A stretch of 64,000 bases of DNA from an uncultured Pelagibacteraceae bacterium (lineage in GTDB: Bacteria; Pseudomonadota; Alphaproteobacteria; Pelagibacterales; Pelagibacteraceae), in the NCBI GenBank assembly GCA_902635685.1, contig CACPOY010000004.1:31785-95784 (forward strand). Reading direction: 5' to 3'. The position numbers were made by a program, and so were the translations under genes. Under the pieces are notes generated by a model. It searched no databases. It saw nothing but the letters and a program-made list of their open reading frames with translations, and had not been told where the DNA came from. Shown one piece after another: positions 1-64,000 of the stretch (position 1 is its first letter; each line of letters starts with the position of its first letter).

Positions 1-25
1 TAACGCAGGTTCAGATGGTGAACTC

Positions 26-733
26 TTGTTAAAAAAGAATGACCCTTCAAATGTTAAAGATTGTTTTGAGGGATTTAATAGAGCAACGTTTGCTTTTAAT
101 CAGGCATTAGATGGCATTTTATTTGAACCAGTTGCCAAAGCGTATCGAATTCTACCTTCGCCAGTCAGAACAGGTGTTGGAAATAGCTTAAACAATTTAT
201 CTCATCTAGTGACCATACCTAATAATATTCTTCAAGGAGATTTCAAACAAGCTGGCATAAACACCGGGAGATTTGTAATCAATACTACAGTAGGAATTTT
301 AGGAATTTTTGATGTCGCAACAAAAATGGGGTTTTCGGAATATGTAAAGGAAGACTATGGACAATCTTTAGGAACGGCTGGAGTTGGTCCAGGATGCTAC
401 TTAGTTTTACCAGTTTTAGGTCCATCTACTATTAGAGATACCACAGGTTCAATAATGAATATTCTTGGGGGAGACCCGTGGTATAATGTTAGTGTTAAAA
501 ACGACACAAGATATTTTAATGAAAAAGACTATTATGTAAGTCGAGGTACTGATGGCGTAAACTTTAGAGCAAAAAATATTGAGTCTTTTGATAATTTAGA
601 GGAAAATGCAATTGATTTTTATGCTTCCGTTAAGAGTTTATATCTACAAGACAGAAAACAAAAAATTTTAAATACAAAAGGAGTTGTTGATACAATGAAT
701 GACTCTGATTGGGAAGAAATTGAAGACAAATAA
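26..733 (+). CDS. mlaA: MlaA/VacJ family lipid-asymmetry lipoprotein (N-terminus may extend upstream of window)
   Basis: Translation has MlaA-like core: DCFEGFNRATFAFNQALDGILFEPVAKAYR, GRFVINTTVGILGIFDVATKMG, YGQSLGTAGVGPGCYLVLPVLGPSTIRD. Confidence 0.9.
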   Translation: MLKKNDPSNVKDCFEGFNRATFAFNQALDGILFEPVAKAYRILPSPVRTGVGNSLNNLSHLVTIPNNILQGDFKQAGINTGRFVINTTVGILGIFDVATKMGFSEYVKEDYGQSLGTAGVGPGCYLVLPVLGPSTIRDTTGSIMNILGGDPWYNVSVKNDTRYFNEKDYYVSRGTDGVNFRAKNIESFDNLEENAIDFYASVKSLYLQDRKQKILNTKGVVDTMNDSDWEEIEDK

Positions 734-743
734 TTTTTTTAAA

Positions 744-1334
744 ATGATTAAAAAATTAATTGTTTTTAATTTCATCATCTTTTTGATCTCCTTAAATGCG
801 GTACATTCAATAGAACCAGATATTTTCGTTCAATCTACAGTAAATAGGGCATCTGATACACTAAGTGGCAATAAAACAAAAGAGGAGAGAATTGAAAAAT
901 TGAAGCAAATAGCCTTGGATACCGTTGATATAAAAGGCATAGGATTTTACTCTTTAGGAAAACATAGAAAAAATTTAACAAGTGATAAAAAAAAAGAATA
1001 CTCAAAAGTTTTTAAAGATTATTTTCTAAATAGTTTTTCAAGCAGACTCGCAGAGTACTCAAACCCAGTAATAGAGGTAAATTCTAAAGAAAAAATTAAT
1101 GATAATTATACTATAGTTTCGAGTACGTTAGCAGCAACTGACAAAAGACCAGCTATAAAAATTGATTGGAGAATTTATACGAAAAATCCTGATAAACCTT
1201 TAATTAGGGACTTAATCATAGAGGGTTTAAGTCTTGCAAGAACCCAAAAAGAAGAATTTAATTCAATTATTCAAGGTGCTGATGGAGATGTAGAAGTGCT
1301 ATTTGCAAGCTTAAGAAATTTTTCAAAAAAGTGA
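744..1334 (+). CDS. mlaC: MlaC/Ttg2D family phospholipid-binding protein (start moved to ATG 744, signal peptide follows)
   Basis: Follows mlaA; MIKKLIVFNFIIFLISLNAVHS signal peptide; KEYSKVFKDYFLNSFSSRLAEY and VDWRIY-like motifs of MlaC. Confidence 0.8.
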   Translation: MIKKLIVFNFIIFLISLNAVHSIEPDIFVQSTVNRASDTLSGNKTKEERIEKLKQIALDTVDIKGIGFYSLGKHRKNLTSDKKKEYSKVFKDYFLNSFSSRLAEYSNPVIEVNSKEKINDNYTIVSSTLAATDKRPAIKIDWRIYTKNPDKPLIRDLIIEGLSLARTQKEEFNSIIQGADGDVEVLFASLRNFSKK

Positions 1335-1348
1335 AAAACTTTAGTTTG

Positions 1349-1425
1349 TGGTGGGCCCGCCAGGACTCGAACCTGGGACCAATACATTATGAGTGTACTG
1401 CTCTAACCAACTGAGCTACAGGCCC
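1349..1425 (-). tRNA. tRNA with CAU anticodon; probably tRNA-Ile2 (k2C), possibly elongator tRNA-Met
   Basis: Reverse complement GGGCCTG-TA-GCTC..GAGC-A-GTACA-CTCATAA-TGTAT-TGGTC-CCAGG-TTCGAGT-CCTGG-CGGGCCC-A-CCA folds as a cloverleaf; C4-G69 and C5-G68 favour Ile2. Confidence 0.93.
1386..1425. repeat. Left copy of 40-bp exact direct repeat (putative att site within tRNA gene)
   Basis: attatgagtgtactgctctaaccaactgagctacaggccc, identical to 5673-5712. Confidence 0.95.
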
Positions 1426-1544
1426 TTTGATAAATCTAGGTTTTATACGATTAAAAAAGTTAATCAAGCACCAATGTTTATATTTTGTTTCTATTTATTT
1501 ACTTTTTTATCAAAGTTGATTTTATGCTTCTTCATTAATCCACC

Positions 1545-1877
1545 CTAGTTATTTCGCTTATATTGGTTTATCATTTTTTTTTCTATCTTATCAAATCTAT
1601 CTTTGGGAATCTTACTTTTAACAAATCTTAAAATAGTATCGTTGTCAATTTTGTATTTTTTTTCTAATTGCAAACTTGAATAACCATTATTAAACTCAGA
1701 AATTATCCTGTTACCTAACTTTTCATCTATAATATTTCTTCTTTTACCTGAAACTGGAGTATCAGACCAAACTACGCCCCATCTGTTTTTTCTTTTATAA
1801 ATGTGTGTTTTTGTTTTTATGGGACTTGTATTTCCTTTGTTACGTGTTGACGGAGATAAATCAGCTAATTTTGTCAT
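1545..1877 (-). CDS. Hypothetical island protein with possible helix-turn-helix
   Basis: 110-aa ORF; GYSSLQLEKKYKIDNDTILRFVKSKI resembles an HTH; basic N-terminus. Confidence 0.55.
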   Translation of the reverse strand: MTKLADLSPSTRNKGNTSPIKTKTHIYKRKNRWGVVWSDTPVSGKRRNIIDEKLGNRIISEFNNGYSSLQLEKKYKIDNDTILRFVKSKIPKDRFDKIEKKMINQYKRNN

Positions 1878-2433
1878 CTGGAATTTTTAATTTAGATTTT
1901 TTAAAAAGACCTTTAAATGATCCTTCAGAATTAATAAGAACTCCTTTGTCAAATTCATCATCTTTAAAAGTACCTGTAAACGAACTTTCAGTATCCATTG
2001 CTTTTACAAAGTATTTTGGATTATCTGCTCCCACTCCTCTACATTCACCAATTGATGGGTGGTAATTCGACCAAAATCCTTTTCCATTTTTTTTACCATT
2101 TTTCCAATTTCCTTTATAGAATGATACTACTTCTGGTAAATAATTTTGTATTTGAAGTATGATCTCTAGCCCTTTGCCAGTTCTTTTTTTGTTTTTAATT
2201 TTTCCTTTAAAATAGGAAATTGCTGGCCTACCTGGCGATCCAAACTCTTGATTTCTATCTATTGGTTTAAATTTTACCTCTTTATAAGTCCAATTTTTAG
2301 GTTCTGGATAATATCTATCTCCACCTTTGGAAATAATCATTCCCCAAATTACAGAGCTTTTCTTTCGTTCAAAAACTATTTGATAAAATTTTTTATCTCC
2401 AAATTCATTGTTTTTAAATCTAATCCTTTTCAT
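1861..2433 (-). CDS. MORN-repeat-like hypothetical protein
   Basis: FYKGNWKNGKKNGKGFW and FTGTFKDDEFDKGVLINSEGSFKGLF resemble MORN repeats. Confidence 0.6.
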   Translation of the reverse strand: MKRIRFKNNEFGDKKFYQIVFERKKSSVIWGMIISKGGDRYYPEPKNWTYKEVKFKPIDRNQEFGSPGRPAISYFKGKIKNKKRTGKGLEIILQIQNYLPEVVSFYKGNWKNGKKNGKGFWSNYHPSIGECRGVGADNPKYFVKAMDTESSFTGTFKDDEFDKGVLINSEGSFKGLFKKSKLKIPDDKIS

Positions 2434-2948
2434 TTGATATAAAACTTATTTTTTTCTAATTTTTTTTGCTCTTCTTTTACAAATTTTATTGCTAAATTTT
2501 TACTCTTAACTTTTTTTATACAGTAAGCTACTTGGAAGCCTTCTTCAATGTCTTGAAAAAACAATATTATATAAAAGCATTTATTAATTTTTGAACTTAT
2601 TATGAAATAAAAATACCAAGGAGTTGGTTCTTTGTCTCCATAGGCGAAAAGATAATTTTTTTCTAGTTTAAAATTACTATGGACATGATCTAATAAATTT
2701 CCATTCTCCATTGCTTGATCCATAAAATCACCACTATTTTCAACAACATCTTCCTCGAGTTTTTTATAACTTATTTTTTTAGTAGTACTCGATTTTATTA
2801 AATCTCTATATATATCCTGAGGGTTTTTTCGGATAAAAGATGGTGTAGGAGGATAACTAATCTTATTCTTACATTGTTTATCTAAATATTTAATGAATTT
2901 ATTTAAATCAAAATTTTCAACCAAGTCATCAAAGCTATATTTCTTCAT
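2430..2948 (-). CDS. Hypothetical island protein
   Basis: 172-aa ORF overlapping its downstream neighbour by 4 nt; no family recognised. Confidence 0.5.
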   Translation of the reverse strand: MKKYSFDDLVENFDLNKFIKYLDKQCKNKISYPPTPSFIRKNPQDIYRDLIKSSTTKKISYKKLEEDVVENSGDFMDQAMENGNLLDHVHSNFKLEKNYLFAYGDKEPTPWYFYFIISSKINKCFYIILFFQDIEEGFQVAYCIKKVKSKNLAIKFVKEEQKKLEKNKFYIK

Positions 2949-2960
2949 CTAATCACTCTA

Positions 2961-3401
2961 TCATTCTACTTCAGTTAACCATTTGGGCCAAGACCTTGAT
3001 TCAAATTTTCTATCAAGCTTAAATTCGTTGATAATCATTCTTAAAATTTCAGACTTTGAATACCCTTCTTTAAAAAGCTCTTTTGCTCTTTTTATTTTAG
3101 CATTTTTAAGTTTCTGAACTTCTGAACTATATTGAACTAAATTTGATTTATCTCCACCAGGGTTTCCTAGAAGTCTTTTATTTCCTAGCATGCCCTTTGC
3201 TCTTTTTTCTTCAAGAATTTTAGTAAGCTTTTTTCTTTTTCTTAATGCTTCCTCAGCTAAAAATTTACTATTATAGATTTGTAGCCCTCTGAACTCCATT
3301 GGGATATTGCTATTTTTAGTTTGGGGTCTAGAAAATAAAATTTTATATTTTCCATTTGGATTATTTTTATCAACAGGTCTGATTTTATTATGATTACTCA
3401 T
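2961..3401 (-). CDS. Hypothetical basic island protein
   Basis: 146-aa ORF overlapping the nuclease gene by 8 nt; Lys/Arg-rich; no family recognised. Confidence 0.5.
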   Translation of the reverse strand: MSNHNKIRPVDKNNPNGKYKILFSRPQTKNSNIPMEFRGLQIYNSKFLAEEALRKRKKLTKILEEKRAKGMLGNKRLLGNPGGDKSNLVQYSSEVQKLKNAKIKRAKELFKEGYSKSEILRMIINEFKLDRKFESRSWPKWLTEVE

Positions 3402-4938
3402 TAGATTTATTCATTAAAAATTTTATTAGATAATAAAGTGCTAGTGTATCTTTTGCACAATAATCCACTAAATTTTTTATTTGTTTTTTTCTTTGATCAT
3501 CATTTGTTTTTACGTCTGTATAAACAAACCAGGCTAATTGAGCACCATCACCTCCCCCAATATTATCTTGTCCATCATAACTTACAGGACAATCTGGAAT
3601 AGCTTTTATAATTGATTTTATTGTCCATTCACCATTCATTTTTGGAGAGTAAAAATTCATTCTTGAAAGGATTAAACTATCCTCAATTCTATTTATAATT
3701 TTATCTATTTTGTTTGCTAAATCCATACAGCTATCTTTAGTTTTTAGTAAATTTAAAATTCTTATTTCTACCCCTTTAGCGTTGTGTGCAAATATAGTTC
3801 CAGTTTCACCCACAGCTTCCAAAAGAGTTTCAACAAACTGTCTTTCGATATCTTGATCTGTAAACTTTAAAAATGATTTACCATCATCTATTTCTTTATC
3901 TATATTTTCCCACTTATGTACTGACCATTGAAAAGGTAAAGCCTCATAAGGTTGTGTATTTTCTATCAAAGGTACACCCTGTGCAATTGTTTCAAAGTCA
4001 ATAAAATAAAAAGGAAAATTAAATGTTTTAAATATATTTTTTAAATTTGGATCAAACCAATCTTTATTATTTTTGTGAGCCTGTTGAATTATACCATGAT
4101 AATTCAGAGCATAATCTTTTCTATTTTTAAAATATCTTGCTGGTACTTTTTGTAAATCATTACTTTTTATCTCTTCCATATATGATTTTAAGTCCTTGCT
4201 GGCACCAATGTAAGGCAAAATTTTATAAGATGTTTCGTTTGACTTTGGTAACAGAGAAATACATCTATCTTGATAATCACATTCGTAAGGTTTTGTACAA
4301 TGAGCACCCATTGGGACTGAAGGACAAGGGGTATTATTTTCAGTTAATGGAAGTAATTCATTAATATAACTTGGAATTTCTTTCTCAAACTCAACTATAT
4401 TTTCAGAAATGTCATTTTCGTCATTTATTAAATTTTTGTAATCTTTACTTTTATCCAAAGTAAAATCTTTGTTGATATGTATTACTTTGCAACTAACTAA
4501 TTCTTGACCGAACTCTCTCAAACATTTTCTTACAATAAAAGATTGGATGGATATATCTGGATAGTGTTCGTTTTTAATTTTAGTAGACGATTTTGCTTCT
4601 AATAGTTCCCAACCATTTTCTTTTCGAATAAGCACATCTGTTCTTACTTGAGTATCTAAATATTCAAAAGTACCTTCATAAATTACGTTGATCTCTTTTG
4701 AGTTTATTGCGTCTTTGGTTTTAACAATTAAATCATCCCAAATTCCTGTAAGATTTAACTCCTTACCATGAATTTTTGTATAATGTTTCCTTATAACTTC
4801 ATTAAAACGCTCACCTCTTTCAAATGTAGCTTTCTTTACTTTTTTTGCAGGTTCATGAATGTCAAACCAAAGTTTTTTTTTACATTGTAATCCACTAGCA
4901 ATTTTACTTTTGGTGAGTCTGTAAGTTTTGGGATTCAT
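3394..4938 (-). CDS. Cas4-like Fe-S PD-(D/E)XK nuclease fused to DEDDy 3'-5' exonuclease domain (DUF2779-like)
   Basis: N-terminal SGLQCKKKLWFD, VRTDVLIRKENGWELLEAKSSTKIK (D..ExK), cysteine cluster CPSVPMGAHCTKPYECDYQDRC; C-terminal FYFIDFET (Exo I), FAHNAKGVEIRIL (Exo II), YCAKDTLAL (Exo III). Confidence 0.85.
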   Translation of the reverse strand: MNPKTYRLTKSKIASGLQCKKKLWFDIHEPAKKVKKATFERGERFNEVIRKHYTKIHGKELNLTGIWDDLIVKTKDAINSKEINVIYEGTFEYLDTQVRTDVLIRKENGWELLEAKSSTKIKNEHYPDISIQSFIVRKCLREFGQELVSCKVIHINKDFTLDKSKDYKNLINDENDISENIVEFEKEIPSYINELLPLTENNTPCPSVPMGAHCTKPYECDYQDRCISLLPKSNETSYKILPYIGASKDLKSYMEEIKSNDLQKVPARYFKNRKDYALNYHGIIQQAHKNNKDWFDPNLKNIFKTFNFPFYFIDFETIAQGVPLIENTQPYEALPFQWSVHKWENIDKEIDDGKSFLKFTDQDIERQFVETLLEAVGETGTIFAHNAKGVEIRILNLLKTKDSCMDLANKIDKIINRIEDSLILSRMNFYSPKMNGEWTIKSIIKAIPDCPVSYDGQDNIGGGDGAQLAWFVYTDVKTNDDQRKKQIKNLVDYCAKDTLALYYLIKFLMNKSNE

Positions 4939-4940
4939 GA

Positions 4941-5381
4941 TTAATTATCCATTGAGTAATACTTTTTGAATTTATTTTTGAATTTGTCATAAATTCTTTT
5001 ATCAATTTCATTGTAATATTTTTTGGATTTGGGATCTACACCTTCAAACTCTACCAATTCCTTATGTATTTTAAATGCTGCATTTGTCATGAGCTCATCG
5101 TAGCCAAACCAACAATTATGTTTTGCCCACTTCTCAGCTTTAGGATCAATATTAAATTTCTCTTTTTTATAATATTTCCAATCAATTTTGCCATAAATTT
5201 TGTGAGCAAAGCTTTTTAAGTGTTTAATAAAAAAACGAATTAAATTTAATGTTCCAACCAATAAGTAAGTTTTAATAATCTTAAGTTTCTTTTTTCGTCG
5301 CATATATCCTTTCTCATACCAAAAGTTTGATAAGGATACATTAATCCTAAGTATAGATCTTCGAATCCAATACCAAACCAA
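4941..5381 (-). CDS. Hypothetical membrane-anchored protein with phage-like C-terminal motif (start may be ATG at 5303)
   Basis: Hydrophobic segment IIKTYLLVGTLNLIRFFI; C-terminal AEKWAKHNCWFGYDELMTNAAFKIHKELVEFEGVDPKSKKYYNEIDKRI. Confidence 0.5.
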   Translation of the reverse strand: MVWYWIRRSILRINVSLSNFWYEKGYMRRKKKLKIIKTYLLVGTLNLIRFFIKHLKSFAHKIYGKIDWKYYKKEKFNIDPKAEKWAKHNCWFGYDELMTNAAFKIHKELVEFEGVDPKSKKYYNEIDKRIYDKFKNKFKKYYSMDN

Positions 5382-5450
5382 ATGGTTTTATATTGTTACA
5401 TTTATTTATGTTGATTGGATAAAGTTAAAAAAAGTTAAAAACATTTATAT

Positions 5451-5510
5451 GGGAAGAGAAAATACACCGTTTAAGATCTATAAAGAAAAACGATCGTATT
5501 TACTCTTCCC
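5451..5510. other. Long inverted repeat / hairpin at the upstream end of the island
   Basis: gggaagagaaaatac .. gtatttactcttccc, 14/15 complementary arms, with an inner cgttt/aaacg stem. Confidence 0.75.
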
Positions 5511-5672
5511 AAAACGTTAATAAATAACTCTATTAATCAACAATACTATCATAAACATTTTCAAAAAAGATTCAATCTGTTGGTAAATAGTTGGTAAAAA
5601 AATTTCAATTTAAAGTAGATAAAATTAGCATTGGTAACTAAGGATTATAATAAAAAAAAAATTGAACAAGAA

Positions 5673-5712
5673 ATTATGAGTGTACTGCTCTAACCAACTG
5701 AGCTACAGGCCC
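5673..5712. repeat. Right copy of 40-bp direct repeat: orphan 5' half of tRNA(CAU)
   Basis: Identical to 1386-1425; no 3' half adjacent. Confidence 0.95.
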
Positions 5713-5760
5713 AAGAAAAAAGTATTTATATCAAATTTTGAATTCTTTCAAGTTTAGTCT

Positions 5761-5835
5761 TGGTGGGCCGTGTTGGTTACGCTCCAACTACCCCTGCAAT
5801 GTCAATGCAGTACTCTACTATTGAGCTAACGGCCC
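5761..5835 (-). tRNA. tRNA-Val (GAC)
   Basis: Reverse complement GGGCCGT..CTGCA-TTGACAT-TGCAG..ACGGCCC-A-CCA; anticodon GAC. Confidence 0.93.
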
Positions 5836-5855
5836 TTAACAATCAAAGCATATAT

Positions 5856-7097
5856 TTAAATATGATTTTTTGCAAAGATATTTGTTTTTTCATTACAAGC
5901 GAACATTATAGAAAAATTAATCCAAAACAAAGTAATATTGAAATCACTAAAAAAAGAACCGCCCGGTAAAAATGGTATAAAATTAATTACAACAAAAGTG
6001 AAAGCTCCAATTTGAATATAGTTTCTCGACATCAAAATTGATTTTAATATTTTAAACATCAAGAAGAAAAAAACGCTTAATATTAAAATAAATCCGATTA
6101 TTCCATGCTCAGACAATAGCTCAAAATAAACTTGATGAGGGTGGGTCAAGCATACATAATTAGACCTTAATTGAGCATTATCATTTCCTCTGCACGTCTC
6201 AACTCGATAATTTTTATTACCTACTCCAAATAAAGGATAATTTTTGAAAACTGAATAACCAGATTTATATAATTTGATATATTGATTATCCTCTAATTTT
6301 TGAGAATTTTTTTTATTGATAATTACATTATAGAATTGACCAATGTATCTTACTTTCAAATATTCTGATTGACTTATTATCGTTCCAAAAATTATGAATA
6401 AAAGTGATATAATTATTAATTTTGTTTTGATTTTCAAAAAATCTAATAACAAAAAATAAATAATGATCCCTAAAAATATTTTAATAGTGTTTGACCTTTC
6501 TCCTGTAAAAATTACAGAAATAAAAGCAATTAAAAGAAATATATAAGCTAACGTTTTTTTGTTATAACTTTCTAAAAGATGCCCAAATATTAAAAAAGTG
6601 AAGCCAGCCAAAAAAGCTCCAACTATTGGTTCGTCAATAAAAAAGCTTGTTATTCTGTTACCATAAATTTGGTTGCTATCACCCCATCCGAATAAATTTT
6701 TACCAAAAAAGTATTCAATAAAAACATCAACTACTAAAGCAAATAAAATTAGACTCCAAAAATCTAAAAGTTTTTTATCGCTTTTGTGATAAAAAAAAAA
6801 ATAGTTTACAAAAATAAAAAAAATTATAAGTCTTAAAAACCCAATATTTCTTGATAATCCAACTTTATAATCTTGAGAAATGAACAGATTAAAAATTAGA
6901 TACAAATATAAAATTAATATTAATTTAATAGAAATATGATTAACAAAATTAAATTTTTTTTGAAATATCAAAACTAATAAAAAAAAAAAATTTATTAAAA
7001 TAACATTAGTTAAAGAAATACTGGAGCCCAAGATTATTGATACCGGCAAAAATGAAAATAATAATAAGAAAAAATTTTCTCTAATTACTAAATTCAT
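5856..7097 (-). CDS. O-antigen ligase/polymerase (WaaL/Wzy-like) membrane protein
   Basis: Polytopic; FGVGNKNYR, LTHPHQVYFELLSEHGIIGF signature. Confidence 0.85.
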   Translation of the reverse strand: MNLVIRENFFLLLFSFLPVSIILGSSISLTNVILINFFFLLVLIFQKKFNFVNHISIKLILILYLYLIFNLFISQDYKVGLSRNIGFLRLIIFFIFVNYFFFYHKSDKKLLDFWSLILFALVVDVFIEYFFGKNLFGWGDSNQIYGNRITSFFIDEPIVGAFLAGFTFLIFGHLLESYNKKTLAYIFLLIAFISVIFTGERSNTIKIFLGIIIYFLLLDFLKIKTKLIIISLLFIIFGTIISQSEYLKVRYIGQFYNVIINKKNSQKLEDNQYIKLYKSGYSVFKNYPLFGVGNKNYRVETCRGNDNAQLRSNYVCLTHPHQVYFELLSEHGIIGFILILSVFFFLMFKILKSILMSRNYIQIGAFTFVVINFIPFLPGGSFFSDFNITLFWINFSIMFACNEKTNIFAKNHI

Positions 7098-7107
7098 TTA
7101 AAAAGCA

Positions 7108-8925
7108 TCAACTCTCTAAAAAACTTTTTAATTGTTTTGATCTACTTGGATGTTTTAATTTTCTCAATGCTTTGGCCTCAATTTGTCTTATTCGTTCTCT
7201 AGTGACAGAGAATTGTAGTCCTACTTCCTCCAGGGTATGGTCGGTGTTCATCCCAACACCAAATCTCATTCTTAAAACTCTCTCTTCTCTCGGTGTAAGC
7301 GTAGATAAAATTTTTGTTGTTGCTTCTCCTAGGTTTGATTTAATTGCCTGTTCCAAAGGAGCTAAGGCTTTAGTGTCTTCAATAAAGTCACCCAAACTAC
7401 TGTCTTCCTCGTCACCAACTGGTTTTTCTAATGAAACAGGTTCTTTTGATATCTTTAAAACTTTTCTAACTTTATCTAAAGGCATTCTAAGTTTTTTAGC
7501 TAATTCTTCTGGAGTTGCCTCTCTTCCAAATTCACTTAAAATTAATCTTTGCGTTCTTACAATCTTATTAATCGTTTCGATCATGTGAACAGGAATTCTG
7601 ATTGTTCTTGCTTGGTCGGCTATTGATCTTGTAATAGCTTGTCGTATCCACCAAGTTGCATATGTTGAAAATTTATATCCTCTACGATATTCAAATTTGT
7701 CAACTGCTTTCATTAAACCTATGTTTCCCTCTTGTATTAAATCTAAAAATTGTAGGCCTCTATTTGTATATTTTTTTGCTATTGAAATAACTAATCTTAA
7801 ATTCGCTTCGACCATTTCTTTTTTCGCTATTCGAGACTCCTTTTCTCCTTTTTGAATTCTGCTTACTAATTTTTTATAATCAGTAACTGAAATACCAAGT
7901 TTGTGACTTATTTCTATTAGTCTTTCTCTAATATTTTTAAATTCGTCTTTATTCTTTACAAAGAATTTTTTCCAATCTTGATTTGTATCTAAAAACTTTT
8001 TTAAATTTGGATTAATTTCGTTACCTACATAAAATTTAATAAATTCATTCCTAGAAATTTTTTGATCCATAGCCAACCTCAACAAATTTCCTTCTAACGA
8101 AATAATCTTTTTATTTTCAGAGTAGTGTCGCTGAACAAGATCTTCTAAAACTGATGGAGAAAGTTGGAGAGTTTTGATGTTCACCAATATATCATTAATT
8201 GTTTTCTCATAGGTCTTTTCTTTTGATGATGAGAAATCTTTAGATTTTAGCAAACACTCCAACTTCTCTTTTTGGTATTTTATTAGTTTATTATATTCTT
8301 TTGTAAGTGTATTGACCGTTTTTAAAACTTTAGGTTTAATTTCTGTTTCCATTGCTGCAAGAGTTGGATTAAAATCATCATCAACTTCCTCACCAGCATT
8401 CTCATCATCGCCTGCATTTTTTTGTTTAGCACTTTGTCCAGTAGATTCATCTTCCATGTAATTAGTGTCAATATCGATAATTTCTCTAACTAAAATTTCA
8501 TCTTTTTGTAGTTTGTCATTCCATTCAAAAAATTGTTGAGCTGTTATTGGGCTTTGGGATAAAGCTATTAACATTATATCTTTTCCAGCTTCAATTCTTT
8601 TTGCGATTGCAATTTCACCTTCTCTGGAAAGCAATTCCACACCACCCATCTCTCGCAAATACATTCTAATAGGGTCATCACTTTTATCGATAGTTTTGCC
8701 TTCCTCTTTTGTTGAATTCTCTTTTTTTCTTAAAGCTTTAAAATCGGATTTTTTTTCTACTAAAGTTACCTTCTCATCTAAAATATGAATAAAAGCTTGA
8801 GCTAAATTTTCATCTGACAAATTTCTTTTGCCTAGTGATTTACTTAATTCTTCATAAGTTATAAATCCTCTATGGGTTCCACGACCCATTAATCTTGCAA
8901 ATGATTTTGTAATTATTCTTTCCAC
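7108..8925 (-). CDS. rpoD: RNA polymerase primary sigma factor RpoD
   Basis: [59 protein letters not shown]; region 4 [17 protein letters not shown]. Confidence 0.98.
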
Positions 8926-8992
8926 AGCAAATAAAGTTTGGAAGTCTTATATAATATCAAATCTAAAAAAATCCATTAATAAATTTAAAAAA

Positions 8993-10768
8993 TTAATTGA
9001 TATTTTTCTCTTTTTTAAGCTCTTTTAGCTCATTAAATGTTGCTTCACTCATATCCTCAGAGAACTTCGATTCTAATTCCTGAATCCTGAACTCCAAATC
9101 ATAATTCACAAGATCCCTCTTGATATCCTCTAAAAATTCCAAAATTTGATGATCATTTTTAGACTTAGTTTTTAAAATATATTTGATGGGAGCAAATTTG
9201 TTAATTTTATCTAGTAGTTGTTGGTCTAAATTCAAATCATTTATGGATATTTTTTCCTGAGTTTTTAATTTAAAAATAATTGCTGCTAAAATCTTTGTAT
9301 TTATCTCAGTAAATAACTTAATATTTTCTATTAAAAAAATATTTGATTGTAATAAATTGAGATTATTCATTATTAGATATAATAAAGAAAATTCCTTAAG
9401 CTCAACACCTGTCAATGATCGACTCTCGTTGAAATGTTTTTTGGTAGTTTCCAATGATTTTGTTTTTTTAATGTAAAACTTTTTTTTATTTAAATTTGAG
9501 TGAGGTGTTAATTCAGCAATTTTTTCTAAAAAATACTCAAGAACATATTTTTTAATAAAACTATCCTTAATCGTATTTGCTATAGATCTAAGTTTTTTCT
9601 CAAACAATGCTAATGAAGAAGGATCATTTCCAGTTTGTTTTTTATAATGGCTAAAAATAAATTGATGAATAGGTAATTTGCTTTTTTTAGAAAATTCTAA
9701 GAAATAATTTTTTCCATTTTTATTAACGAAGCTATCTGGATCCTCATTGTTAGGCAAAAATAAAAAAGATAATTGTTTTTCAGGTCTTAATTCTTTAATA
9801 GAGTTTTCTGCAGCGCGCAAAGCAGCTTTATATCCGCTTTCATCGCCGTCAAAACAAATTATTATATCGTCAAAAAACTGATTTAAAATTAAGATTTGTT
9901 TATCAGTTAAAGAAGTACCAAGATTTGCAACAACATTTTCAACTCCATTTTTACTTAATCCTACTACATCCATATAACCCTCTACTAAAAAAATATGATC
10001 TAACTTATTAGATAATTTTCTGGCTAAATCTAAATTATAAAGATTTGAACCTTTTTTAAAAAAAATTGTTTCTGGCGAATTAATATATTTTGCCAAATAA
10101 TCCAAACTTTCAATTATTCTTCCACCTAGAGCAATTGGTTGACCAGAAATATTATTTATTGGAAATATTAATCTTCCTCTAAATCTTTCAACATATATAT
10201 TTTTCTTTTCATCAAAATAAAATAGACCACTTTCTAATAATATTTTTTCACTAAACTCTTGTTTTAGTTTTTCAAAAAAAACTGGATTTTTTTCAATAAA
10301 ACCAATTTTAAATTTTTTAACTTCACTTTTGCCTAATGACCTACTTTTAAGATATTCTCTAGCGTTTGAATATTTTTCATTTTTTAATAGTTCATTGTGG
10401 TAAAAATCTACATACTTACTATAAATTAATAGATACTCTTTCCATTTTTTTTCTCTCTCTTCATCTTGTTTAGTAAATAGATATGGTTGCATTCCAGCCA
10501 TATTAGCCAGATATTTTACTGCCTCTCCAAACCTTAAATTTTGGGTTTTCATAACAAAATCGAAAATATTTCCGTGCTCTGAAGTTGCAAAACAATGGTA
10601 AAATTCTTTTTCATCATTCACTGTGAATGAGGGTGTTTTTTCGTTTTTAAAAGGCGAAAGTCCAACAAACTCTTTTCCCCTTTTTTTTAAAGTTACAACT
10701 TTTGAGACAACACTTGAAACTTTTAAACGTGTTTTAATTTCATCTAAATATTCTTTTGGATATTTCAT
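8993..10768 (-). CDS. dnaG: DNA primase DnaG
   Basis: FKNEKTPSFTVNDEKEFYHCFATSEHGNIFDFVM; toprim FLVEGYMDVVGL, CFDGDESG. Confidence 0.97.
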   Translation of the reverse strand: MKYPKEYLDEIKTRLKVSSVVSKVVTLKKRGKEFVGLSPFKNEKTPSFTVNDEKEFYHCFATSEHGNIFDFVMKTQNLRFGEAVKYLANMAGMQPYLFTKQDEEREKKWKEYLLIYSKYVDFYHNELLKNEKYSNAREYLKSRSLGKSEVKKFKIGFIEKNPVFFEKLKQEFSEKILLESGLFYFDEKKNIYVERFRGRLIFPINNISGQPIALGGRIIESLDYLAKYINSPETIFFKKGSNLYNLDLARKLSNKLDHIFLVEGYMDVVGLSKNGVENVVANLGTSLTDKQILILNQFFDDIIICFDGDESGYKAALRAAENSIKELRPEKQLSFLFLPNNEDPDSFVNKNGKNYFLEFSKKSKLPIHQFIFSHYKKQTGNDPSSLALFEKKLRSIANTIKDSFIKKYVLEYFLEKIAELTPHSNLNKKKFYIKKTKSLETTKKHFNESRSLTGVELKEFSLLYLIMNNLNLLQSNIFLIENIKLFTEINTKILAAIIFKLKTQEKISINDLNLDQQLLDKINKFAPIKYILKTKSKNDHQILEFLEDIKRDLVNYDLEFRIQELESKFSEDMSEATFNELKELKKEKNIN

Positions 10769-11229
10769 TATTTATTTAATAATTCTTTTAATAAAGCTCC
10801 AGCTTTTGAAAAATCAATTTCATCCGCATGTTGTTTTTTTAGTTCTCCCATTACTTTTCCCATATCCTTAATAGAGTTTGCACCTAATTTAGAAATAATT
10901 TTCTCACATATTTTTTTAGTGTCTTCCTTATTAAGTTGTTTTGGAAGAAAACTTGATAAAATATTAAATTCATTTTGTTCAATGTCTAATAGATCGGATC
11001 TATTATTTTTCTTGTAAATATCAATTGATTCGGCTCTTTGTTTCATCATTTTTTTTAATAATTTTTTTATGTCCTCGTCATCTGTCTCTTTTTTGTTGGG
11101 GCCAGATCGATTTATTATATCAAGGTCCTTGATTGATGATAAAATTAACCTATAAGTTGATATTTTATTCTTGTCTTTAGATTTAAGCGCATTTTTATAT
11201 TCTGTTTCTATCGTTACTTTTAATGGCAT
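10768..11229 (-). CDS. GatB/YqeY domain protein
   Basis: MPLKVTIETEYKNALKSKDKNKISTYRLILSSIKDLDI; SKLGANSIKDMGKVMGELKK. Confidence 0.9.
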   Translation of the reverse strand: MPLKVTIETEYKNALKSKDKNKISTYRLILSSIKDLDIINRSGPNKKETDDEDIKKLLKKMMKQRAESIDIYKKNNRSDLLDIEQNEFNILSSFLPKQLNKEDTKKICEKIISKLGANSIKDMGKVMGELKKQHADEIDFSKAGALLKELLNK

Positions 11230-11354
11230 AATTTTTAATCTACTTTAAAGATAAAATTCTTCAAAAGAAAAATTGTTTTTTTACAATTTTATAATACATC
11301 TCTGTTGCGATAATAAATCAATTATTGTATAGACCTTTAACTTATGAGTTGTAA

Positions 11355-12548
11355 TTGATCAAAAAAGTAAAAAAAACTCACTTAAAAAATTCACAAAATT
11401 ATACAGGTATTTTAGTTCTTGAGAATAAAAGGATATTTAAAGGAATAGGTATTGGATATCAAGGAGAAGCAACTGGCGAAGTTTGCTTTAATACTTCGTT
11501 AACAGGATACCAGGAAATAATCTCTGATCCTTCATATGCAGGGCAAATAATTAATTTCACCTTTCCTCATATTGGAAATGTGGGAACCAACAAAGAGGAT
11601 TTTGAAGCTGATAAAATATGGACAAAAGGAGTAATTTTTAATTCTGAGATAACCTCACCATCAAACTATAGGTCCTTTCAACACTTGGATGCTTGGTTAA
11701 AAAAGAACAAGATAGTTGGAATTACAGGACTTGATACAAGAAGTTTAACGAATTTCATTAGAGACAAAGGTGCTCCAAAAGGAACCATTGCTTACTCAAA
11801 AAAAGGTAAATTTAACATTAATAAACTCACTAACTGTACAATAAAATGGAGTGGATTAAAAAATTTGGATCTTGCAGAAAAAGTCACTACACAAAAAAAT
11901 TATATTTGGAAGGGACTTAAAACTTGGAAAAAAGAACATGGTTATAGAAAAAATAATAGAAATGTATTTCATGTAGTTGCAATAGATTATGGAATTAAAA
12001 AAAATATTTTAAGATATTTTTCTGATTTTAATTGTAAAGTTACTGTAGTTCCTTGTAAAACATCTGCAGAAAGCATTTTAGCTCTTAAACCTAATGGTGT
12101 CTTTTTATCTAATGGACCAGGAGATCCAGCTGCAACAGGAAAATATGCTATTCAAATAATTCAAAATCTTATTAAAAAGAAAATGCCATTATTTGGTATT
12201 TGTTTAGGTCATCAAATCCTTGCACTTTCATTAGGGGGAAAAACAAAGAAAATGAAATTAGGACACAGAGGAGCAAATCATCCTGTTAAAAATTTAATTA
12301 ATGATAATGTAGAAATTACTAGTCAAAATCATGGCTTTGAAGTTGTTAGAGAAAATTTACCAAAAAATGTTAAGATCACACATAAATCTTTGTTCGATAA
12401 CAGTATAGAAGGAATAAGATTAGAGGATAAACCTGTGTTCTCAGTTCAGTATCATCCTGAATCAAACCCAGGACCACAAGACAGCGTTTATTTATTTCAA
12501 GAATTTATTAACAACATGAGAAAGAATGCCAAAAAGAAAAGATCTTAA
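11355..12548 (+). CDS. carA: Carbamoyl-phosphate synthase small subunit
   Basis: [37 protein letters not shown] amidotransferase motif. Confidence 0.97.
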
Positions 12549-15500
12549 GAAAATATTAGTAGTTGGTGCTGGACCAATTATAATTGGTCAAGCCTGCGAA
12601 TTTGATTATTCTGGTACACAGGCTTGTAAGGCATTAAAGGATGAAGGTTATAAAGTTGTTTTAATTAATTCAAATCCAGCAACAATTATGACAGATCCAG
12701 ATGTTGCTGACAGCACTTATATTGAGCCCGTTACTCTAGAGGTTTTAGAAAAAATTTTAAAGAAAGAAAAACCAAATGCAATTCTTCCAACAATGGGTGG
12801 TCAAACTGCTCTCAACCTTGCAATGGAGGCTGAGAAAAAAGGAATTTTAAAAAAATATAAAATCGAATTAATTGGCGCAAATTCAAGAGCTATTGCAAAT
12901 GCCGAGGATAGAAAAAGGTTTAGAAAAAATATGATTGATATTGGTTTAGATCTTCCTAAATCTGAAATCGTAAACAATATAAAACAAGCCTCAAAAGTTT
13001 TAAAGAAAATAGGGTTACCTACAATAATTAGACCAGCTTTTACACTTGGGGGTTTAGGAGGAGGAATAGCAAAGAATAAAAAGGACTACTTTAAAATTGT
13101 CAAAAACGGTTTGCATGAGTCTCCTGTGAGCCAAGTTCTTGTAGAAGAATGTTTAGAGGGCTGGAAAGAATTTGAAATGGAAGTTGTAAGGGATAAAAAA
13201 GATAATTGTATAATTATTTGTTCAATAGAGAATATTGATCCAATGGGAATACATACTGGAGACTCGGTGACAGTCGCTCCTGCACTCACCTTAACTGATA
13301 AAGAATATCAAGTAATGCGAAATGCCTCTATTGCATGTTTAAGAAAAATTGGAGTCGAAACAGGTGGTTCAAATGTTCAATTTGCAATTAATCCTAAAAA
13401 TGGACGAATGGTTATAATCGAGATGAATCCCAGAGTATCAAGGTCATCTGCTCTTGCATCAAAAGCAACTGGGTTTCCTATCGCAAAAGTAGCTGCAAAA
13501 CTTGCTGTCGGTTATACATTGGATGAATTAAAAAATGAAATAACTAAAGTAACTCCAGCATCATTTGAACCAAGTATAGATTATGTTGTAACAAAAATTC
13601 CAAGATTTACTTTTGAAAAATTTTCAACTTCTCCTGAGGTTCTGGGCACGTCTATGAAATCTGTTGGAGAAGCAATGGCAATTGGAAGAAATTTCAAAGA
13701 GTCTCTTCAAAAAGCATTGATCTCTCTTGAAACTGGTTTTTCGGGATTAGACAGAATATTTAATTTAGATAAAAAACAAATTGAGAAAAAACTTAAAGAT
13801 AATATTCCTAATAAAATCCTGCTTGTTGCTGAAGCACTAAGAAAAAAAATAAATTTGAAAAAAATCTATAAATTATCAAAAATTGATCCATGGTTCTTAA
13901 ACCAAATTAAAGAAATAATAGATAGTGAATATAAGATTAAGAGTAATGGATTACCAAAAAATTTTCATGATTTTAATCTAATTAAATCAATGGGTTTTTC
14001 TGATAAAAAACTTTCTGAGCTGTCAAATTTATCTGAAGATATTGTAAGAAAAAAAAGAACTGCACTTAAAATTTTACCAGTATTTAAAAAAGTTGATACT
14101 TGTGCAGCAGAATTTAAATCTTTTACACCATATATGTACTCAACATATCAGAGAAATTTCTCAATAAATTCAGAATGTGAGGCTAATCCGTCTGCTAAAA
14201 AAAAGATTATTATATTAGGCGGAGGGCCTAATAGAATAGGACAAGGAATAGAATTTGATTACTGTTGTTGTCAGGCTAGTTTTGCACTAAAATCAGCAGG
14301 TTTTGAGACTATTATGGTAAACTGCAATCCTGAAACAGTCTCAACAGATTATGACACTAGTGATAGATTATATTTTGAACCGCTAAAAGAAGAGTATGTT
14401 TTTAATATTATTAAAAGGGAAAAAGATAAAGGAAATTTAGTTGGTATCATCACTCAGTTTGGTGGTCAAACTCCAATCAAATTGGCCAAGTTTTTATATA
14501 TTAATAATCTTCCTATTTTAGGAACTCAATACTCATCTATTGACCTAGCAGAAGATAGGGACAGATTCAGAAACCTATTAGAAAAATTAAATTTAAATCA
14601 AGCTAAAAGTGGAATTGCTAAAACTTTTAAGCAAGCAATTGAGATATCCGAAAAAATAGGCTTACCTTTAATGGTAAGACCTTCTTATGTTCTTGGAGGA
14701 AGAGCAATGGAAATAGTTTATGAGAAAAGTCAGTTGAAAAATTTTGTGGAAGAGGCTTTTAAAGCTGCTGAAAAAAATCCAATTCTTATCGATAAATTCA
14801 TAGATCATGCAATGGAAGTTGATGTGGATGCTATATCCGATGGCAATCAAGTACATGTTGCTGGGATCATGCAGCATATCGAGGAAGCGGGAATTCATTC
14901 TGGTGACTCTGCGTGTAGCCTGCCTCCTGTTTCCATCAAGCCCTTTTTAATTAAAGAAATAGAGAGACAAACAAAAAATTTAGCTCTAGCTCTAAAAGTG
15001 AAAGGTTTCATGAATGTTCAATTTGCAATTAAAAAAGATGAAATTTTTGTAATTGAAGTAAACCCAAGAGCAAGCCGAACAGTTCCTTTCGTATCAAAAG
15101 CAAAAGGACTGCCGTTAGCAAAAATAGCCTCGAGAGTTATGGCTGGTGAGAAACTCTCAAAATTTAATTTGAAAGATAAATCTAAAGGTATGTTTGCAGT
15201 AAAGGAGGCAGTTTTTCCATTTAATAAATTTCCTAACAGTGACCTATTATTAGGTCCAGAAATGAAATCAACCGGAGAAGTAATGGGATTTGACAAAAAT
15301 TTTGGAATGGCGTATGCAAAAAGCCAAATAGCATCCTCTAATTCATTGCCTACTAAAGGACTAGCTTTTTTATCATTAAAAAATTCTCATAAAGACGAAG
15401 GTATTGGACTTGCAAAAGAGCTTATTAAACTAGAATTTACTTTATGTGCAACAAAAGGAACTGCGGAATATATCCAAAAACATGGCATGAAATGTAAAAT

Positions 15501-15750
15501 TATAAATAAAGTGAGTAGCGGATCGCCTCATATAGTTGATGTTTTAGACTCAAAAAAAATAGCCTTAGTTATTAATACTGGTGGTGGCAATACAGAGCAC
15601 AGATTAAATGATGCCATTGCTTTAAGAAGAGCGACACTTAAAAATAAAGTGCCTTACTGCACAAATATGTCAACTGCTCTAGCATGTATTGAAGGTATCA
15701 AATCACTTAAAACAAAAAAATTAGAAGTTACATCGCTGCAAAATGTTTAG
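12526..15750 (+). CDS. carB: Carbamoyl-phosphate synthase large subunit
   Basis: 1074 aa with duplicated ATP-grasp halves; [25 protein letters not shown]-terminal MGS domain. Confidence 0.98.
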
Positions 15751-16409
15751 TCAACTTTCCAATCGGTCTTAAATGTGACATAGTTAACTTGAATGCATCT
15801 TCTTTCTTTAATAATTTTTTTCTTTTCCATACCATGCCATGTGTTTGGACCGCTTGTAAATAAGTAACCGTAATTATGCTTGTAGGGAACAGTCTTAACT
15901 TTTTCTAGTTTTTCATTGTAAAAATCTGTCCCTAAATCCTCAGACTCATTTGCATTGTTCACAAAAATAAGTCCTGACATTAATTTTTCTTTAATATCGC
16001 AATGTGGTTTTAACCAAAAACCTTCACGATCACATATAACTTCAAGTCTTACATATGAACCTGATAAATCTTTGTTAATCATTTTTGAAATAGTTTGGCA
16101 TGTTTCTTTAGATTGAAGTTCATTAATGAATTTTACTAAATTTGGAAAATGTGATGCATTTTCTTTTGTAACAAAACATCTAAATTTTATTGCCTTACCA
16201 CCGGAAGCTATACCTTCTCTAAATTCTGCAGCACCACCGTCTATTGCTCTTGTGCCATCGTAATTAAGATTATGCTTACTTACGTCGGGAATATCTGCGC
16301 CTTCAATTTCCTTAATTGCCGCTTCACTTAAAGCGTTGTTGTATTCCCAGTGATTGAATGGAAATTCATACTTTTTTGAATTTTTTAATATAGAATTAAG
16401 AAAAGTCAT
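15747..16409 (-). CDS. 2-oxoglutarate/Fe(II)-dependent oxygenase-like protein
   Basis: [19 protein letters not shown] (HxD-like) with later [23 protein letters not shown] (H..R). Confidence 0.7.
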
Positions 16410-17346
16410 AATCTTTAAATTGTTTCTCTATATATCCCGATATTCTATGAGTTTCATTAAGTTTTTTATAACTCCATTCTTCTACTTTGTCCTCTAGGTT
16501 TTTAATTATATCTAATGATTTAAAAAGCTCAAAAAATTTTTGAAATCGTATATTTTTTTTTATAGATGGCATTTGAGCCACATATATAGGTCTTCCTGTC
16601 ATTGCTGCCTCTGATATCATGGAAGTTGAGTCACATGTTACAATAATATGATCAGCTAAACTAAGTGCTGACAAATAAGCTTTTTTATCAATATCTGAAA
16701 TTATGATCTGATCATCATCAAAAAAGTCTTGTGCTTTATCTACTATTCTTCTTGGTGTTCTCATTGAAGGTATAAAAATTAGTTGATAATCCTGGTTGAT
16801 AAAATTTTTTTTAGTTTTAATAAAAATTTTTTCAATTATTTTATCGTTAAAATTGTAATATCTATTAGGACCTCCAGCAATAAACACTATTACCTTCTTT
16901 TTTTTAATTCGGGGTTTAAGATAATTTGTATTTTCTACTAATTCTGCTTCAGTAAGATAATGAATTGCACCTTTACTTTTTAAAACATTTATACCCTCAA
17001 GACCATCATGCTCTGGTGCTACGACATAATCAAAATTATTTAATGATACTTTTGGATCCTGAATATGAATATTCATTATTTTATTTCCAAATTTATTTTT
17101 TAAAAAAATTGATGGAACTACACTTTTTCTTCCACATGAAATTACTACATTAAATTTCTTTGAAATATCATTTTTAAAAACAAAATCTTTTACAGGGGTT
17201 AATTTTGGAGGAATCATTTTCCAAAAACTATTTAGCTCAATTTTCTCGTGTATAAATTCAAGATTAAGAGCTTTCGCAAGCCCCTCAACTTGGCTAATCA
17301 TGCCGTGCATTCCCTCGGTCAATAATAAACCTTTTAATTTAGTCAT
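16396..17346 (-). CDS. ELM1/DUF1022 family (mitochondrial-fission-ELM1-like, glycosyltransferase-fold) protein
   Basis: TEGMHGMISQVEGLAKAL; HIQDPKVSLNNFDYVVAPEHDGL; FIAGGPNRYY; VTCDSTSMISEAAMTGRPIYV. Confidence 0.85.
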   Translation of the reverse strand: MTKLKGLLLTEGMHGMISQVEGLAKALNLEFIHEKIELNSFWKMIPPKLTPVKDFVFKNDISKKFNVVISCGRKSVVPSIFLKNKFGNKIMNIHIQDPKVSLNNFDYVVAPEHDGLEGINVLKSKGAIHYLTEAELVENTNYLKPRIKKKKVIVFIAGGPNRYYNFNDKIIEKIFIKTKKNFINQDYQLIFIPSMRTPRRIVDKAQDFFDDDQIIISDIDKKAYLSALSLADHIIVTCDSTSMISEAAMTGRPIYVAQMPSIKKNIRFQKFFELFKSLDIIKNLEDKVEEWSYKKLNETHRISGYIEKQFKDYDFS

Positions 17347-17367
17347 TAATCACTATATAGCTGTCAT

Positions 17368-18312
17368 ATGAATCAAAATCCAACTAAACACACAAAAGTG
17401 TTAATAATTGGATCCGGTCCTGCTGGATATACAGCTGCAGTTTATGCTGCTAGAGCAATGTTAAATCCAATTTTGGTTTATGGATCGGAACCTGGAGGTC
17501 AATTAACCACAACAACGGATGTTGAAAATTTTCCTGGATTTGCTGATGTGATTCAAGGTCCTTGGCTTATGGATCAAATGAAAGAACAAGCAAAAGCAGT
17601 TGGAACAGAAATGATTCAAGATCATATAAGTTCAGTAAATTTAAAAACATCGCCTTTTGAGGCTATCGGTGACACTGGTCAAAAATATACTGCTGATAGT
17701 ATAATTATCTCTACAGGAGCCCAGGCTAGATGGTTGAACATTAAATCTGAACAAGATTTTAGAGGATTTGGTGTATCAGCGTGTGCGACGTGTGATGGTT
17801 TTTTTTTCAAAGATAAAGAAGTTGCTGTTGTAGGTGGGGGTAATGCTGCTGTTGAGGAAGCAATGTTTCTTACAAAATTTGCATCAAAAGTAAAATTAAT
17901 TCATAGAAGAGATAGTTTAAGAGCCGAAAAAATGCTCCAAAAAAAACTTATGGAAAATAAAAAAATTGAAATTATTTGGGATACTGTCGTTGAGGATGTA
18001 ATTGGAGACAAAGATCCGAAAAATGTTAAGGGCATCAAAGTTAAAAATGTAAAAACAAATAAAATTGATGAAATAAAATTAGATGGTGTATTCATTGCTA
18101 TTGGTCATGACCCTGCAACCCAGTTATTTAAAGATCAACTTAATATGGACAAAGAAGGATATTTGATAACTAAACCAGACTCTACAGAAACAAATATACC
18201 AGGTGTTTATGCGGCTGGAGATGTAAAAGATAAAACATTTAGGCAAGCAGTTACTGCTGCTGGTATGGGATGTATGGCAGCGCTAGAGGCTGAAAAGTTT
18301 TTATCTCATTAA
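17368..18312 (+). CDS. trxB: Thioredoxin-disulfide reductase
   Basis: IGSGPAGYTAAVYAARA; CATCDGFFFKDKEVAVVGGGNAAVEEA. Confidence 0.97.
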   Translation: MNQNPTKHTKVLIIGSGPAGYTAAVYAARAMLNPILVYGSEPGGQLTTTTDVENFPGFADVIQGPWLMDQMKEQAKAVGTEMIQDHISSVNLKTSPFEAIGDTGQKYTADSIIISTGAQARWLNIKSEQDFRGFGVSACATCDGFFFKDKEVAVVGGGNAAVEEAMFLTKFASKVKLIHRRDSLRAEKMLQKKLMENKKIEIIWDTVVEDVIGDKDPKNVKGIKVKNVKTNKIDEIKLDGVFIAIGHDPATQLFKDQLNMDKEGYLITKPDSTETNIPGVYAAGDVKDKTFRQAVTAAGMGCMAALEAEKFLSH

Positions 18313-18313
18313 A

Positions 18314-19261
18314 GTGAAAAATAATCTCCATGTATTCTTAGGGGCTACAGTAGCAGATGCAGCAGCAAGACCATTGCATTGGGTATATAATCAAAAAAAA
18401 TTGCATGAATATATTAAAGGCAAAAAGGACTTTACCTTTTTAAAAAAAAATAAAAGCCCTTTTTATAATATTAAAACTGGAAAAGTCTCTGGTTACAACG
18501 ATGTCGGCCAAGTGATGTTTAAAACATTGCTTGATGGAGATGAAAATTTAGAAAAAAATTTTAAAAAGAATATTCTTAAAAATTTTGGTCCTGGAAGCAA
18601 ATATTGGAAAAATTTAAAACGAAGATCAAAATATAAAAAAGTTAAAGATTGGCGTGGCTTAATAAGAGGACCATGGATACACCAGAATATAATAGAAACT
18701 GTAAACAACATTAAATCAAAAAAAAAAATTTCTGGTGGAATGAAAGTCAATGAGTCAGATGGTTTTTGTGCAACGCTACCTTTTTTTCTTTACGGCCATG
18801 ATTTTAAAAGTTTAGAGAAGATCATAAAAATTGTTACTGTTTCAAAAATCAGCATAAAGTATGCACTCGCAAAATTTTATCTAATTGATTTTGCTTTAAA
18901 AGGAAACAAAAATCCCATTAATAAATTTGTAAAAAAATTTAGTGGAAATTTCTTATTTAAAGAAATTATTAAAGATATAAAAAAGATCAAAAAATTCAAA
19001 TCGAAATTTGATCCAATAACAATTAAAAAACTAGGAATGGCTTGCAGTTATCCAGGAACTTTTAATAGTTCAATTTATACAATTCTAAATTCAAAAAATT
19101 ATAAAGATGCAATTTTAAAAACTATCAAGGCCGGTGGTTGTAATTGCTCTAGAGCAAATTTTGTGGGAGCATACTTTGCTTCTCTAAAGGGTATTAATTC
19201 TATTCCAAAATCTTGGATTAAAAAAACTATTCCTGCAAAAAAGATTCTAAATCAAAAATAA
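18314..19261 (+). CDS. ADP-ribosylglycohydrolase-superfamily-like protein (GTG start)
   Basis: FLGATVADAAARPLHWVYN; C-terminal AGGCNCSRANFVGAYFASLKGINSIPKSW corresponds to the GGDxDxxA..GAL.GA..G...IP..W region. Confidence 0.75.
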   Translation: MKNNLHVFLGATVADAAARPLHWVYNQKKLHEYIKGKKDFTFLKKNKSPFYNIKTGKVSGYNDVGQVMFKTLLDGDENLEKNFKKNILKNFGPGSKYWKNLKRRSKYKKVKDWRGLIRGPWIHQNIIETVNNIKSKKKISGGMKVNESDGFCATLPFFLYGHDFKSLEKIIKIVTVSKISIKYALAKFYLIDFALKGNKNPINKFVKKFSGNFLFKEIIKDIKKIKKFKSKFDPITIKKLGMACSYPGTFNSSIYTILNSKNYKDAILKTIKAGGCNCSRANFVGAYFASLKGINSIPKSWIKKTIPAKKILNQK

Positions 19262-22643
<3,382 letters not shown>

Positions 22644-22662
<19 letters not shown>

Positions 22663-23399
22663 TAATTACTGGTGCAGCTACAAGGATAGGTGCTGCAATT
22701 GCAGAAAAATTATCAGGGCCAAATAAACAAATTGTAATTCAATATCATAAATCTAAGTCAAAAGCTGAAAATCTAAAAAAAAAACTTCAAAATTATGGGA
22801 CAAAAATTTATTTAATTAAAGGAGATCTTAGTAAGGAAAAAGATATCATTAAAATTGTTAAATTTTCAAAATCAAAAATGAAATTTTTTGACTGCTTAAT
22901 AAACAATGCCTCATTATTTGAAAATGACAAATTAGAGAATTTTACCTCAAAAAGCTGGGAAAAACATATTTCAACAAATCTTAAGGCTCCTGCTCTTTTT
23001 ACAAAAGAATTTTCAAAAAATATCAAAGGGAAGAACAACAATATTATTAATATAATTGATCAAAGGGTATTTAAGCTTACTCCGTATTTCTTATCATACA
23101 CATTAAGTAAAACCGGACTTTATACTTTAACCAAAACAAGCGCGATGAGTTTGTCACCAAATATCAGAGTTAATGGAATAGCTCCTGGACCAACAATTAA
23201 AAATAAAAGACAATCTGAAAAACATTTTAAAAGCCAATATTTAGCTACACCACTTAAACAGCAAGTTGATGTTAATGAGATTTGTAATGCAGTTGACTTT
23301 TTTATTAAAAACAGTTCTATTACAGGTCAAGTTTTAGCAATAGATAGTGGTCAAAGCTTAAATTGGCAAACACCTGATATAATTAAAGGAAAGGAATGA
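22644..23399 (+). CDS. SDR oxidoreductase of FolM/PTR1 pteridine-reductase type
   Basis: TGAATRIG (TGxxxRxG), D-x12-YxxxK ([18 protein letters not shown]); directly upstream of folB-like gene. Confidence 0.8.
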
Positions 23400-23821
23400 A
23401 AAAAAATAATTTTAAAGTAGTTAAAATAGATAAAAATAAAAGCTTATTTAACTACGAGAAAAAAATTCTAATTAATGAACTTATTTTAGATTTAAAGCTT
23501 GGCTATTATGATTTTGAGAAGGAGAAAACACAAAAAGTAAAGTTCAGCTTGGAAATTGATTATCAAGATAAAAAACCCTCAAATGATAAAGACCTTAGAT
23601 CAATTGTAAATTATGCCACTATTGTAAAGTTAATTAAAAAACTAATTAAAAGGAAACATTATAATTTCTTAGAAACTTTGGCCGAGGCCGTTTTTGATGA
23701 ACTTTTCAAGGACAAGAGAATAGGTAAAATAATGCTTAAAATTGAAAAATTAGAAATTCTTAAACAATGTTCATCTGTTGGTATTCAAATTACAAAAAAA
23801 AGAAGTCATGATAAGTTCTGA
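23396..23821 (+). CDS. folB: Dihydroneopterin aldolase-like (FolB family)
   Basis: [61 protein letters not shown]. Confidence 0.82.
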
Positions 23822-25643
23822 AATTGGCAAAGAAGTAATTAAAAAAGAACTGCCTCTAATTCCTAAACATCCAGGTGTATACAAGATGTTAAATGATAAA
23901 GGGGATATTCTCTATGTAGGTAAAGCAAAAAATTTGCCTAACAGACTAAAAAGTTATGTGGCGGAAAAAAATCATATTATAAGAACTGAAAGAATGTTAT
24001 CTCAAACAAGAAAACTTGAGATAACTACTACATCAAATGAAAGCGAAGCTCTACTTCTTGAAGCGAATTTAATCAAAAAATATAAACCAAAATTTAATAT
24101 CCTTTTAAGAGATGATAAATCTTTTCCTTTTATTTTTATTGGTAACAAAGATAAATGGCCACAAATAAAAAGACATAGAGGAAAAAAAACAAAAGAAGGT
24201 TTTTATTTTGGACCTTTCGCATCAGCAGGCTCAGCTAATTGGACAATAAAAATGATACAAAAAATTTTCCACTTAAGAGTTTGTGATGATACTGTCTTTA
24301 AAAACAGGCAACGTCCTTGTATCCTATATCAGATCAAAAGATGTTCTGGACCTTGTGTTGGATACATAAATGATGATGAGTATAAAAGAACTGTGGAAGA
24401 TGCGATCGAATTTGTGTCTGGTAAATCAAGAAAAATACAGAAAAGCCTCTCAGACCAAATGGAAAAGGCAAGCGATAATTTAGATTTTGAAAAAGCTGTA
24501 ATCTTAAGAGATAGAATAAAATCTTTAAATATTATTCAATCGTCTCAAAGAATTAATGAGGCAAATTTAATTGAAGCTGACGTAATCGCTGGCTATAAAG
24601 AGTCTGGTAAAACTTGCATTCAGGTCTTCTTTTACAGATCAAAACAAAATTGGGGTAATCAAGCTTTTTTTCCAAAACATGATCCCGATGAAAAGTTAAG
24701 TGATATATTAAACTCTTTTGTTTCTCAATTTTATGAAAATAAAAGTGTTCCTTCATCAATTATATTATCTGAAGAAATCAAAGAAAAAATTTTAATTGAA
24801 AAAACTTTATCTCAAAAGGAAGAAAAACAAATCGATATATCCATTGCAAAGAAAGGATCAAAATTAAAAGTAATTAATCAAGCAATTAAAAATGCTAAAG
24901 ATAGCCTCACTAGAAAACTTTACGAAAGTCAGAATAATAGAGAATTATTTGATGCAGTAGCAAATAAATTTAATTTAGAAACCAATATTAATTTGATAGA
25001 GGTTTATGATAATAGTCATATCCAAGGAACTAATAGTGTAGGTGCGTTAATCGCTTATGGAGATGAAGGATTTATTAAAAAAAGATATAGAAAATTTAAT
25101 ATTAAGATCCAAAAGAATAAACAAGATGACTATGGTATGATGCGGGAGGTGCTAAATCGAAGATTTAAAAGAGTTATACAAGAAAAAGATAACTATCTAA
25201 CTTTTCCCGATCTAGTTCTGATTGATGGTGGAAAAGGCCAGTACTCGGTTGCAAGAGAAACTCTTAATGAACTAGGCCTTCATGACTTACCAATAGTTGC
25301 AATAGCAAAAGGGAAACTTAGAAACAGTGGTAACGAAACCTTTTTTCATGATGGTAAAGAATTTAAATTTGCTAAAAATGACCCTACTCTATTTTTTCTT
25401 CAGAGAGTGAGAGATGAGTCTCATCGGTTTGCGATCAGTGCTCATAGAGCTAAAAGGAAAAAAGGATTAAGTAAATCACTGTTAGATCAGATCGAAGGTA
25501 TTGGTTCTATTCGAAAAAGAGCTTTATTAAACCACTTTGGCTCCGCTAGAGCAGTAGAATCTGCAAGTCTTGATGAAATAAAATCAGTTGAAGGCGTAGA
25601 AGCAAAAGTTGCTAAAAAGATATATAATTTTTTTCATGAGTAA
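23808..25643 (+). CDS. uvrC: Excinuclease ABC subunit C (start moved to ATG 23808)
   Basis: [49 protein letters not shown]-terminal HhH. Confidence 0.97.
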
Positions 25644-25651
25644 AAATAAAT

Positions 25652-26236
25652 ATGCTTAGAAAGATACCAAATATATTGACTGTTGGCAGAATTTTAATTG
25701 TGCCATTTTTTGTTTTAGCTTTTTATCTCCCTGGTTTTTATGGAGATCTTACTGCGTTAATTTTATTTATTGTTGCCTCTTTCACAGATTTTCTAGATGG
25801 CATGCTGGCAAGATTTCTTGGTGAAGAGTCCAAACTTGGGGAATTACTAGATCCAATAGCTGACAAAATTATTGTTGCAGCTGCCCTTATTTTGTTAGTG
25901 ATGGATGGCACTATTCGAAATTACGAGGTAATTGCTGCAATAATAATTCTTACGCGAGAAATTTTGATTTCTGGTCTTAGAGAGTTTTTGGCTAAAGGGG
26001 AAATTAAACTTCCAGTATCTAGTTTAGCTAAATTAAAAACAGTTTTGCAAATGGTTTCAATTGCACTTTTGCTTTCAGGTGAAACTGGAAACAAAATAAT
26101 TAATTTTCAAGATTATAATGCCCAGACCATTGGTATCATTCTTTTATGGCTTTCTGCGGCATTAACACTTTTTACTGGTTATGATTACATGCGAAAAGGT
26201 ATCGACCATGCTATTTCTGAGGACAATAAAGATTAA
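25652..26236 (+). CDS. pgsA: CDP-diacylglycerol--glycerol-3-phosphate 3-phosphatidyltransferase
   Basis: CDP-alcohol phosphotransferase motif DFLDGMLARFLGEESKLGELLDPIADK. Confidence 0.96.
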   Translation: MLRKIPNILTVGRILIVPFFVLAFYLPGFYGDLTALILFIVASFTDFLDGMLARFLGEESKLGELLDPIADKIIVAAALILLVMDGTIRNYEVIAAIIILTREILISGLREFLAKGEIKLPVSSLAKLKTVLQMVSIALLLSGETGNKIINFQDYNAQTIGIILLWLSAALTLFTGYDYMRKGIDHAISEDNKD

Positions 26237-27114
26237 GCTGCCTTTTTTTTTCTAACAACCAGCTGATAACTCTCGTTTAAGTCTATAATCATTTCACAAA
26301 CTTTAAATTGATTATTTGCGATACAAGAAACTGGTGTAACCTCAGCAGCAGTGCCTGTTAAAAAACAACCAACAAAATCTTTTAACTCTGAAGGACTTAT
26401 TTTTCTTTCATGAACTTTTATATTTTTTGATTTTGCTATCCCAATTACTGTTCTACGAGTAATACCATCTAAAAATGAGTCAGGTATTGGCGTGTGCAGT
26501 TCACCATTTTTGTCTTTAAAAAAAATATTAGCACCTGTTGCTTCAGCAATATTTCCCTCATGATCTAACATCAACGAGTCTGTGTAACCCTCTTTTTCCG
26601 CCTCATGTTTTGACAAAGTGCAAATCATGTAAAGACCAGAGGCTTTGGTATCCCAAGGAATTGTATTAGGAGCGGGCCTTCGCCAATTTGAAATGTTTAA
26701 TTTTATACCCTCGATTTTTAATTTTGGATCAAAATAAGAGCCCCATTCCCATGTTGCGATAGCGACATGAATCTTTGTCTGCTGTGCAGATATTGCCATC
26801 ATTTCACTTCCTCGCCATGCTACAGGTCTAACGTAACCATTTTCTACGTTCTGAACAACTATAATTTTTTTTGAAGCCTCATTAATCTCTCTCTCAGTGT
26901 AAGGAATCTCAAAACCCATTCTTTTTGCTGAGTAAAAAAATCTTGAAGTATGTTCCTCTAATTTAAATATTGAACCATCGTAAACTCTTTCGCCTTCAAA
27001 TACACAACTTGCATAGTGTAAGCCATGACTTAATACATGAACTTTAACATCTGACCAATCCACAAAGTCATTGTTATACCAAATTTTACCATTTCTTTTA
27101 TCGTAAGGTATCAT
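26233..27114 (-). CDS. ilvE: Branched-chain amino acid aminotransferase
   Basis: HVLSHGLHYASCVFEGERVY; YTDSLMLDHEGNIAEATGANIFF. Confidence 0.95.
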   Translation of the reverse strand: MIPYDKRNGKIWYNNDFVDWSDVKVHVLSHGLHYASCVFEGERVYDGSIFKLEEHTSRFFYSAKRMGFEIPYTEREINEASKKIIVVQNVENGYVRPVAWRGSEMMAISAQQTKIHVAIATWEWGSYFDPKLKIEGIKLNISNWRRPAPNTIPWDTKASGLYMICTLSKHEAEKEGYTDSLMLDHEGNIAEATGANIFFKDKNGELHTPIPDSFLDGITRRTVIGIAKSKNIKVHERKISPSELKDFVGCFLTGTAAEVTPVSCIANNQFKVCEMIIDLNESYQLVVRKKKAA

Positions 27115-27188
27115 GTCAGAAAATATTTTTTTTAATTATTCAAAAAAATATCTTTGTATCTTGAATATGTCAATATAACTTACCTATT

Positions 27189-27626
27189 ATGAAAGATTTA
27201 CTTTATCTAAAAGATGAACAATTAAAAGATTTAATTGAAAAACTTTTTATAGTTTATAGAGACACTTTCACCGATCCGAAAAAAATTCTAAATAAATATT
27301 CAATAGGTACCGCTCATCACAAAGTAATCCACCTTATTTCGACATACGAAGGTATTTCAATTTCTGAACTTTTGAAAAAATTAAAAATAACAAAACAAAG
27401 TTTGAATAGAGTTTTAAAAGATTTAACAAAGCTTGGCATTATCAAATTCGAAAAAGACGAACAAGACACAAGGATCAAACATGTGTATCTCAATGAAAAG
27501 GGAGAAAAAATTTTTCTCGAAATTTTCGAAACACAAAAAAAAAGAATATACAACGCATTATTAAACTCGAGTTCTGATGAGGTAGTAAACTTTGATAAGG
27601 TACTGAAAAAAATTATAAATGGATAA
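27189..27626 (+). CDS. MarR-family transcriptional regulator (PetP-like by context)
   Basis: wHTH ISELLKKLKITKQSLNRVLKDLTKLGIIKFEKDEQDTRIKHVYLNEKG. Confidence 0.88.
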   Translation: MKDLLYLKDEQLKDLIEKLFIVYRDTFTDPKKILNKYSIGTAHHKVIHLISTYEGISISELLKKLKITKQSLNRVLKDLTKLGIIKFEKDEQDTRIKHVYLNEKGEKIFLEIFETQKKRIYNALLNSSSDEVVNFDKVLKKIING

Positions 27627-28296
27627 ATTTTTAGCGCATATATTAGTAGTAGATGATGACGAGGGTATAAGATCCTTGGTAAAAAAATATTTAAATGAAA
27701 ATAATTATTTGGTTACAACTGCAAAAAATGCTGAGGATGCAACTGAAAAAATTGAAATAATTAATTTTGATATGATTATTTTAGACATAATGATGCCAGG
27801 TAAAAGTGGTCTTCAATTTATTAAAGATAATATTAATAAAATTTTGACACCTATAATATTACTAACTGCAAAAGGTACTACAGATGAGAGAGTTGAGGGA
27901 TTAGAAATAGGTGCAGATGACTATTTACCAAAACCATTTGAACCTAGAGAACTTTTGCTTAGAATTAAAAATATTCTAAAAAAAACTAAAGATAAAAATT
28001 TAAAAAAAGTAGTACAATTCTCAAATATTGAAATTGATTTAAACAAATTAATAATTCTTAAAAATAGAGAAGAATTTAAAATAAATATTACAGAAAAAAT
28101 TATTTTAGAAAAAATGATAAATAATCCTGGTAAAACATTTTCTAGGATTGATATAGGTAAACTTATAAATTTAGATAAGGAAAGATCTGTGGACGTAATT
28201 ATAACTCGTTTGAGAAAAAAAATTGAAATAGATCCAAAAAATCCAAAATTTTTACAAACTTTAAGAGGTAGTGGTTATGTTTTATGGATTGAATAA
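27619..28296 (+). CDS. OmpR/PetR-like response regulator
   Basis: ILVVDDDEGIRSLVKKYL; DMIILDIMMPGKSG; LTAKG; ADDYLPKPFEPREL; wHTH C-terminus. Confidence 0.95.
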   Translation: MDKFLAHILVVDDDEGIRSLVKKYLNENNYLVTTAKNAEDATEKIEIINFDMIILDIMMPGKSGLQFIKDNINKILTPIILLTAKGTTDERVEGLEIGADDYLPKPFEPRELLLRIKNILKKTKDKNLKKVVQFSNIEIDLNKLIILKNREEFKINITEKIILEKMINNPGKTFSRIDIGKLINLDKERSVDVIITRLRKKIEIDPKNPKFLQTLRGSGYVLWIE

Positions 28297-29596
28297 ATTC
28301 GTGAAAAATTTATTACCAAAAAGACTATTTTATAGAGCTTTACTAATTGTTGCAATTCCAGTTATTTTACTTCAACTTTTAGTCACAATTGTTTTTTTTG
28401 ATAGCCTTTGGATAAAAACTAACAAAGGGATGACAAGGGCCTTGGTTGGGGAAATTGATACTTTTATTGTCGCTTTTGATAAAGAGAATAATGACAAAGA
28501 TTATATCATAAATTTATTTTCAATTCATTTGGATTTAAATATAAAATATATTCAAGATAAAGAATTTAATTTCAAATTAAATGAAAGATGGTTTAGTCCT
28601 GTAGATAGATCTTTAAGAAGAGAATTGAAGTCTAGCATTGGTAACAATAAATTTTGGTTTAGCACTACTGACTATTTGGAATTAATAAACATAAGAATTA
28701 AATATAAAGAAGGATATTTTGAATTTTTAGTTCCAAGAGATAGAGTAACGGCATCCTCAGCAAGATTATTTGCTTTATGGATATCCGTGCCTGCAATTTT
28801 TTTAATTCTTGTTGCTATATTATTTTTAAAAAACCAAACTCGACCAATAACTAATTTAGCAAAAGCAGCAGAAAAATTTGGTAGAGGTGAAGAAGTTGAT
28901 GATTATAGACCATCAGGTTCACTTGAAATCAGACAGGCAGGTTATGAATTTGATAAAATGAGAAAAAGAATACTCAGACATTTAAATCAAAGATCTGAGA
29001 TGTTGTCTGGAATTAGTCATGATTTACGAACACCTTTAACTAGAATGAAATTGCAACTTTCCTTTGTAAAAGACAAAGAGATTTCCTCAAAATTAAATGA
29101 TGACATAAGTGAGATGGAAAAAATGCTCAATGAGTATTTACAATTTACCAGCTCATCTCAATCAGAAAAAAACGAAATATTTAATCTCTCAAAATTATTA
29201 AATGAGATAATAGAAAGATATGAAAATACATATATAACTAAAGATCTGGCTCAAAATATTTCGATAAATGGAAGAAAAAATTTATTAAAAAGAAGCTTTA
29301 ATAATATTATTGATAATGGTCTTAAATATGGAAAAAAAATCAATATTCAATTAAATAAAAATGGAAAAAATATATTTATTCTTATCGAAGATAATGGGCC
29401 AGGTATTCCAAAAGAAGAATACGAAAATGTTTTTAAACCATTTTATAAAATTGATAAAGGTAGAGGTGAGAATAAATCAAGTGTTGGTTTAGGGTTATCA
29501 ATAGCCTCTGATATTGTTAGATCTCATGGAGGATACATTAAACTCGACAAGTCATCAATGAATGGACTTGGAGTTAAGATCTTTTTGCCCGCTTAG
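28271..29596 (+). CDS. EnvZ-like sensor histidine kinase
   Basis: HAMP region; SGISHDLRTPLTRMKLQLSF H-box; IIDNGLKYG N-box; ILIEDNGPGIP. Confidence 0.95.
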   Translation: MVMFYGLNKFVKNLLPKRLFYRALLIVAIPVILLQLLVTIVFFDSLWIKTNKGMTRALVGEIDTFIVAFDKENNDKDYIINLFSIHLDLNIKYIQDKEFNFKLNERWFSPVDRSLRRELKSSIGNNKFWFSTTDYLELINIRIKYKEGYFEFLVPRDRVTASSARLFALWISVPAIFLILVAILFLKNQTRPITNLAKAAEKFGRGEEVDDYRPSGSLEIRQAGYEFDKMRKRILRHLNQRSEMLSGISHDLRTPLTRMKLQLSFVKDKEISSKLNDDISEMEKMLNEYLQFTSSSQSEKNEIFNLSKLLNEIIERYENTYITKDLAQNISINGRKNLLKRSFNNIIDNGLKYGKKINIQLNKNGKNIFILIEDNGPGIPKEEYENVFKPFYKIDKGRGENKSSVGLGLSIASDIVRSHGGYIKLDKSSMNGLGVKIFLPA

Positions 29597-29825
29597 TTTT
29601 TTTTTTACTTTTTTCTTGTAATAATGAAATTTTTTTTTCAATATTTTCAACTCTTTTTAAAAGAACTTCAAATTCCTCTTTACTCGTAAGTTTCATTCTA
29701 AAAACTATTTCATCCCTTTTAGATTTCAAAATACTTAAAATTTCTGATCCAAGGTCTTTTGATGTGATAAGGCCTTGCTCAAATATTTTAGTCAATTTAT
29801 TAAAAACAAATTTTGAATTTTTCAT
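29574..29825 (-). CDS. UbiK/BMFP-domain accessory factor-like small protein
   Basis: LTSKEEFEVLLKRVENIEKKISLLQEK coiled-coil C-terminus typical of BMFP/UbiK. Confidence 0.75.
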   Translation of the reverse strand: MKNSKFVFNKLTKIFEQGLITSKDLGSEILSILKSKRDEIVFRMKLTSKEEFEVLLKRVENIEKKISLLQEKSKKKTKRAKRS

Positions 29826-29869
29826 ATTTTTTTGTCATTATCTGATATAACCTATAGTTATTTATCAAA

Positions 29870-30652
29870 ATGTTCATTAATAATTTTGACCCAGTAGCGA
29901 TAAATTTTTTTTCACTAGAAATAAGATGGTACTCACTATCTTATATTTTTGGAATACTAGCAGGATGGCTTTTAGCTAAAAAATTTTTCATTAACAGCCA
30001 GGAAATTAAAACAAAATTTGATGATTATGTTACTTATCTTATTTTTGCTATTATTATAGGTGGGAGGTTGGGATATGTGCTATTTTATAATTTAGATTAT
30101 TATTTCGAAAATCCTATAGATATTTTTAAAGTCTGGCAAGGTGGAATGTCTTTTCATGGTGGGGTTATAGGAATAATAGTTGTAAGTGTTTGGTTCGCAA
30201 ATAAAAACAAACATAACGTTTTTAGTTATTTAGATGTCATCTCATTAGTTGCTCCAGTAGGAATTTTTTTGGGAAGAATTTCAAATTTTATAAACTCTGA
30301 ATTATATGGAACTCAAACGAGTCTACCCTGGGGTGTAAAATTTGTTAAAGTTGATAATTTGTATAGGCATCCATCACAATTATATGAAGCATTTTTTGAA
30401 GGTCTGATTCTTTTTTTAATTTTGATCTATCTTCACAAGAAAATAACTAATAAAAAGCCTGGTTTTATTTCTGGACTATTTCTAGTTTTTTACTCAATTT
30501 TTAGATTTGTAATAGAATTTTTTAGAGTACCAGACGACCAATTAGGTTATTTATTATTTAATCTCACTATGGGACAAATTATAAGTTTTGTGTTTTTATT
30601 ATTTGGATCATATTTAGTTGTTCAAAAATATGAAAATAAAAAAGAGTGGTGA
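29870..30652 (+). CDS. lgt: Prolipoprotein diacylglyceryl transferase
   Basis: GGRLGYVLFYN; WQGGMSFHGGVIG; LGRISNFINSELYG; RHPSQLYEAFFEG. Confidence 0.97.
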   Translation: MFINNFDPVAINFFSLEIRWYSLSYIFGILAGWLLAKKFFINSQEIKTKFDDYVTYLIFAIIIGGRLGYVLFYNLDYYFENPIDIFKVWQGGMSFHGGVIGIIVVSVWFANKNKHNVFSYLDVISLVAPVGIFLGRISNFINSELYGTQTSLPWGVKFVKVDNLYRHPSQLYEAFFEGLILFLILIYLHKKITNKKPGFISGLFLVFYSIFRFVIEFFRVPDDQLGYLLFNLTMGQIISFVFLLFGSYLVVQKYENKKEW

Positions 30653-31676
30653 AATTTCTTTAGATAAATTTATTGATTTATCTCTATATAATAAAAAATT
30701 CGGTTACTATATGAAAAAGAATCCTTTTGGTAAAAAGGGTGATTTTATTACAGCGCCAAATATTTCAAGACTTTTTTCAGAAATGATAGCTATTTGGATT
30801 ATTAGTTTTTGGAAAAACCTTGGGAGTCCTAGAAATTTTAATTTGATTGAACTTGGTGCAGGAAATGGTGAGATGATGAAAGTACTCTTAGAAAGCTTTC
30901 AAAATTTTCCGTCTTTTCTAGAGTCTTGTAATATCATTATCCATGAAAAAAGCCCAATCTTGATAAAGATACAAAAAGAAAGATTATCAAAATCTAAAAT
31001 TAATTGGGTTTCTCAAATAAATAAGATTGAAAAAAATCCAAGTATATTTATTGCAAATGAATTTTTTGATGCAATGCCAATCAAACAATTCAGAAAACAG
31101 AGAAATATTTGGTATGAAAAATTTGTTAATTTTGAAAATTACTCTAAAGCATCATTTATTGAGAAAAAAACTGATATAAAAAAGATTGAGAAAAGACTTA
31201 ATTTTAAAATTTCACAAAATCAAAACTTTATCGAATATTCTGAATTTGGTTTTGATTATTTAAAAAATATTTCAAATATAATCAAAAAAAATACTGGAGG
31301 ATTGTTAATAATAGATTACGGGTATCTTGGAAAAAAAATGAAAAATACTTTACAAGCAGTTTCTAATCACAAATTTGCCAATATTTTAGACAATATTGGA
31401 GAGGTAGATATTACACACAATATAAATTTTGAATTATTTAAAAAATTTACTCAAAAATTAGGGGGATTAGATAACAATTTGAACACTCAAAAAAACTTTT
31501 TGATTAAAATGGGAATAAAAGAAAGAGCAGAGATATTATCTAGAAATAAAAACTTCTCAAAAAAAGCTGATATTTTTTATAGATTAAATAGACTTATTGA
31601 TGAAAAACAAATGGGCACTTTATTCAAAGTAATGTTTATTAAAAGTAAAGAAATTAAATTCAACCTTGGTTTTTAA
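30630..31676 (+). CDS. MidA/NDUFAF7-like (DUF185) SAM-dependent methyltransferase
   Basis: FGKKGDFITAPNISRLFSEMIAIW; LIELGAGNGEMM; IANEFFDAMPIKQF. Confidence 0.9.
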   Translation: MKIKKSGEISLDKFIDLSLYNKKFGYYMKKNPFGKKGDFITAPNISRLFSEMIAIWIISFWKNLGSPRNFNLIELGAGNGEMMKVLLESFQNFPSFLESCNIIIHEKSPILIKIQKERLSKSKINWVSQINKIEKNPSIFIANEFFDAMPIKQFRKQRNIWYEKFVNFENYSKASFIEKKTDIKKIEKRLNFKISQNQNFIEYSEFGFDYLKNISNIIKKNTGGLLIIDYGYLGKKMKNTLQAVSNHKFANILDNIGEVDITHNINFELFKKFTQKLGGLDNNLNTQKNFLIKMGIKERAEILSRNKNFSKKADIFYRLNRLIDEKQMGTLFKVMFIKSKEIKFNLGF

Positions 31677-31678
31677 AA

Positions 31679-32440
31679 TTGATTACTTCTAAGATATTAT
31701 CGAAACAAAAAAAAATTAAACACGGTTTCTTTAATAGAATAGGAGGTAAGTCAAATGGAATTTATAAAAGCTTAAATTGTGGACCTGGATCTAATGATTT
31801 TAAATCAAAGATAAAAGAAAATTTAAAAATCGTTAAAAATAAAATTAACAAAAAATCTAGAAATATTTTCTTAATGCATCAGATGCATAGTAACAAAATT
31901 TTTTATATAAATAAAAATTTTAAATTTAGCAAAAAAAAAATTCAAGCTGATGCTGTTATTACTGATCAAAGACAAATACCTATAGCAATATTAACGGCAG
32001 ATTGTGCGCCAATACTGTTGTATGACAAAAAAAAGATCATGATAGCTGCAATTCATGCTGGATGGAAAGGTGCCTACAAAGACATAATTACTAAAGTAAT
32101 CAAGTTTATGTTAAATAAAGGGTGCAAAGAAAAAAATATTATTGCAACAATTGGACCGTGTATTCAAGTTGAAAGCTATAACGTAAAAGTTGATTTTCTA
32201 AAAAAGTTCTTAAAAAAAGATAAAAAAAATAAAGTCTTCTTTAAAGATATAAAAAATGGTCTTCATTTTAATCTACCTAATTTTATTAAATCCCGACTTA
32301 AATCAAACAAAATTTCAAATATTGAAGCCATTAAAATTGATACTTTTGATGATAAAAATAATTTTTTTAGCGCACGAAGATCATTAAGATTAAAACATGC
32401 TGATTATGGTAGAAATATTTCAATAATTATGATTAATTAA
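31679..32440 (+). CDS. PgeF/YfiH-like purine nucleoside phosphorylase-laccase domain protein
   Basis: HGFFNRIGGKSNGIYKSLNCGPGS; MHQMHSNKI; LTADCAPILLYD; IHAGWKGAYKDI. Confidence 0.93.
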   Translation: MITSKILSKQKKIKHGFFNRIGGKSNGIYKSLNCGPGSNDFKSKIKENLKIVKNKINKKSRNIFLMHQMHSNKIFYINKNFKFSKKKIQADAVITDQRQIPIAILTADCAPILLYDKKKIMIAAIHAGWKGAYKDIITKVIKFMLNKGCKEKNIIATIGPCIQVESYNVKVDFLKKFLKKDKKNKVFFKDIKNGLHFNLPNFIKSRLKSNKISNIEAIKIDTFDDKNNFFSARRSLRLKHADYGRNISIIMIN

Positions 32441-32448
32441 ACTTTTCA

Positions 32449-33381
32449 ATGAAACTGTTAACCGGAAATAGCAATAAAATACTCAGTAAAAATATTGCAA
32501 AGTATTTGAAGACAAAACTTGTGAACTCAAGTATTAGAAAATTTGCAGATGGTGAAATATACATCGAAATAAATGAAAATATTAGAGGTAATAGTATATT
32601 TATTGTTCAGTCTATATCATCTCCAGCAAATGATAACTTAATGGAATTATTGTTGTGTATAGACGCTCTTAAGAGATCTTCAGCAAAAAACATTACAGCT
32701 GTAATTCCATATTTTGGATATGCAAGACAGGATAGAAAGGTTATCCCAAGAACTTCTATATCAGCTAAATTGGTTTCAAATTTAATTACAAAAGCAGGTG
32801 CAGATAGAGTTGTAACAGTTGATCTGCATGCTGGTCAAATTCAGGGTTTTTTTGATATCCCTGTAGATAATCTTTTTTCAACACCAATATTTGCAAGACA
32901 TGTTAGGAAAAGAATTAAAAGCAAAAGGATTATTTGTGTAGCACCTGATGTAGGTGGTACTGAAAGAGCGAGAGCTCTCGGCAAACTTCTCAATGTAGGA
33001 TTGGCAATTGTTGATAAAAGGAGACCAAAGCCTGGTCAATCAGAAGTGATGAATGTTATCGGAGATGTAAAAAATCAAACATGTGTAATAGTTGATGATA
33101 TAATTGATTCTGGCGGTACTATTGTCAACGCTGCTAAAGCTTTAAAACAACGAGGAGCAAAAGAAGTTTATGTATATATTACACATGGAGTTCTTAGTGG
33201 AGACGCTGTTAAGAAAATTAAAAACTCAGTTATAAAAAATTTGGTGATTACCGATACAATAGATAACAGTCAAAAAACTAAAAATGTTAAAAATATAGAA
33301 GTTTTACCTATTTCAAGCCTCATGGGTGAAGCAATTAAAAGAATATCTAATTCCACTTCGGTATCTGATTTATTCAAATAA
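32449..33381 (+). CDS. prs: Ribose-phosphate pyrophosphokinase
   Basis: VIPYFGYARQDRKVIPRTSISAKLV; VDLHAGQIQGFF; VIVDDIIDSGGTI. Confidence 0.97.
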   Translation: MKLLTGNSNKILSKNIAKYLKTKLVNSSIRKFADGEIYIEINENIRGNSIFIVQSISSPANDNLMELLLCIDALKRSSAKNITAVIPYFGYARQDRKVIPRTSISAKLVSNLITKAGADRVVTVDLHAGQIQGFFDIPVDNLFSTPIFARHVRKRIKSKRIICVAPDVGGTERARALGKLLNVGLAIVDKRRPKPGQSEVMNVIGDVKNQTCVIVDDIIDSGGTIVNAAKALKQRGAKEVYVYITHGVLSGDAVKKIKNSVIKNLVITDTIDNSQKTKNVKNIEVLPISSLMGEAIKRISNSTSVSDLFK

Positions 33382-33424
33382 TTACCTTGATTATTTATAA
33401 ACATGGTTTAAAAAACTCTTCTTT

Positions 33425-34165
33425 ATGAATTCATTAGAAGTCAATATCAGAAACAATACGACTAAAGGTCAACTAAATTCCATTAGAAATAGTGGAAATG
33501 TCCCTGGTATTGTATATGGAGGAAAAGAAGATAATCAAAAAGTATCTGTCTCAAAAAAATTACTAAAAAATTTAATTGATAAAGAAAACTTTTTGTCAAA
33601 TATAATTACATTAAAAATAGACGGGAAATCACAAAATGTTTTACCAAGAGAGATCAAATATCATATCTTAAGCGATGAACCCATTCATGTGGACTTTTTA
33701 AGGATATTGCCTGGAGTAAAAATAAAAATTGAAATTCCAGTAAATTTTATTAATCACGAAAAATCACCAGGTCTTAAAAGAGGTGGGGTATTAAACATAG
33801 TAAGAAGAAAAGTAGAATTAAATTGTCCAAGTGAAAAAATACCAGAAAACTTGACAATTGATCTTGAAGGAGTTGATATCGGGGAAAGTTTTAAAATTTC
33901 ATCTATTAAATTAGACCCTGGAGTAACACCAACTATTCAAGGAAGGGACTTTGTGATAGCAACACTTGCAGCACCGACCGTAATTAAAGAGCCAGAAAAA
34001 CCAGCAGAGACCGAAGCGGCAGAGGGTGAAGAAGGAGTTGAAGCTGCAGCAGATGGTGATAAAACTTCTGCAGATTCATCTAAAGGAGATAAGAAAGAAG
34101 GTGACGACAAAAAACCTGATGAAAAAAAATCTGCTGAAAAAAAACCTCCTGAAGAAAAAAAATAA
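33425..34165 (+). CDS. rplY: 50S ribosomal protein L25/general stress protein Ctc with charged low-complexity tail
   Basis: GNVPGIVYGGKEDNQKVSVS; HVDFLRI; C-terminal E/K/D-rich tail. Confidence 0.93.
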   Translation: MNSLEVNIRNNTTKGQLNSIRNSGNVPGIVYGGKEDNQKVSVSKKLLKNLIDKENFLSNIITLKIDGKSQNVLPREIKYHILSDEPIHVDFLRILPGVKIKIEIPVNFINHEKSPGLKRGGVLNIVRRKVELNCPSEKIPENLTIDLEGVDIGESFKISSIKLDPGVTPTIQGRDFVIATLAAPTVIKEPEKPAETEAAEGEEGVEAAADGDKTSADSSKGDKKEGDDKKPDEKKSAEKKPPEEKK

Positions 34166-34198
34166 ATAATAAAAATTGAAATTAAGCTTAGTTAACTC

Positions 34199-34759
34199 AT
34201 GATTTTATTTGTAGGATTAGGTAATCCAACTCCTGACAGTGAAAATAATAGACACAATGTTGGTTTCAAAATTATAGATTGTATTAATAAAAAATTTAAT
34301 TTGTCTAAACAAAAACCTAAATTTAAAGGTCTTCTTACAACTGGAAATATAGCCAGTAAAAAAGTTTATGCTATTAAACCATTGACATTTATGAACAACT
34401 CGGGGATTTGTATAAGAGAATTAATTGAGTATTTTAAGATTGATGCACAAGATGTAATTGTTTTTCATGACGATTTAGATGTAGAATTTGGAAAGATCAA
34501 AACTAAATTTGGGGGATCAAGCGCAGGTCATAACGGAATTGCCTCCATCGATAAATTTATTGGTAAAGATTATTCAAGAGTTAGAATAGGAATTGGTAAA
34601 CCAAAAGACTCGATGGAAGTTGCAGATTATGTTCTACAAAATTTTAATGATGATGAAACTATCGGTATAGACAAAATTACTGAAAACATTACTGAATCAA
34701 TTTCTATTCTTGTTGATAAAAAATTAGACCTGTTTTCTAGTACAGTTAATAACAAATAA
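34199..34759 (+). CDS. pth: Peptidyl-tRNA hydrolase
   Basis: VGLGNPTPDSENNRHNVGF; KPLTFMNNSG; HDDLDVEFGKIKTKFGGSSAGHNG. Confidence 0.97.
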   Translation: MILFVGLGNPTPDSENNRHNVGFKIIDCINKKFNLSKQKPKFKGLLTTGNIASKKVYAIKPLTFMNNSGICIRELIEYFKIDAQDVIVFHDDLDVEFGKIKTKFGGSSAGHNGIASIDKFIGKDYSRVRIGIGKPKDSMEVADYVLQNFNDDETIGIDKITENITESISILVDKKLDLFSSTVNNK

Positions 34760-35832
34760 TGAGTTTTAAATGTGGAATAGTTGGAATGCCAAATGTTGGT
34801 AAATCAACTTTATTTAATGCATTGACAAATTCAAGCAAAGCACAAGCTGCAAATTTTCCATTTTGCACAATAGAACCAAATGTTGGTGTAGTTCCTGTTC
34901 CAGATATCAGACTGAAAAATTTAGCGAAAATTTCAAATTCAAAAAAAATTATCAACACAACTATTTCATTTGTTGATATTGCTGGTTTAGTAAAAGGAGC
35001 ATCAAAAGGTGAAGGTTTAGGAAATAAATTCCTCTCTCACATTAGAGAGGTTGATGCAATCATACATCTTATAAGATGCTTCGACTCTAGTGATATCCAA
35101 AATGTAAATCCTAATGTAAATCCAGTTAGAGACTTGGAGATAATTGAGACTGAAATGATGTTAGCTGATCTTGAGTCTATACAAAAAAGATTAGAGAAAA
35201 ATAATAAAAAAAACTTAGAGAGCGTTCAATTAAAAATTCTTGAAACAAGTCTAGACTGTATCAATAATGATAAAGATATCTCAAGTTTGAGGTCTCATTT
35301 TGAAAAAAAACAGATTAATCAAAGTGGACTATTATCTTTGAAACCTAAAATATTTGTATGTAATGTTGATGAGAAAAGTATTCAAAATGGAAACGATTAT
35401 ACTAAAAAATTTATATCAAAATTTGGAAGTGATAATACGTTAATTATTTCAGCAGATATAGAAAATCAAATTAATAATTTAGACGTACACGAAAAAAAAA
35501 ACTACATGGAAATGATTGGATTAAAAGAGACGGGGTTAAATATGTTAATTAAAAAAGGGTATCAAATTCTTGAACTTGAAACTTATTTCACTTCTGGCCC
35601 TGAGGAAACCAGAGCGTGGACAATAGAAAAAAATTGCAAAGCTCCTCAAGCTGCTGGAGAAATTCATACAGATTTTGAGAAAGGTTTTATTAGAGCAGAA
35701 ACTATTTCATATGATGATTTTATTTCAAATGATGGCTGGTTGAATGCAAAATCAAACGGTAAAATGAGACTTGAAGGAAAAGACTATATTGTGAAAGATG
35801 GCGACGTTTTAAACTTCCGTTTCAATACGTGA
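34759..35832 (+). CDS. ychF: Redox-regulated ATPase YchF
   Basis: GIVGMPNVGKSTLFNALT; NFPFCTIEPNVGVV; YFTSGPEETRAWTI. Confidence 0.97.
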   Translation: MSFKCGIVGMPNVGKSTLFNALTNSSKAQAANFPFCTIEPNVGVVPVPDIRLKNLAKISNSKKIINTTISFVDIAGLVKGASKGEGLGNKFLSHIREVDAIIHLIRCFDSSDIQNVNPNVNPVRDLEIIETEMMLADLESIQKRLEKNNKKNLESVQLKILETSLDCINNDKDISSLRSHFEKKQINQSGLLSLKPKIFVCNVDEKSIQNGNDYTKKFISKFGSDNTLIISADIENQINNLDVHEKKNYMEMIGLKETGLNMLIKKGYQILELETYFTSGPEETRAWTIEKNCKAPQAAGEIHTDFEKGFIRAETISYDDFISNDGWLNAKSNGKMRLEGKDYIVKDGDVLNFRFNT

Positions 35833-36588
35833 CCATATCTTTTTCATGCTAAAGTAAACCAAAATTGTTAAAATAATTAAATAAACTATCGCCTTGAAGC
35901 CCATCTGGTGACGTGACTCAAGATGTGGTTCTGCTGCCCACATTAAGAATGTAGTAACATCCTTTGACATTTGTTCAACTGATGCTGATGTACCATCTCC
36001 ATACTCAACGAGCCCATCAGAAAGCTGATTGGCCATTTTTATTTTGTTACCATACATATATTTATTATAATAAACTCCATCATCTAAACTCATTCCAATT
36101 GGTGGATCTTCATAACCTTGAAGTAAAGAGTAGATGTAATCGACCCCGCCTCCTCTTGCTTTGACGAGCACTGACATATCTGGTGGATATGCACCGCCAT
36201 TTGCGGCTTGAGCTGCTTTAACATTATCATAAGGCATTACAAATTTGTCAGATAATTTACCTGGTCTTGTAAACATTTCTCCATCATCATTAGGTCCATC
36301 AGTGACCTCAAAAGATGCAGCTATCGCTTTAGCTTCTGCTATCGAGAATTCTGGTCCACCCTTTTCGGCTAAATTCCTATAACTTAGATATTTCATAGAG
36401 TGACAAGACGAACATACCTCAGTATAAACTTGATAACCTCTTTGTAATGCTCCCCTATCAAACTTTCCAAAGAGACCTTTAAAACTCCAATCAGTTGTTA
36501 AGTATTCAATCTTTTCAGCTGAATTAGATTTTACAGAAAGTCCAAAAACTAAACTCGTGATTAAAAATATTCTTAAAAAATTTTTCAC
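35809..36588 (-). CDS. petC: Cytochrome c1 (bc1 complex)
   Basis: CSSCHSMKYLSYRNL haem site; C-terminal TM anchor. Confidence 0.96.
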   Translation of the reverse strand: MKNFLRIFLITSLVFGLSVKSNSAEKIEYLTTDWSFKGLFGKFDRGALQRGYQVYTEVCSSCHSMKYLSYRNLAEKGGPEFSIAEAKAIAASFEVTDGPNDDGEMFTRPGKLSDKFVMPYDNVKAAQAANGGAYPPDMSVLVKARGGGVDYIYSLLQGYEDPPIGMSLDDGVYYNKYMYGNKIKMANQLSDGLVEYGDGTSASVEQMSKDVTTFLMWAAEPHLESRHQMGFKAIVYLIILTILVYFSMKKIWSRIETEV

Positions 36589-37850
36589 TAATCTTTAAAA
36601 TTTTCCTTGTTCTTAGCCAAAGCTAAATTAGGGGATCCACCTAGCACAGGCTCAGTAATACTTAATGGAACAGGCAAAGTTTTCTCCTTATAACCTAAAA
36701 TTGGTAGAACAACTAAAAAATGTAGGAAATAGTAGGCCGTAGCCACTCTTGCAACTAATAAATACAATCCTTCAGCTGGCATAGCACCTACATAACCTAA
36801 AATCAAAACATCAGCGACCAAGATCCAATAAAATTGTCTGTATAATGGTCTAAAGACTGCAGATCTAATCTTAGATGTATCAAGCCAAGGTAATGCCGCT
36901 AGAATAAGAATTGCTGACAACATCGCAACTACACCCAAAAGTTTATCTGGAACAGATCTTAATATCGCATAAAATGGTAAAAGGTACCATTCGGGGACTA
37001 TATGCGCAGGAGTTACCAATGGATTTGCTTCAATGTAATTGTCTGCGTGTCCTAGAATATTTGGGGTGTAAAAAACAAAGAATGCAAAAACAATCATAAA
37101 CATGAGTAGAGCAAAACCATCTTTGATTACTATGTAAGGATGAAATGGAACAGTATCTTTAGACGGTTTTTTAATATCGATCCCAACAGGATTATTATTA
37201 CCTGGAACATGCAAGGCCCATATATGCAACACTACTAAACCTAATATTAAGAAGGGAATTAAGTAGTGCAGTGTAAAAAATCTAGTTAATGTTGGATTGT
37301 CAACCGAATAACCTCCCCATAACCAGGTTACTATACCTTCACCAACAAGTGGAATAGCACTAAATAAATTAGTTATAACAGTTGCTCCCCAAAAACTCAT
37401 TTGCCCCCATGGAAGAACATAACCTAAGAAAGCTGCTGCCATCATCAGTAAATATATTATTATACCTATGATCCAAATAATCTCCCGGGGAGATTTATAA
37501 GATCCATAAAATAATGATCTAAATATATGTATATATACTGCTAAGAAAAACATTGAAGCTCCATTTGCGTGGATGTACCTTATTAACCATCCATAGTTTA
37601 CATTTCTCATAATATGCTCTACGCTATCAAATGCCATATCTGCATGAGCAATGTAATGCATTGCCAAAACTAGTCCCGTAACGATTTGGGTTATTAAACA
37701 GAAAGTAAGTATTCCACCAAATGTCCACCAATAATTTAAGTTTTTAGGCGTAGGATAATCAGTCAGATGGCTTGCTAATGTAAGCAAAGGTAATCTATCA
37801 TTAAACCACTTTCCAAATTTTGATTTAGGGGTATATTCGTGATCACTCAT
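36588..37850 (-). CDS. petB: Cytochrome b (bc1 complex)
   Basis: [62 protein letters not shown]. Confidence 0.98.
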
Positions 37851-37855
37851 AAAGT

Positions 37856-38365
37856 TTATCCAATTTTAATTGTATTTGTGTTTACAAACTTATATTCAGG
37901 TATTTCCATGTTTGTTGGTGCTGGACCTTTTCTTATTCTACCAGATGTATCATAATGTGATCCATGACACGGACAGAACCAACCATTGTAGTCTCCTTTT
38001 TGATCTAAGGGTACACACCCTAAATGTGTGCAGACACCAAGCATTACGAGCCACTCTGGATTTTTAGCTCGATCTTCATCTTTTTCAGGATGTTTTAAGT
38101 CCTCCAATTTAACTGCTTTTGCCTCAGCGATTTCCTCTTGCGTCCTTCTTCTAATAAAAACCGGCTTACCTCTCCATAATACCGTAATAGTTTTTCCAGG
38201 GTTCATTGAACTAATATCAACTTCTGTGCTAGCCAATGCTTTAACAGATGCATCTGGATTCATTTGGTCTATCATAGGCCACACAACAGCTGCAGCACCT
38301 ACTGCTCCGACAGCATAGGTAGCTGTAAATAAAAAATCTCTTCTTTTAACGTTTTTTTCTGACAT
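37856..38365 (-). CDS. petA: Ubiquinol-cytochrome c reductase Rieske iron-sulfur subunit
   Basis: CTHLGCVPL and [20 protein letters not shown]. Confidence 0.98.
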
Positions 38366-38455
38366 TAATAATTATTAAATATACTCAATATTGATTTTTT
38401 CTACTTAAATATAAGAATTCATATAATATAAAATACTGAATTTACTACTGATAGA

Positions 38456-38929
38456 ATGACACAGAAATCAATAGATCTTGGGCCAAAAATTGCATTATTT
38501 GAACCAGATATACCTCAAAATACAGCTGCTATAATAAGAACTTGTGCATGTTTGGGGGCAAATTTAGAAATTATAGAACCTTGTGGTTTTTTATTGAGTG
38601 ACAAGAGGTTTAAAAGGGTAGTAATGGATTATATTGATGAGAAAAATATAAAATTTCACAAAAGTTTTAATGAATTTCTTAAATTTAAAGAGAATCAAAG
38701 AATTGTATTGATGACGACTAAAGCATCTATATCTTATACGAAATTTAAATTTGAAGAAAATGATACAATTTTGTTTGGAAGAGAAAGTTCAGGAGTTCCT
38801 GAAAAAGTCCATAAAATAATTAAAAATCGTTTGAAGATACCTATGAAAAATCACAAACGTTCATTAAATCTTGCAACTGCTGTGGCTATTGTCTTAGCTG
38901 AAAGTTTAAAACAAACAAAATTTTTTTAA
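38456..38929 (+). CDS. trmL: tRNA (cytidine(34)-2'-O)-methyltransferase TrmL-like (SPOUT)
   Basis: LFEPDIPQNTAAIIRTCACLGANLEIIEPCGF; FGRESSGVPE; RSLNLATAVAIVL. Confidence 0.93.
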   Translation: MTQKSIDLGPKIALFEPDIPQNTAAIIRTCACLGANLEIIEPCGFLLSDKRFKRVVMDYIDEKNIKFHKSFNEFLKFKENQRIVLMTTKASISYTKFKFEENDTILFGRESSGVPEKVHKIIKNRLKIPMKNHKRSLNLATAVAIVLAESLKQTKFF

Positions 38930-38930
38930 T

Positions 38931-39758
38931 ATGAACTTAGAGATTAATAAAGATCTTGTTAGTAATTGGTTTAAAACACTTCAGAATGCTTTTTGCGAAA
39001 ACATAGTAAGAATTGAAAATAATAAATCAAAATTCATATCTACAAGCTGGAAAAGGAACTATAGAAAAGATGAAGGTGGGGGTGAATATAGAATACTTCA
39101 AAATGGAAAGGTGTTTGAAAAAGTTGGGGTGAATTTTTCAAAAGTTTATGGAAAATTTCCAAAAGAGTTCCAAAAAAATATACCTGGTGCTGAAAAAGAT
39201 CCAAGATTCTGGGCATCAGGAATTTCGGTTGTAATGCACATGCAAAATCCTCTAATTCCAGCTATGCATTTCAACACTCGATATATTAACACGACATATG
39301 GTTGGTTTGGTGGAGGAATGGATGTAACACCGTCAAAGTTTGATAAAAAAGAAAAGGAAAAATTTCATAAAATATTAAAAAAAATGTGTGATCGACACAA
39401 TAAAAATTTTTATAAAAGATATAAAAAATGGTGCGATGAATACTTTTATTTACCTCACAGAAATGAGCCTAGAGGTATAGGGGGAATTTTTTTTGATTAT
39501 AAAAAAGATAATTTTGAGCAAGATTTTAAATTTGTAAGAGATGTTGGAGTAACATTTCAATTTATTTTCAATAATATAATATCTAAAAAAGTAAAAAAAA
39601 AATGGACGGCCAAAGATAAAGAGGCTCAATATATTAAAAGAGGTAGATATGCTGAGTTTAACTTGCTTTATGATAGAGGAACAAAATTTGGATTACAAAC
39701 TGGAGGAAATACTGAAGGTATTTTAATGTCACTTCCTCCACTTGCTAAATGGAAATAA
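38931..39758 (+). CDS. hemF: Oxygen-dependent coproporphyrinogen III oxidase
   Basis: [63 protein letters not shown]. Confidence 0.97.
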
Positions 39759-39759
39759 T

Positions 39760-40236
39760 ATGAATAAAGAACCAATTACTTTAAATGGATTAGAAAAATT
39801 AAAAGAAGAATTGGTTTTTCTAAAAGAAAAAAAACGACCTGAAATAGTTGCTGCAATCGCAGAGGCAAGATCGCATGGCGACTTGAAAGAAAACGCAGAA
39901 TATCATGCAGCCAAAGAGGAGCAATCTCATAATGAGGGTCGAATTACTGAAATAAACGATATAATTGCTCGAGCAAATGTAATCGATGTCACAAAATTAA
40001 CTAATGATGGTAAAGTGATTTTTGGCTCAACTGTTTACTTAGAAAATTTAGATACTGGAGATAAAATAAATTATAAAATTGTGGGAAAAGATGAGGCTAA
40101 TTTAAAAGAAAAATTAATTTATTTTCAGTCACCTATTGGAAAAGGTTTGATTGGAAAAAATAAAAATGATTTAGTTGAAATCATTACCCCAGCAGGTAAA
40201 AAAAGCTTTGAAATTAAAGATGTAAAATATATTTAA
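39760..40236 (+). CDS. greA: Transcription elongation factor GreA (start moved to ATG 39760)
   Basis: [38 protein letters not shown]. Confidence 0.97.
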
Positions 40237-41507
40237 TCTTTGACAATTTTTTCCACTTGGTGATCAGAGATTTTAAAGTTATTTTTAATCCATAACTCCT
40301 CGATTAACTTTAATTTTAAACCAAGTTGTTTGCCTTCTGGAATTTTATATTTTTCCATTAATTCAGATGCTCTAATTGGTATAATTGGTTTGATTTTATT
40401 TATGTAAGTTTTACTTAATTTAATTAAACTATTATCAATTTTTTTTGATTTGATAATTTTAAAGTTTAAAATATCCAAAACTGCTTGTTTTCCATCATAA
40501 TAAAAAATTTCATTAATGTCTTTCTCATTAAATTTTTTGAAACCTCCTTTTTCTTTATAAAAATTGCTGATTTTTTTAACTCTTTTCTCGTCTTTTTTAG
40601 AAATATTAAATTTATACAAAAAATAATCAGAATTATCAGTATCATCAATTACCATCAAAGATATTAAAAAAATAAAATCAGAGTTTTCGACTATCTGTCT
40701 TTTAAGAGAATTTAATTTAGAAAATATATTTATATTTTTTAACTCAGGAAAAATTAGTGAAATCAATTCCAAGCATATTTTATCTTTAGATAGCTTCTCC
40801 AAATTTTCTGCATTGATGAGCTTTTTTAATTCATCTAATAATCTATCTTTTGAGAGCTTTGAAACGCCGTTAAGGTTTAATTTTAATTTACGTATAAGAT
40901 CTTTATCGTGAGACTTTTTAGAATAACATAGAAAAAATCTTAAATATCTTAAAATTCTTAGATAATCCTCTTTAATTCTTTTATCTGGATCACCTATAAA
41001 ATTCACAAAACCCTTTTTAAGGTCATCCTTACCATTATAAGGATCAAATAAATTACCTTTAACATCTGAATAAATAGAATTAATTGTAAAGTCTCTTCTT
41101 GAAGCATCTTTTTTCCAGCTTTTAGAAAATTTTACATTTGCATGCCTTCCATCAGTTGATACATCCTCTCTCAAGGAAGTAATTTCAAATTTATATTCAT
41201 CTATTACTGCTGTGATTGTACCATGGTCTATACCGGTTTTGTAAAAATTTATATTATTAATATTTAAAACATCACAAACTACGTTTGGCTCTAAATTCGT
41301 CGCCATGTCAATGTCGTCAACTTTTTCGTTATTCAATATTTTTCTAATACATCCGCCTACATATCTAACTTCACTATCCGTGGAGTAATTATTTATCGCT
41401 TTGAAGATTTTATTGACGGGGGTTTTTTTAGAAATTTCTATAATACTTTGGCTTATGTTTTCTAGGTTATTAGAACTAATAAAAATTTTTTTTAAAAAGT
41501 TTTTCAT
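40233..41507 (-). CDS. cca: CCA tRNA nucleotidyltransferase / poly(A) polymerase family
   Basis: [58 protein letters not shown]. Confidence 0.93.
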
Positions 41508-41510
41508 AAT

Positions 41511-41584
41511 TGGCTGGGGCGCTAGGATTCGAACCTAGGATGCAGGTACCAAAAACCCGTGCCTTACCGCTTGGCTACGCCCCA
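41511..41584 (-). tRNA. tRNA-Gln (TTG)
   Basis: Reverse complement TGGGGCG-TA-GCC..GGC-A-CGGGT-TTTTGGT-ACCTG..TAGG-TTCGAAT-CCTA-GCGCCCCA-GCCA; CCA encoded. Confidence 0.92.
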
Positions 41585-41617
41585 GTATTAATTTCATATA
41601 ACACAAAAATTTATGAT

Positions 41618-42460
41618 TTATATAGTTTTTGAAGATATACACCAGTAATTTTTGTATTTTTTATTAAAATGCCTTTTAGCTTTATCGCAATTTTCTTTAG
41701 AATAAAAGTATGCAACTATTGCAGAACCCGATCCAGTCATTCTTACAAATTCCGCACAGGTGTATCTTTCTAAAAAAAATTTGATGCTTTTTAACTTTCT
41801 GTGCATAGAAAAAACAATAGGTTCTAATGAATTAGTCATTTTTTTTAAAAATTGTAAATTAAACATTTGTTTATTAGGCTTAGTGAATTTTGGTTTATCG
41901 AATTTTCTTACTTTAGCGTATACTCGTTTTGTAGAACACCCAATAGTGGGTTTGATGATTAAAGTATAAATTTTTTGCTTAATATTAAAACGTTTGATTT
42001 CATTATTGTAATTAATAACAGTATTGGTTGAATTGAGACCCAAAAGCACATCTGAACCCACCAATTTACAAATAGACTCAATTTGTCTTTGATTAATCTT
42101 TATGATTTTTTTTTTAATTAAATAATTTAAAATACTAGCAGCGTTCATAGAACCACCTCCCAATCCGGCTTGAACTGGGATATTTTTCTTAATCTTAATC
42201 TTAAACTTGTTATTTTTAAGTAATTTTTTGTTATCCAAAATTTTTAGTAAATTAGAAACAGTATTAATTTTACCAATATTTTTCGAAAATTTGCCAGTAA
42301 AAGAAATGATATGATTTTTTGATTTAATTTTCTTAATCAATATTTCATCATGTAAAGAGATAAATGAAACAATGCTTTCGATTTTATGAAAATTCGAAAT
42401 TTTTTTGATTACATTTAAAGCTAAATTTATCTTTGCATAGGATCTGATATTGGCTTGCAT
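41618..42460 (-). CDS. ispE: 4-diphosphocytidyl-2-C-methyl-D-erythritol kinase
   Basis: SYAKINLALNVIKK; KNIPVQAGLGGGSMNAAS; RMTGSGSAIVAYF. Confidence 0.94.
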   Translation of the reverse strand: MQANIRSYAKINLALNVIKKISNFHKIESIVSFISLHDEILIKKIKSKNHIISFTGKFSKNIGKINTVSNLLKILDNKKLLKNNKFKIKIKKNIPVQAGLGGGSMNAASILNYLIKKKIIKINQRQIESICKLVGSDVLLGLNSTNTVINYNNEIKRFNIKQKIYTLIIKPTIGCSTKRVYAKVRKFDKPKFTKPNKQMFNLQFLKKMTNSLEPIVFSMHRKLKSIKFFLERYTCAEFVRMTGSGSAIVAYFYSKENCDKAKRHFNKKYKNYWCISSKTI

Positions 42461-42461
42461 T

Positions 42462-44144
42462 TTAAGAACTCTTTATGCCCTCAACCAGTTTTATATTTAT
42501 TTTGTTAATCATTTCCTCTTCTGCATCATCCATTTTAAGAACATTTGACCAAAAATATCTTGCTTGAATTTTACGATTTAGTTTCCATAGAATATCTCCA
42601 TAATGATCATTAACTATGGGATCATCTGGCATCAACTCCACTGCTCTCTTTAAAAATTTTTCAGCCTTGACGAAATCATCAATCAAATAATAAGCCCATC
42701 CAATAGAATCAATTATATAAGGATCATCAGTAGTAGCCTCATAGGCTATCTTAAGCATATCAATTGCTTCATAAATTTTATAATCTCGTTCTAGCCATGA
42801 ATAAGCAAGATAATTTAAAATATATGCATCGTCCGGAGTGATTTCTAAGGCTTGTAGCAAATCTTCGTCTGCTTTTTGAAATTTATTTAATCTTTCATAA
42901 CTACCTCCCCTTCTATATAGAAGATCTGATTTCATCTCAGAACTTATATCAAAAGACTCTAATAGTTTTGTATAATACTTTATTGCTTGCTCATACTCTT
43001 TGGAATTTTTATAAAAGTTTGCTACATCAAATAATATTTTTTTATTTGGTTCATCAATTTTACCAAACTCAGCTGTAATATAATTCAAAGCCTCTTTTTT
43101 ATTTCTTTGCTTCTCAATTATTTGAGCCTCCTTTTTAACTCTAAACCAGTAATAAAAATGATCTTCTTTTTTAAAGACTTTTAAAGTTTTTTTAGCTTTC
43201 AAGTACTCTTGATTAAAATATTGATTTTCTGCTACTAGAGCTAAATTAAATTTAAATTTGGGATTTAAATAATTAGATAAATTCAAATAGAAATTGGATT
43301 TATTAAAATTGTCCTGTGAAGAGTACAGATTTGAAACTAAAAATAAAAATTCACCAATTACATCATTAGGATTTTTACAAGAAAAAACTTGTGTCAATTT
43401 TTCTGAATTTCCTTTCTCAATCCAACTTTTACCCTGGGACAATAACAAAGTAGAATTAATGTACTCAATATCATCAGCGAGTATTTTTGCATCCTTTAAT
43501 CTGTTGTTATGTATCAAATAACTTATATAAAAAAATATGTATCTTGTATAATCGCCTTCAGTATCATTGATAAGTTTTAGAAAATAAGAGTCTGTATTTT
43601 TATCATTTAAATAACATCTTTGAAACGCTTCAGAAATAATAGTTAATTTCCCAAAATTTTGTTTTTCATCTAAAAATTTTTTTTCTTTAAAAAGATAAAT
43701 ATACTGTTTCAAACTCTCACTAATAGCAGAACTAAATCCATTTTGTTCATCAAATTCTTTTAGTTTATTTACATACCTATATGCTCTGTCTAAATCATTT
43801 TTTTTCAAACCATCTACAATTAACAATAAATAAGCATCAAAAAATATTTGATTTTTATTTTGATTATTTTTAATCAAATTTATAGCTTGAGAAATTTTAT
43901 TATCTAAAACTAAAGAATTAACATATCTTTTTAAATAAGGTTCGTGAGCATTAAGTAAAATCTTCGATGAATTAAAAAATTCTAATGCTGAAGAATTATC
44001 TTTATTCTCAAAAGCTACTATCCCTGAAAAATATTTTGATATGTTTTTGGAATTTAAACTATCAAAACTAGCACTTTGAGAATTGAATGAAATTTGATAA
44101 ATTATCAATGTAATAAATAGAAATTTTATTTTTTTAAAGAGCAT
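42462..44144 (-). CDS. Tetratricopeptide-repeat protein with signal peptide
   Basis: Repeated TPR consensus, e.g. SDLLYRRGGSYERLNKFQKADEDLLQALEITPDDAYILNYLAYSW. Confidence 0.88.
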   Translation of the reverse strand: MLFKKIKFLFITLIIYQISFNSQSASFDSLNSKNISKYFSGIVAFENKDNSSALEFFNSSKILLNAHEPYLKRYVNSLVLDNKISQAINLIKNNQNKNQIFFDAYLLLIVDGLKKNDLDRAYRYVNKLKEFDEQNGFSSAISESLKQYIYLFKEKKFLDEKQNFGKLTIISEAFQRCYLNDKNTDSYFLKLINDTEGDYTRYIFFYISYLIHNNRLKDAKILADDIEYINSTLLLSQGKSWIEKGNSEKLTQVFSCKNPNDVIGEFLFLVSNLYSSQDNFNKSNFYLNLSNYLNPKFKFNLALVAENQYFNQEYLKAKKTLKVFKKEDHFYYWFRVKKEAQIIEKQRNKKEALNYITAEFGKIDEPNKKILFDVANFYKNSKEYEQAIKYYTKLLESFDISSEMKSDLLYRRGGSYERLNKFQKADEDLLQALEITPDDAYILNYLAYSWLERDYKIYEAIDMLKIAYEATTDDPYIIDSIGWAYYLIDDFVKAEKFLKRAVELMPDDPIVNDHYGDILWKLNRKIQARYFWSNVLKMDDAEEEMINKINIKLVEGIKSS

Positions 44145-44155
44145 TTCTGCAGTGT

Positions 44156-44884
44156 ATGACTAAAAAAGGCTTAAATCAAAATGCTAAATATGTACAAGAA
44201 TTTATTGAGATAATTGAGCCTAATTTTATTTTTGAAAATAAACCCATAAATAGATTTAAAATCGTTAAGCAAAGAGAGAAAAAAGTCGTCCAAAATAATT
44301 TAGATAAAAAAACAAAGCTTCAGGAACTGAAAAGAAAAATTAATTCAATTGATGATTGTAATCTAAAAGATAATGCAAAAAATCTTATTTTAGGAGATGG
44401 AAACATCGATAGTCCAATTATGTTAATTGGTGAAACACCAGGAGATTTAGAGGATAACTCTGGTTATTCCTTTCAGGGAAATGTCGGCGAATTGTTAAAA
44501 AAAATGTTAATAGCCATAAATATTGAAAAAGAAAAAATATATACAGCATACTCAATAAATTTCAGACCTCCTGATGATAGAAAACCAACAAGTAAAGAAA
44601 TAAAGAGATACTCAATTTTTATAAAAGAGCATATCACTATTATTGACCCAAAGATTATCATTTTAATGGGAAGCACTGCCATGGAGGCAGTAACGGGTAT
44701 TAATGATAAAATTTCTTTAGAACGAGGAAATTGGAAAGAGATAATTCTTAACAACAAAACCTACCCTCTCATTATTTCGTTTAGTCCGTCTTACTTGATT
44801 AGATTCCCTGAAAATAAAAAATATTCATGGGAAGATTTAAAGAAAATAAAAACTAAAATTGAGGATTTAAATATTAAAGTTTAA
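44156..44884 (+). CDS. Uracil-DNA glycosylase family protein (UDG family 4/5-like)
   Basis: IMLIGETPGDLEDNSGYSFQGNVGELL; INFRPPDDRKPT; IIILMGSTAMEAV. Confidence 0.9.
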   Translation: MTKKGLNQNAKYVQEFIEIIEPNFIFENKPINRFKIVKQREKKVVQNNLDKKTKLQELKRKINSIDDCNLKDNAKNLILGDGNIDSPIMLIGETPGDLEDNSGYSFQGNVGELLKKMLIAINIEKEKIYTAYSINFRPPDDRKPTSKEIKRYSIFIKEHITIIDPKIIILMGSTAMEAVTGINDKISLERGNWKEIILNNKTYPLIISFSPSYLIRFPENKKYSWEDLKKIKTKIEDLNIKV

Positions 44885-45444
44885 TGAGATTGATTGCAGG
44901 AGTAGATGAGGTCGGAAGAGGAAGTTTAATTGGCCCAGTTTATGCAGCTGCAGTAATATTGAATAAGACTATAGATAAAAAATTACTAAAGGACTCTAAA
45001 AGTTTAAATAAATCTAATAGAGAAGTATTATCTAAGTATATCAAAAAAAATTCAATCTGGGCAGTAGGTAGAGCATCTGTTGCGGAAATTGAAAAAAAAA
45101 ATATTTTACAAGCAAGTTTACTTGCCATGAAAAGGGCAATAAAAAAGCTAAAAAAAAAACCTCACTTAATTTTTATCGATGGTAATAAATTGCCAAAAAT
45201 TAAAAATTATCATCTTAAAGCTGTAATAAAGGGAGACCAAAAAATACCATCTATATCTGCGGCTTCAATTATTGCCAAGGTTTCTCGAGATAAAATGATA
45301 ACAAATTTGTCAAAAAAGTTTGATGGTTATTGTTGGGATCAAAATTTTGGTTATGGGACTAAGCAACATTTAAAAGCCATAAAAAAACTTGGTATTACAA
45401 AACACCACAGAGTCACTTTTAATCCGATTATCAGTTATAAATAA
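44884..45444 (+). CDS. rnhB: Ribonuclease HII
   Basis: LIAGVDEVGRGSLIGPVYAAAVIL; KDSKSLNKSNRE; IFIDGNKLP. Confidence 0.97.
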   Translation: MRLIAGVDEVGRGSLIGPVYAAAVILNKTIDKKLLKDSKSLNKSNREVLSKYIKKNSIWAVGRASVAEIEKKNILQASLLAMKRAIKKLKKKPHLIFIDGNKLPKIKNYHLKAVIKGDQKIPSISAASIIAKVSRDKMITNLSKKFDGYCWDQNFGYGTKQHLKAIKKLGITKHHRVTFNPIISYK

Positions 45445-45521
45445 GTTTCACGTAGAAACACAATATCTTGTGATCTTAAAAAAAAACCACACATATCAAG
45501 TTCAAATAATTCAATCGTAGG

Positions 45522-45550
45522 TTGACCCAAGAATCTTTTTGGAGTCTAAT
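45522..45550 (+). promoter_or_regulatory. Putative sigma70 promoter of ccrM with two embedded GANTC sites
   Basis: TTGACC (45522-45527), 17-nt spacer, TCTAAT (45545-45550); GAATC 45531-45535 and GAGTC 45542-45546. Confidence 0.6.
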
Positions 45551-45563
45551 TTATTTTTATAAA

Positions 45564-46634
45564 ATGAATTTAAACTTAAAAAATAAATTAATTAATGGTG
45601 ATAGTTTAAAAGAACTAAAAAAAATTCCTGATGAAACTTTTGATTTAATCTTTGCCGACCCCCCTTACAACCTACAATTAAAAGGTGAGCTTACAAGACC
45701 AGATAGATCTAAAGTTAGCGCGGTAAATGATAAATGGGATAAATTTGAAAATTTCAAAAAATATGATGACTTCACTTATTCATGGTTAAGCGAATGTAAA
45801 AGAATTTTAAAAAAAGATGGAGCTATTTGGGTAATTGGTAGTTATCACAATATATTTAGAGTTGGCACAGCTATTCAAAATTTAGGTTATTGGATTTTAA
45901 ATGACGTCATTTGGAATAAAAAAAATCCAATGCCAAATTTTAGAGGAACACGTTTCACCAATGCCCACGAAACTTTAATTTGGGCATCTAAGTCAGAAAA
46001 ATCAAAATATACTTTTAATTATCAATCCTTAAAATGTTTAAATGACGATCTTCAAATGAGATCTAACTGGGAATTGCCGATTTGTAATGGTTCTGAAAGA
46101 CTAAAAAAGAATGGAAAAAAAGTTCATTCTACTCAAAAACCTGAGGCTCTACTTCACAGAATTTTATTAGCAACTTCAAATAAAAATGATTTAGTTTTAG
46201 ACCCTTTTTTAGGATCAGGAACAACAGCAACAGTTGCAAAAAAATTGGGTAGAAATTATTACGGAATTGAAAAAGAAAAAACTTATTTCAAAGCGGCCAA
46301 ACAAAGATTAAAGGAAGCAAAACCTATAGAAGATAATTATTTAGACACTTTGCAAAATGGTAGATCTAAGCCAAGAGTACCATTTGGGTCATTGGTTGAA
46401 TTAGGGATAATTAAACCAGGCACTACTATTTTTGATAATAAAAAGAAAATAAGTGCAAAGATCATGGCCGACGGTAGTATAAAACACGATCAAACTGAAG
46501 GCTCAATTCACAAAGTAGCAGCTACAATTTTAGGTGCTGAAAGTTGTAATGGATGGACTTATTGGTACTGTAATTTAAATGGTCGGGCTGTTCCCATTGA
46601 TTATTTAAGACAAAGATTAATTTCAAATAACTAA
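45564..46634 (+). CDS. ccrM: Cell-cycle-regulated DNA adenine methyltransferase (GANTC), CcrM-like (start moved to ATG 45564)
   Basis: FADPPYNLQLKGEL; VHSTQKPEALLHRILLATSNKNDLVLDPFLGSGTTATVAKKLGRNYYGIE; CcrM C-terminal domain PRVPFGSLVELGIIKPGTTIF.. Confidence 0.96.
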   Translation: MNLNLKNKLINGDSLKELKKIPDETFDLIFADPPYNLQLKGELTRPDRSKVSAVNDKWDKFENFKKYDDFTYSWLSECKRILKKDGAIWVIGSYHNIFRVGTAIQNLGYWILNDVIWNKKNPMPNFRGTRFTNAHETLIWASKSEKSKYTFNYQSLKCLNDDLQMRSNWELPICNGSERLKKNGKKVHSTQKPEALLHRILLATSNKNDLVLDPFLGSGTTATVAKKLGRNYYGIEKEKTYFKAAKQRLKEAKPIEDNYLDTLQNGRSKPRVPFGSLVELGIIKPGTTIFDNKKKISAKIMADGSIKHDQTEGSIHKVAATILGAESCNGWTYWYCNLNGRAVPIDYLRQRLISNN

Positions 46635-47776
46635 TTTTTATAAATTTTTCCCAAATAATTTTCTAAAAACTTTTTATTTTTGACTAATCTTTTTAAAAAA
46701 ATGTCTCTAAAAAACCTTGTCAAAGGGTTAGATAAATGAAATGTAAATTGATTAATTTTTGATCTGTTATTGACCATTCTCATTTTATTTACTCTATTTC
46801 TAAAAAAATTGCTTTCAGTATTACTTTCTATACTCTGAAATAATTCATATGAACTCTCTATTGACTGGGAAGCGCCTTGAGCAAATGACGGCGGAAAAGC
46901 AAAAAAAGCATCTCCTATTAAATGTATATTGTTATTTTTAGTCTTAAAAAAACCGTCGCTAACAAATACTGGAAATATTTTTAGTCTCTTAATTTGGTCC
47001 AGAAATTCTCTCATTTCTATCGGAACTTTGTTTAAAATCCTATTGATAAAATTTGCATCATTAAATAATGAGTGATTTTTTTGCTCCTCTTTATTAAGTT
47101 TATATTTCATTATGGCTATGAAATTTAAATCTCCGTTTTGATTTACTGGATAAATTACATAATGGAAATCTGGTCCTAAAAATAATGAGATATTTCTACA
47201 ATTAATTTTTTGAGAAATAGGTATTGTTCCTCTAATAGCTAACGTTTTATTATATCTCGGCGGTTTTAGATTTTTTAAAATAAGACTTTTACTTTTTGAA
47301 AAAACTCCGTCAGAAATAATTAAATGATCACATTCGGAAGTCTCATTATTTTCAAATATTAGTTTGATCTTCTGGTTTTGCTGATCTATCTTCGAAATGT
47401 TGTAATTGGTTTTAATTAAGTTTTCTAAATCTGTTTTTAAAAATTTGATTAATTCGGACCTTTTTAAAGTGGTATACTTGCAGTTTGCCGAATTATATTC
47501 AGAAATATTCAAATCGCATATTTTATTTGAACTTTTGATAGAGTAAAAATTTATTATATCTGGATTAAACTTTTGATCATTTTTAAAATTATCAAACCCA
47601 ATCTGATTTAAAAGATTTACACTATTAACTGATAATTGAATTCCATAACCTTCATCTAATTCTATTGAAAGATTCTTTTCATAAACTGTAATTTGATAAT
47701 TTGAACTTCTTTTAAATAAATTCGCAATGAATAAGCCAGAAATACCGGCTCCAATAATGGCAATTTTTTTCATCAA
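46631..47776 (-). CDS. FAD-dependent monooxygenase
   Basis: KIAIIGAGISGLFIANLFKRS; HLIGDAFFAFPPSFAQGASQSIESSYEL. Confidence 0.88.
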   Translation of the reverse strand: MMKKIAIIGAGISGLFIANLFKRSSNYQITVYEKNLSIELDEGYGIQLSVNSVNLLNQIGFDNFKNDQKFNPDIINFYSIKSSNKICDLNISEYNSANCKYTTLKRSELIKFLKTDLENLIKTNYNISKIDQQNQKIKLIFENNETSECDHLIISDGVFSKSKSLILKNLKPPRYNKTLAIRGTIPISQKINCRNISLFLGPDFHYVIYPVNQNGDLNFIAIMKYKLNKEEQKNHSLFNDANFINRILNKVPIEMREFLDQIKRLKIFPVFVSDGFFKTKNNNIHLIGDAFFAFPPSFAQGASQSIESSYELFQSIESNTESNFFRNRVNKMRMVNNRSKINQFTFHLSNPLTRFFRDIFLKRLVKNKKFLENYLGKIYKN

Positions 47777-48753
47777 TTTTTCTCTAAGTATTGAACAATT
47801 TTTTTTGTAAATGATGGCAACATATAACTACTCATTTTTTTACCGTCTACCCAATAAGAGTAGGGAAATTTTTTATTATCATTTGAATACTCAATTTTTA
47901 TATTCATATTCATATTGGACATTTTAAAATTTAAATTTTTATTAAAATTTTTAGGATTAGATAGTTCTACCATTGGAAAGATAGACAAATTTTTTAAAAA
48001 ATTAAATTTTGTATTTTTAATTAGTAGATATCTTTCTTTTTTTTTATAAACTTTTAGTACAAAATATTTATTTTTATTCTTCTTAATATTTTTAGTTAAA
48101 TTAAAATCTCTATTCTTGAAGGATTTGCAACTTTTTATAATTGGACATTGATTGCACATTGGATTTTTTGGTTTGCATATCAGGGCTCCTAATTCCATTA
48201 AAGCTTGAGCATAATCACTAGATCTCAGAGTTTTGCCAAATACAATTTTCTTTTGTAGCAAGTAATCTTTTTGAATTTCTTTCTCTTTCTTTAGATAAAG
48301 ATATCTTTTTAAAACTCTTTCAATATTTCCGTCTAAAGGAATATATGGTTTGTTAAATGCGATAGCTAAGATCGCATTCGCAGTATAATTTCCAATTCCA
48401 GGAAGTGTTAATAAATCCTTAATATTATCAGGTAATTTACCATCAAAATTTTTGATAATAGATACAGCGGTTTTTTTTAGATTTCTTGCTCTAGAATAAT
48501 ATCCAAGACCCTCCCAAAGTTTTATCAATCTTTTATCATTAACTTTTGCAAGAGAATTTATAGATGGTAAATTTTTTATAAATCTATTAAAAAAAGGAAT
48601 TACAGTTGTAACTTGAGTTTGTTGCAGCATAAATTCACTTATTAGTGTGTAATATTGTTTCTTTTCTAAAGAAAATTTTTTTCTCCAAGGTAGAGGTCTT
48701 TTGTTTAAATCATACCATTTAAGAATTTTTTTTGCTATTATCTTTTCTTTCAT
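47773..48753 (-). CDS. mutY: A/G-specific adenine glycosylase (start probably ATG at 48753)
   Basis: RPLPWRKKFSLEKKQYYTLISEFMLQQTQVTTVIPFF; LPGIGNYTANAILAIAF; CKPKNPMCNQCPIIKSC. Confidence 0.95.
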   Translation of the reverse strand: MKEKIIAKKILKWYDLNKRPLPWRKKFSLEKKQYYTLISEFMLQQTQVTTVIPFFNRFIKNLPSINSLAKVNDKRLIKLWEGLGYYSRARNLKKTAVSIIKNFDGKLPDNIKDLLTLPGIGNYTANAILAIAFNKPYIPLDGNIERVLKRYLYLKKEKEIQKDYLLQKKIVFGKTLRSSDYAQALMELGALICKPKNPMCNQCPIIKSCKSFKNRDFNLTKNIKKNKNKYFVLKVYKKKERYLLIKNTKFNFLKNLSIFPMVELSNPKNFNKNLNFKMSNMNMNIKIEYSNDNKKFPYSYWVDGKKMSSYMLPSFTKKIVQYLEKN

Positions 48754-49242
48754 ATGCAATATAAAAATAATACTAAGCAGAGATTCAATTCCATTCAAGG
48801 TTTAAGATCATTAAAAGACACTTTGCCAAAAAATATTAAAAAAGTAATTAATAATAGAGGTCAAGTCTATTCAGAAATACTCAATAACTGGAAGATTATA
48901 GCTGGAGCGAGTCTTTTTAAAGTTTGTTATCCAAAATCATTTAAGAGTTCAAATAAATTTGGAGTAGGTACTTTATTAATAATGGTTCAAAGAGGCAAAG
49001 AGGTAGATTTAGAATATTCCAAAAAAGAGATTATAGATAGAATGAATAATTTTTTTGGAAAGATAGTTGTAGAAAAGATTAAATTTACTAGCTTTGATTA
49101 TGAGGAAAAAATCATCAATAAAGAAAAAAAATTTAATCGGAGTGTGACAAAAGACAAATTTAATAATCAAGTTAAAAATATTAAGAACGATAAAATTAAA
49201 AAATCTTTAATAGAATTAACCAAAATATTCAGAGAAAAATGA
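48754..49242 (+). CDS. DUF721/DciA-like protein
   Basis: NSIQGLRSLKDTLPKNIKKVINNRGQVYSEILNNWKIIAGASLFKVCYPKSF. Confidence 0.8.
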   Translation: MQYKNNTKQRFNSIQGLRSLKDTLPKNIKKVINNRGQVYSEILNNWKIIAGASLFKVCYPKSFKSSNKFGVGTLLIMVQRGKEVDLEYSKKEIIDRMNNFFGKIVVEKIKFTSFDYEEKIINKEKKFNRSVTKDKFNNQVKNIKNDKIKKSLIELTKIFREK

Positions 49243-49814
49243 AAAAACTTTTATTTATTATTATTACAATTTTTGGATTGTTTAATAGTTCAATTGCTGA
49301 TGCCACAAGAATTTCCTCAGGAAAAGAAAGTGCTAAAATTACAATTATCGCATATGAGTCCTTGACTTGTAGCTATTGTGCTGATTTTCATAAAAATATT
49401 TATCCTCAACTTAAAAAGGATTTTATTGATACAGGTTTAGTAAAAATTGAATTTAGACACTTTCCTTTAGATGCTGCAGCTTTTAATGCGTCCAAAATTG
49501 CTCAATGTAACCAAGAACAAAGTTTAGAAATTTTAGAGAGTTTATATGCTAATCAAAAAAACTGGATTAAAGGAAAGACTGTTGATGAATTAAACGACAA
49601 TCTCAAAAAATTCATTGATAAGCAAGGTTACAAGATTGATTTCGAAAAATGTATTACTGATAAAAAAATTGAAGATTTTGTTTTAAATGATCGAATCGAG
49701 GGAGCTAAAAATTTCAAAGTTAATTCTACTCCTACGATAATAATCAACAACAAAAAGTTTGATAAATCTCTTAATTATAAAAATTTAAAAAAAACGTTAG
49801 AAAAACTGATATAA
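49239..49814 (+). CDS. DsbA-family periplasmic thiol-disulfide oxidoreductase
   Basis: Signal peptide; YESLTCSYCADFHKNIYPQLKKDFI; VNSTPTIIINNKKF. Confidence 0.92.
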   Translation: MKKLLFIIITIFGLFNSSIADATRISSGKESAKITIIAYESLTCSYCADFHKNIYPQLKKDFIDTGLVKIEFRHFPLDAAAFNASKIAQCNQEQSLEILESLYANQKNWIKGKTVDELNDNLKKFIDKQGYKIDFEKCITDKKIEDFVLNDRIEGAKNFKVNSTPTIIINNKKFDKSLNYKNLKKTLEKLI

Positions 49815-49822
49815 GTTGTTCT

Positions 49823-52219
49823 ATGGACTTTAAAAAAATCCAACTAAATGGATTCAAATCATTTGCAGATAAAACGAATTTTGTAATTGAAGCTGGTTTG
49901 ACTGGAATAGTTGGGCCAAATGGTTGTGGAAAATCTAATATTGTTGAATCTCTAAGGTGGGTTATGGGAGAGACATCTGCAAAAAGTATGCGTGGCTCCG
50001 GAATGGAAGATGTTATATTTTCTGGTACTTCAAACAAACCCTCTAAAAATATTGCAGAGGTCTCAGTTACTGTCTCTAAACAAGCTAATGAAGGACCTGT
50101 ACAATATAAAGAGCTAGAGGAAATAAATATTAGAAGAAAAATTGAGAAGGATAAAGGCTCAAAGTTTTATATCAATGAAAAAGAAGTAAGGGCAAAAGAT
50201 GCACAAATGTTTTTTGCTGACTTATCGACTGGTGCTCATTCACCATCAATGATCAGCCAGGGTCGTATAGGTGCTCTTGTGACTGCAAAACCTACTGATA
50301 GAAGAGCAATTTTAGAGGAGGCCGCCGGAATATCAGGCTTACATGTTCGAAGGCATGAGGCTGAGTTAAGATTAAATGCAGCAGAAAACAATTTGAAAAG
50401 AGCAGATGAATTAAGAAGACAACAAGAGAAACAGCTTGCAAACCTAAAAAAACAAGCTGAGGAAGCAACCAAATATAAAAATATTTCCAATGAAATCAAA
50501 CAAATAGAGGCTGGTTTATATTATTTAAAATTAATAGAAATTGATAAAGAAATTCTTGTTGAAACAGAAATTAACTCAGAAGCAGAAGATGAAGTAAGCG
50601 GTTTTAATGATAAAATTTCTAAAATTGAGAATTTAATCAAGCTTGAATTAGATAAAGTAACACCCTTAAGAGAAAAAAATATTGAAAGTTTATCTAGAAT
50701 TCAAAGACTTAATTTAGAACTTCAGGGTCTAGATAAAGAAAATACTAGAATACAAGATGAAATTGAAAATATAAAAAAAACACTACAAACATTAGATGAC
50801 GATATTAGTAGAGAAAAAGGAATTATAATTGACGCAAACTCAAACGAAAAAAGATTAAAGGAAGAAAAAAATGAACTTATTGAAATCGACTCAAAATACT
50901 ATGAAACTGAAAAAAAATCTAATGAGGATTTAAATAATAGTAAAAATAGTTTGCATCGAGAAGTTGAAAAAATTAAAGAATTAATCAGATTAAATGAGCA
51001 TGAAAATGCAATTAATGCACTTGAAAACTCTAAATTGTTAATCGATGAGTACGCAAACAGTTTCAGTAAGAACCAAAATATCAAAAAAGAATCTGTAAAA
51101 AGAAATGAAAGAATAAGCGTCATTAAAAAAGAAATTGAAAGTTGGAAAAATCTTTTATCTAATTCTGAAAAAATGGTAAATGAACTAACTGGTCGAAAAA
51201 ATAAATTAAATTACCAATTGGAACAACTAGATAGTCAGCCAAAGTTACAAGCTGAAAAAAAAGGTCAAATCTCTGAGGGTTTGAGAATCTCTGAAAAAGA
51301 AAAAAACGAAAATGAGATAATTATCAATAACACTGATGAAAAAATTGATATGCTTAGAAGTCAATTAGATGAAATTCAGGAACAATCTATTCAGATTAGA
51401 GAACGTAAAGCAAGTTCAAGTGCAACTATAGATGGTTTAAAAAAAAGAAAAGATGATTTGATAGATAGAGTAAGTTCAGAGCTTCATTTAACGGAAGAAA
51501 ATATTTTAGAGAACTCAAACTTGTTTGGCGTCGAAGAACTACCAGATGCAGTTATTCAGGAAGATTTATTAGATAAAAAGAAGCAAGAAAGAGAAAAATT
51601 TGGATCAGTTAATTTAAAGGCTGATGAGGAAACTAGCAAATATGAGTCTGAAATAAAAAAAATGGAAGAAGACAGATCAGATTTAGTTACTGCTATTTCA
51701 AAGTTAAAAGAAAGTATTCAAGAACTTAATCAAAAAGGAAGGGAAAGATTATTAGAGGCCTTTGGAAAAGTAAATCGTAAATTTAGTGATGTATATACAA
51801 GACTATTTAATGGTGGGAACGCAAAATTAGAACTTGTTGATTCTGACGATCCTCTTGAAGCTGGACTTGAGATGTTGGTAAGTCCGCCTGGAAAAAGACT
51901 ACAATCTATAACCTTGTTATCAGGTGGGGAGCAGGCTTTAACTGCTCTATCTTTAATTTTTGCAGTTTTTTTAACAAACCCATCACCAATCTGTGTGCTT
52001 GACGAAGTCGATGCACCATTAGATGACGCTAATGTTACGAGATTCTGCAACTTGTTGGAGGAATTAATAAGTATTACTAGTACAAAATTTATAATTGTAA
52101 CCCATCACGCTTTAACTATGTCTAAAATGAATAGGCTTTATGGTGTTACGATGCCTGAAAAAGGTATAAGCCAACTAGTTGCTGTTGATTTACAAAAGGC
52201 AGAAAGTATGGTTGCTTAA
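49823..52219 (+). CDS. smc: SMC-family chromosome segregation ATPase, short form lacking a recognisable hinge
   Basis: GPNGCGKSNIVESLRWVMGE Walker A; LSGGEQALTALSLIFAVF signature; CVLDEVDAPLDDANV Walker B; only 798 aa. Confidence 0.95.
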   Translation: MDFKKIQLNGFKSFADKTNFVIEAGLTGIVGPNGCGKSNIVESLRWVMGETSAKSMRGSGMEDVIFSGTSNKPSKNIAEVSVTVSKQANEGPVQYKELEEINIRRKIEKDKGSKFYINEKEVRAKDAQMFFADLSTGAHSPSMISQGRIGALVTAKPTDRRAILEEAAGISGLHVRRHEAELRLNAAENNLKRADELRRQQEKQLANLKKQAEEATKYKNISNEIKQIEAGLYYLKLIEIDKEILVETEINSEAEDEVSGFNDKISKIENLIKLELDKVTPLREKNIESLSRIQRLNLELQGLDKENTRIQDEIENIKKTLQTLDDDISREKGIIIDANSNEKRLKEEKNELIEIDSKYYETEKKSNEDLNNSKNSLHREVEKIKELIRLNEHENAINALENSKLLIDEYANSFSKNQNIKKESVKRNERISVIKKEIESWKNLLSNSEKMVNELTGRKNKLNYQLEQLDSQPKLQAEKKGQISEGLRISEKEKNENEIIINNTDEKIDMLRSQLDEIQEQSIQIRERKASSSATIDGLKKRKDDLIDRVSSELHLTEENILENSNLFGVEELPDAVIQEDLLDKKKQEREKFGSVNLKADEETSKYESEIKKMEEDRSDLVTAISKLKESIQELNQKGRERLLEAFGKVNRKFSDVYTRLFNGGNAKLELVDSDDPLEAGLEMLVSPPGKRLQSITLLSGGEQALTALSLIFAVFLTNPSPICVLDEVDAPLDDANVTRFCNLLEELISITSTKFIIVTHHALTMSKMNRLYGVTMPEKGISQLVAVDLQKAESMVA

Positions 52220-52232
52220 TCAAATAATTTAG

Positions 52233-52508
52233 ATGAGCAAGGATCCATTTAAAACTCGCTTAGAGATTGCAAAAAAGAAAGTTGATAAAAGAAACTCGAA
52301 CAGTAAAAATCTTAATCCATCCCCTATTGGTAATGCTTTTAAGCTTAGTACAGAACTAGTATCAGCAGTAGCAGTAGGGACAATTATTGGGTTTATTTTA
52401 GATAAGACCTTTGGTACTAAACCATGGTTAATTTTAATATTTTTTTTTGTAGGGGTAATTGCTGGAATAGCTAATGTAATTAGATCTGCAAAAAATATGC
52501 AAAAATAG
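52233..52508 (+). CDS. atpI: F0F1 ATP synthase assembly subunit I (AtpI-like)
   Basis: Two-TM protein directly upstream of atpB; VAVGTIIGFILDKTFGTKPWLILIFFFVGVIAGIANVIR. Confidence 0.88.
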   Translation: MSKDPFKTRLEIAKKKVDKRNSNSKNLNPSPIGNAFKLSTELVSAVAVGTIIGFILDKTFGTKPWLILIFFFVGVIAGIANVIRSAKNMQK

Positions 52509-52518
52509 AGATAAATTT

Positions 52519-53253
52519 ATGGCGGCAAATCCAATGACCCAATTTGAAGTTTATAGAATTGGTCCTGAAATTAAGATAGGTACTTTTGACATTTCATTTA
52601 CCAATGCAAGTTTATTCATGATTGTTAGTTCCTTTGCAATTCTTTTTATTTTTAATCTGGGTTCAAAAAAAAATTCTATGATACCAAACAAAATTCAGCT
52701 CTTAGCAGAACTCAGTTACTCTTTTGTAGCAAAGATGATAAGCGATACTGCTGGATCGAAAGCCAGACCTTATTTTGCTTTTATATTTTCATTATTTATG
52801 TTTGTTCTTTTTTGTAATATGTTTGGAATGATCCCTTATACATTTACAGTTACTAGCCACATTATTGTAACTTTTATGCTTGCTGCGTTCATCTTTATAG
52901 GCGTAACAATTATCGGTTTTATAAAACATGGCTTTGGATACTTAAAGCTATTTGTGCCAAGTGGAGTGCCTATTATATTACTTCCATTAATAGTCGTTAT
53001 TGAAATTATCTCTTATTTAAGTAGACCTATAAGTTTATCAGTTAGATTATTTGCCAATATGATGGCAGGTCACACTATGATGAAGGTTTTCGGAGGCTTT
53101 GTAGTAAGTCTCGGGATAGTCGGTGGATGGCTTCCACTGAGTTTTTCGGTTGCATTAACTGGCTTGGAGATCTTAGTTGCTTTTCTTCAAGCATATGTTT
53201 TTGCAATTTTAACATGCATTTATTTAAATGATGCATTAAATTTACACCATTAA
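52519..53253 (+). CDS. atpB: ATP synthase F0 subunit a
   Basis: SRPISLSVRLFANMMAGHTMMKVFGGF; LEILVAFLQAYVFAILTCIYLNDAL. Confidence 0.97.
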   Translation: MAANPMTQFEVYRIGPEIKIGTFDISFTNASLFMIVSSFAILFIFNLGSKKNSMIPNKIQLLAELSYSFVAKMISDTAGSKARPYFAFIFSLFMFVLFCNMFGMIPYTFTVTSHIIVTFMLAAFIFIGVTIIGFIKHGFGYLKLFVPSGVPIILLPLIVVIEIISYLSRPISLSVRLFANMMAGHTMMKVFGGFVVSLGIVGGWLPLSFSVALTGLEILVAFLQAYVFAILTCIYLNDALNLHH

Positions 53254-53271
53254 TTAACATAGGAGGATATA

Positions 53272-53499
53272 ATGGAATTAGAAGCAGCAAAAATGATTGG
53301 AGCAGGTCTAGCGGCGATTGCATTAGCTGGAGCAGGAGTTGGCATTGGAATAATTTTTGGTAACTATTTATCAGGAGCAATGAGAAATCCGTCTGCTGCT
53401 CAAAAACAGTTTCCTAATTTGCTTTTAGGTTTTGCACTTGCAGAAGCTACAGGATTATTTGGATTGGTAGTTGCGTTAATCATTTTATTTGCATTTTAG
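53272..53499 (+). CDS. atpE: ATP synthase F0 subunit c
   Basis: GAGLAAIALAGAGVGIGIIFGNYLSGAMRNPSA; LGFALAEATGLFGLVVALIILF. Confidence 0.97.
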   Translation: MELEAAKMIGAGLAAIALAGAGVGIGIIFGNYLSGAMRNPSAAQKQFPNLLLGFALAEATGLFGLVVALIILFAF

Positions 53500-53503
53500 A
53501 TTA

Positions 53504-54094
53504 ATGATTAAAAAAATATTTTTTCAGTCGATATTTTTCAATTTCTTTTTTTTGAGGGAAGTTTTTGCAGCTGAAAGCGGAGGTATGCCTCAACTTAATC
53601 CTGAATTTTGGGTTTCACAAATATTTTGGCTTATAATTACTTTTGGTATTTTGTATATAGTTTTATCAAAATTTATTTTACCAAAAATAAGCTCAAATCT
53701 TGAGCTCAGAAAATCTCAAATACAAGAAAACATAGAAACTGCTGAAAAGCAAAGAGAAATTAGTGAGATTAAGTTAAAAGAATACGATGAAATAATCTTA
53801 AAAAGTAAATTAGAGGCAAAAAATATTTTTAAAAACGCTAGGGAAAAAGTAATTAAAGAAATAAATTTAAAAAAAGAAACTTTAGATAAACAAATAGACG
53901 AAGAAATTAGTAATGCTGAAGAGGAAATAAAAACATTAAAAAGAGATGCTACAGATAAAATTAACAAAATTGCAATAGAAACATCTTCGGACCTTTTAAA
54001 AAAACTAATTGGAACAGAAATTAATAATAGCAGTATCTCAGCAATTGTTGATGATCTTTGGAAGAAGAATAAGGATAAATACTATGGCTCTTGA
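53504..54094 (+). CDS. atpG: ATP synthase F0 subunit b' (start probably ATG 53504)
   Basis: MPQLNPEFWVSQIFWLIITFGILYIVLSKFILPKIS plus coiled-coil; position between c and b. Confidence 0.9.
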   Translation: MIKKIFFQSIFFNFFFLREVFAAESGGMPQLNPEFWVSQIFWLIITFGILYIVLSKFILPKISSNLELRKSQIQENIETAEKQREISEIKLKEYDEIILKSKLEAKNIFKNAREKVIKEINLKKETLDKQIDEEISNAEEEIKTLKRDATDKINKIAIETSSDLLKKLIGTEINNSSISAIVDDLWKKNKDKYYGS

Positions 54095-54581
54095 TGCAAC
54101 ATTTTGGGTAGCAGTTTCATTTATTATATTCTTTGGTGGTCTCGTTTATTTAAAAGTCCCCCAAAAAATAAATGAAATGTTAAACAAGATAATTTTGGGT
54201 ATTAAAAATGAGATTGATGAAAGTGAAAAATTAAGAACTGAGGCTAAAATATTATCAGATAATGCTCAAAAAAAACTTAACACTGCACAGTCAGTAAGCA
54301 AAGAAATTTTAGACCAAGCCAAAAAAGATAGCGATAGATTGATAATTGAATTAAATGATAAGTTTCATAAATCTTCAGAAATTAAGAAAAATTCTGCTCA
54401 AACAAAAATTACTCTAATGAAAGACACAGCTATAAAAGAAATTAAGAATACATCTGTAAAAATTGCCATGGACTCTGTAAAAAAAATAATTACTACCTCT
54501 GTAGATAAATCCAAATTAGATAACCTGTTTGAAAAAAATTTGAATGAAACTAAAGCAGAGTTAAAAAAGATTAATTTATAA
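54084..54581 (+). CDS. atpF: ATP synthase F0 subunit b (start moved to ATG 54084)
   Basis: DATFWVAVSFIIFFGGLVYLKVPQKINEMLN; coiled-coil; follows b'. Confidence 0.9.
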   Translation: MALDATFWVAVSFIIFFGGLVYLKVPQKINEMLNKIILGIKNEIDESEKLRTEAKILSDNAQKKLNTAQSVSKEILDQAKKDSDRLIIELNDKFHKSSEIKKNSAQTKITLMKDTAIKEIKNTSVKIAMDSVKKIITTSVDKSKLDNLFEKNLNETKAELKKINL

Positions 54582-54621
54582 TCTTCTTACATTTGTTCGA
54601 AAAAAATTATAAATTACTGAG

Positions 54622-56082
54622 ATGAATTCTATTGTAATTGGTTCTGGATTTGGAGGAATAGCAGCTGCTCTTCGCATTAGAGCAAAAGGTAACAATGTAA
54701 CTTTAATTGAAAAACACCCTGATCTTGGAGGGAGAGCTAGAGTTTTTAAAAAAAATGGCTTTACATATGATGGTGGTCCAACAGTAATTACCGCACCGTA
54801 TCTAATTAATGAGTTATTTGAATTATTCAAAAAAAATCCAAAAGATTACTTAGAACTTGCTCCATTGAAGATTTGGTATCAATTTATCTTCGAGGATAAA
54901 ACTAGGTTTAATTACTCTGGTGATGAAGAAGATATGAAAAAACAAATTGAGAAGATCAATCAGGAGGACGTATTAGGTTATGAAAAATTAGTAAATTTCA
55001 CAAAAAAAATATTTGATAAAGGATTCATTGAGCTTGCGGACATCCCGTTTGATAGGCCATTTGTGATGATGCAACAATTGCCAGCTTTATTAAAATTAAA
55101 AAGTTACAAATCAGTTTATTCATTAGTTTCTTCTTATGTAAAAAATGAAAAATTAAGGAGAATGCTTAGTATGCATCCATTACTAGTTGGTGGTAATCCT
55201 TTTACAACTACATCAATTTATGGACTAATTTTATACTTAGAGAAAAAATGGGGAATCCATTACTCTATGGGAGGAACAGGAAATATCATTAAAGGTCTTG
55301 AGAAATTAATGAATGAAGCTGGAATTAAAGTAATTAAAGGACATGAAGTTAAAAAAATTATTTCTAATAAAAAAAAAATTACCGGTGTTGAATTAGATAA
55401 TCAAACTGTATTAAAATCCGATAATGTAATCTGTAATGCGGACCCACCTGCAGTTTATGAAAAAATGCTAAATGGGGACGCTAATAACTCATTTCTTTTT
55501 AAATGGAAAAAGAGACGAATGGAATACTCAATGGGATTATTTGTTTATTATTTTGGAACAAAAGAAAAATATGAAAATGTAGAACATCATACAATTAAAT
55601 TTGGTAACAAATATAAAGAACATCTAAATGATATTTTTGATAATAAAAAATTAAATGAAGATATCAGTTACTATCTTCATAGACCATCTGCAACAGACAA
55701 ATCTATGGCACCAGAGGGAAATGATTGTTTTTATGTTTTGGTTCCGGTACCAAATAATCAATCAAAAATTGATTGGTCTGTTGAGGGTGAAAAAATGAAA
55801 AATTTAGTAATAGATAAAATGGAAAAGGATTTGATGCCAAATCTTAGAAAAAATATTGTGGAAGACTTTTACTTGACACCAGATTATTTTGAGAGAGATT
55901 TAAATACTAAATATGGTTCAGGTTTCTCAATACAGCCAAAATTTTCTCAGTCAGCTTATTTTAGATTTCATAATAAATCTGAAATATACGATGGACTTTA
56001 TTTTGTAGGAGCAGGCACTCATCCAGGCGCTGGTGTACCAGGAGTGCTTTCATCTGCAAAAGTTTTAGATAGAATTTTATAA
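54622..56082 (+). CDS. crtI: Phytoene desaturase
   Basis: VIGSGFGGIAAALRIRAKGNNVTLIEKHPDLGGRARVFKKNGFTYDGGPTVIT; FVGAGTHPGAGVPGVLSSAKVL. Confidence 0.96.
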   Translation: MNSIVIGSGFGGIAAALRIRAKGNNVTLIEKHPDLGGRARVFKKNGFTYDGGPTVITAPYLINELFELFKKNPKDYLELAPLKIWYQFIFEDKTRFNYSGDEEDMKKQIEKINQEDVLGYEKLVNFTKKIFDKGFIELADIPFDRPFVMMQQLPALLKLKSYKSVYSLVSSYVKNEKLRRMLSMHPLLVGGNPFTTTSIYGLILYLEKKWGIHYSMGGTGNIIKGLEKLMNEAGIKVIKGHEVKKIISNKKKITGVELDNQTVLKSDNVICNADPPAVYEKMLNGDANNSFLFKWKKRRMEYSMGLFVYYFGTKEKYENVEHHTIKFGNKYKEHLNDIFDNKKLNEDISYYLHRPSATDKSMAPEGNDCFYVLVPVPNNQSKIDWSVEGEKMKNLVIDKMEKDLMPNLRKNIVEDFYLTPDYFERDLNTKYGSGFSIQPKFSQSAYFRFHNKSEIYDGLYFVGAGTHPGAGVPGVLSSAKVLDRIL

Positions 56083-56933
56083 TGACTTACAAGAGTTATT
56101 TGTCTATTTATGCTAAATCATTCAGTTGGGCCGGTTTTTTTTTACCTAAAAAGACACTGAAAAAATGCTCAGCTTTATACGATTTTTGTAGAGTAGCAGA
56201 TAATATCGCGGACGATCTTGAGGAAATAGTAAATAAAGAAAAGAGATTCAATCAATTTGAGAATGATTTTAACAACAAAAAGCTTAATGATCCAGTTATC
56301 AAAAATATGTGGGGTCTAATGGAGGAGTTCAACATCTCTGTGAAAATTGTTCAGGATTTATTAATTGGAATTAAATCAGATATCAAAGTTAAAGTTAAAT
56401 TTAATTCGAGAAAAGATTTGCTGATTTACTCATACAGAGTAGCTGGAACTGTTGGATTAATGATGGCAAAGATCTTAAAAGTCAATAAAAAAAGTTCACT
56501 TAGATCTGCTATTGATCTTGGGATTGCAATGCAACTTACAAATATATCAAGAGATGTAATTGAAGACTCAAAAAATAATCGTTTTTACATAGATAAGAAT
56601 TTTGAAGAAATTTCATCAATTATCAATCTTGCTGATACTTTTTACGAAAACTCGTTTTATTCGATTAAGGAAATACCGTTTATTTTTCGTTTTTCAATCT
56701 TAGTTGCAAGAAGAATATACAGAAAAATCGGTTATAAAATATTAAATAAAAAAAACTTAGAAAACTATCAAAATGCTGGAAAAATATATGTTTCAAATTT
56801 AGAAAAAGGACTAGAAACCTTTCTAGCGATTTTGGATTTAATTAAACTATCGTTGACATCCAAAAAAGATGATCAAATCAGACACGACCATATTTTGATT
56901 AATGAGGAAATTAATTTAAATGAGAGATTTTGA
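56082..56933 (+). CDS. crtB: Phytoene synthase
   Basis: SFSWAGFFLPKKTLKKCSALYDFCRVADNIADD; AMQLTNISRDVIEDSKNNRFYI. Confidence 0.95.
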   Translation: MTYKSYLSIYAKSFSWAGFFLPKKTLKKCSALYDFCRVADNIADDLEEIVNKEKRFNQFENDFNNKKLNDPVIKNMWGLMEEFNISVKIVQDLLIGIKSDIKVKVKFNSRKDLLIYSYRVAGTVGLMMAKILKVNKKSSLRSAIDLGIAMQLTNISRDVIEDSKNNRFYIDKNFEEISSIINLADTFYENSFYSIKEIPFIFRFSILVARRIYRKIGYKILNKKNLENYQNAGKIYVSNLEKGLETFLAILDLIKLSLTSKKDDQIRHDHILINEEINLNERF

Positions 56934-57987
56934 CTACATCATTATTGGAGGCGGTTGTGCTGGTTTATCTCTTGCTTATGAGTTAGATGTACATGAGAAG
57001 TTAAGAGACAAAACCTTGGCAATTATTGAACCAAGGGCACAATATAAAAGAGACAAAACATGGTCTTTCTGGAAAGTAAATCCTCATAATTTTGATGATT
57101 GTGTTAAAAAAAGTTGGGAACATTTTACAATAAATATTCCTGGTAAAACAAATCATCTTCAATGCAGAGATTACCCTTATCAAAGCATAGATAGTGGTTT
57201 ATTTTATGAAAAAATAAATAATAAATTAAAAGAAAATAATAATATTTCTTTCTTCAAAAATATAGATGAAGTAAATACCAAAAACTCATTCATTTTTAAT
57301 AGTGTTCCAAACATTAAAAAAAAATATTTTAATCTTTGGCAACATTTCTGCGGTGTAGAAATTGAAACAAAAAAAAATTCTTTTGATGAGGAAATTTTTA
57401 ATCTTATGGATTTTGACTGCGAACAAAGAGAAAGTGTACATTTTTTTTACACACTTCCTTACTCAAAAAATAAAGCTTTAGTTGAAACAACCTGGCTATC
57501 TAGAGTGAACGACAATTCTCAAAAAGATTATGATCAGCAAATTAAAGATTACATTGATAAGCATCTTAAAATAAAAGATTACAAAATTACCTATAAAGAA
57601 GAAGGTGCAATCCCTATGTTCTACCCTGGATACGAAAAAGAAAAAAATAAAATTAATATTGGAACGGCTGGTGGAATGACTAGACTAAGTACTGGTTATA
57701 CTTTTTTAAACATTCAAGAGCACAGTAAATTTATAAGAGAAAATATTGAAAATATTTCCAAATGTAAAAAATTTGAGATAAACAAAAAATATCAATTTTT
57801 AGATGATATATTTTTACGCGTTCTTAATAAACATCCTGAAAAAATGGCAGATATATTCTTTAATATGTTTAAGGCGTCACCAAAGACTGTAATTAAATTT
57901 TTATCAAACAAAAGTAGTTTTTGGGAAGATTTTAATGTAATTCTTAAAATGCCAAAGTTTACATTTATAAAAGCCTTGTTTTACTAG
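56920..57987 (+). CDS. crtY: Lycopene beta-cyclase
   Basis: DYIIIGGGCAGLSLAYEL; IEPRAQYKRDKTWSFW; GTAGGMTRLSTGYTFLNIQEHS. Confidence 0.93.
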   Translation: MRDFDYIIIGGGCAGLSLAYELDVHEKLRDKTLAIIEPRAQYKRDKTWSFWKVNPHNFDDCVKKSWEHFTINIPGKTNHLQCRDYPYQSIDSGLFYEKINNKLKENNNISFFKNIDEVNTKNSFIFNSVPNIKKKYFNLWQHFCGVEIETKKNSFDEEIFNLMDFDCEQRESVHFFYTLPYSKNKALVETTWLSRVNDNSQKDYDQQIKDYIDKHLKIKDYKITYKEEGAIPMFYPGYEKEKNKINIGTAGGMTRLSTGYTFLNIQEHSKFIRENIENISKCKKFEINKKYQFLDDIFLRVLNKHPEKMADIFFNMFKASPKTVIKFLSNKSSFWEDFNVILKMPKFTFIKALFY

Positions 57988-57990
57988 TGA

Positions 57991-58929
57991 ATGATGAAGC
58001 TGAAAATTAAAAAAATTTGTTTTAATCATTCTTTTATATTTTTTTTATTTTGTAATATTTTTTCATTATTATTTTTGAAAATTGACATTTCAATTATATC
58101 ACCACTAATTTGCTTATTACTAATTCTTGTAATTGGTGTATCTCATGGATCTTTAGATCATGTAAAAGGAAAGAAGCTTCTTAAAAGATTTAACATAAAT
58201 AATATTTCAATTTTTTATTTTACCTATTTATTATTAGCAATCTCAATAACTATATTGTGGATATTATTTCCAGCTACATCTTTAATAATATTTTTAATTG
58301 TTGCCTCTTATCATTTTGGAAAAGAAGACACTCAATTTCTATTAGATGAAAAATCATTTGTTAATCAATTGCTATTATTCTTCAAAGGTGCCTTGATTGT
58401 TTTAGCCCCATTGTTTTTTCATTTCGATGAAACAATATTCATTTTCAAGTTATTATTAATTCAAAATGAAAGTTTTTATTCAAGTATGACTTTCATCGAA
58501 AGCAACCGACTTTTAAGTATTGGAATTTTTATAAGTACTCTATCAAGTATTTTTTTATTTCTTAAAAAGTTTGAATATAGAAATTTCGCGATATTTTTAG
58601 ATTTTTTTTCAATAATTATCATTAATTTCTATTTTTCACCTTTAATAGCATTTACAATTTATTTCTGTTTTCTGCACTCAATTCGACATAGTATTTCGTT
58701 AATGATTGAGCTTGATCATGAAAACATAAAAAATGGTCTTTTTATTTTTATTAAAAAAGCTCTTCCTTTAACAATCCTCACTGCTATCTTTTTTTTAATT
58801 GGTATGTATTTTTTGAATAAAAATTATAGTTTTGATAGTTCAATTCTTAAATTAATATTTATAGGTTTGGCATCTCTAACCTTTCCGCATATATTGCTCG
58901 AATATTTAATAGAAAAAAATGAAAAATAA
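57991..58929 (+). CDS. blh: Beta-carotene 15,15'-dioxygenase, Brp/Blh family (GTG/ATG start)
   Basis: Polytopic; GVSHGSLDHVKGKKL, SYHFGKEDTQF, CFLHSIRHS, FPHILLEYLI. Confidence 0.9.
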   Translation: MMKLKIKKICFNHSFIFFLFCNIFSLLFLKIDISIISPLICLLLILVIGVSHGSLDHVKGKKLLKRFNINNISIFYFTYLLLAISITILWILFPATSLIIFLIVASYHFGKEDTQFLLDEKSFVNQLLLFFKGALIVLAPLFFHFDETIFIFKLLLIQNESFYSSMTFIESNRLLSIGIFISTLSSIFLFLKKFEYRNFAIFLDFFSIIIINFYFSPLIAFTIYFCFLHSIRHSISLMIELDHENIKNGLFIFIKKALPLTILTAIFFLIGMYFLNKNYSFDSSILKLIFIGLASLTFPHILLEYLIEKNEK

Positions 58930-59863
58930 AGAAATTAAGATTTTGCTTTCTGCACCAAGAGGTTTTTGTGCTGGCGTTGAAAGAGCGATCGAGATTGTGG
59001 AAAAAACCTTAATTAAATTTGGATCACCAGTGTATGTTAGACATGAGATAGTCCATAATAAATTTGTTGTGGACGATTTAAGAAAGAAAGGCGCAATATT
59101 TGTAGAAGAACTTGAGGAGATAGAGGATAAAACAAGACCTGTTATCTTTTCAGCCCACGGTGTACCAAAAAAAATTCCCCTAGACGCTGAAAAATATAAA
59201 ATGACATACATTGATGCAACTTGCCCGCTTGTTTCAAAAGTTCATCGAGAAGCTGAAAATCTCCATAAGTCTAATTACCATTTAATTTTAATTGGACATG
59301 AAAATCACCCAGAAGTTATTGGAACGATGGGTCAATTACCAAAAGGAACAATTGATTTGATTCAAAATGAAGATGAAGCAAAAAATTACAAATTCGATAG
59401 CAAAAAAAATTTAGCTTTTGTCACTCAAACTACATTATCAGTTGATGATACTAAGGATATTATAAACATTTTAAAAGAAAGATTTCCAAATATTAAAGAA
59501 CCACATAAAGAGGATATCTGTTATGCAACAACAAATAGGCAAATGGCAGTTAAAAATATTGCAAAAGATTGTGATTTATTTCTTGTTATAGGAAGTAGGA
59601 ATTCCTCAAATTCAGTAAGATTGGTTGAGGTAGCCAAAAAGTCTGGGTGTGATAATGCACAATTGATACATTCACAAAGTGAGATACCATATGAATTAAT
59701 TGAAAATTGTAGTACGATAGGAATTTCTTCTGGCGCATCTGCACCTGAAATATTAGTAAAAGATTTTATAAAAAATTTAAGGAAGAGGTTTAAAGTTTCA
59801 ATTGATGAAATTGAAATTATTAAAGAAGATGTGGTTTTTAAGGTTCCAAATAAATTAAATTAA
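58919..59863 (+). CDS. ispH: 4-hydroxy-3-methylbut-2-enyl diphosphate reductase
   Basis: SAPRGFCAGVERAIEIVEKTL; VRHEIVHNKFVVDDL; DATCPLVSKVHREA. Confidence 0.97.
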   Translation: MKNKEIKILLSAPRGFCAGVERAIEIVEKTLIKFGSPVYVRHEIVHNKFVVDDLRKKGAIFVEELEEIEDKTRPVIFSAHGVPKKIPLDAEKYKMTYIDATCPLVSKVHREAENLHKSNYHLILIGHENHPEVIGTMGQLPKGTIDLIQNEDEAKNYKFDSKKNLAFVTQTTLSVDDTKDIINILKERFPNIKEPHKEDICYATTNRQMAVKNIAKDCDLFLVIGSRNSSNSVRLVEVAKKSGCDNAQLIHSQSEIPYELIENCSTIGISSGASAPEILVKDFIKNLRKRFKVSIDEIEIIKEDVVFKVPNKLN

Positions 59864-60823
59864 ATGGCTGTTTACACTAAGATTAGTAAAAAGGATATTT
59901 CCTTAATTAATAAGAAATTTAATGTTGAAAATTTCAAAAGTTTTAAAGGTATTAAGCAAGGGATAGAAAACACAAATTATTTATTAAAATCAAAAAACAA
60001 TAAATTCATTCTCACAATTTTTGAAAAAAGAGTTTTAAAAAAAGAGATACCCTTTTTTATGAAGCTGATGGATCAATTAAGTTCTCTTAATATTATTTGC
60101 CCCAAACCTTTAAAAAATAAGAATGGGCATTTTTTAATTAAGCTTAAAAATAAAACTGCTTGTATTGTCTCGTTTTTAACAGGAAAAAGCAAAAAAAGTT
60201 TATCTCTCAAAAATTGTTGTGATGTAGGAAAAACGGTTGCTTTAATGCACTTATCAACAAGAAAAATAAAGCTTTTTAGGAGTAATTCAATGGGTATTAA
60301 AAAACTTAAACCATTAATTAATAAAATTGAATTTAAATCAGAATTTAAAAACTTAGAAAAATTTTTAAAAATAAACCTGCGAGACATTAACAAAAATTGG
60401 CCTAAAAAGTTGCCCCATGGAATTATTCATGGAGATTTATTTATTGATAATATATTCTTTAAAGAAAATAATTTATCTGGAATTATTGACTTTTACTTTG
60501 CTGCAAATGACTACTTTATGTATGAGATAGCTATATGTGTAAATGCATTATGTTTTGATCAACTCAATTCAAAATTTTATCTTAATAAAAAAAAGGTAAA
60601 AAGTCTCATCAAAGGATATGAAAAAATAAGAAAGCTATCAAACAAGGAAAAAAAATCATTGAATATTTTATGTCGAGGTGCTGCATTGAGATACTTTCTT
60701 ACTAGGCTTTATGATTATACTAACACACCAAAAACTGCGCTGATAAAAATCAAAAATCCTAGGGAATATTATCAAAAACTAGTAACACACAATAAATTAA
60801 AAACTTATAAAGATTACTTATAA
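59864..60823 (+). CDS. thrB: Homoserine kinase (type II, ThrB)
   Basis: GIKQGIENTNYLLKSKNNKFILTIFEKRV; LPHGIIHGDLFIDNIFFKENNLSGIIDFYFA. Confidence 0.93.
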   Translation: MAVYTKISKKDISLINKKFNVENFKSFKGIKQGIENTNYLLKSKNNKFILTIFEKRVLKKEIPFFMKLMDQLSSLNIICPKPLKNKNGHFLIKLKNKTACIVSFLTGKSKKSLSLKNCCDVGKTVALMHLSTRKIKLFRSNSMGIKKLKPLINKIEFKSEFKNLEKFLKINLRDINKNWPKKLPHGIIHGDLFIDNIFFKENNLSGIIDFYFAANDYFMYEIAICVNALCFDQLNSKFYLNKKKVKSLIKGYEKIRKLSNKEKKSLNILCRGAALRYFLTRLYDYTNTPKTALIKIKNPREYYQKLVTHNKLKTYKDYL

Positions 60824-60826
60824 TTT

Positions 60827-61249
60827 ATGATTAAAATATATACTGATGGCTCATGTATTGGTAATCCAGGTAAAGGTGGTTGGGCAGCAATAATATTAAA
60901 TGATGGGAAAAAAACTAAAATTAAAGGAAAAAAAAATGATACTACAAACAATCAAATGGAATTACTTGCTCCAATAAAAGCTCTTAACGAAATTCCAAAA
61001 GGTAGTAAGGTTCAAATTTTTACAGACTCTAAATATGTTAAGTCCGGAATAACAGAGTGGATACATAATTGGAAAAAAAATGGGTGGAAAACTGCAAACA
61101 AAAAAGAGGTAAGCAATAAAGAGCTTTGGACAGAATTAGATCTACTAAATAGTGAATTTGAAATAAGTTGGAATTGGGTGAAAGCACATTCAACAAATGA
61201 TTTAAATAATGAAGTAGATTTACTAGCTAAAGATGCTGCCAACCTATAG
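60827..61249 (+). CDS. rnhA: Ribonuclease HI
   Basis: IYTDGSCIGNPGKGGWAAII; NQMELLAPIKAL; FTDSKYVKSGITEWI; VKAHSTNDLNNEVDLLAKDAA. Confidence 0.97.
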   Translation: MIKIYTDGSCIGNPGKGGWAAIILNDGKKTKIKGKKNDTTNNQMELLAPIKALNEIPKGSKVQIFTDSKYVKSGITEWIHNWKKNGWKTANKKEVSNKELWTELDLLNSEFEISWNWVKAHSTNDLNNEVDLLAKDAANL

Positions 61250-61251
61250 TT

Positions 61252-61282
61252 GGGGCACCTGACAACAGAACGCCCCTTCCTA
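61252..61282. repeat. Left copy of imperfect 31-bp direct repeat
   Basis: GGGGCACCTGACAACAGAACGCCCCTTCCTA; 28/31 identical to 62300-62330. Confidence 0.85.
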
Positions 61283-61358
61283 TTGTAAAATAAATTTTGA
61301 TTATCAACGTAAATTTTAAAATACAACCTGGTTAGACGACTATGAGTCGGAATTTACT

Positions 61359-62090
61359 TTATACATTTTTAGAGATACCTCCAAAAAATTTATCGATGTG
61401 AGCTTTAAATTCGGAGAACCAATTATCATTATGGGTTATTAATATTTTATCTGAAAAAGAAACATGTTTAAATGTCTTTTTAACTTTGGGCTTTTGTTTT
61501 TTTTTTAATTCATTTTTAAATATTTCTAAAATAGGACTTTGCTTCAATCGGGCAATCTCTTTTTTTACGTAATCATCATAATTTTTTTGATATTCTGGCT
61601 TTTCAGCTTTTCTTGGTTTAGACAGTTTTTCTATATAATTTTGAGTATTTAAAGGGCGACAGTGGTTATCAATATTAGTTGAATATTGAAGAGCGCTTAC
61701 CTCATTTATCGCACTTCCATGATTAAATGGCTCTGATTTAGAATGATATAAATTTAGTATATTAGTGTTTACAGAACTTAAGAAAATTTGTTTTGCTGTC
61801 TCTTTATCAACTGACGTAATCTTATTTATATAAAGTATAAAAGTAACATCATAAAAAATATATTCATATTTTAAATTTTGTGTAATTAAATCTCGATGCC
61901 AATAGGATCTGTCAAAAGGTTGTTCTACAAAATGATTTCTACCATATTCCTCATTTTCTTCGGTGCTGAACGTTACATAATGTTTTTTTTTGGTAAAATT
62001 ACTAATACCTCTACAGATCATATCAATCTGAGAAAGCTCACTACTACTAACTGTTTTTCCTTTTCTTGATTTTTTAAATAGATTGAACAT
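61359..62090 (-). CDS. Orphan hypothetical protein
   Basis: 243-aa intact ORF, no family recognised; lies between direct repeats. Confidence 0.65.
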   Translation of the reverse strand: MFNLFKKSRKGKTVSSSELSQIDMICRGISNFTKKKHYVTFSTEENEEYGRNHFVEQPFDRSYWHRDLITQNLKYEYIFYDVTFILYINKITSVDKETAKQIFLSSVNTNILNLYHSKSEPFNHGSAINEVSALQYSTNIDNHCRPLNTQNYIEKLSKPRKAEKPEYQKNYDDYVKKEIARLKQSPILEIFKNELKKKQKPKVKKTFKHVSFSDKILITHNDNWFSEFKAHIDKFFGGISKNV

Positions 62091-62299
62091 TTTTTATCTA
62101 TAGAAAAATATTACTATTACGCGATACATTAAAAACATTTGCATTAATATTTTTATACCTGGGATTAAATTATCCATTATCCTAGGATATCAAATCCTAT
62201 AACCTGTGACGACTCGATTTTTGGACGTCATATGGACGACCAGACACTTAAAATTTATAAGATTTTGTAAAAATAATTGAGTATAATCAAACAAAGTTC

Positions 62300-62330
62300 G
62301 GGGCACCTGGCAACAGAACGGCCCTACCTA
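62300..62330. repeat. Right copy of imperfect 31-bp direct repeat, overlapping the peroxiredoxin stop codon
   Basis: GGGGCACCTGGCAACAGAACGGCCCTACCTA. Confidence 0.85.
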
Positions 62331-62816
62331 GATTAGATTATTTAATAAGTTCTCTGCTGAAGTTAAACCACATTCTTTAGTTTCTTTTTCAACATGAATA
62401 TTAACAATTGTAAAATTTTCAATCACCATTAAATAACGATTTGATCTAATACCCATCCCTTTTGCATTTCGATCAACTTCTGCTCCAATTGCTTTAGTAA
62501 ATAACAAATACGGATCGGATAACATTTTTATTTTATCTCCAGTATTATTAATCTCTCCCCAGCCATGCATCACATAAGGATCATTTACTGATAAACAAAA
62601 TATATTTTTTATTCCTTTTGATTTGATTTTATCTGCATTTGCAACAAAACCTGGCAGGTGAAGTTTGGAGCAAGTTGATGTAAATGCACCAGGTAAACCA
62701 AACAAAACAATTTTACCATTACCAATAGTTTCTCTTAGTTTACTTTTTTGAGGTTCTCCATCAACAAGTTGAAAAATCTCTGTATCTGGTAGTTGATCTT
62801 TTATTTTAATTTTCAT
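62328..62816 (-). CDS. Peroxiredoxin (Prx5/AhpE-like redoxin)
   Basis: GKIVLFGLPGAFTSTCSKLHLPGFVANADKIKSKGI. Confidence 0.93.
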   Translation of the reverse strand: MKIKIKDQLPDTEIFQLVDGEPQKSKLRETIGNGKIVLFGLPGAFTSTCSKLHLPGFVANADKIKSKGIKNIFCLSVNDPYVMHGWGEINNTGDKIKMLSDPYLLFTKAIGAEVDRNAKGMGIRSNRYLMVIENFTIVNIHVEKETKECGLTSAENLLNNLI

Positions 62817-64000
62817 ATCGAATTCATTATATATTTTTTAACTTCTGTAATATCGTTAGAAAGAAGTTTAAATTTTTCTTTTCTGTCATTAACATACTTT
62901 AGACTATTTGGTAAATTTTCGGTTTTTGATATCGCATCCTCTATTGCTTTTGGAAATTTGCATGGGTGTGCAGTTGATAATACAACACAATTTTTTTCTA
63001 ATCCTAGTTTTCTCACAGCGCCAATGCCTACTGCAGTATGTGGATCTACTACCACCTGATGCTCATCATTAATTATCTTTATCATTTCAACAGTCTCATT
63101 TTCATCAAGCATTTCGGATACAAAATTCTTTTTTATTTTATCTAGATCATTTTTATCGATTTTATAAGTATTATTTTTTATTTCAGCCATTACATCTTTT
63201 GTAACTTCTGAGTTACAATTTTTTACGTCATATAAAAGCCTTTCGAAATTACTTGCTATTTGTATATCCATACTTGGTGTATTTGTTTCCTCAACTTTCT
63301 TTTGATTGTAATCACCATCAGAAATAGCTCTGTGAAGTATGTCATTTTTATTTGTTGCTACGATTAATCTATCAATTGGAAGACCTAGTTTTTTTGCCAA
63401 GTAACCTGCGTAAATATCACCAAAGTTTCCTGTTGGAACAGAAAAAGACAAAGGTTGACCATTTCCAACTTTAAAGTAAGCGTAAAAATAATATACTGAT
63501 TGAGCAACAATTCTTGCCCAATTAATTGAATTTACACCAGACATATTTATTGATTTAGAAAATTTTTCGTCGCTAAACATTGATTTTACTAAATTTTGGC
63601 AATCATCAAAATTTCCCTCAACTGCAATATTAAATACATTGCTCTCTTCATGTATGGTCATAAGTTTTCTTTGCACTGGTGAGATTTTATTATTTGGATG
63701 TAATACAAATACATTCAAATTTGCTTTTCCTTTTAGGGCGTCTATAGCAGCTGCACCAGTGTCGCCTGAAGTTGCCACTATTATATTAATTTTTTTTTGA
63801 TCACGTGTTAAATGATATTGGTAAAAATTACCTATTAGTTGCATAGCTATATCTTTGAAAGCGAGTGTAGGGCCATGAAATAGCTCTAAAACTTTTAAAT
63901 TTCCCAAGTCTGATATTTTTACAACATCTTTAGATCTGAAATTTGTGTATGATTTTGAAATCATGGAGATTAATTTATCTTTAGACATGAAATCCCCTAT
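62813..64000 (-). CDS. thrC: Threonine synthase, N-terminus cut by the window edge
   Basis: LELFHGPTLAFKDIAMQLIGNF; ATSGDTGAAAIDALKGK; frame stays open to position 64000 upstream of the listed ATG. Confidence 0.95.
   Translation of the reverse strand: MGDFMSKDKLISMISKSYTNFRSKDVVKISDLGNLKVLELFHGPTLAFKDIAMQLIGNFYQYHLTRDQKKINIIVATSGDTGAAAIDALKGKANLNVFVLHPNNKISPVQRKLMTIHEESNVFNIAVEGNFDDCQNLVKSMFSDEKFSKSINMSGVNSINWARIVAQSVYYFYAYFKVGNGQPLSFSVPTGNFGDIYAGYLAKKLGLPIDRLIVATNKNDILHRAISDGDYNQKKVEETNTPSMDIQIASNFERLLYDVKNCNSEVTKDVMAEIKNNTYKIDKNDLDKIKKNFVSEMLDENETVEMIKIINDEHQVVVDPHTAVGIGAVRKLGLEKNCVVLSTAHPCKFPKAIEDAISKTENLPNSLKYVNDRKEKFKLLSNDITEVKKYIMNSI

What the first reader, a model, noticed from the sequence alone, without database searches (positions are those of the whole stretch)
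1349..5712. Integrase-less ~4.25 kb element inserted in a tRNA(CAU) gene, bounded by exact 40-bp direct repeats
Seen: attatgagtgtactgctctaaccaactgagctacaggccc occurs exactly at 1386-1425 (5' half and anticodon loop of an intact tRNA) and at 5673-5712 (orphan half beside tRNA-Val). Everything between is five minus-strand non-housekeeping ORFs; none of the supplied ORFs looks like a tyrosine or serine recombinase. Established: site-specific integration into tRNA genes leaves such repeats. Inference: a small integrative element or phage satellite mobilised in trans, or one that has lost its integrase. The intact gene appears to have its 5' half supplied by the element, less usual than 3'-end replacement.
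Basis: partly seen in the sequence, partly recalled or inferred. Interest (0 to 1): 0.75.

Follow-up and report, generated by a model that had tools for sequence, protein, structure and literature searches.

The report
Integrase-less defence cassettes in SAR11 tRNA
A small piece of foreign DNA sits inside a tRNA gene of an ocean SAR11 bacterium and belongs to a family of at least 25 such pieces that jump into exactly the same spot carrying mostly anti-virus-like genes but no enzyme of their own to jump with, so something else must move them.

Summary
The window (a Pelagibacteraceae/SAR11 genome) carries a 4,287-bp insertion in a tRNA(CAU) gene, probably tRNA-Ile2, bounded by exact 40-bp copies of the tRNA 5' half. 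Near relatives have the empty tRNA-Val/tRNA(CAU) tandem. I found 24 further genomes, in two genera, with insertions in the same tRNA (1.6-19.6 kb where both ends are on one contig). Where an orphan is present it is nt 1-40 (nt 1-33 in one). Cargo is largely unrelated between elements and often defence-like. All 23 orphan ends tested carry a direct pair of TTACCAAC 11 bp apart, nearly always 75 or 94 bp inside the junction; 20 of 23 opposite ends carry a second pair at 92-106 bp; 0 of 37 tRNAs without an orphan do. No gene is shared by all; two elements hold one gene. No recombinase was found in any. Element genes are up to 99% identical between hosts whose mlaC proteins are 68% identical. Best reading: att-defined, cargo-only cassettes moved in trans by an unidentified lambda-type tyrosine integrase. 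The window copy lacks its tRNA-side arm pair and may be stranded. Helper and excision are not shown.

The parts
1349..1425 (-). intact tRNA(CAU), probably tRNA-Ile2; hybrid attR: 5' part from the element, 3' part from the host
1386..1425 (-). 40-bp direct repeat, copy in the intact tRNA (nt 1-40)
1426..1509 (-). element-borne leader of the intact tRNA (about 84 bp, 92% identical to element L213 and 91% over 75 bp to L060), AT-rich with a TATAAA-like box
   Evidence: promoter function inferred, and not picked out by the promoter scan
1545..1877 (-). 110-aa ORF, no family; lies near where other elements carry the tRNA-side arm pair
1861..2433 (-). 190-aa ORF, weak MORN-repeat match
   Evidence: below the Pfam cut-off
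2430..2948 (-). 172-aa ORF, homologue in element L235 (G153)
2961..3401 (-). 146-aa ORF shared by 7 elements in different hosts (83-93% aa identity to five others aligned); predicted three strands plus helices, fold unassigned
3394..4938 (-). 514-aa ORF: DUF2779 (E 1e-24) at residues 311-438; a Cas4-like PD-(D/E)XK nuclease domain in the N-terminus is suggested by a very weak match and motifs
   Evidence: nuclease reading inferred
4941..5381 (-). 146-aa ORF; residues 78-132 resemble pelagiphage HTVC023P/HTVC027P proteins (53-62%) and PHROG 28737
5579..5597 (-). arm-type site pair TTACCAACTATTTACCAAC, 11-bp spacing, 75 bp inside the orphan junction
5673..5712 (-). orphan tRNA 5' half (nt 1-40), attL
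5713..5760 (-). native leader of the tRNA(CAU) gene, aligning with the empty-site leader of G051
5761..5835 (-). tRNA-Val(GAC), flanking host gene
699..1334 (+). mlaC, flanking host gene used to find empty sites

Best explanation
The insertion is one member of a family of non-autonomous integrative cassettes of SAR11 bacteria. Each cassette is a DNA circle (inferred) holding cargo plus an attachment site: a copy of nt 1-40 of tRNA(CAU) flanked on both sides by pairs of TTACCAAC sites. A tyrosine integrase of the lambda type, supplied in trans by an as yet unidentified phage or other element, binds the paired sites with its arm domain and recombines the core in the anticodon loop of the host tRNA. 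Insertion leaves the native 5' half as an orphan next to its own leader, and rebuilds the tRNA from the cassette's 5' half and the host's 3' half, with a leader brought by the cassette. Shown here: empty and filled sites, identical junctions, conserved spaced sites, unrelated cargo, absence of recognised recombinase genes, recent transfer between species. Inferred: circle, integrase type, helper, promoter in the leader. The window's own copy lacks the tRNA-side arm pair, so it may no longer excise.
For: Empty sites in close relatives and end-to-end alignment of the joined flanks. In a sample of 399 same-genus genomes, 16 carry a second nt 1-40 copy; the 13 with both copies on one contig have them at this locus, spaced 1.6-19.6 kb, and the other three have copies on separate contigs. 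Three more genomes came from the arm sites and six from a further search, two of them of another genus. Paired TTACCAAC sites: 23 of 23 orphan ends (11-bp spacing; offset 74-75 or 94 bp, one end 83/94), 20 of 23 tRNA ends (11-12-bp spacing, 92-106 bp away), 0 of 37 control tRNAs, 0 of 20,000 simulated stretches. In 201 genomes the N4 form of the pair occurs only beside this tRNA, apart from an internal copy inside one element. PF00589 is found once, or not at all, per element-bearing genome tested (G592 has a second one on another contig) and in no element whose match place was printed, including complete genomes G444 and G498; no serine resolvase in 20 genomes. The commonest gene family is in 11 elements, and L200 and L276 hold a single ORF each. 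A methyltransferase is 99.0% identical in DNA between G444 and G592 whose mlaC proteins are 67.7% identical, and the high-identity stretch ends at the tRNA half. A real lambda-type Int (PF09003 + PF00589) in viral contig L370 has three GTTGGTAA 11 bp apart between its gene and a tRNA-Pro-like 3' half.
Against: No helper carrying these arm sites was found in IMG/VR, in phage records or in the sampled genomes. No excised circle or empty/filled mixture in one population could be looked for. The family search may miss very divergent recombinases. Many of the genomes are drafts or single-cell assemblies. The window's own element lacks one arm pair.
Confidence: 0.8

Rival explanations
1. Decayed elements (CIME-like): each was once an autonomous element with its own integrase that has since been deleted; the att sites are leftovers.
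For: This is the standard route to integrase-less att-bounded elements (PMC5704250). The window copy lacks an arm pair. Autonomous integrase-bearing elements do use this tRNA from the 3' side.
Against: None of 25 elements keeps a recognised integrase, yet the arm sites keep their sequence and spacing, which decay should erase. Near-identical cargo in distant hosts shows recent movement.
Confidence: 0.1
2. The host's own chromosomal tyrosine recombinase (the single ~325-aa PF00589 protein, presumed Xer) moves the cassettes, as in IMEX elements.
For: It is the only PF00589 protein in complete genomes G444 and G498. The tRNA stretch CATAATGTAT also occurs in the E. coli dif site (recalled, not tested).
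Against: Paired direct arm sites on both sides of the core are typical of heterobivalent integrases, not of Xer/dif sites (established knowledge). The core is a tRNA anticodon loop, and the pairs match those beside a real lambda-type integrase.
Confidence: 0.06
3. A replacement island: one ancient insertion whose cargo has been swapped by homologous recombination through the flanking genes.
For: The locus also holds polysaccharide-type genes in other genomes, and SAR11 recombines often (general knowledge).
Against: Empty sites occur in the closest relatives. The 97% identity between G444 and G592 ends at the tRNA half while mlaC is 76% in DNA. Arms and junctions are constant while host flanks differ, across two genera.
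Confidence: 0.03
4. Assembly or single-cell-amplification chimeras.
For: Many relatives are single-cell genomes.
Against: The same junctions occur in two single-contig, 99% complete genomes (G444, G498) and in many others, with conserved internal sites.
Confidence: 0.01

Closest known systems
tRNA-targeted gene cassettes of additive flexible genomic islands (Ca. Actinomarinales, PMC7771536; Methylophilaceae fGI-2, PMC10872708)
   Same: [quoted passage not shown] exchange between genera.
   Different: The passages read there describe repeats but no arm sites or recombinase. Here the 5' half is duplicated, the site is an anticodon-loop core, and spaced arm pairs define the family.
CIME (cis-mobilizable element, PMC5704250)
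   Same: attL/attR kept, no integration or transfer genes.
   Different: CIMEs are decay products of ICEs/IMEs that are found in tandem with a helper after accretion; these are numerous, with intact arms, mostly alone at the site, and carry no conjugation genes or remnants that I recognised.
Tycheposons (Prochlorococcus; described second-hand in PMC10872708, PMC11389934)
   Same: Cargo elements of marine bacteria bordered by tRNA genes, tRNA-Met(CAU) among the targets.
   Different: Tycheposons are described with a tyrosine recombinase; none is recognised here.
Integron cassettes and CALINs (PMC11389934)
   Same: Cargo defined only by a recombination site and moved by an integrase in trans; single-gene units exist.
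   Different: Site is a tRNA half with arm pairs, not attC; insertion is into a tRNA gene and normally one unit per site.
Phage satellites (PICI, P4-like, PICMI)
   Same: Small, chromosomally integrated, carrying defence systems, dependent on a helper.
   Different: Known satellites generally encode their own integrase (established knowledge); no packaging or regulatory module is shared by these elements.
Autonomous 3'-side elements at the same tRNA (G427, G395, G317, G010)
   Same: Same tRNA, crossover in the same anticodon-loop region.
   Different: They duplicate nt 25/26-77, lie on the other side of the gene and encode a 315-aa tyrosine integrase; no TTACCAAC arms in their loci.

Membership tests
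[quoted passage not shown]
CIME | att sites on both sides, no integrase and no transfer genes | tested here: met
   No PF00589 or PF00239 in located elements; no conjugation family in the Pfam tables shown (the last two list only the first 25 families)
CIME | Derived by decay from an ICE/IME and mobilised in cis after accretion with a related element | tested here: inconclusive
   No integrase-bearing element with these arms found; tandem or composite cases exist (L202, L208, L273)
Tycheposon | Encodes a tyrosine recombinase | tested here: not met
Phage satellite (PICI, P4-like, PICMI) | Own integrase plus replication/packaging or capsid-hijacking genes | tested here: not met
   No integrase, no gene shared by all elements, no satellite module in the Pfam tables shown
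Phage satellite (PICI, P4-like, PICMI) | Packaged in virions of a helper phage | not testable with these tools
   No element sequence found in IMG/VR scans, which is only weak evidence
Integron cassette / CALIN | attC sites | not tested
   No attC model was run; the boundaries are tRNA halves
IMEX (Xer-exploiting element) | dif-like attachment site recombined by host XerC/XerD | not tested
   dif of these genomes was not located; one presumed Xer protein per complete genome
Lambda-type (heterobivalent) integrase substrate | Arm-type direct repeats, helically phased, on both sides of a core | tested here: met
   Pairs at 11-12 bp, offsets 75/94 and 92-106 bp; the window itself meets it on the orphan side only
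Additive flexible genomic island cassette | Variable cargo added at a tRNA with a direct repeat of the tRNA end | tested here: met

The most novel reading that the evidence does not exclude
SAR11 bacteria, and at least one sister genus, share a pool of cargo-only cassettes, many with defence genes and some with a single gene, that are defined solely by an attachment site (a tRNA 5' half with phased arm pairs) and are exchanged between species by an integrase they do not encode: a tRNA-based counterpart of integron cassettes in the most abundant marine bacteria.
Probability: 0.6. Interest if true: 0.85.

Novelty: new variant of a known kind. Interest (0 to 1): 0.72.

Why it matters
SAR11 genomes are highly streamlined and have few known mobile elements, so how they acquire anti-phage systems is open. 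This gives a concrete route: a fixed landing site, a recognisable boundary signature and cargo shared between distant species. The signature (tRNA nt 1-40 orphan plus TTACCAAC pairs) makes the helper searchable and lets others list the cassettes and their defence genes directly from genomes. It also shows a tRNA gene rebuilt from its 5' side, with a leader carried by the insert.

Tried and rejected
Exact scans of viral contigs with the 40-mer, the 3' half, the arm pair, and core plus arm pair: no hits. The attP-like junction of G444 against phage records matched almost only tRNA genes in the rows shown. The 3'-side integrase found no relative in viral contigs. The conserved 146-aa protein was considered as an accessory or excision factor: the model is mediocre (pLDDT 74, pTM 0.41), no fold match reached E 0.001, and no similarity to integrase N-termini appeared; it is absent from most elements, so it cannot be the mover. 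Two ORFs of L204 that looked like serine-recombinase C-termini matched no Pfam family. A promoter scan did not single out the tRNA leader. Files of the whole genome were not available. Williams 2002 on tRNA sublocation was not held. Several polysaccharide-type insertions between the two tRNAs were set aside because they have neither orphan nor arms.

Full report
Observation. The 40-bp repeat is exact and at the stated places, 1386-1425 and 5673-5712. The first copy is nt 1-40 of an intact 77-nt tRNA with anticodon CAU; the second stands alone beside tRNA-Val. The own genome contains one full and one partial copy. By its closest paralogue (tRNA-Ile GAT) and by phage homologues annotated tRNA-Ile, the gene is more likely tRNA-Ile2(CAU) than a Met tRNA (inference). 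Six minus-strand ORFs lie between the copies. The largest has a DUF2779 domain (E 1e-24) and only a very weak Cas4-type match; another matches pelagiphage proteins over about 50 residues; none is a recombinase.

Empty site. mlaC was used to pull the same locus from relatives. Close relatives G029 and G051 (mlaC 93% identical) have tRNA-Val followed after 67 and 49 nt by an intact tRNA(CAU). Joining the window's flanks at the repeat gives a sequence that aligns end to end with G051. The leader of the orphan (5713-5760) matches the G051 leader, while the leader of the intact tRNA matches other elements. So the native 5' half became the orphan and the element supplied a new 5' half with a new leader.

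A family. A scan of 399 same-genus genomes with the 40-mer found 16 with two copies. In 13 of them both copies are on one contig at this locus, and in the other three on separate contigs. Counting three more found through the arm sites and six from a second sample that includes another genus of the family, 25 genomes are known. Where both ends are on one contig the elements are 1.6-19.6 kb. Identity of the orphan stops at nt 40 in nearly all; it is nt 1-33 in G153, and three run on to nt 45/46 with one mismatch.

Arm sites. Aligning the junctions showed TTACCAACTATTTACCAAC inside the orphan and TTACCAAC-N4-TTACCAAC before the intact tRNA. Measured over all ends, the orphan-side pair is present in 23 of 23, with 11-bp spacing, at 74-75 or 94 bp (one end 83/94). 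The tRNA-side pair is present in 20 of 23, at 92-95 or 103-106 bp. The offsets differ by roughly one or two helical turns. None of 37 tRNAs without an orphan has a pair, nor any of 20,000 simulated stretches. In 201 genomes the N4 pair is seen only beside this tRNA, except for one internal copy within the G166 element. This is the anatomy of a lambda-type attP. Independent support: a viral contig (L370) has a lambda-type integrase with three GTTGGTAA at 11-bp spacing between the gene and a tRNA-Pro-like 3' half. The three ends without an exact pair include the window, where only the first 75-84 bp of the tRNA side are shared with other elements.

No mover inside. Among 16 element-bearing genomes PF00589 was found once or not at all, away from the element; complete genome G444 has one such protein, as has complete genome G498, most simply the chromosomal Xer (inferred). 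G592 has a second, on a different contig from its element. G659 was not tested, and for G203 and G043 the place of the single match was not printed. Serine resolvase: 0 of 20 genomes. No gene family is in more than 11 elements; L200 and L276 contain one ORF each. Cargo includes C5 and N6/N4 methyltransferases, HNH and PD-(D/E)XK nucleases, Z1/GHKL proteins with a match to MzaC, CHAT/caspase and trypsin proteases, Hsp70, LRR and PrsW proteins. Pfam tables for two of the three groups list only the first 25 families, so the absence of recombinases rests on the whole-genome searches.

Transfer. A methyltransferase is 92.6-99.0% identical in DNA among four hosts whose mlaC proteins are 54-70% identical; the window's 146-aa gene is 87-90% identical in DNA to copies in hosts with 62-64% identical mlaC proteins. 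In G444 versus G592 the 97% identical stretch ends within a few bases of the orphan tRNA half while the mlaC side is 76%. That boundary fits site-specific transfer and not flank-driven recombination.

Mechanism and limits. The best reading is a cassette circle integrated at the anticodon-loop core by an integrase in trans. Circle, helper and promoter are inferred. The helper was not found in IMG/VR, phage records or the sampled genomes. The same tRNA also receives other insertions from its 3' side: small integrase-less ones and full ones with a 315-aa integrase 90 bp from the orphan. This shows that integrases with this tRNA specificity exist in SAR11, though with other arm motifs. Whether the window copy is still mobile is doubtful because one arm pair is missing.

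Place among known things. The nearest precedent is the tRNA-directed cassette insertion described in Ca. Actinomarinales (PMC7771536) and Methylophilaceae (PMC10872708); the nearest concept is the CIME (PMC5704250). I found no description of this SAR11 family or its arm sites in the papers searched, but subscription literature was not available. Hence: new variant of a known kind.

Noticed in passing
L217, L218, L219, L221, L222, L068 (G441, G231, G031, G257, G179, G045); G179 tandem in L222: A second class of small (1.4-2.4 kb) inserts without a recognised integrase lies on the mlaC side of the same tRNA and leaves an orphan 3' half (nt 33-77 or 24-77). 18 of 290 genomes have an extra 3'-half copy; G179 has two such inserts in tandem.
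   Followed up: partly
L239-L242 (G427, G395, G317, G010): Full elements in the same tRNA with a 315-aa tyrosine integrase 90 bp from an orphan of nt 25/26-77. A GTACTCACT-like motif is shared with inserts L220 and L222, so they could be helpers for that class.
   Followed up: partly
L208 6060-6090 (oriented as): The 19.6-kb G166 element contains an internal fused arm array (three TTACCAAC at 11 and 12 bp), as if two tandem cassettes had lost the tRNA half between them.
   Followed up: partly
L202 (G247), orphan at 3583-3622; L273 (G674): In G247 the DNA before the orphan looks like the leader of another cassette, suggesting tandem insertion. G674 has a 3'-side orphan and a 5'-side cassette around one tRNA.
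   Followed up: no
L006, L042, L062 upstream of tRNA(CAU): Some sites without an orphan have a tRNA leader resembling the cassette leader, possibly scars of past occupation.
   Followed up: no
L036, L039, L061, L062, L065, L067 and others between tRNA-Val and tRNA(CAU): In other genomes the same gap holds genes that look like sugar and polysaccharide biosynthesis (by inspection), without orphan or arms.
   Followed up: partly
L246-L250 (G343, G362, G448, G404, G274): Tyrosine integrases (36% identical to the 3'-side integrase) sit beside a different tRNA(CAU) gene, another integration hotspot.
   Followed up: no
window 4941-5381: The C-terminal third of this ORF is 53-65% identical to proteins of pelagiphages HTVC023P, HTVC027P and 023Pt_psg01, a link between the cassette and phages of the same host.
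   Followed up: no
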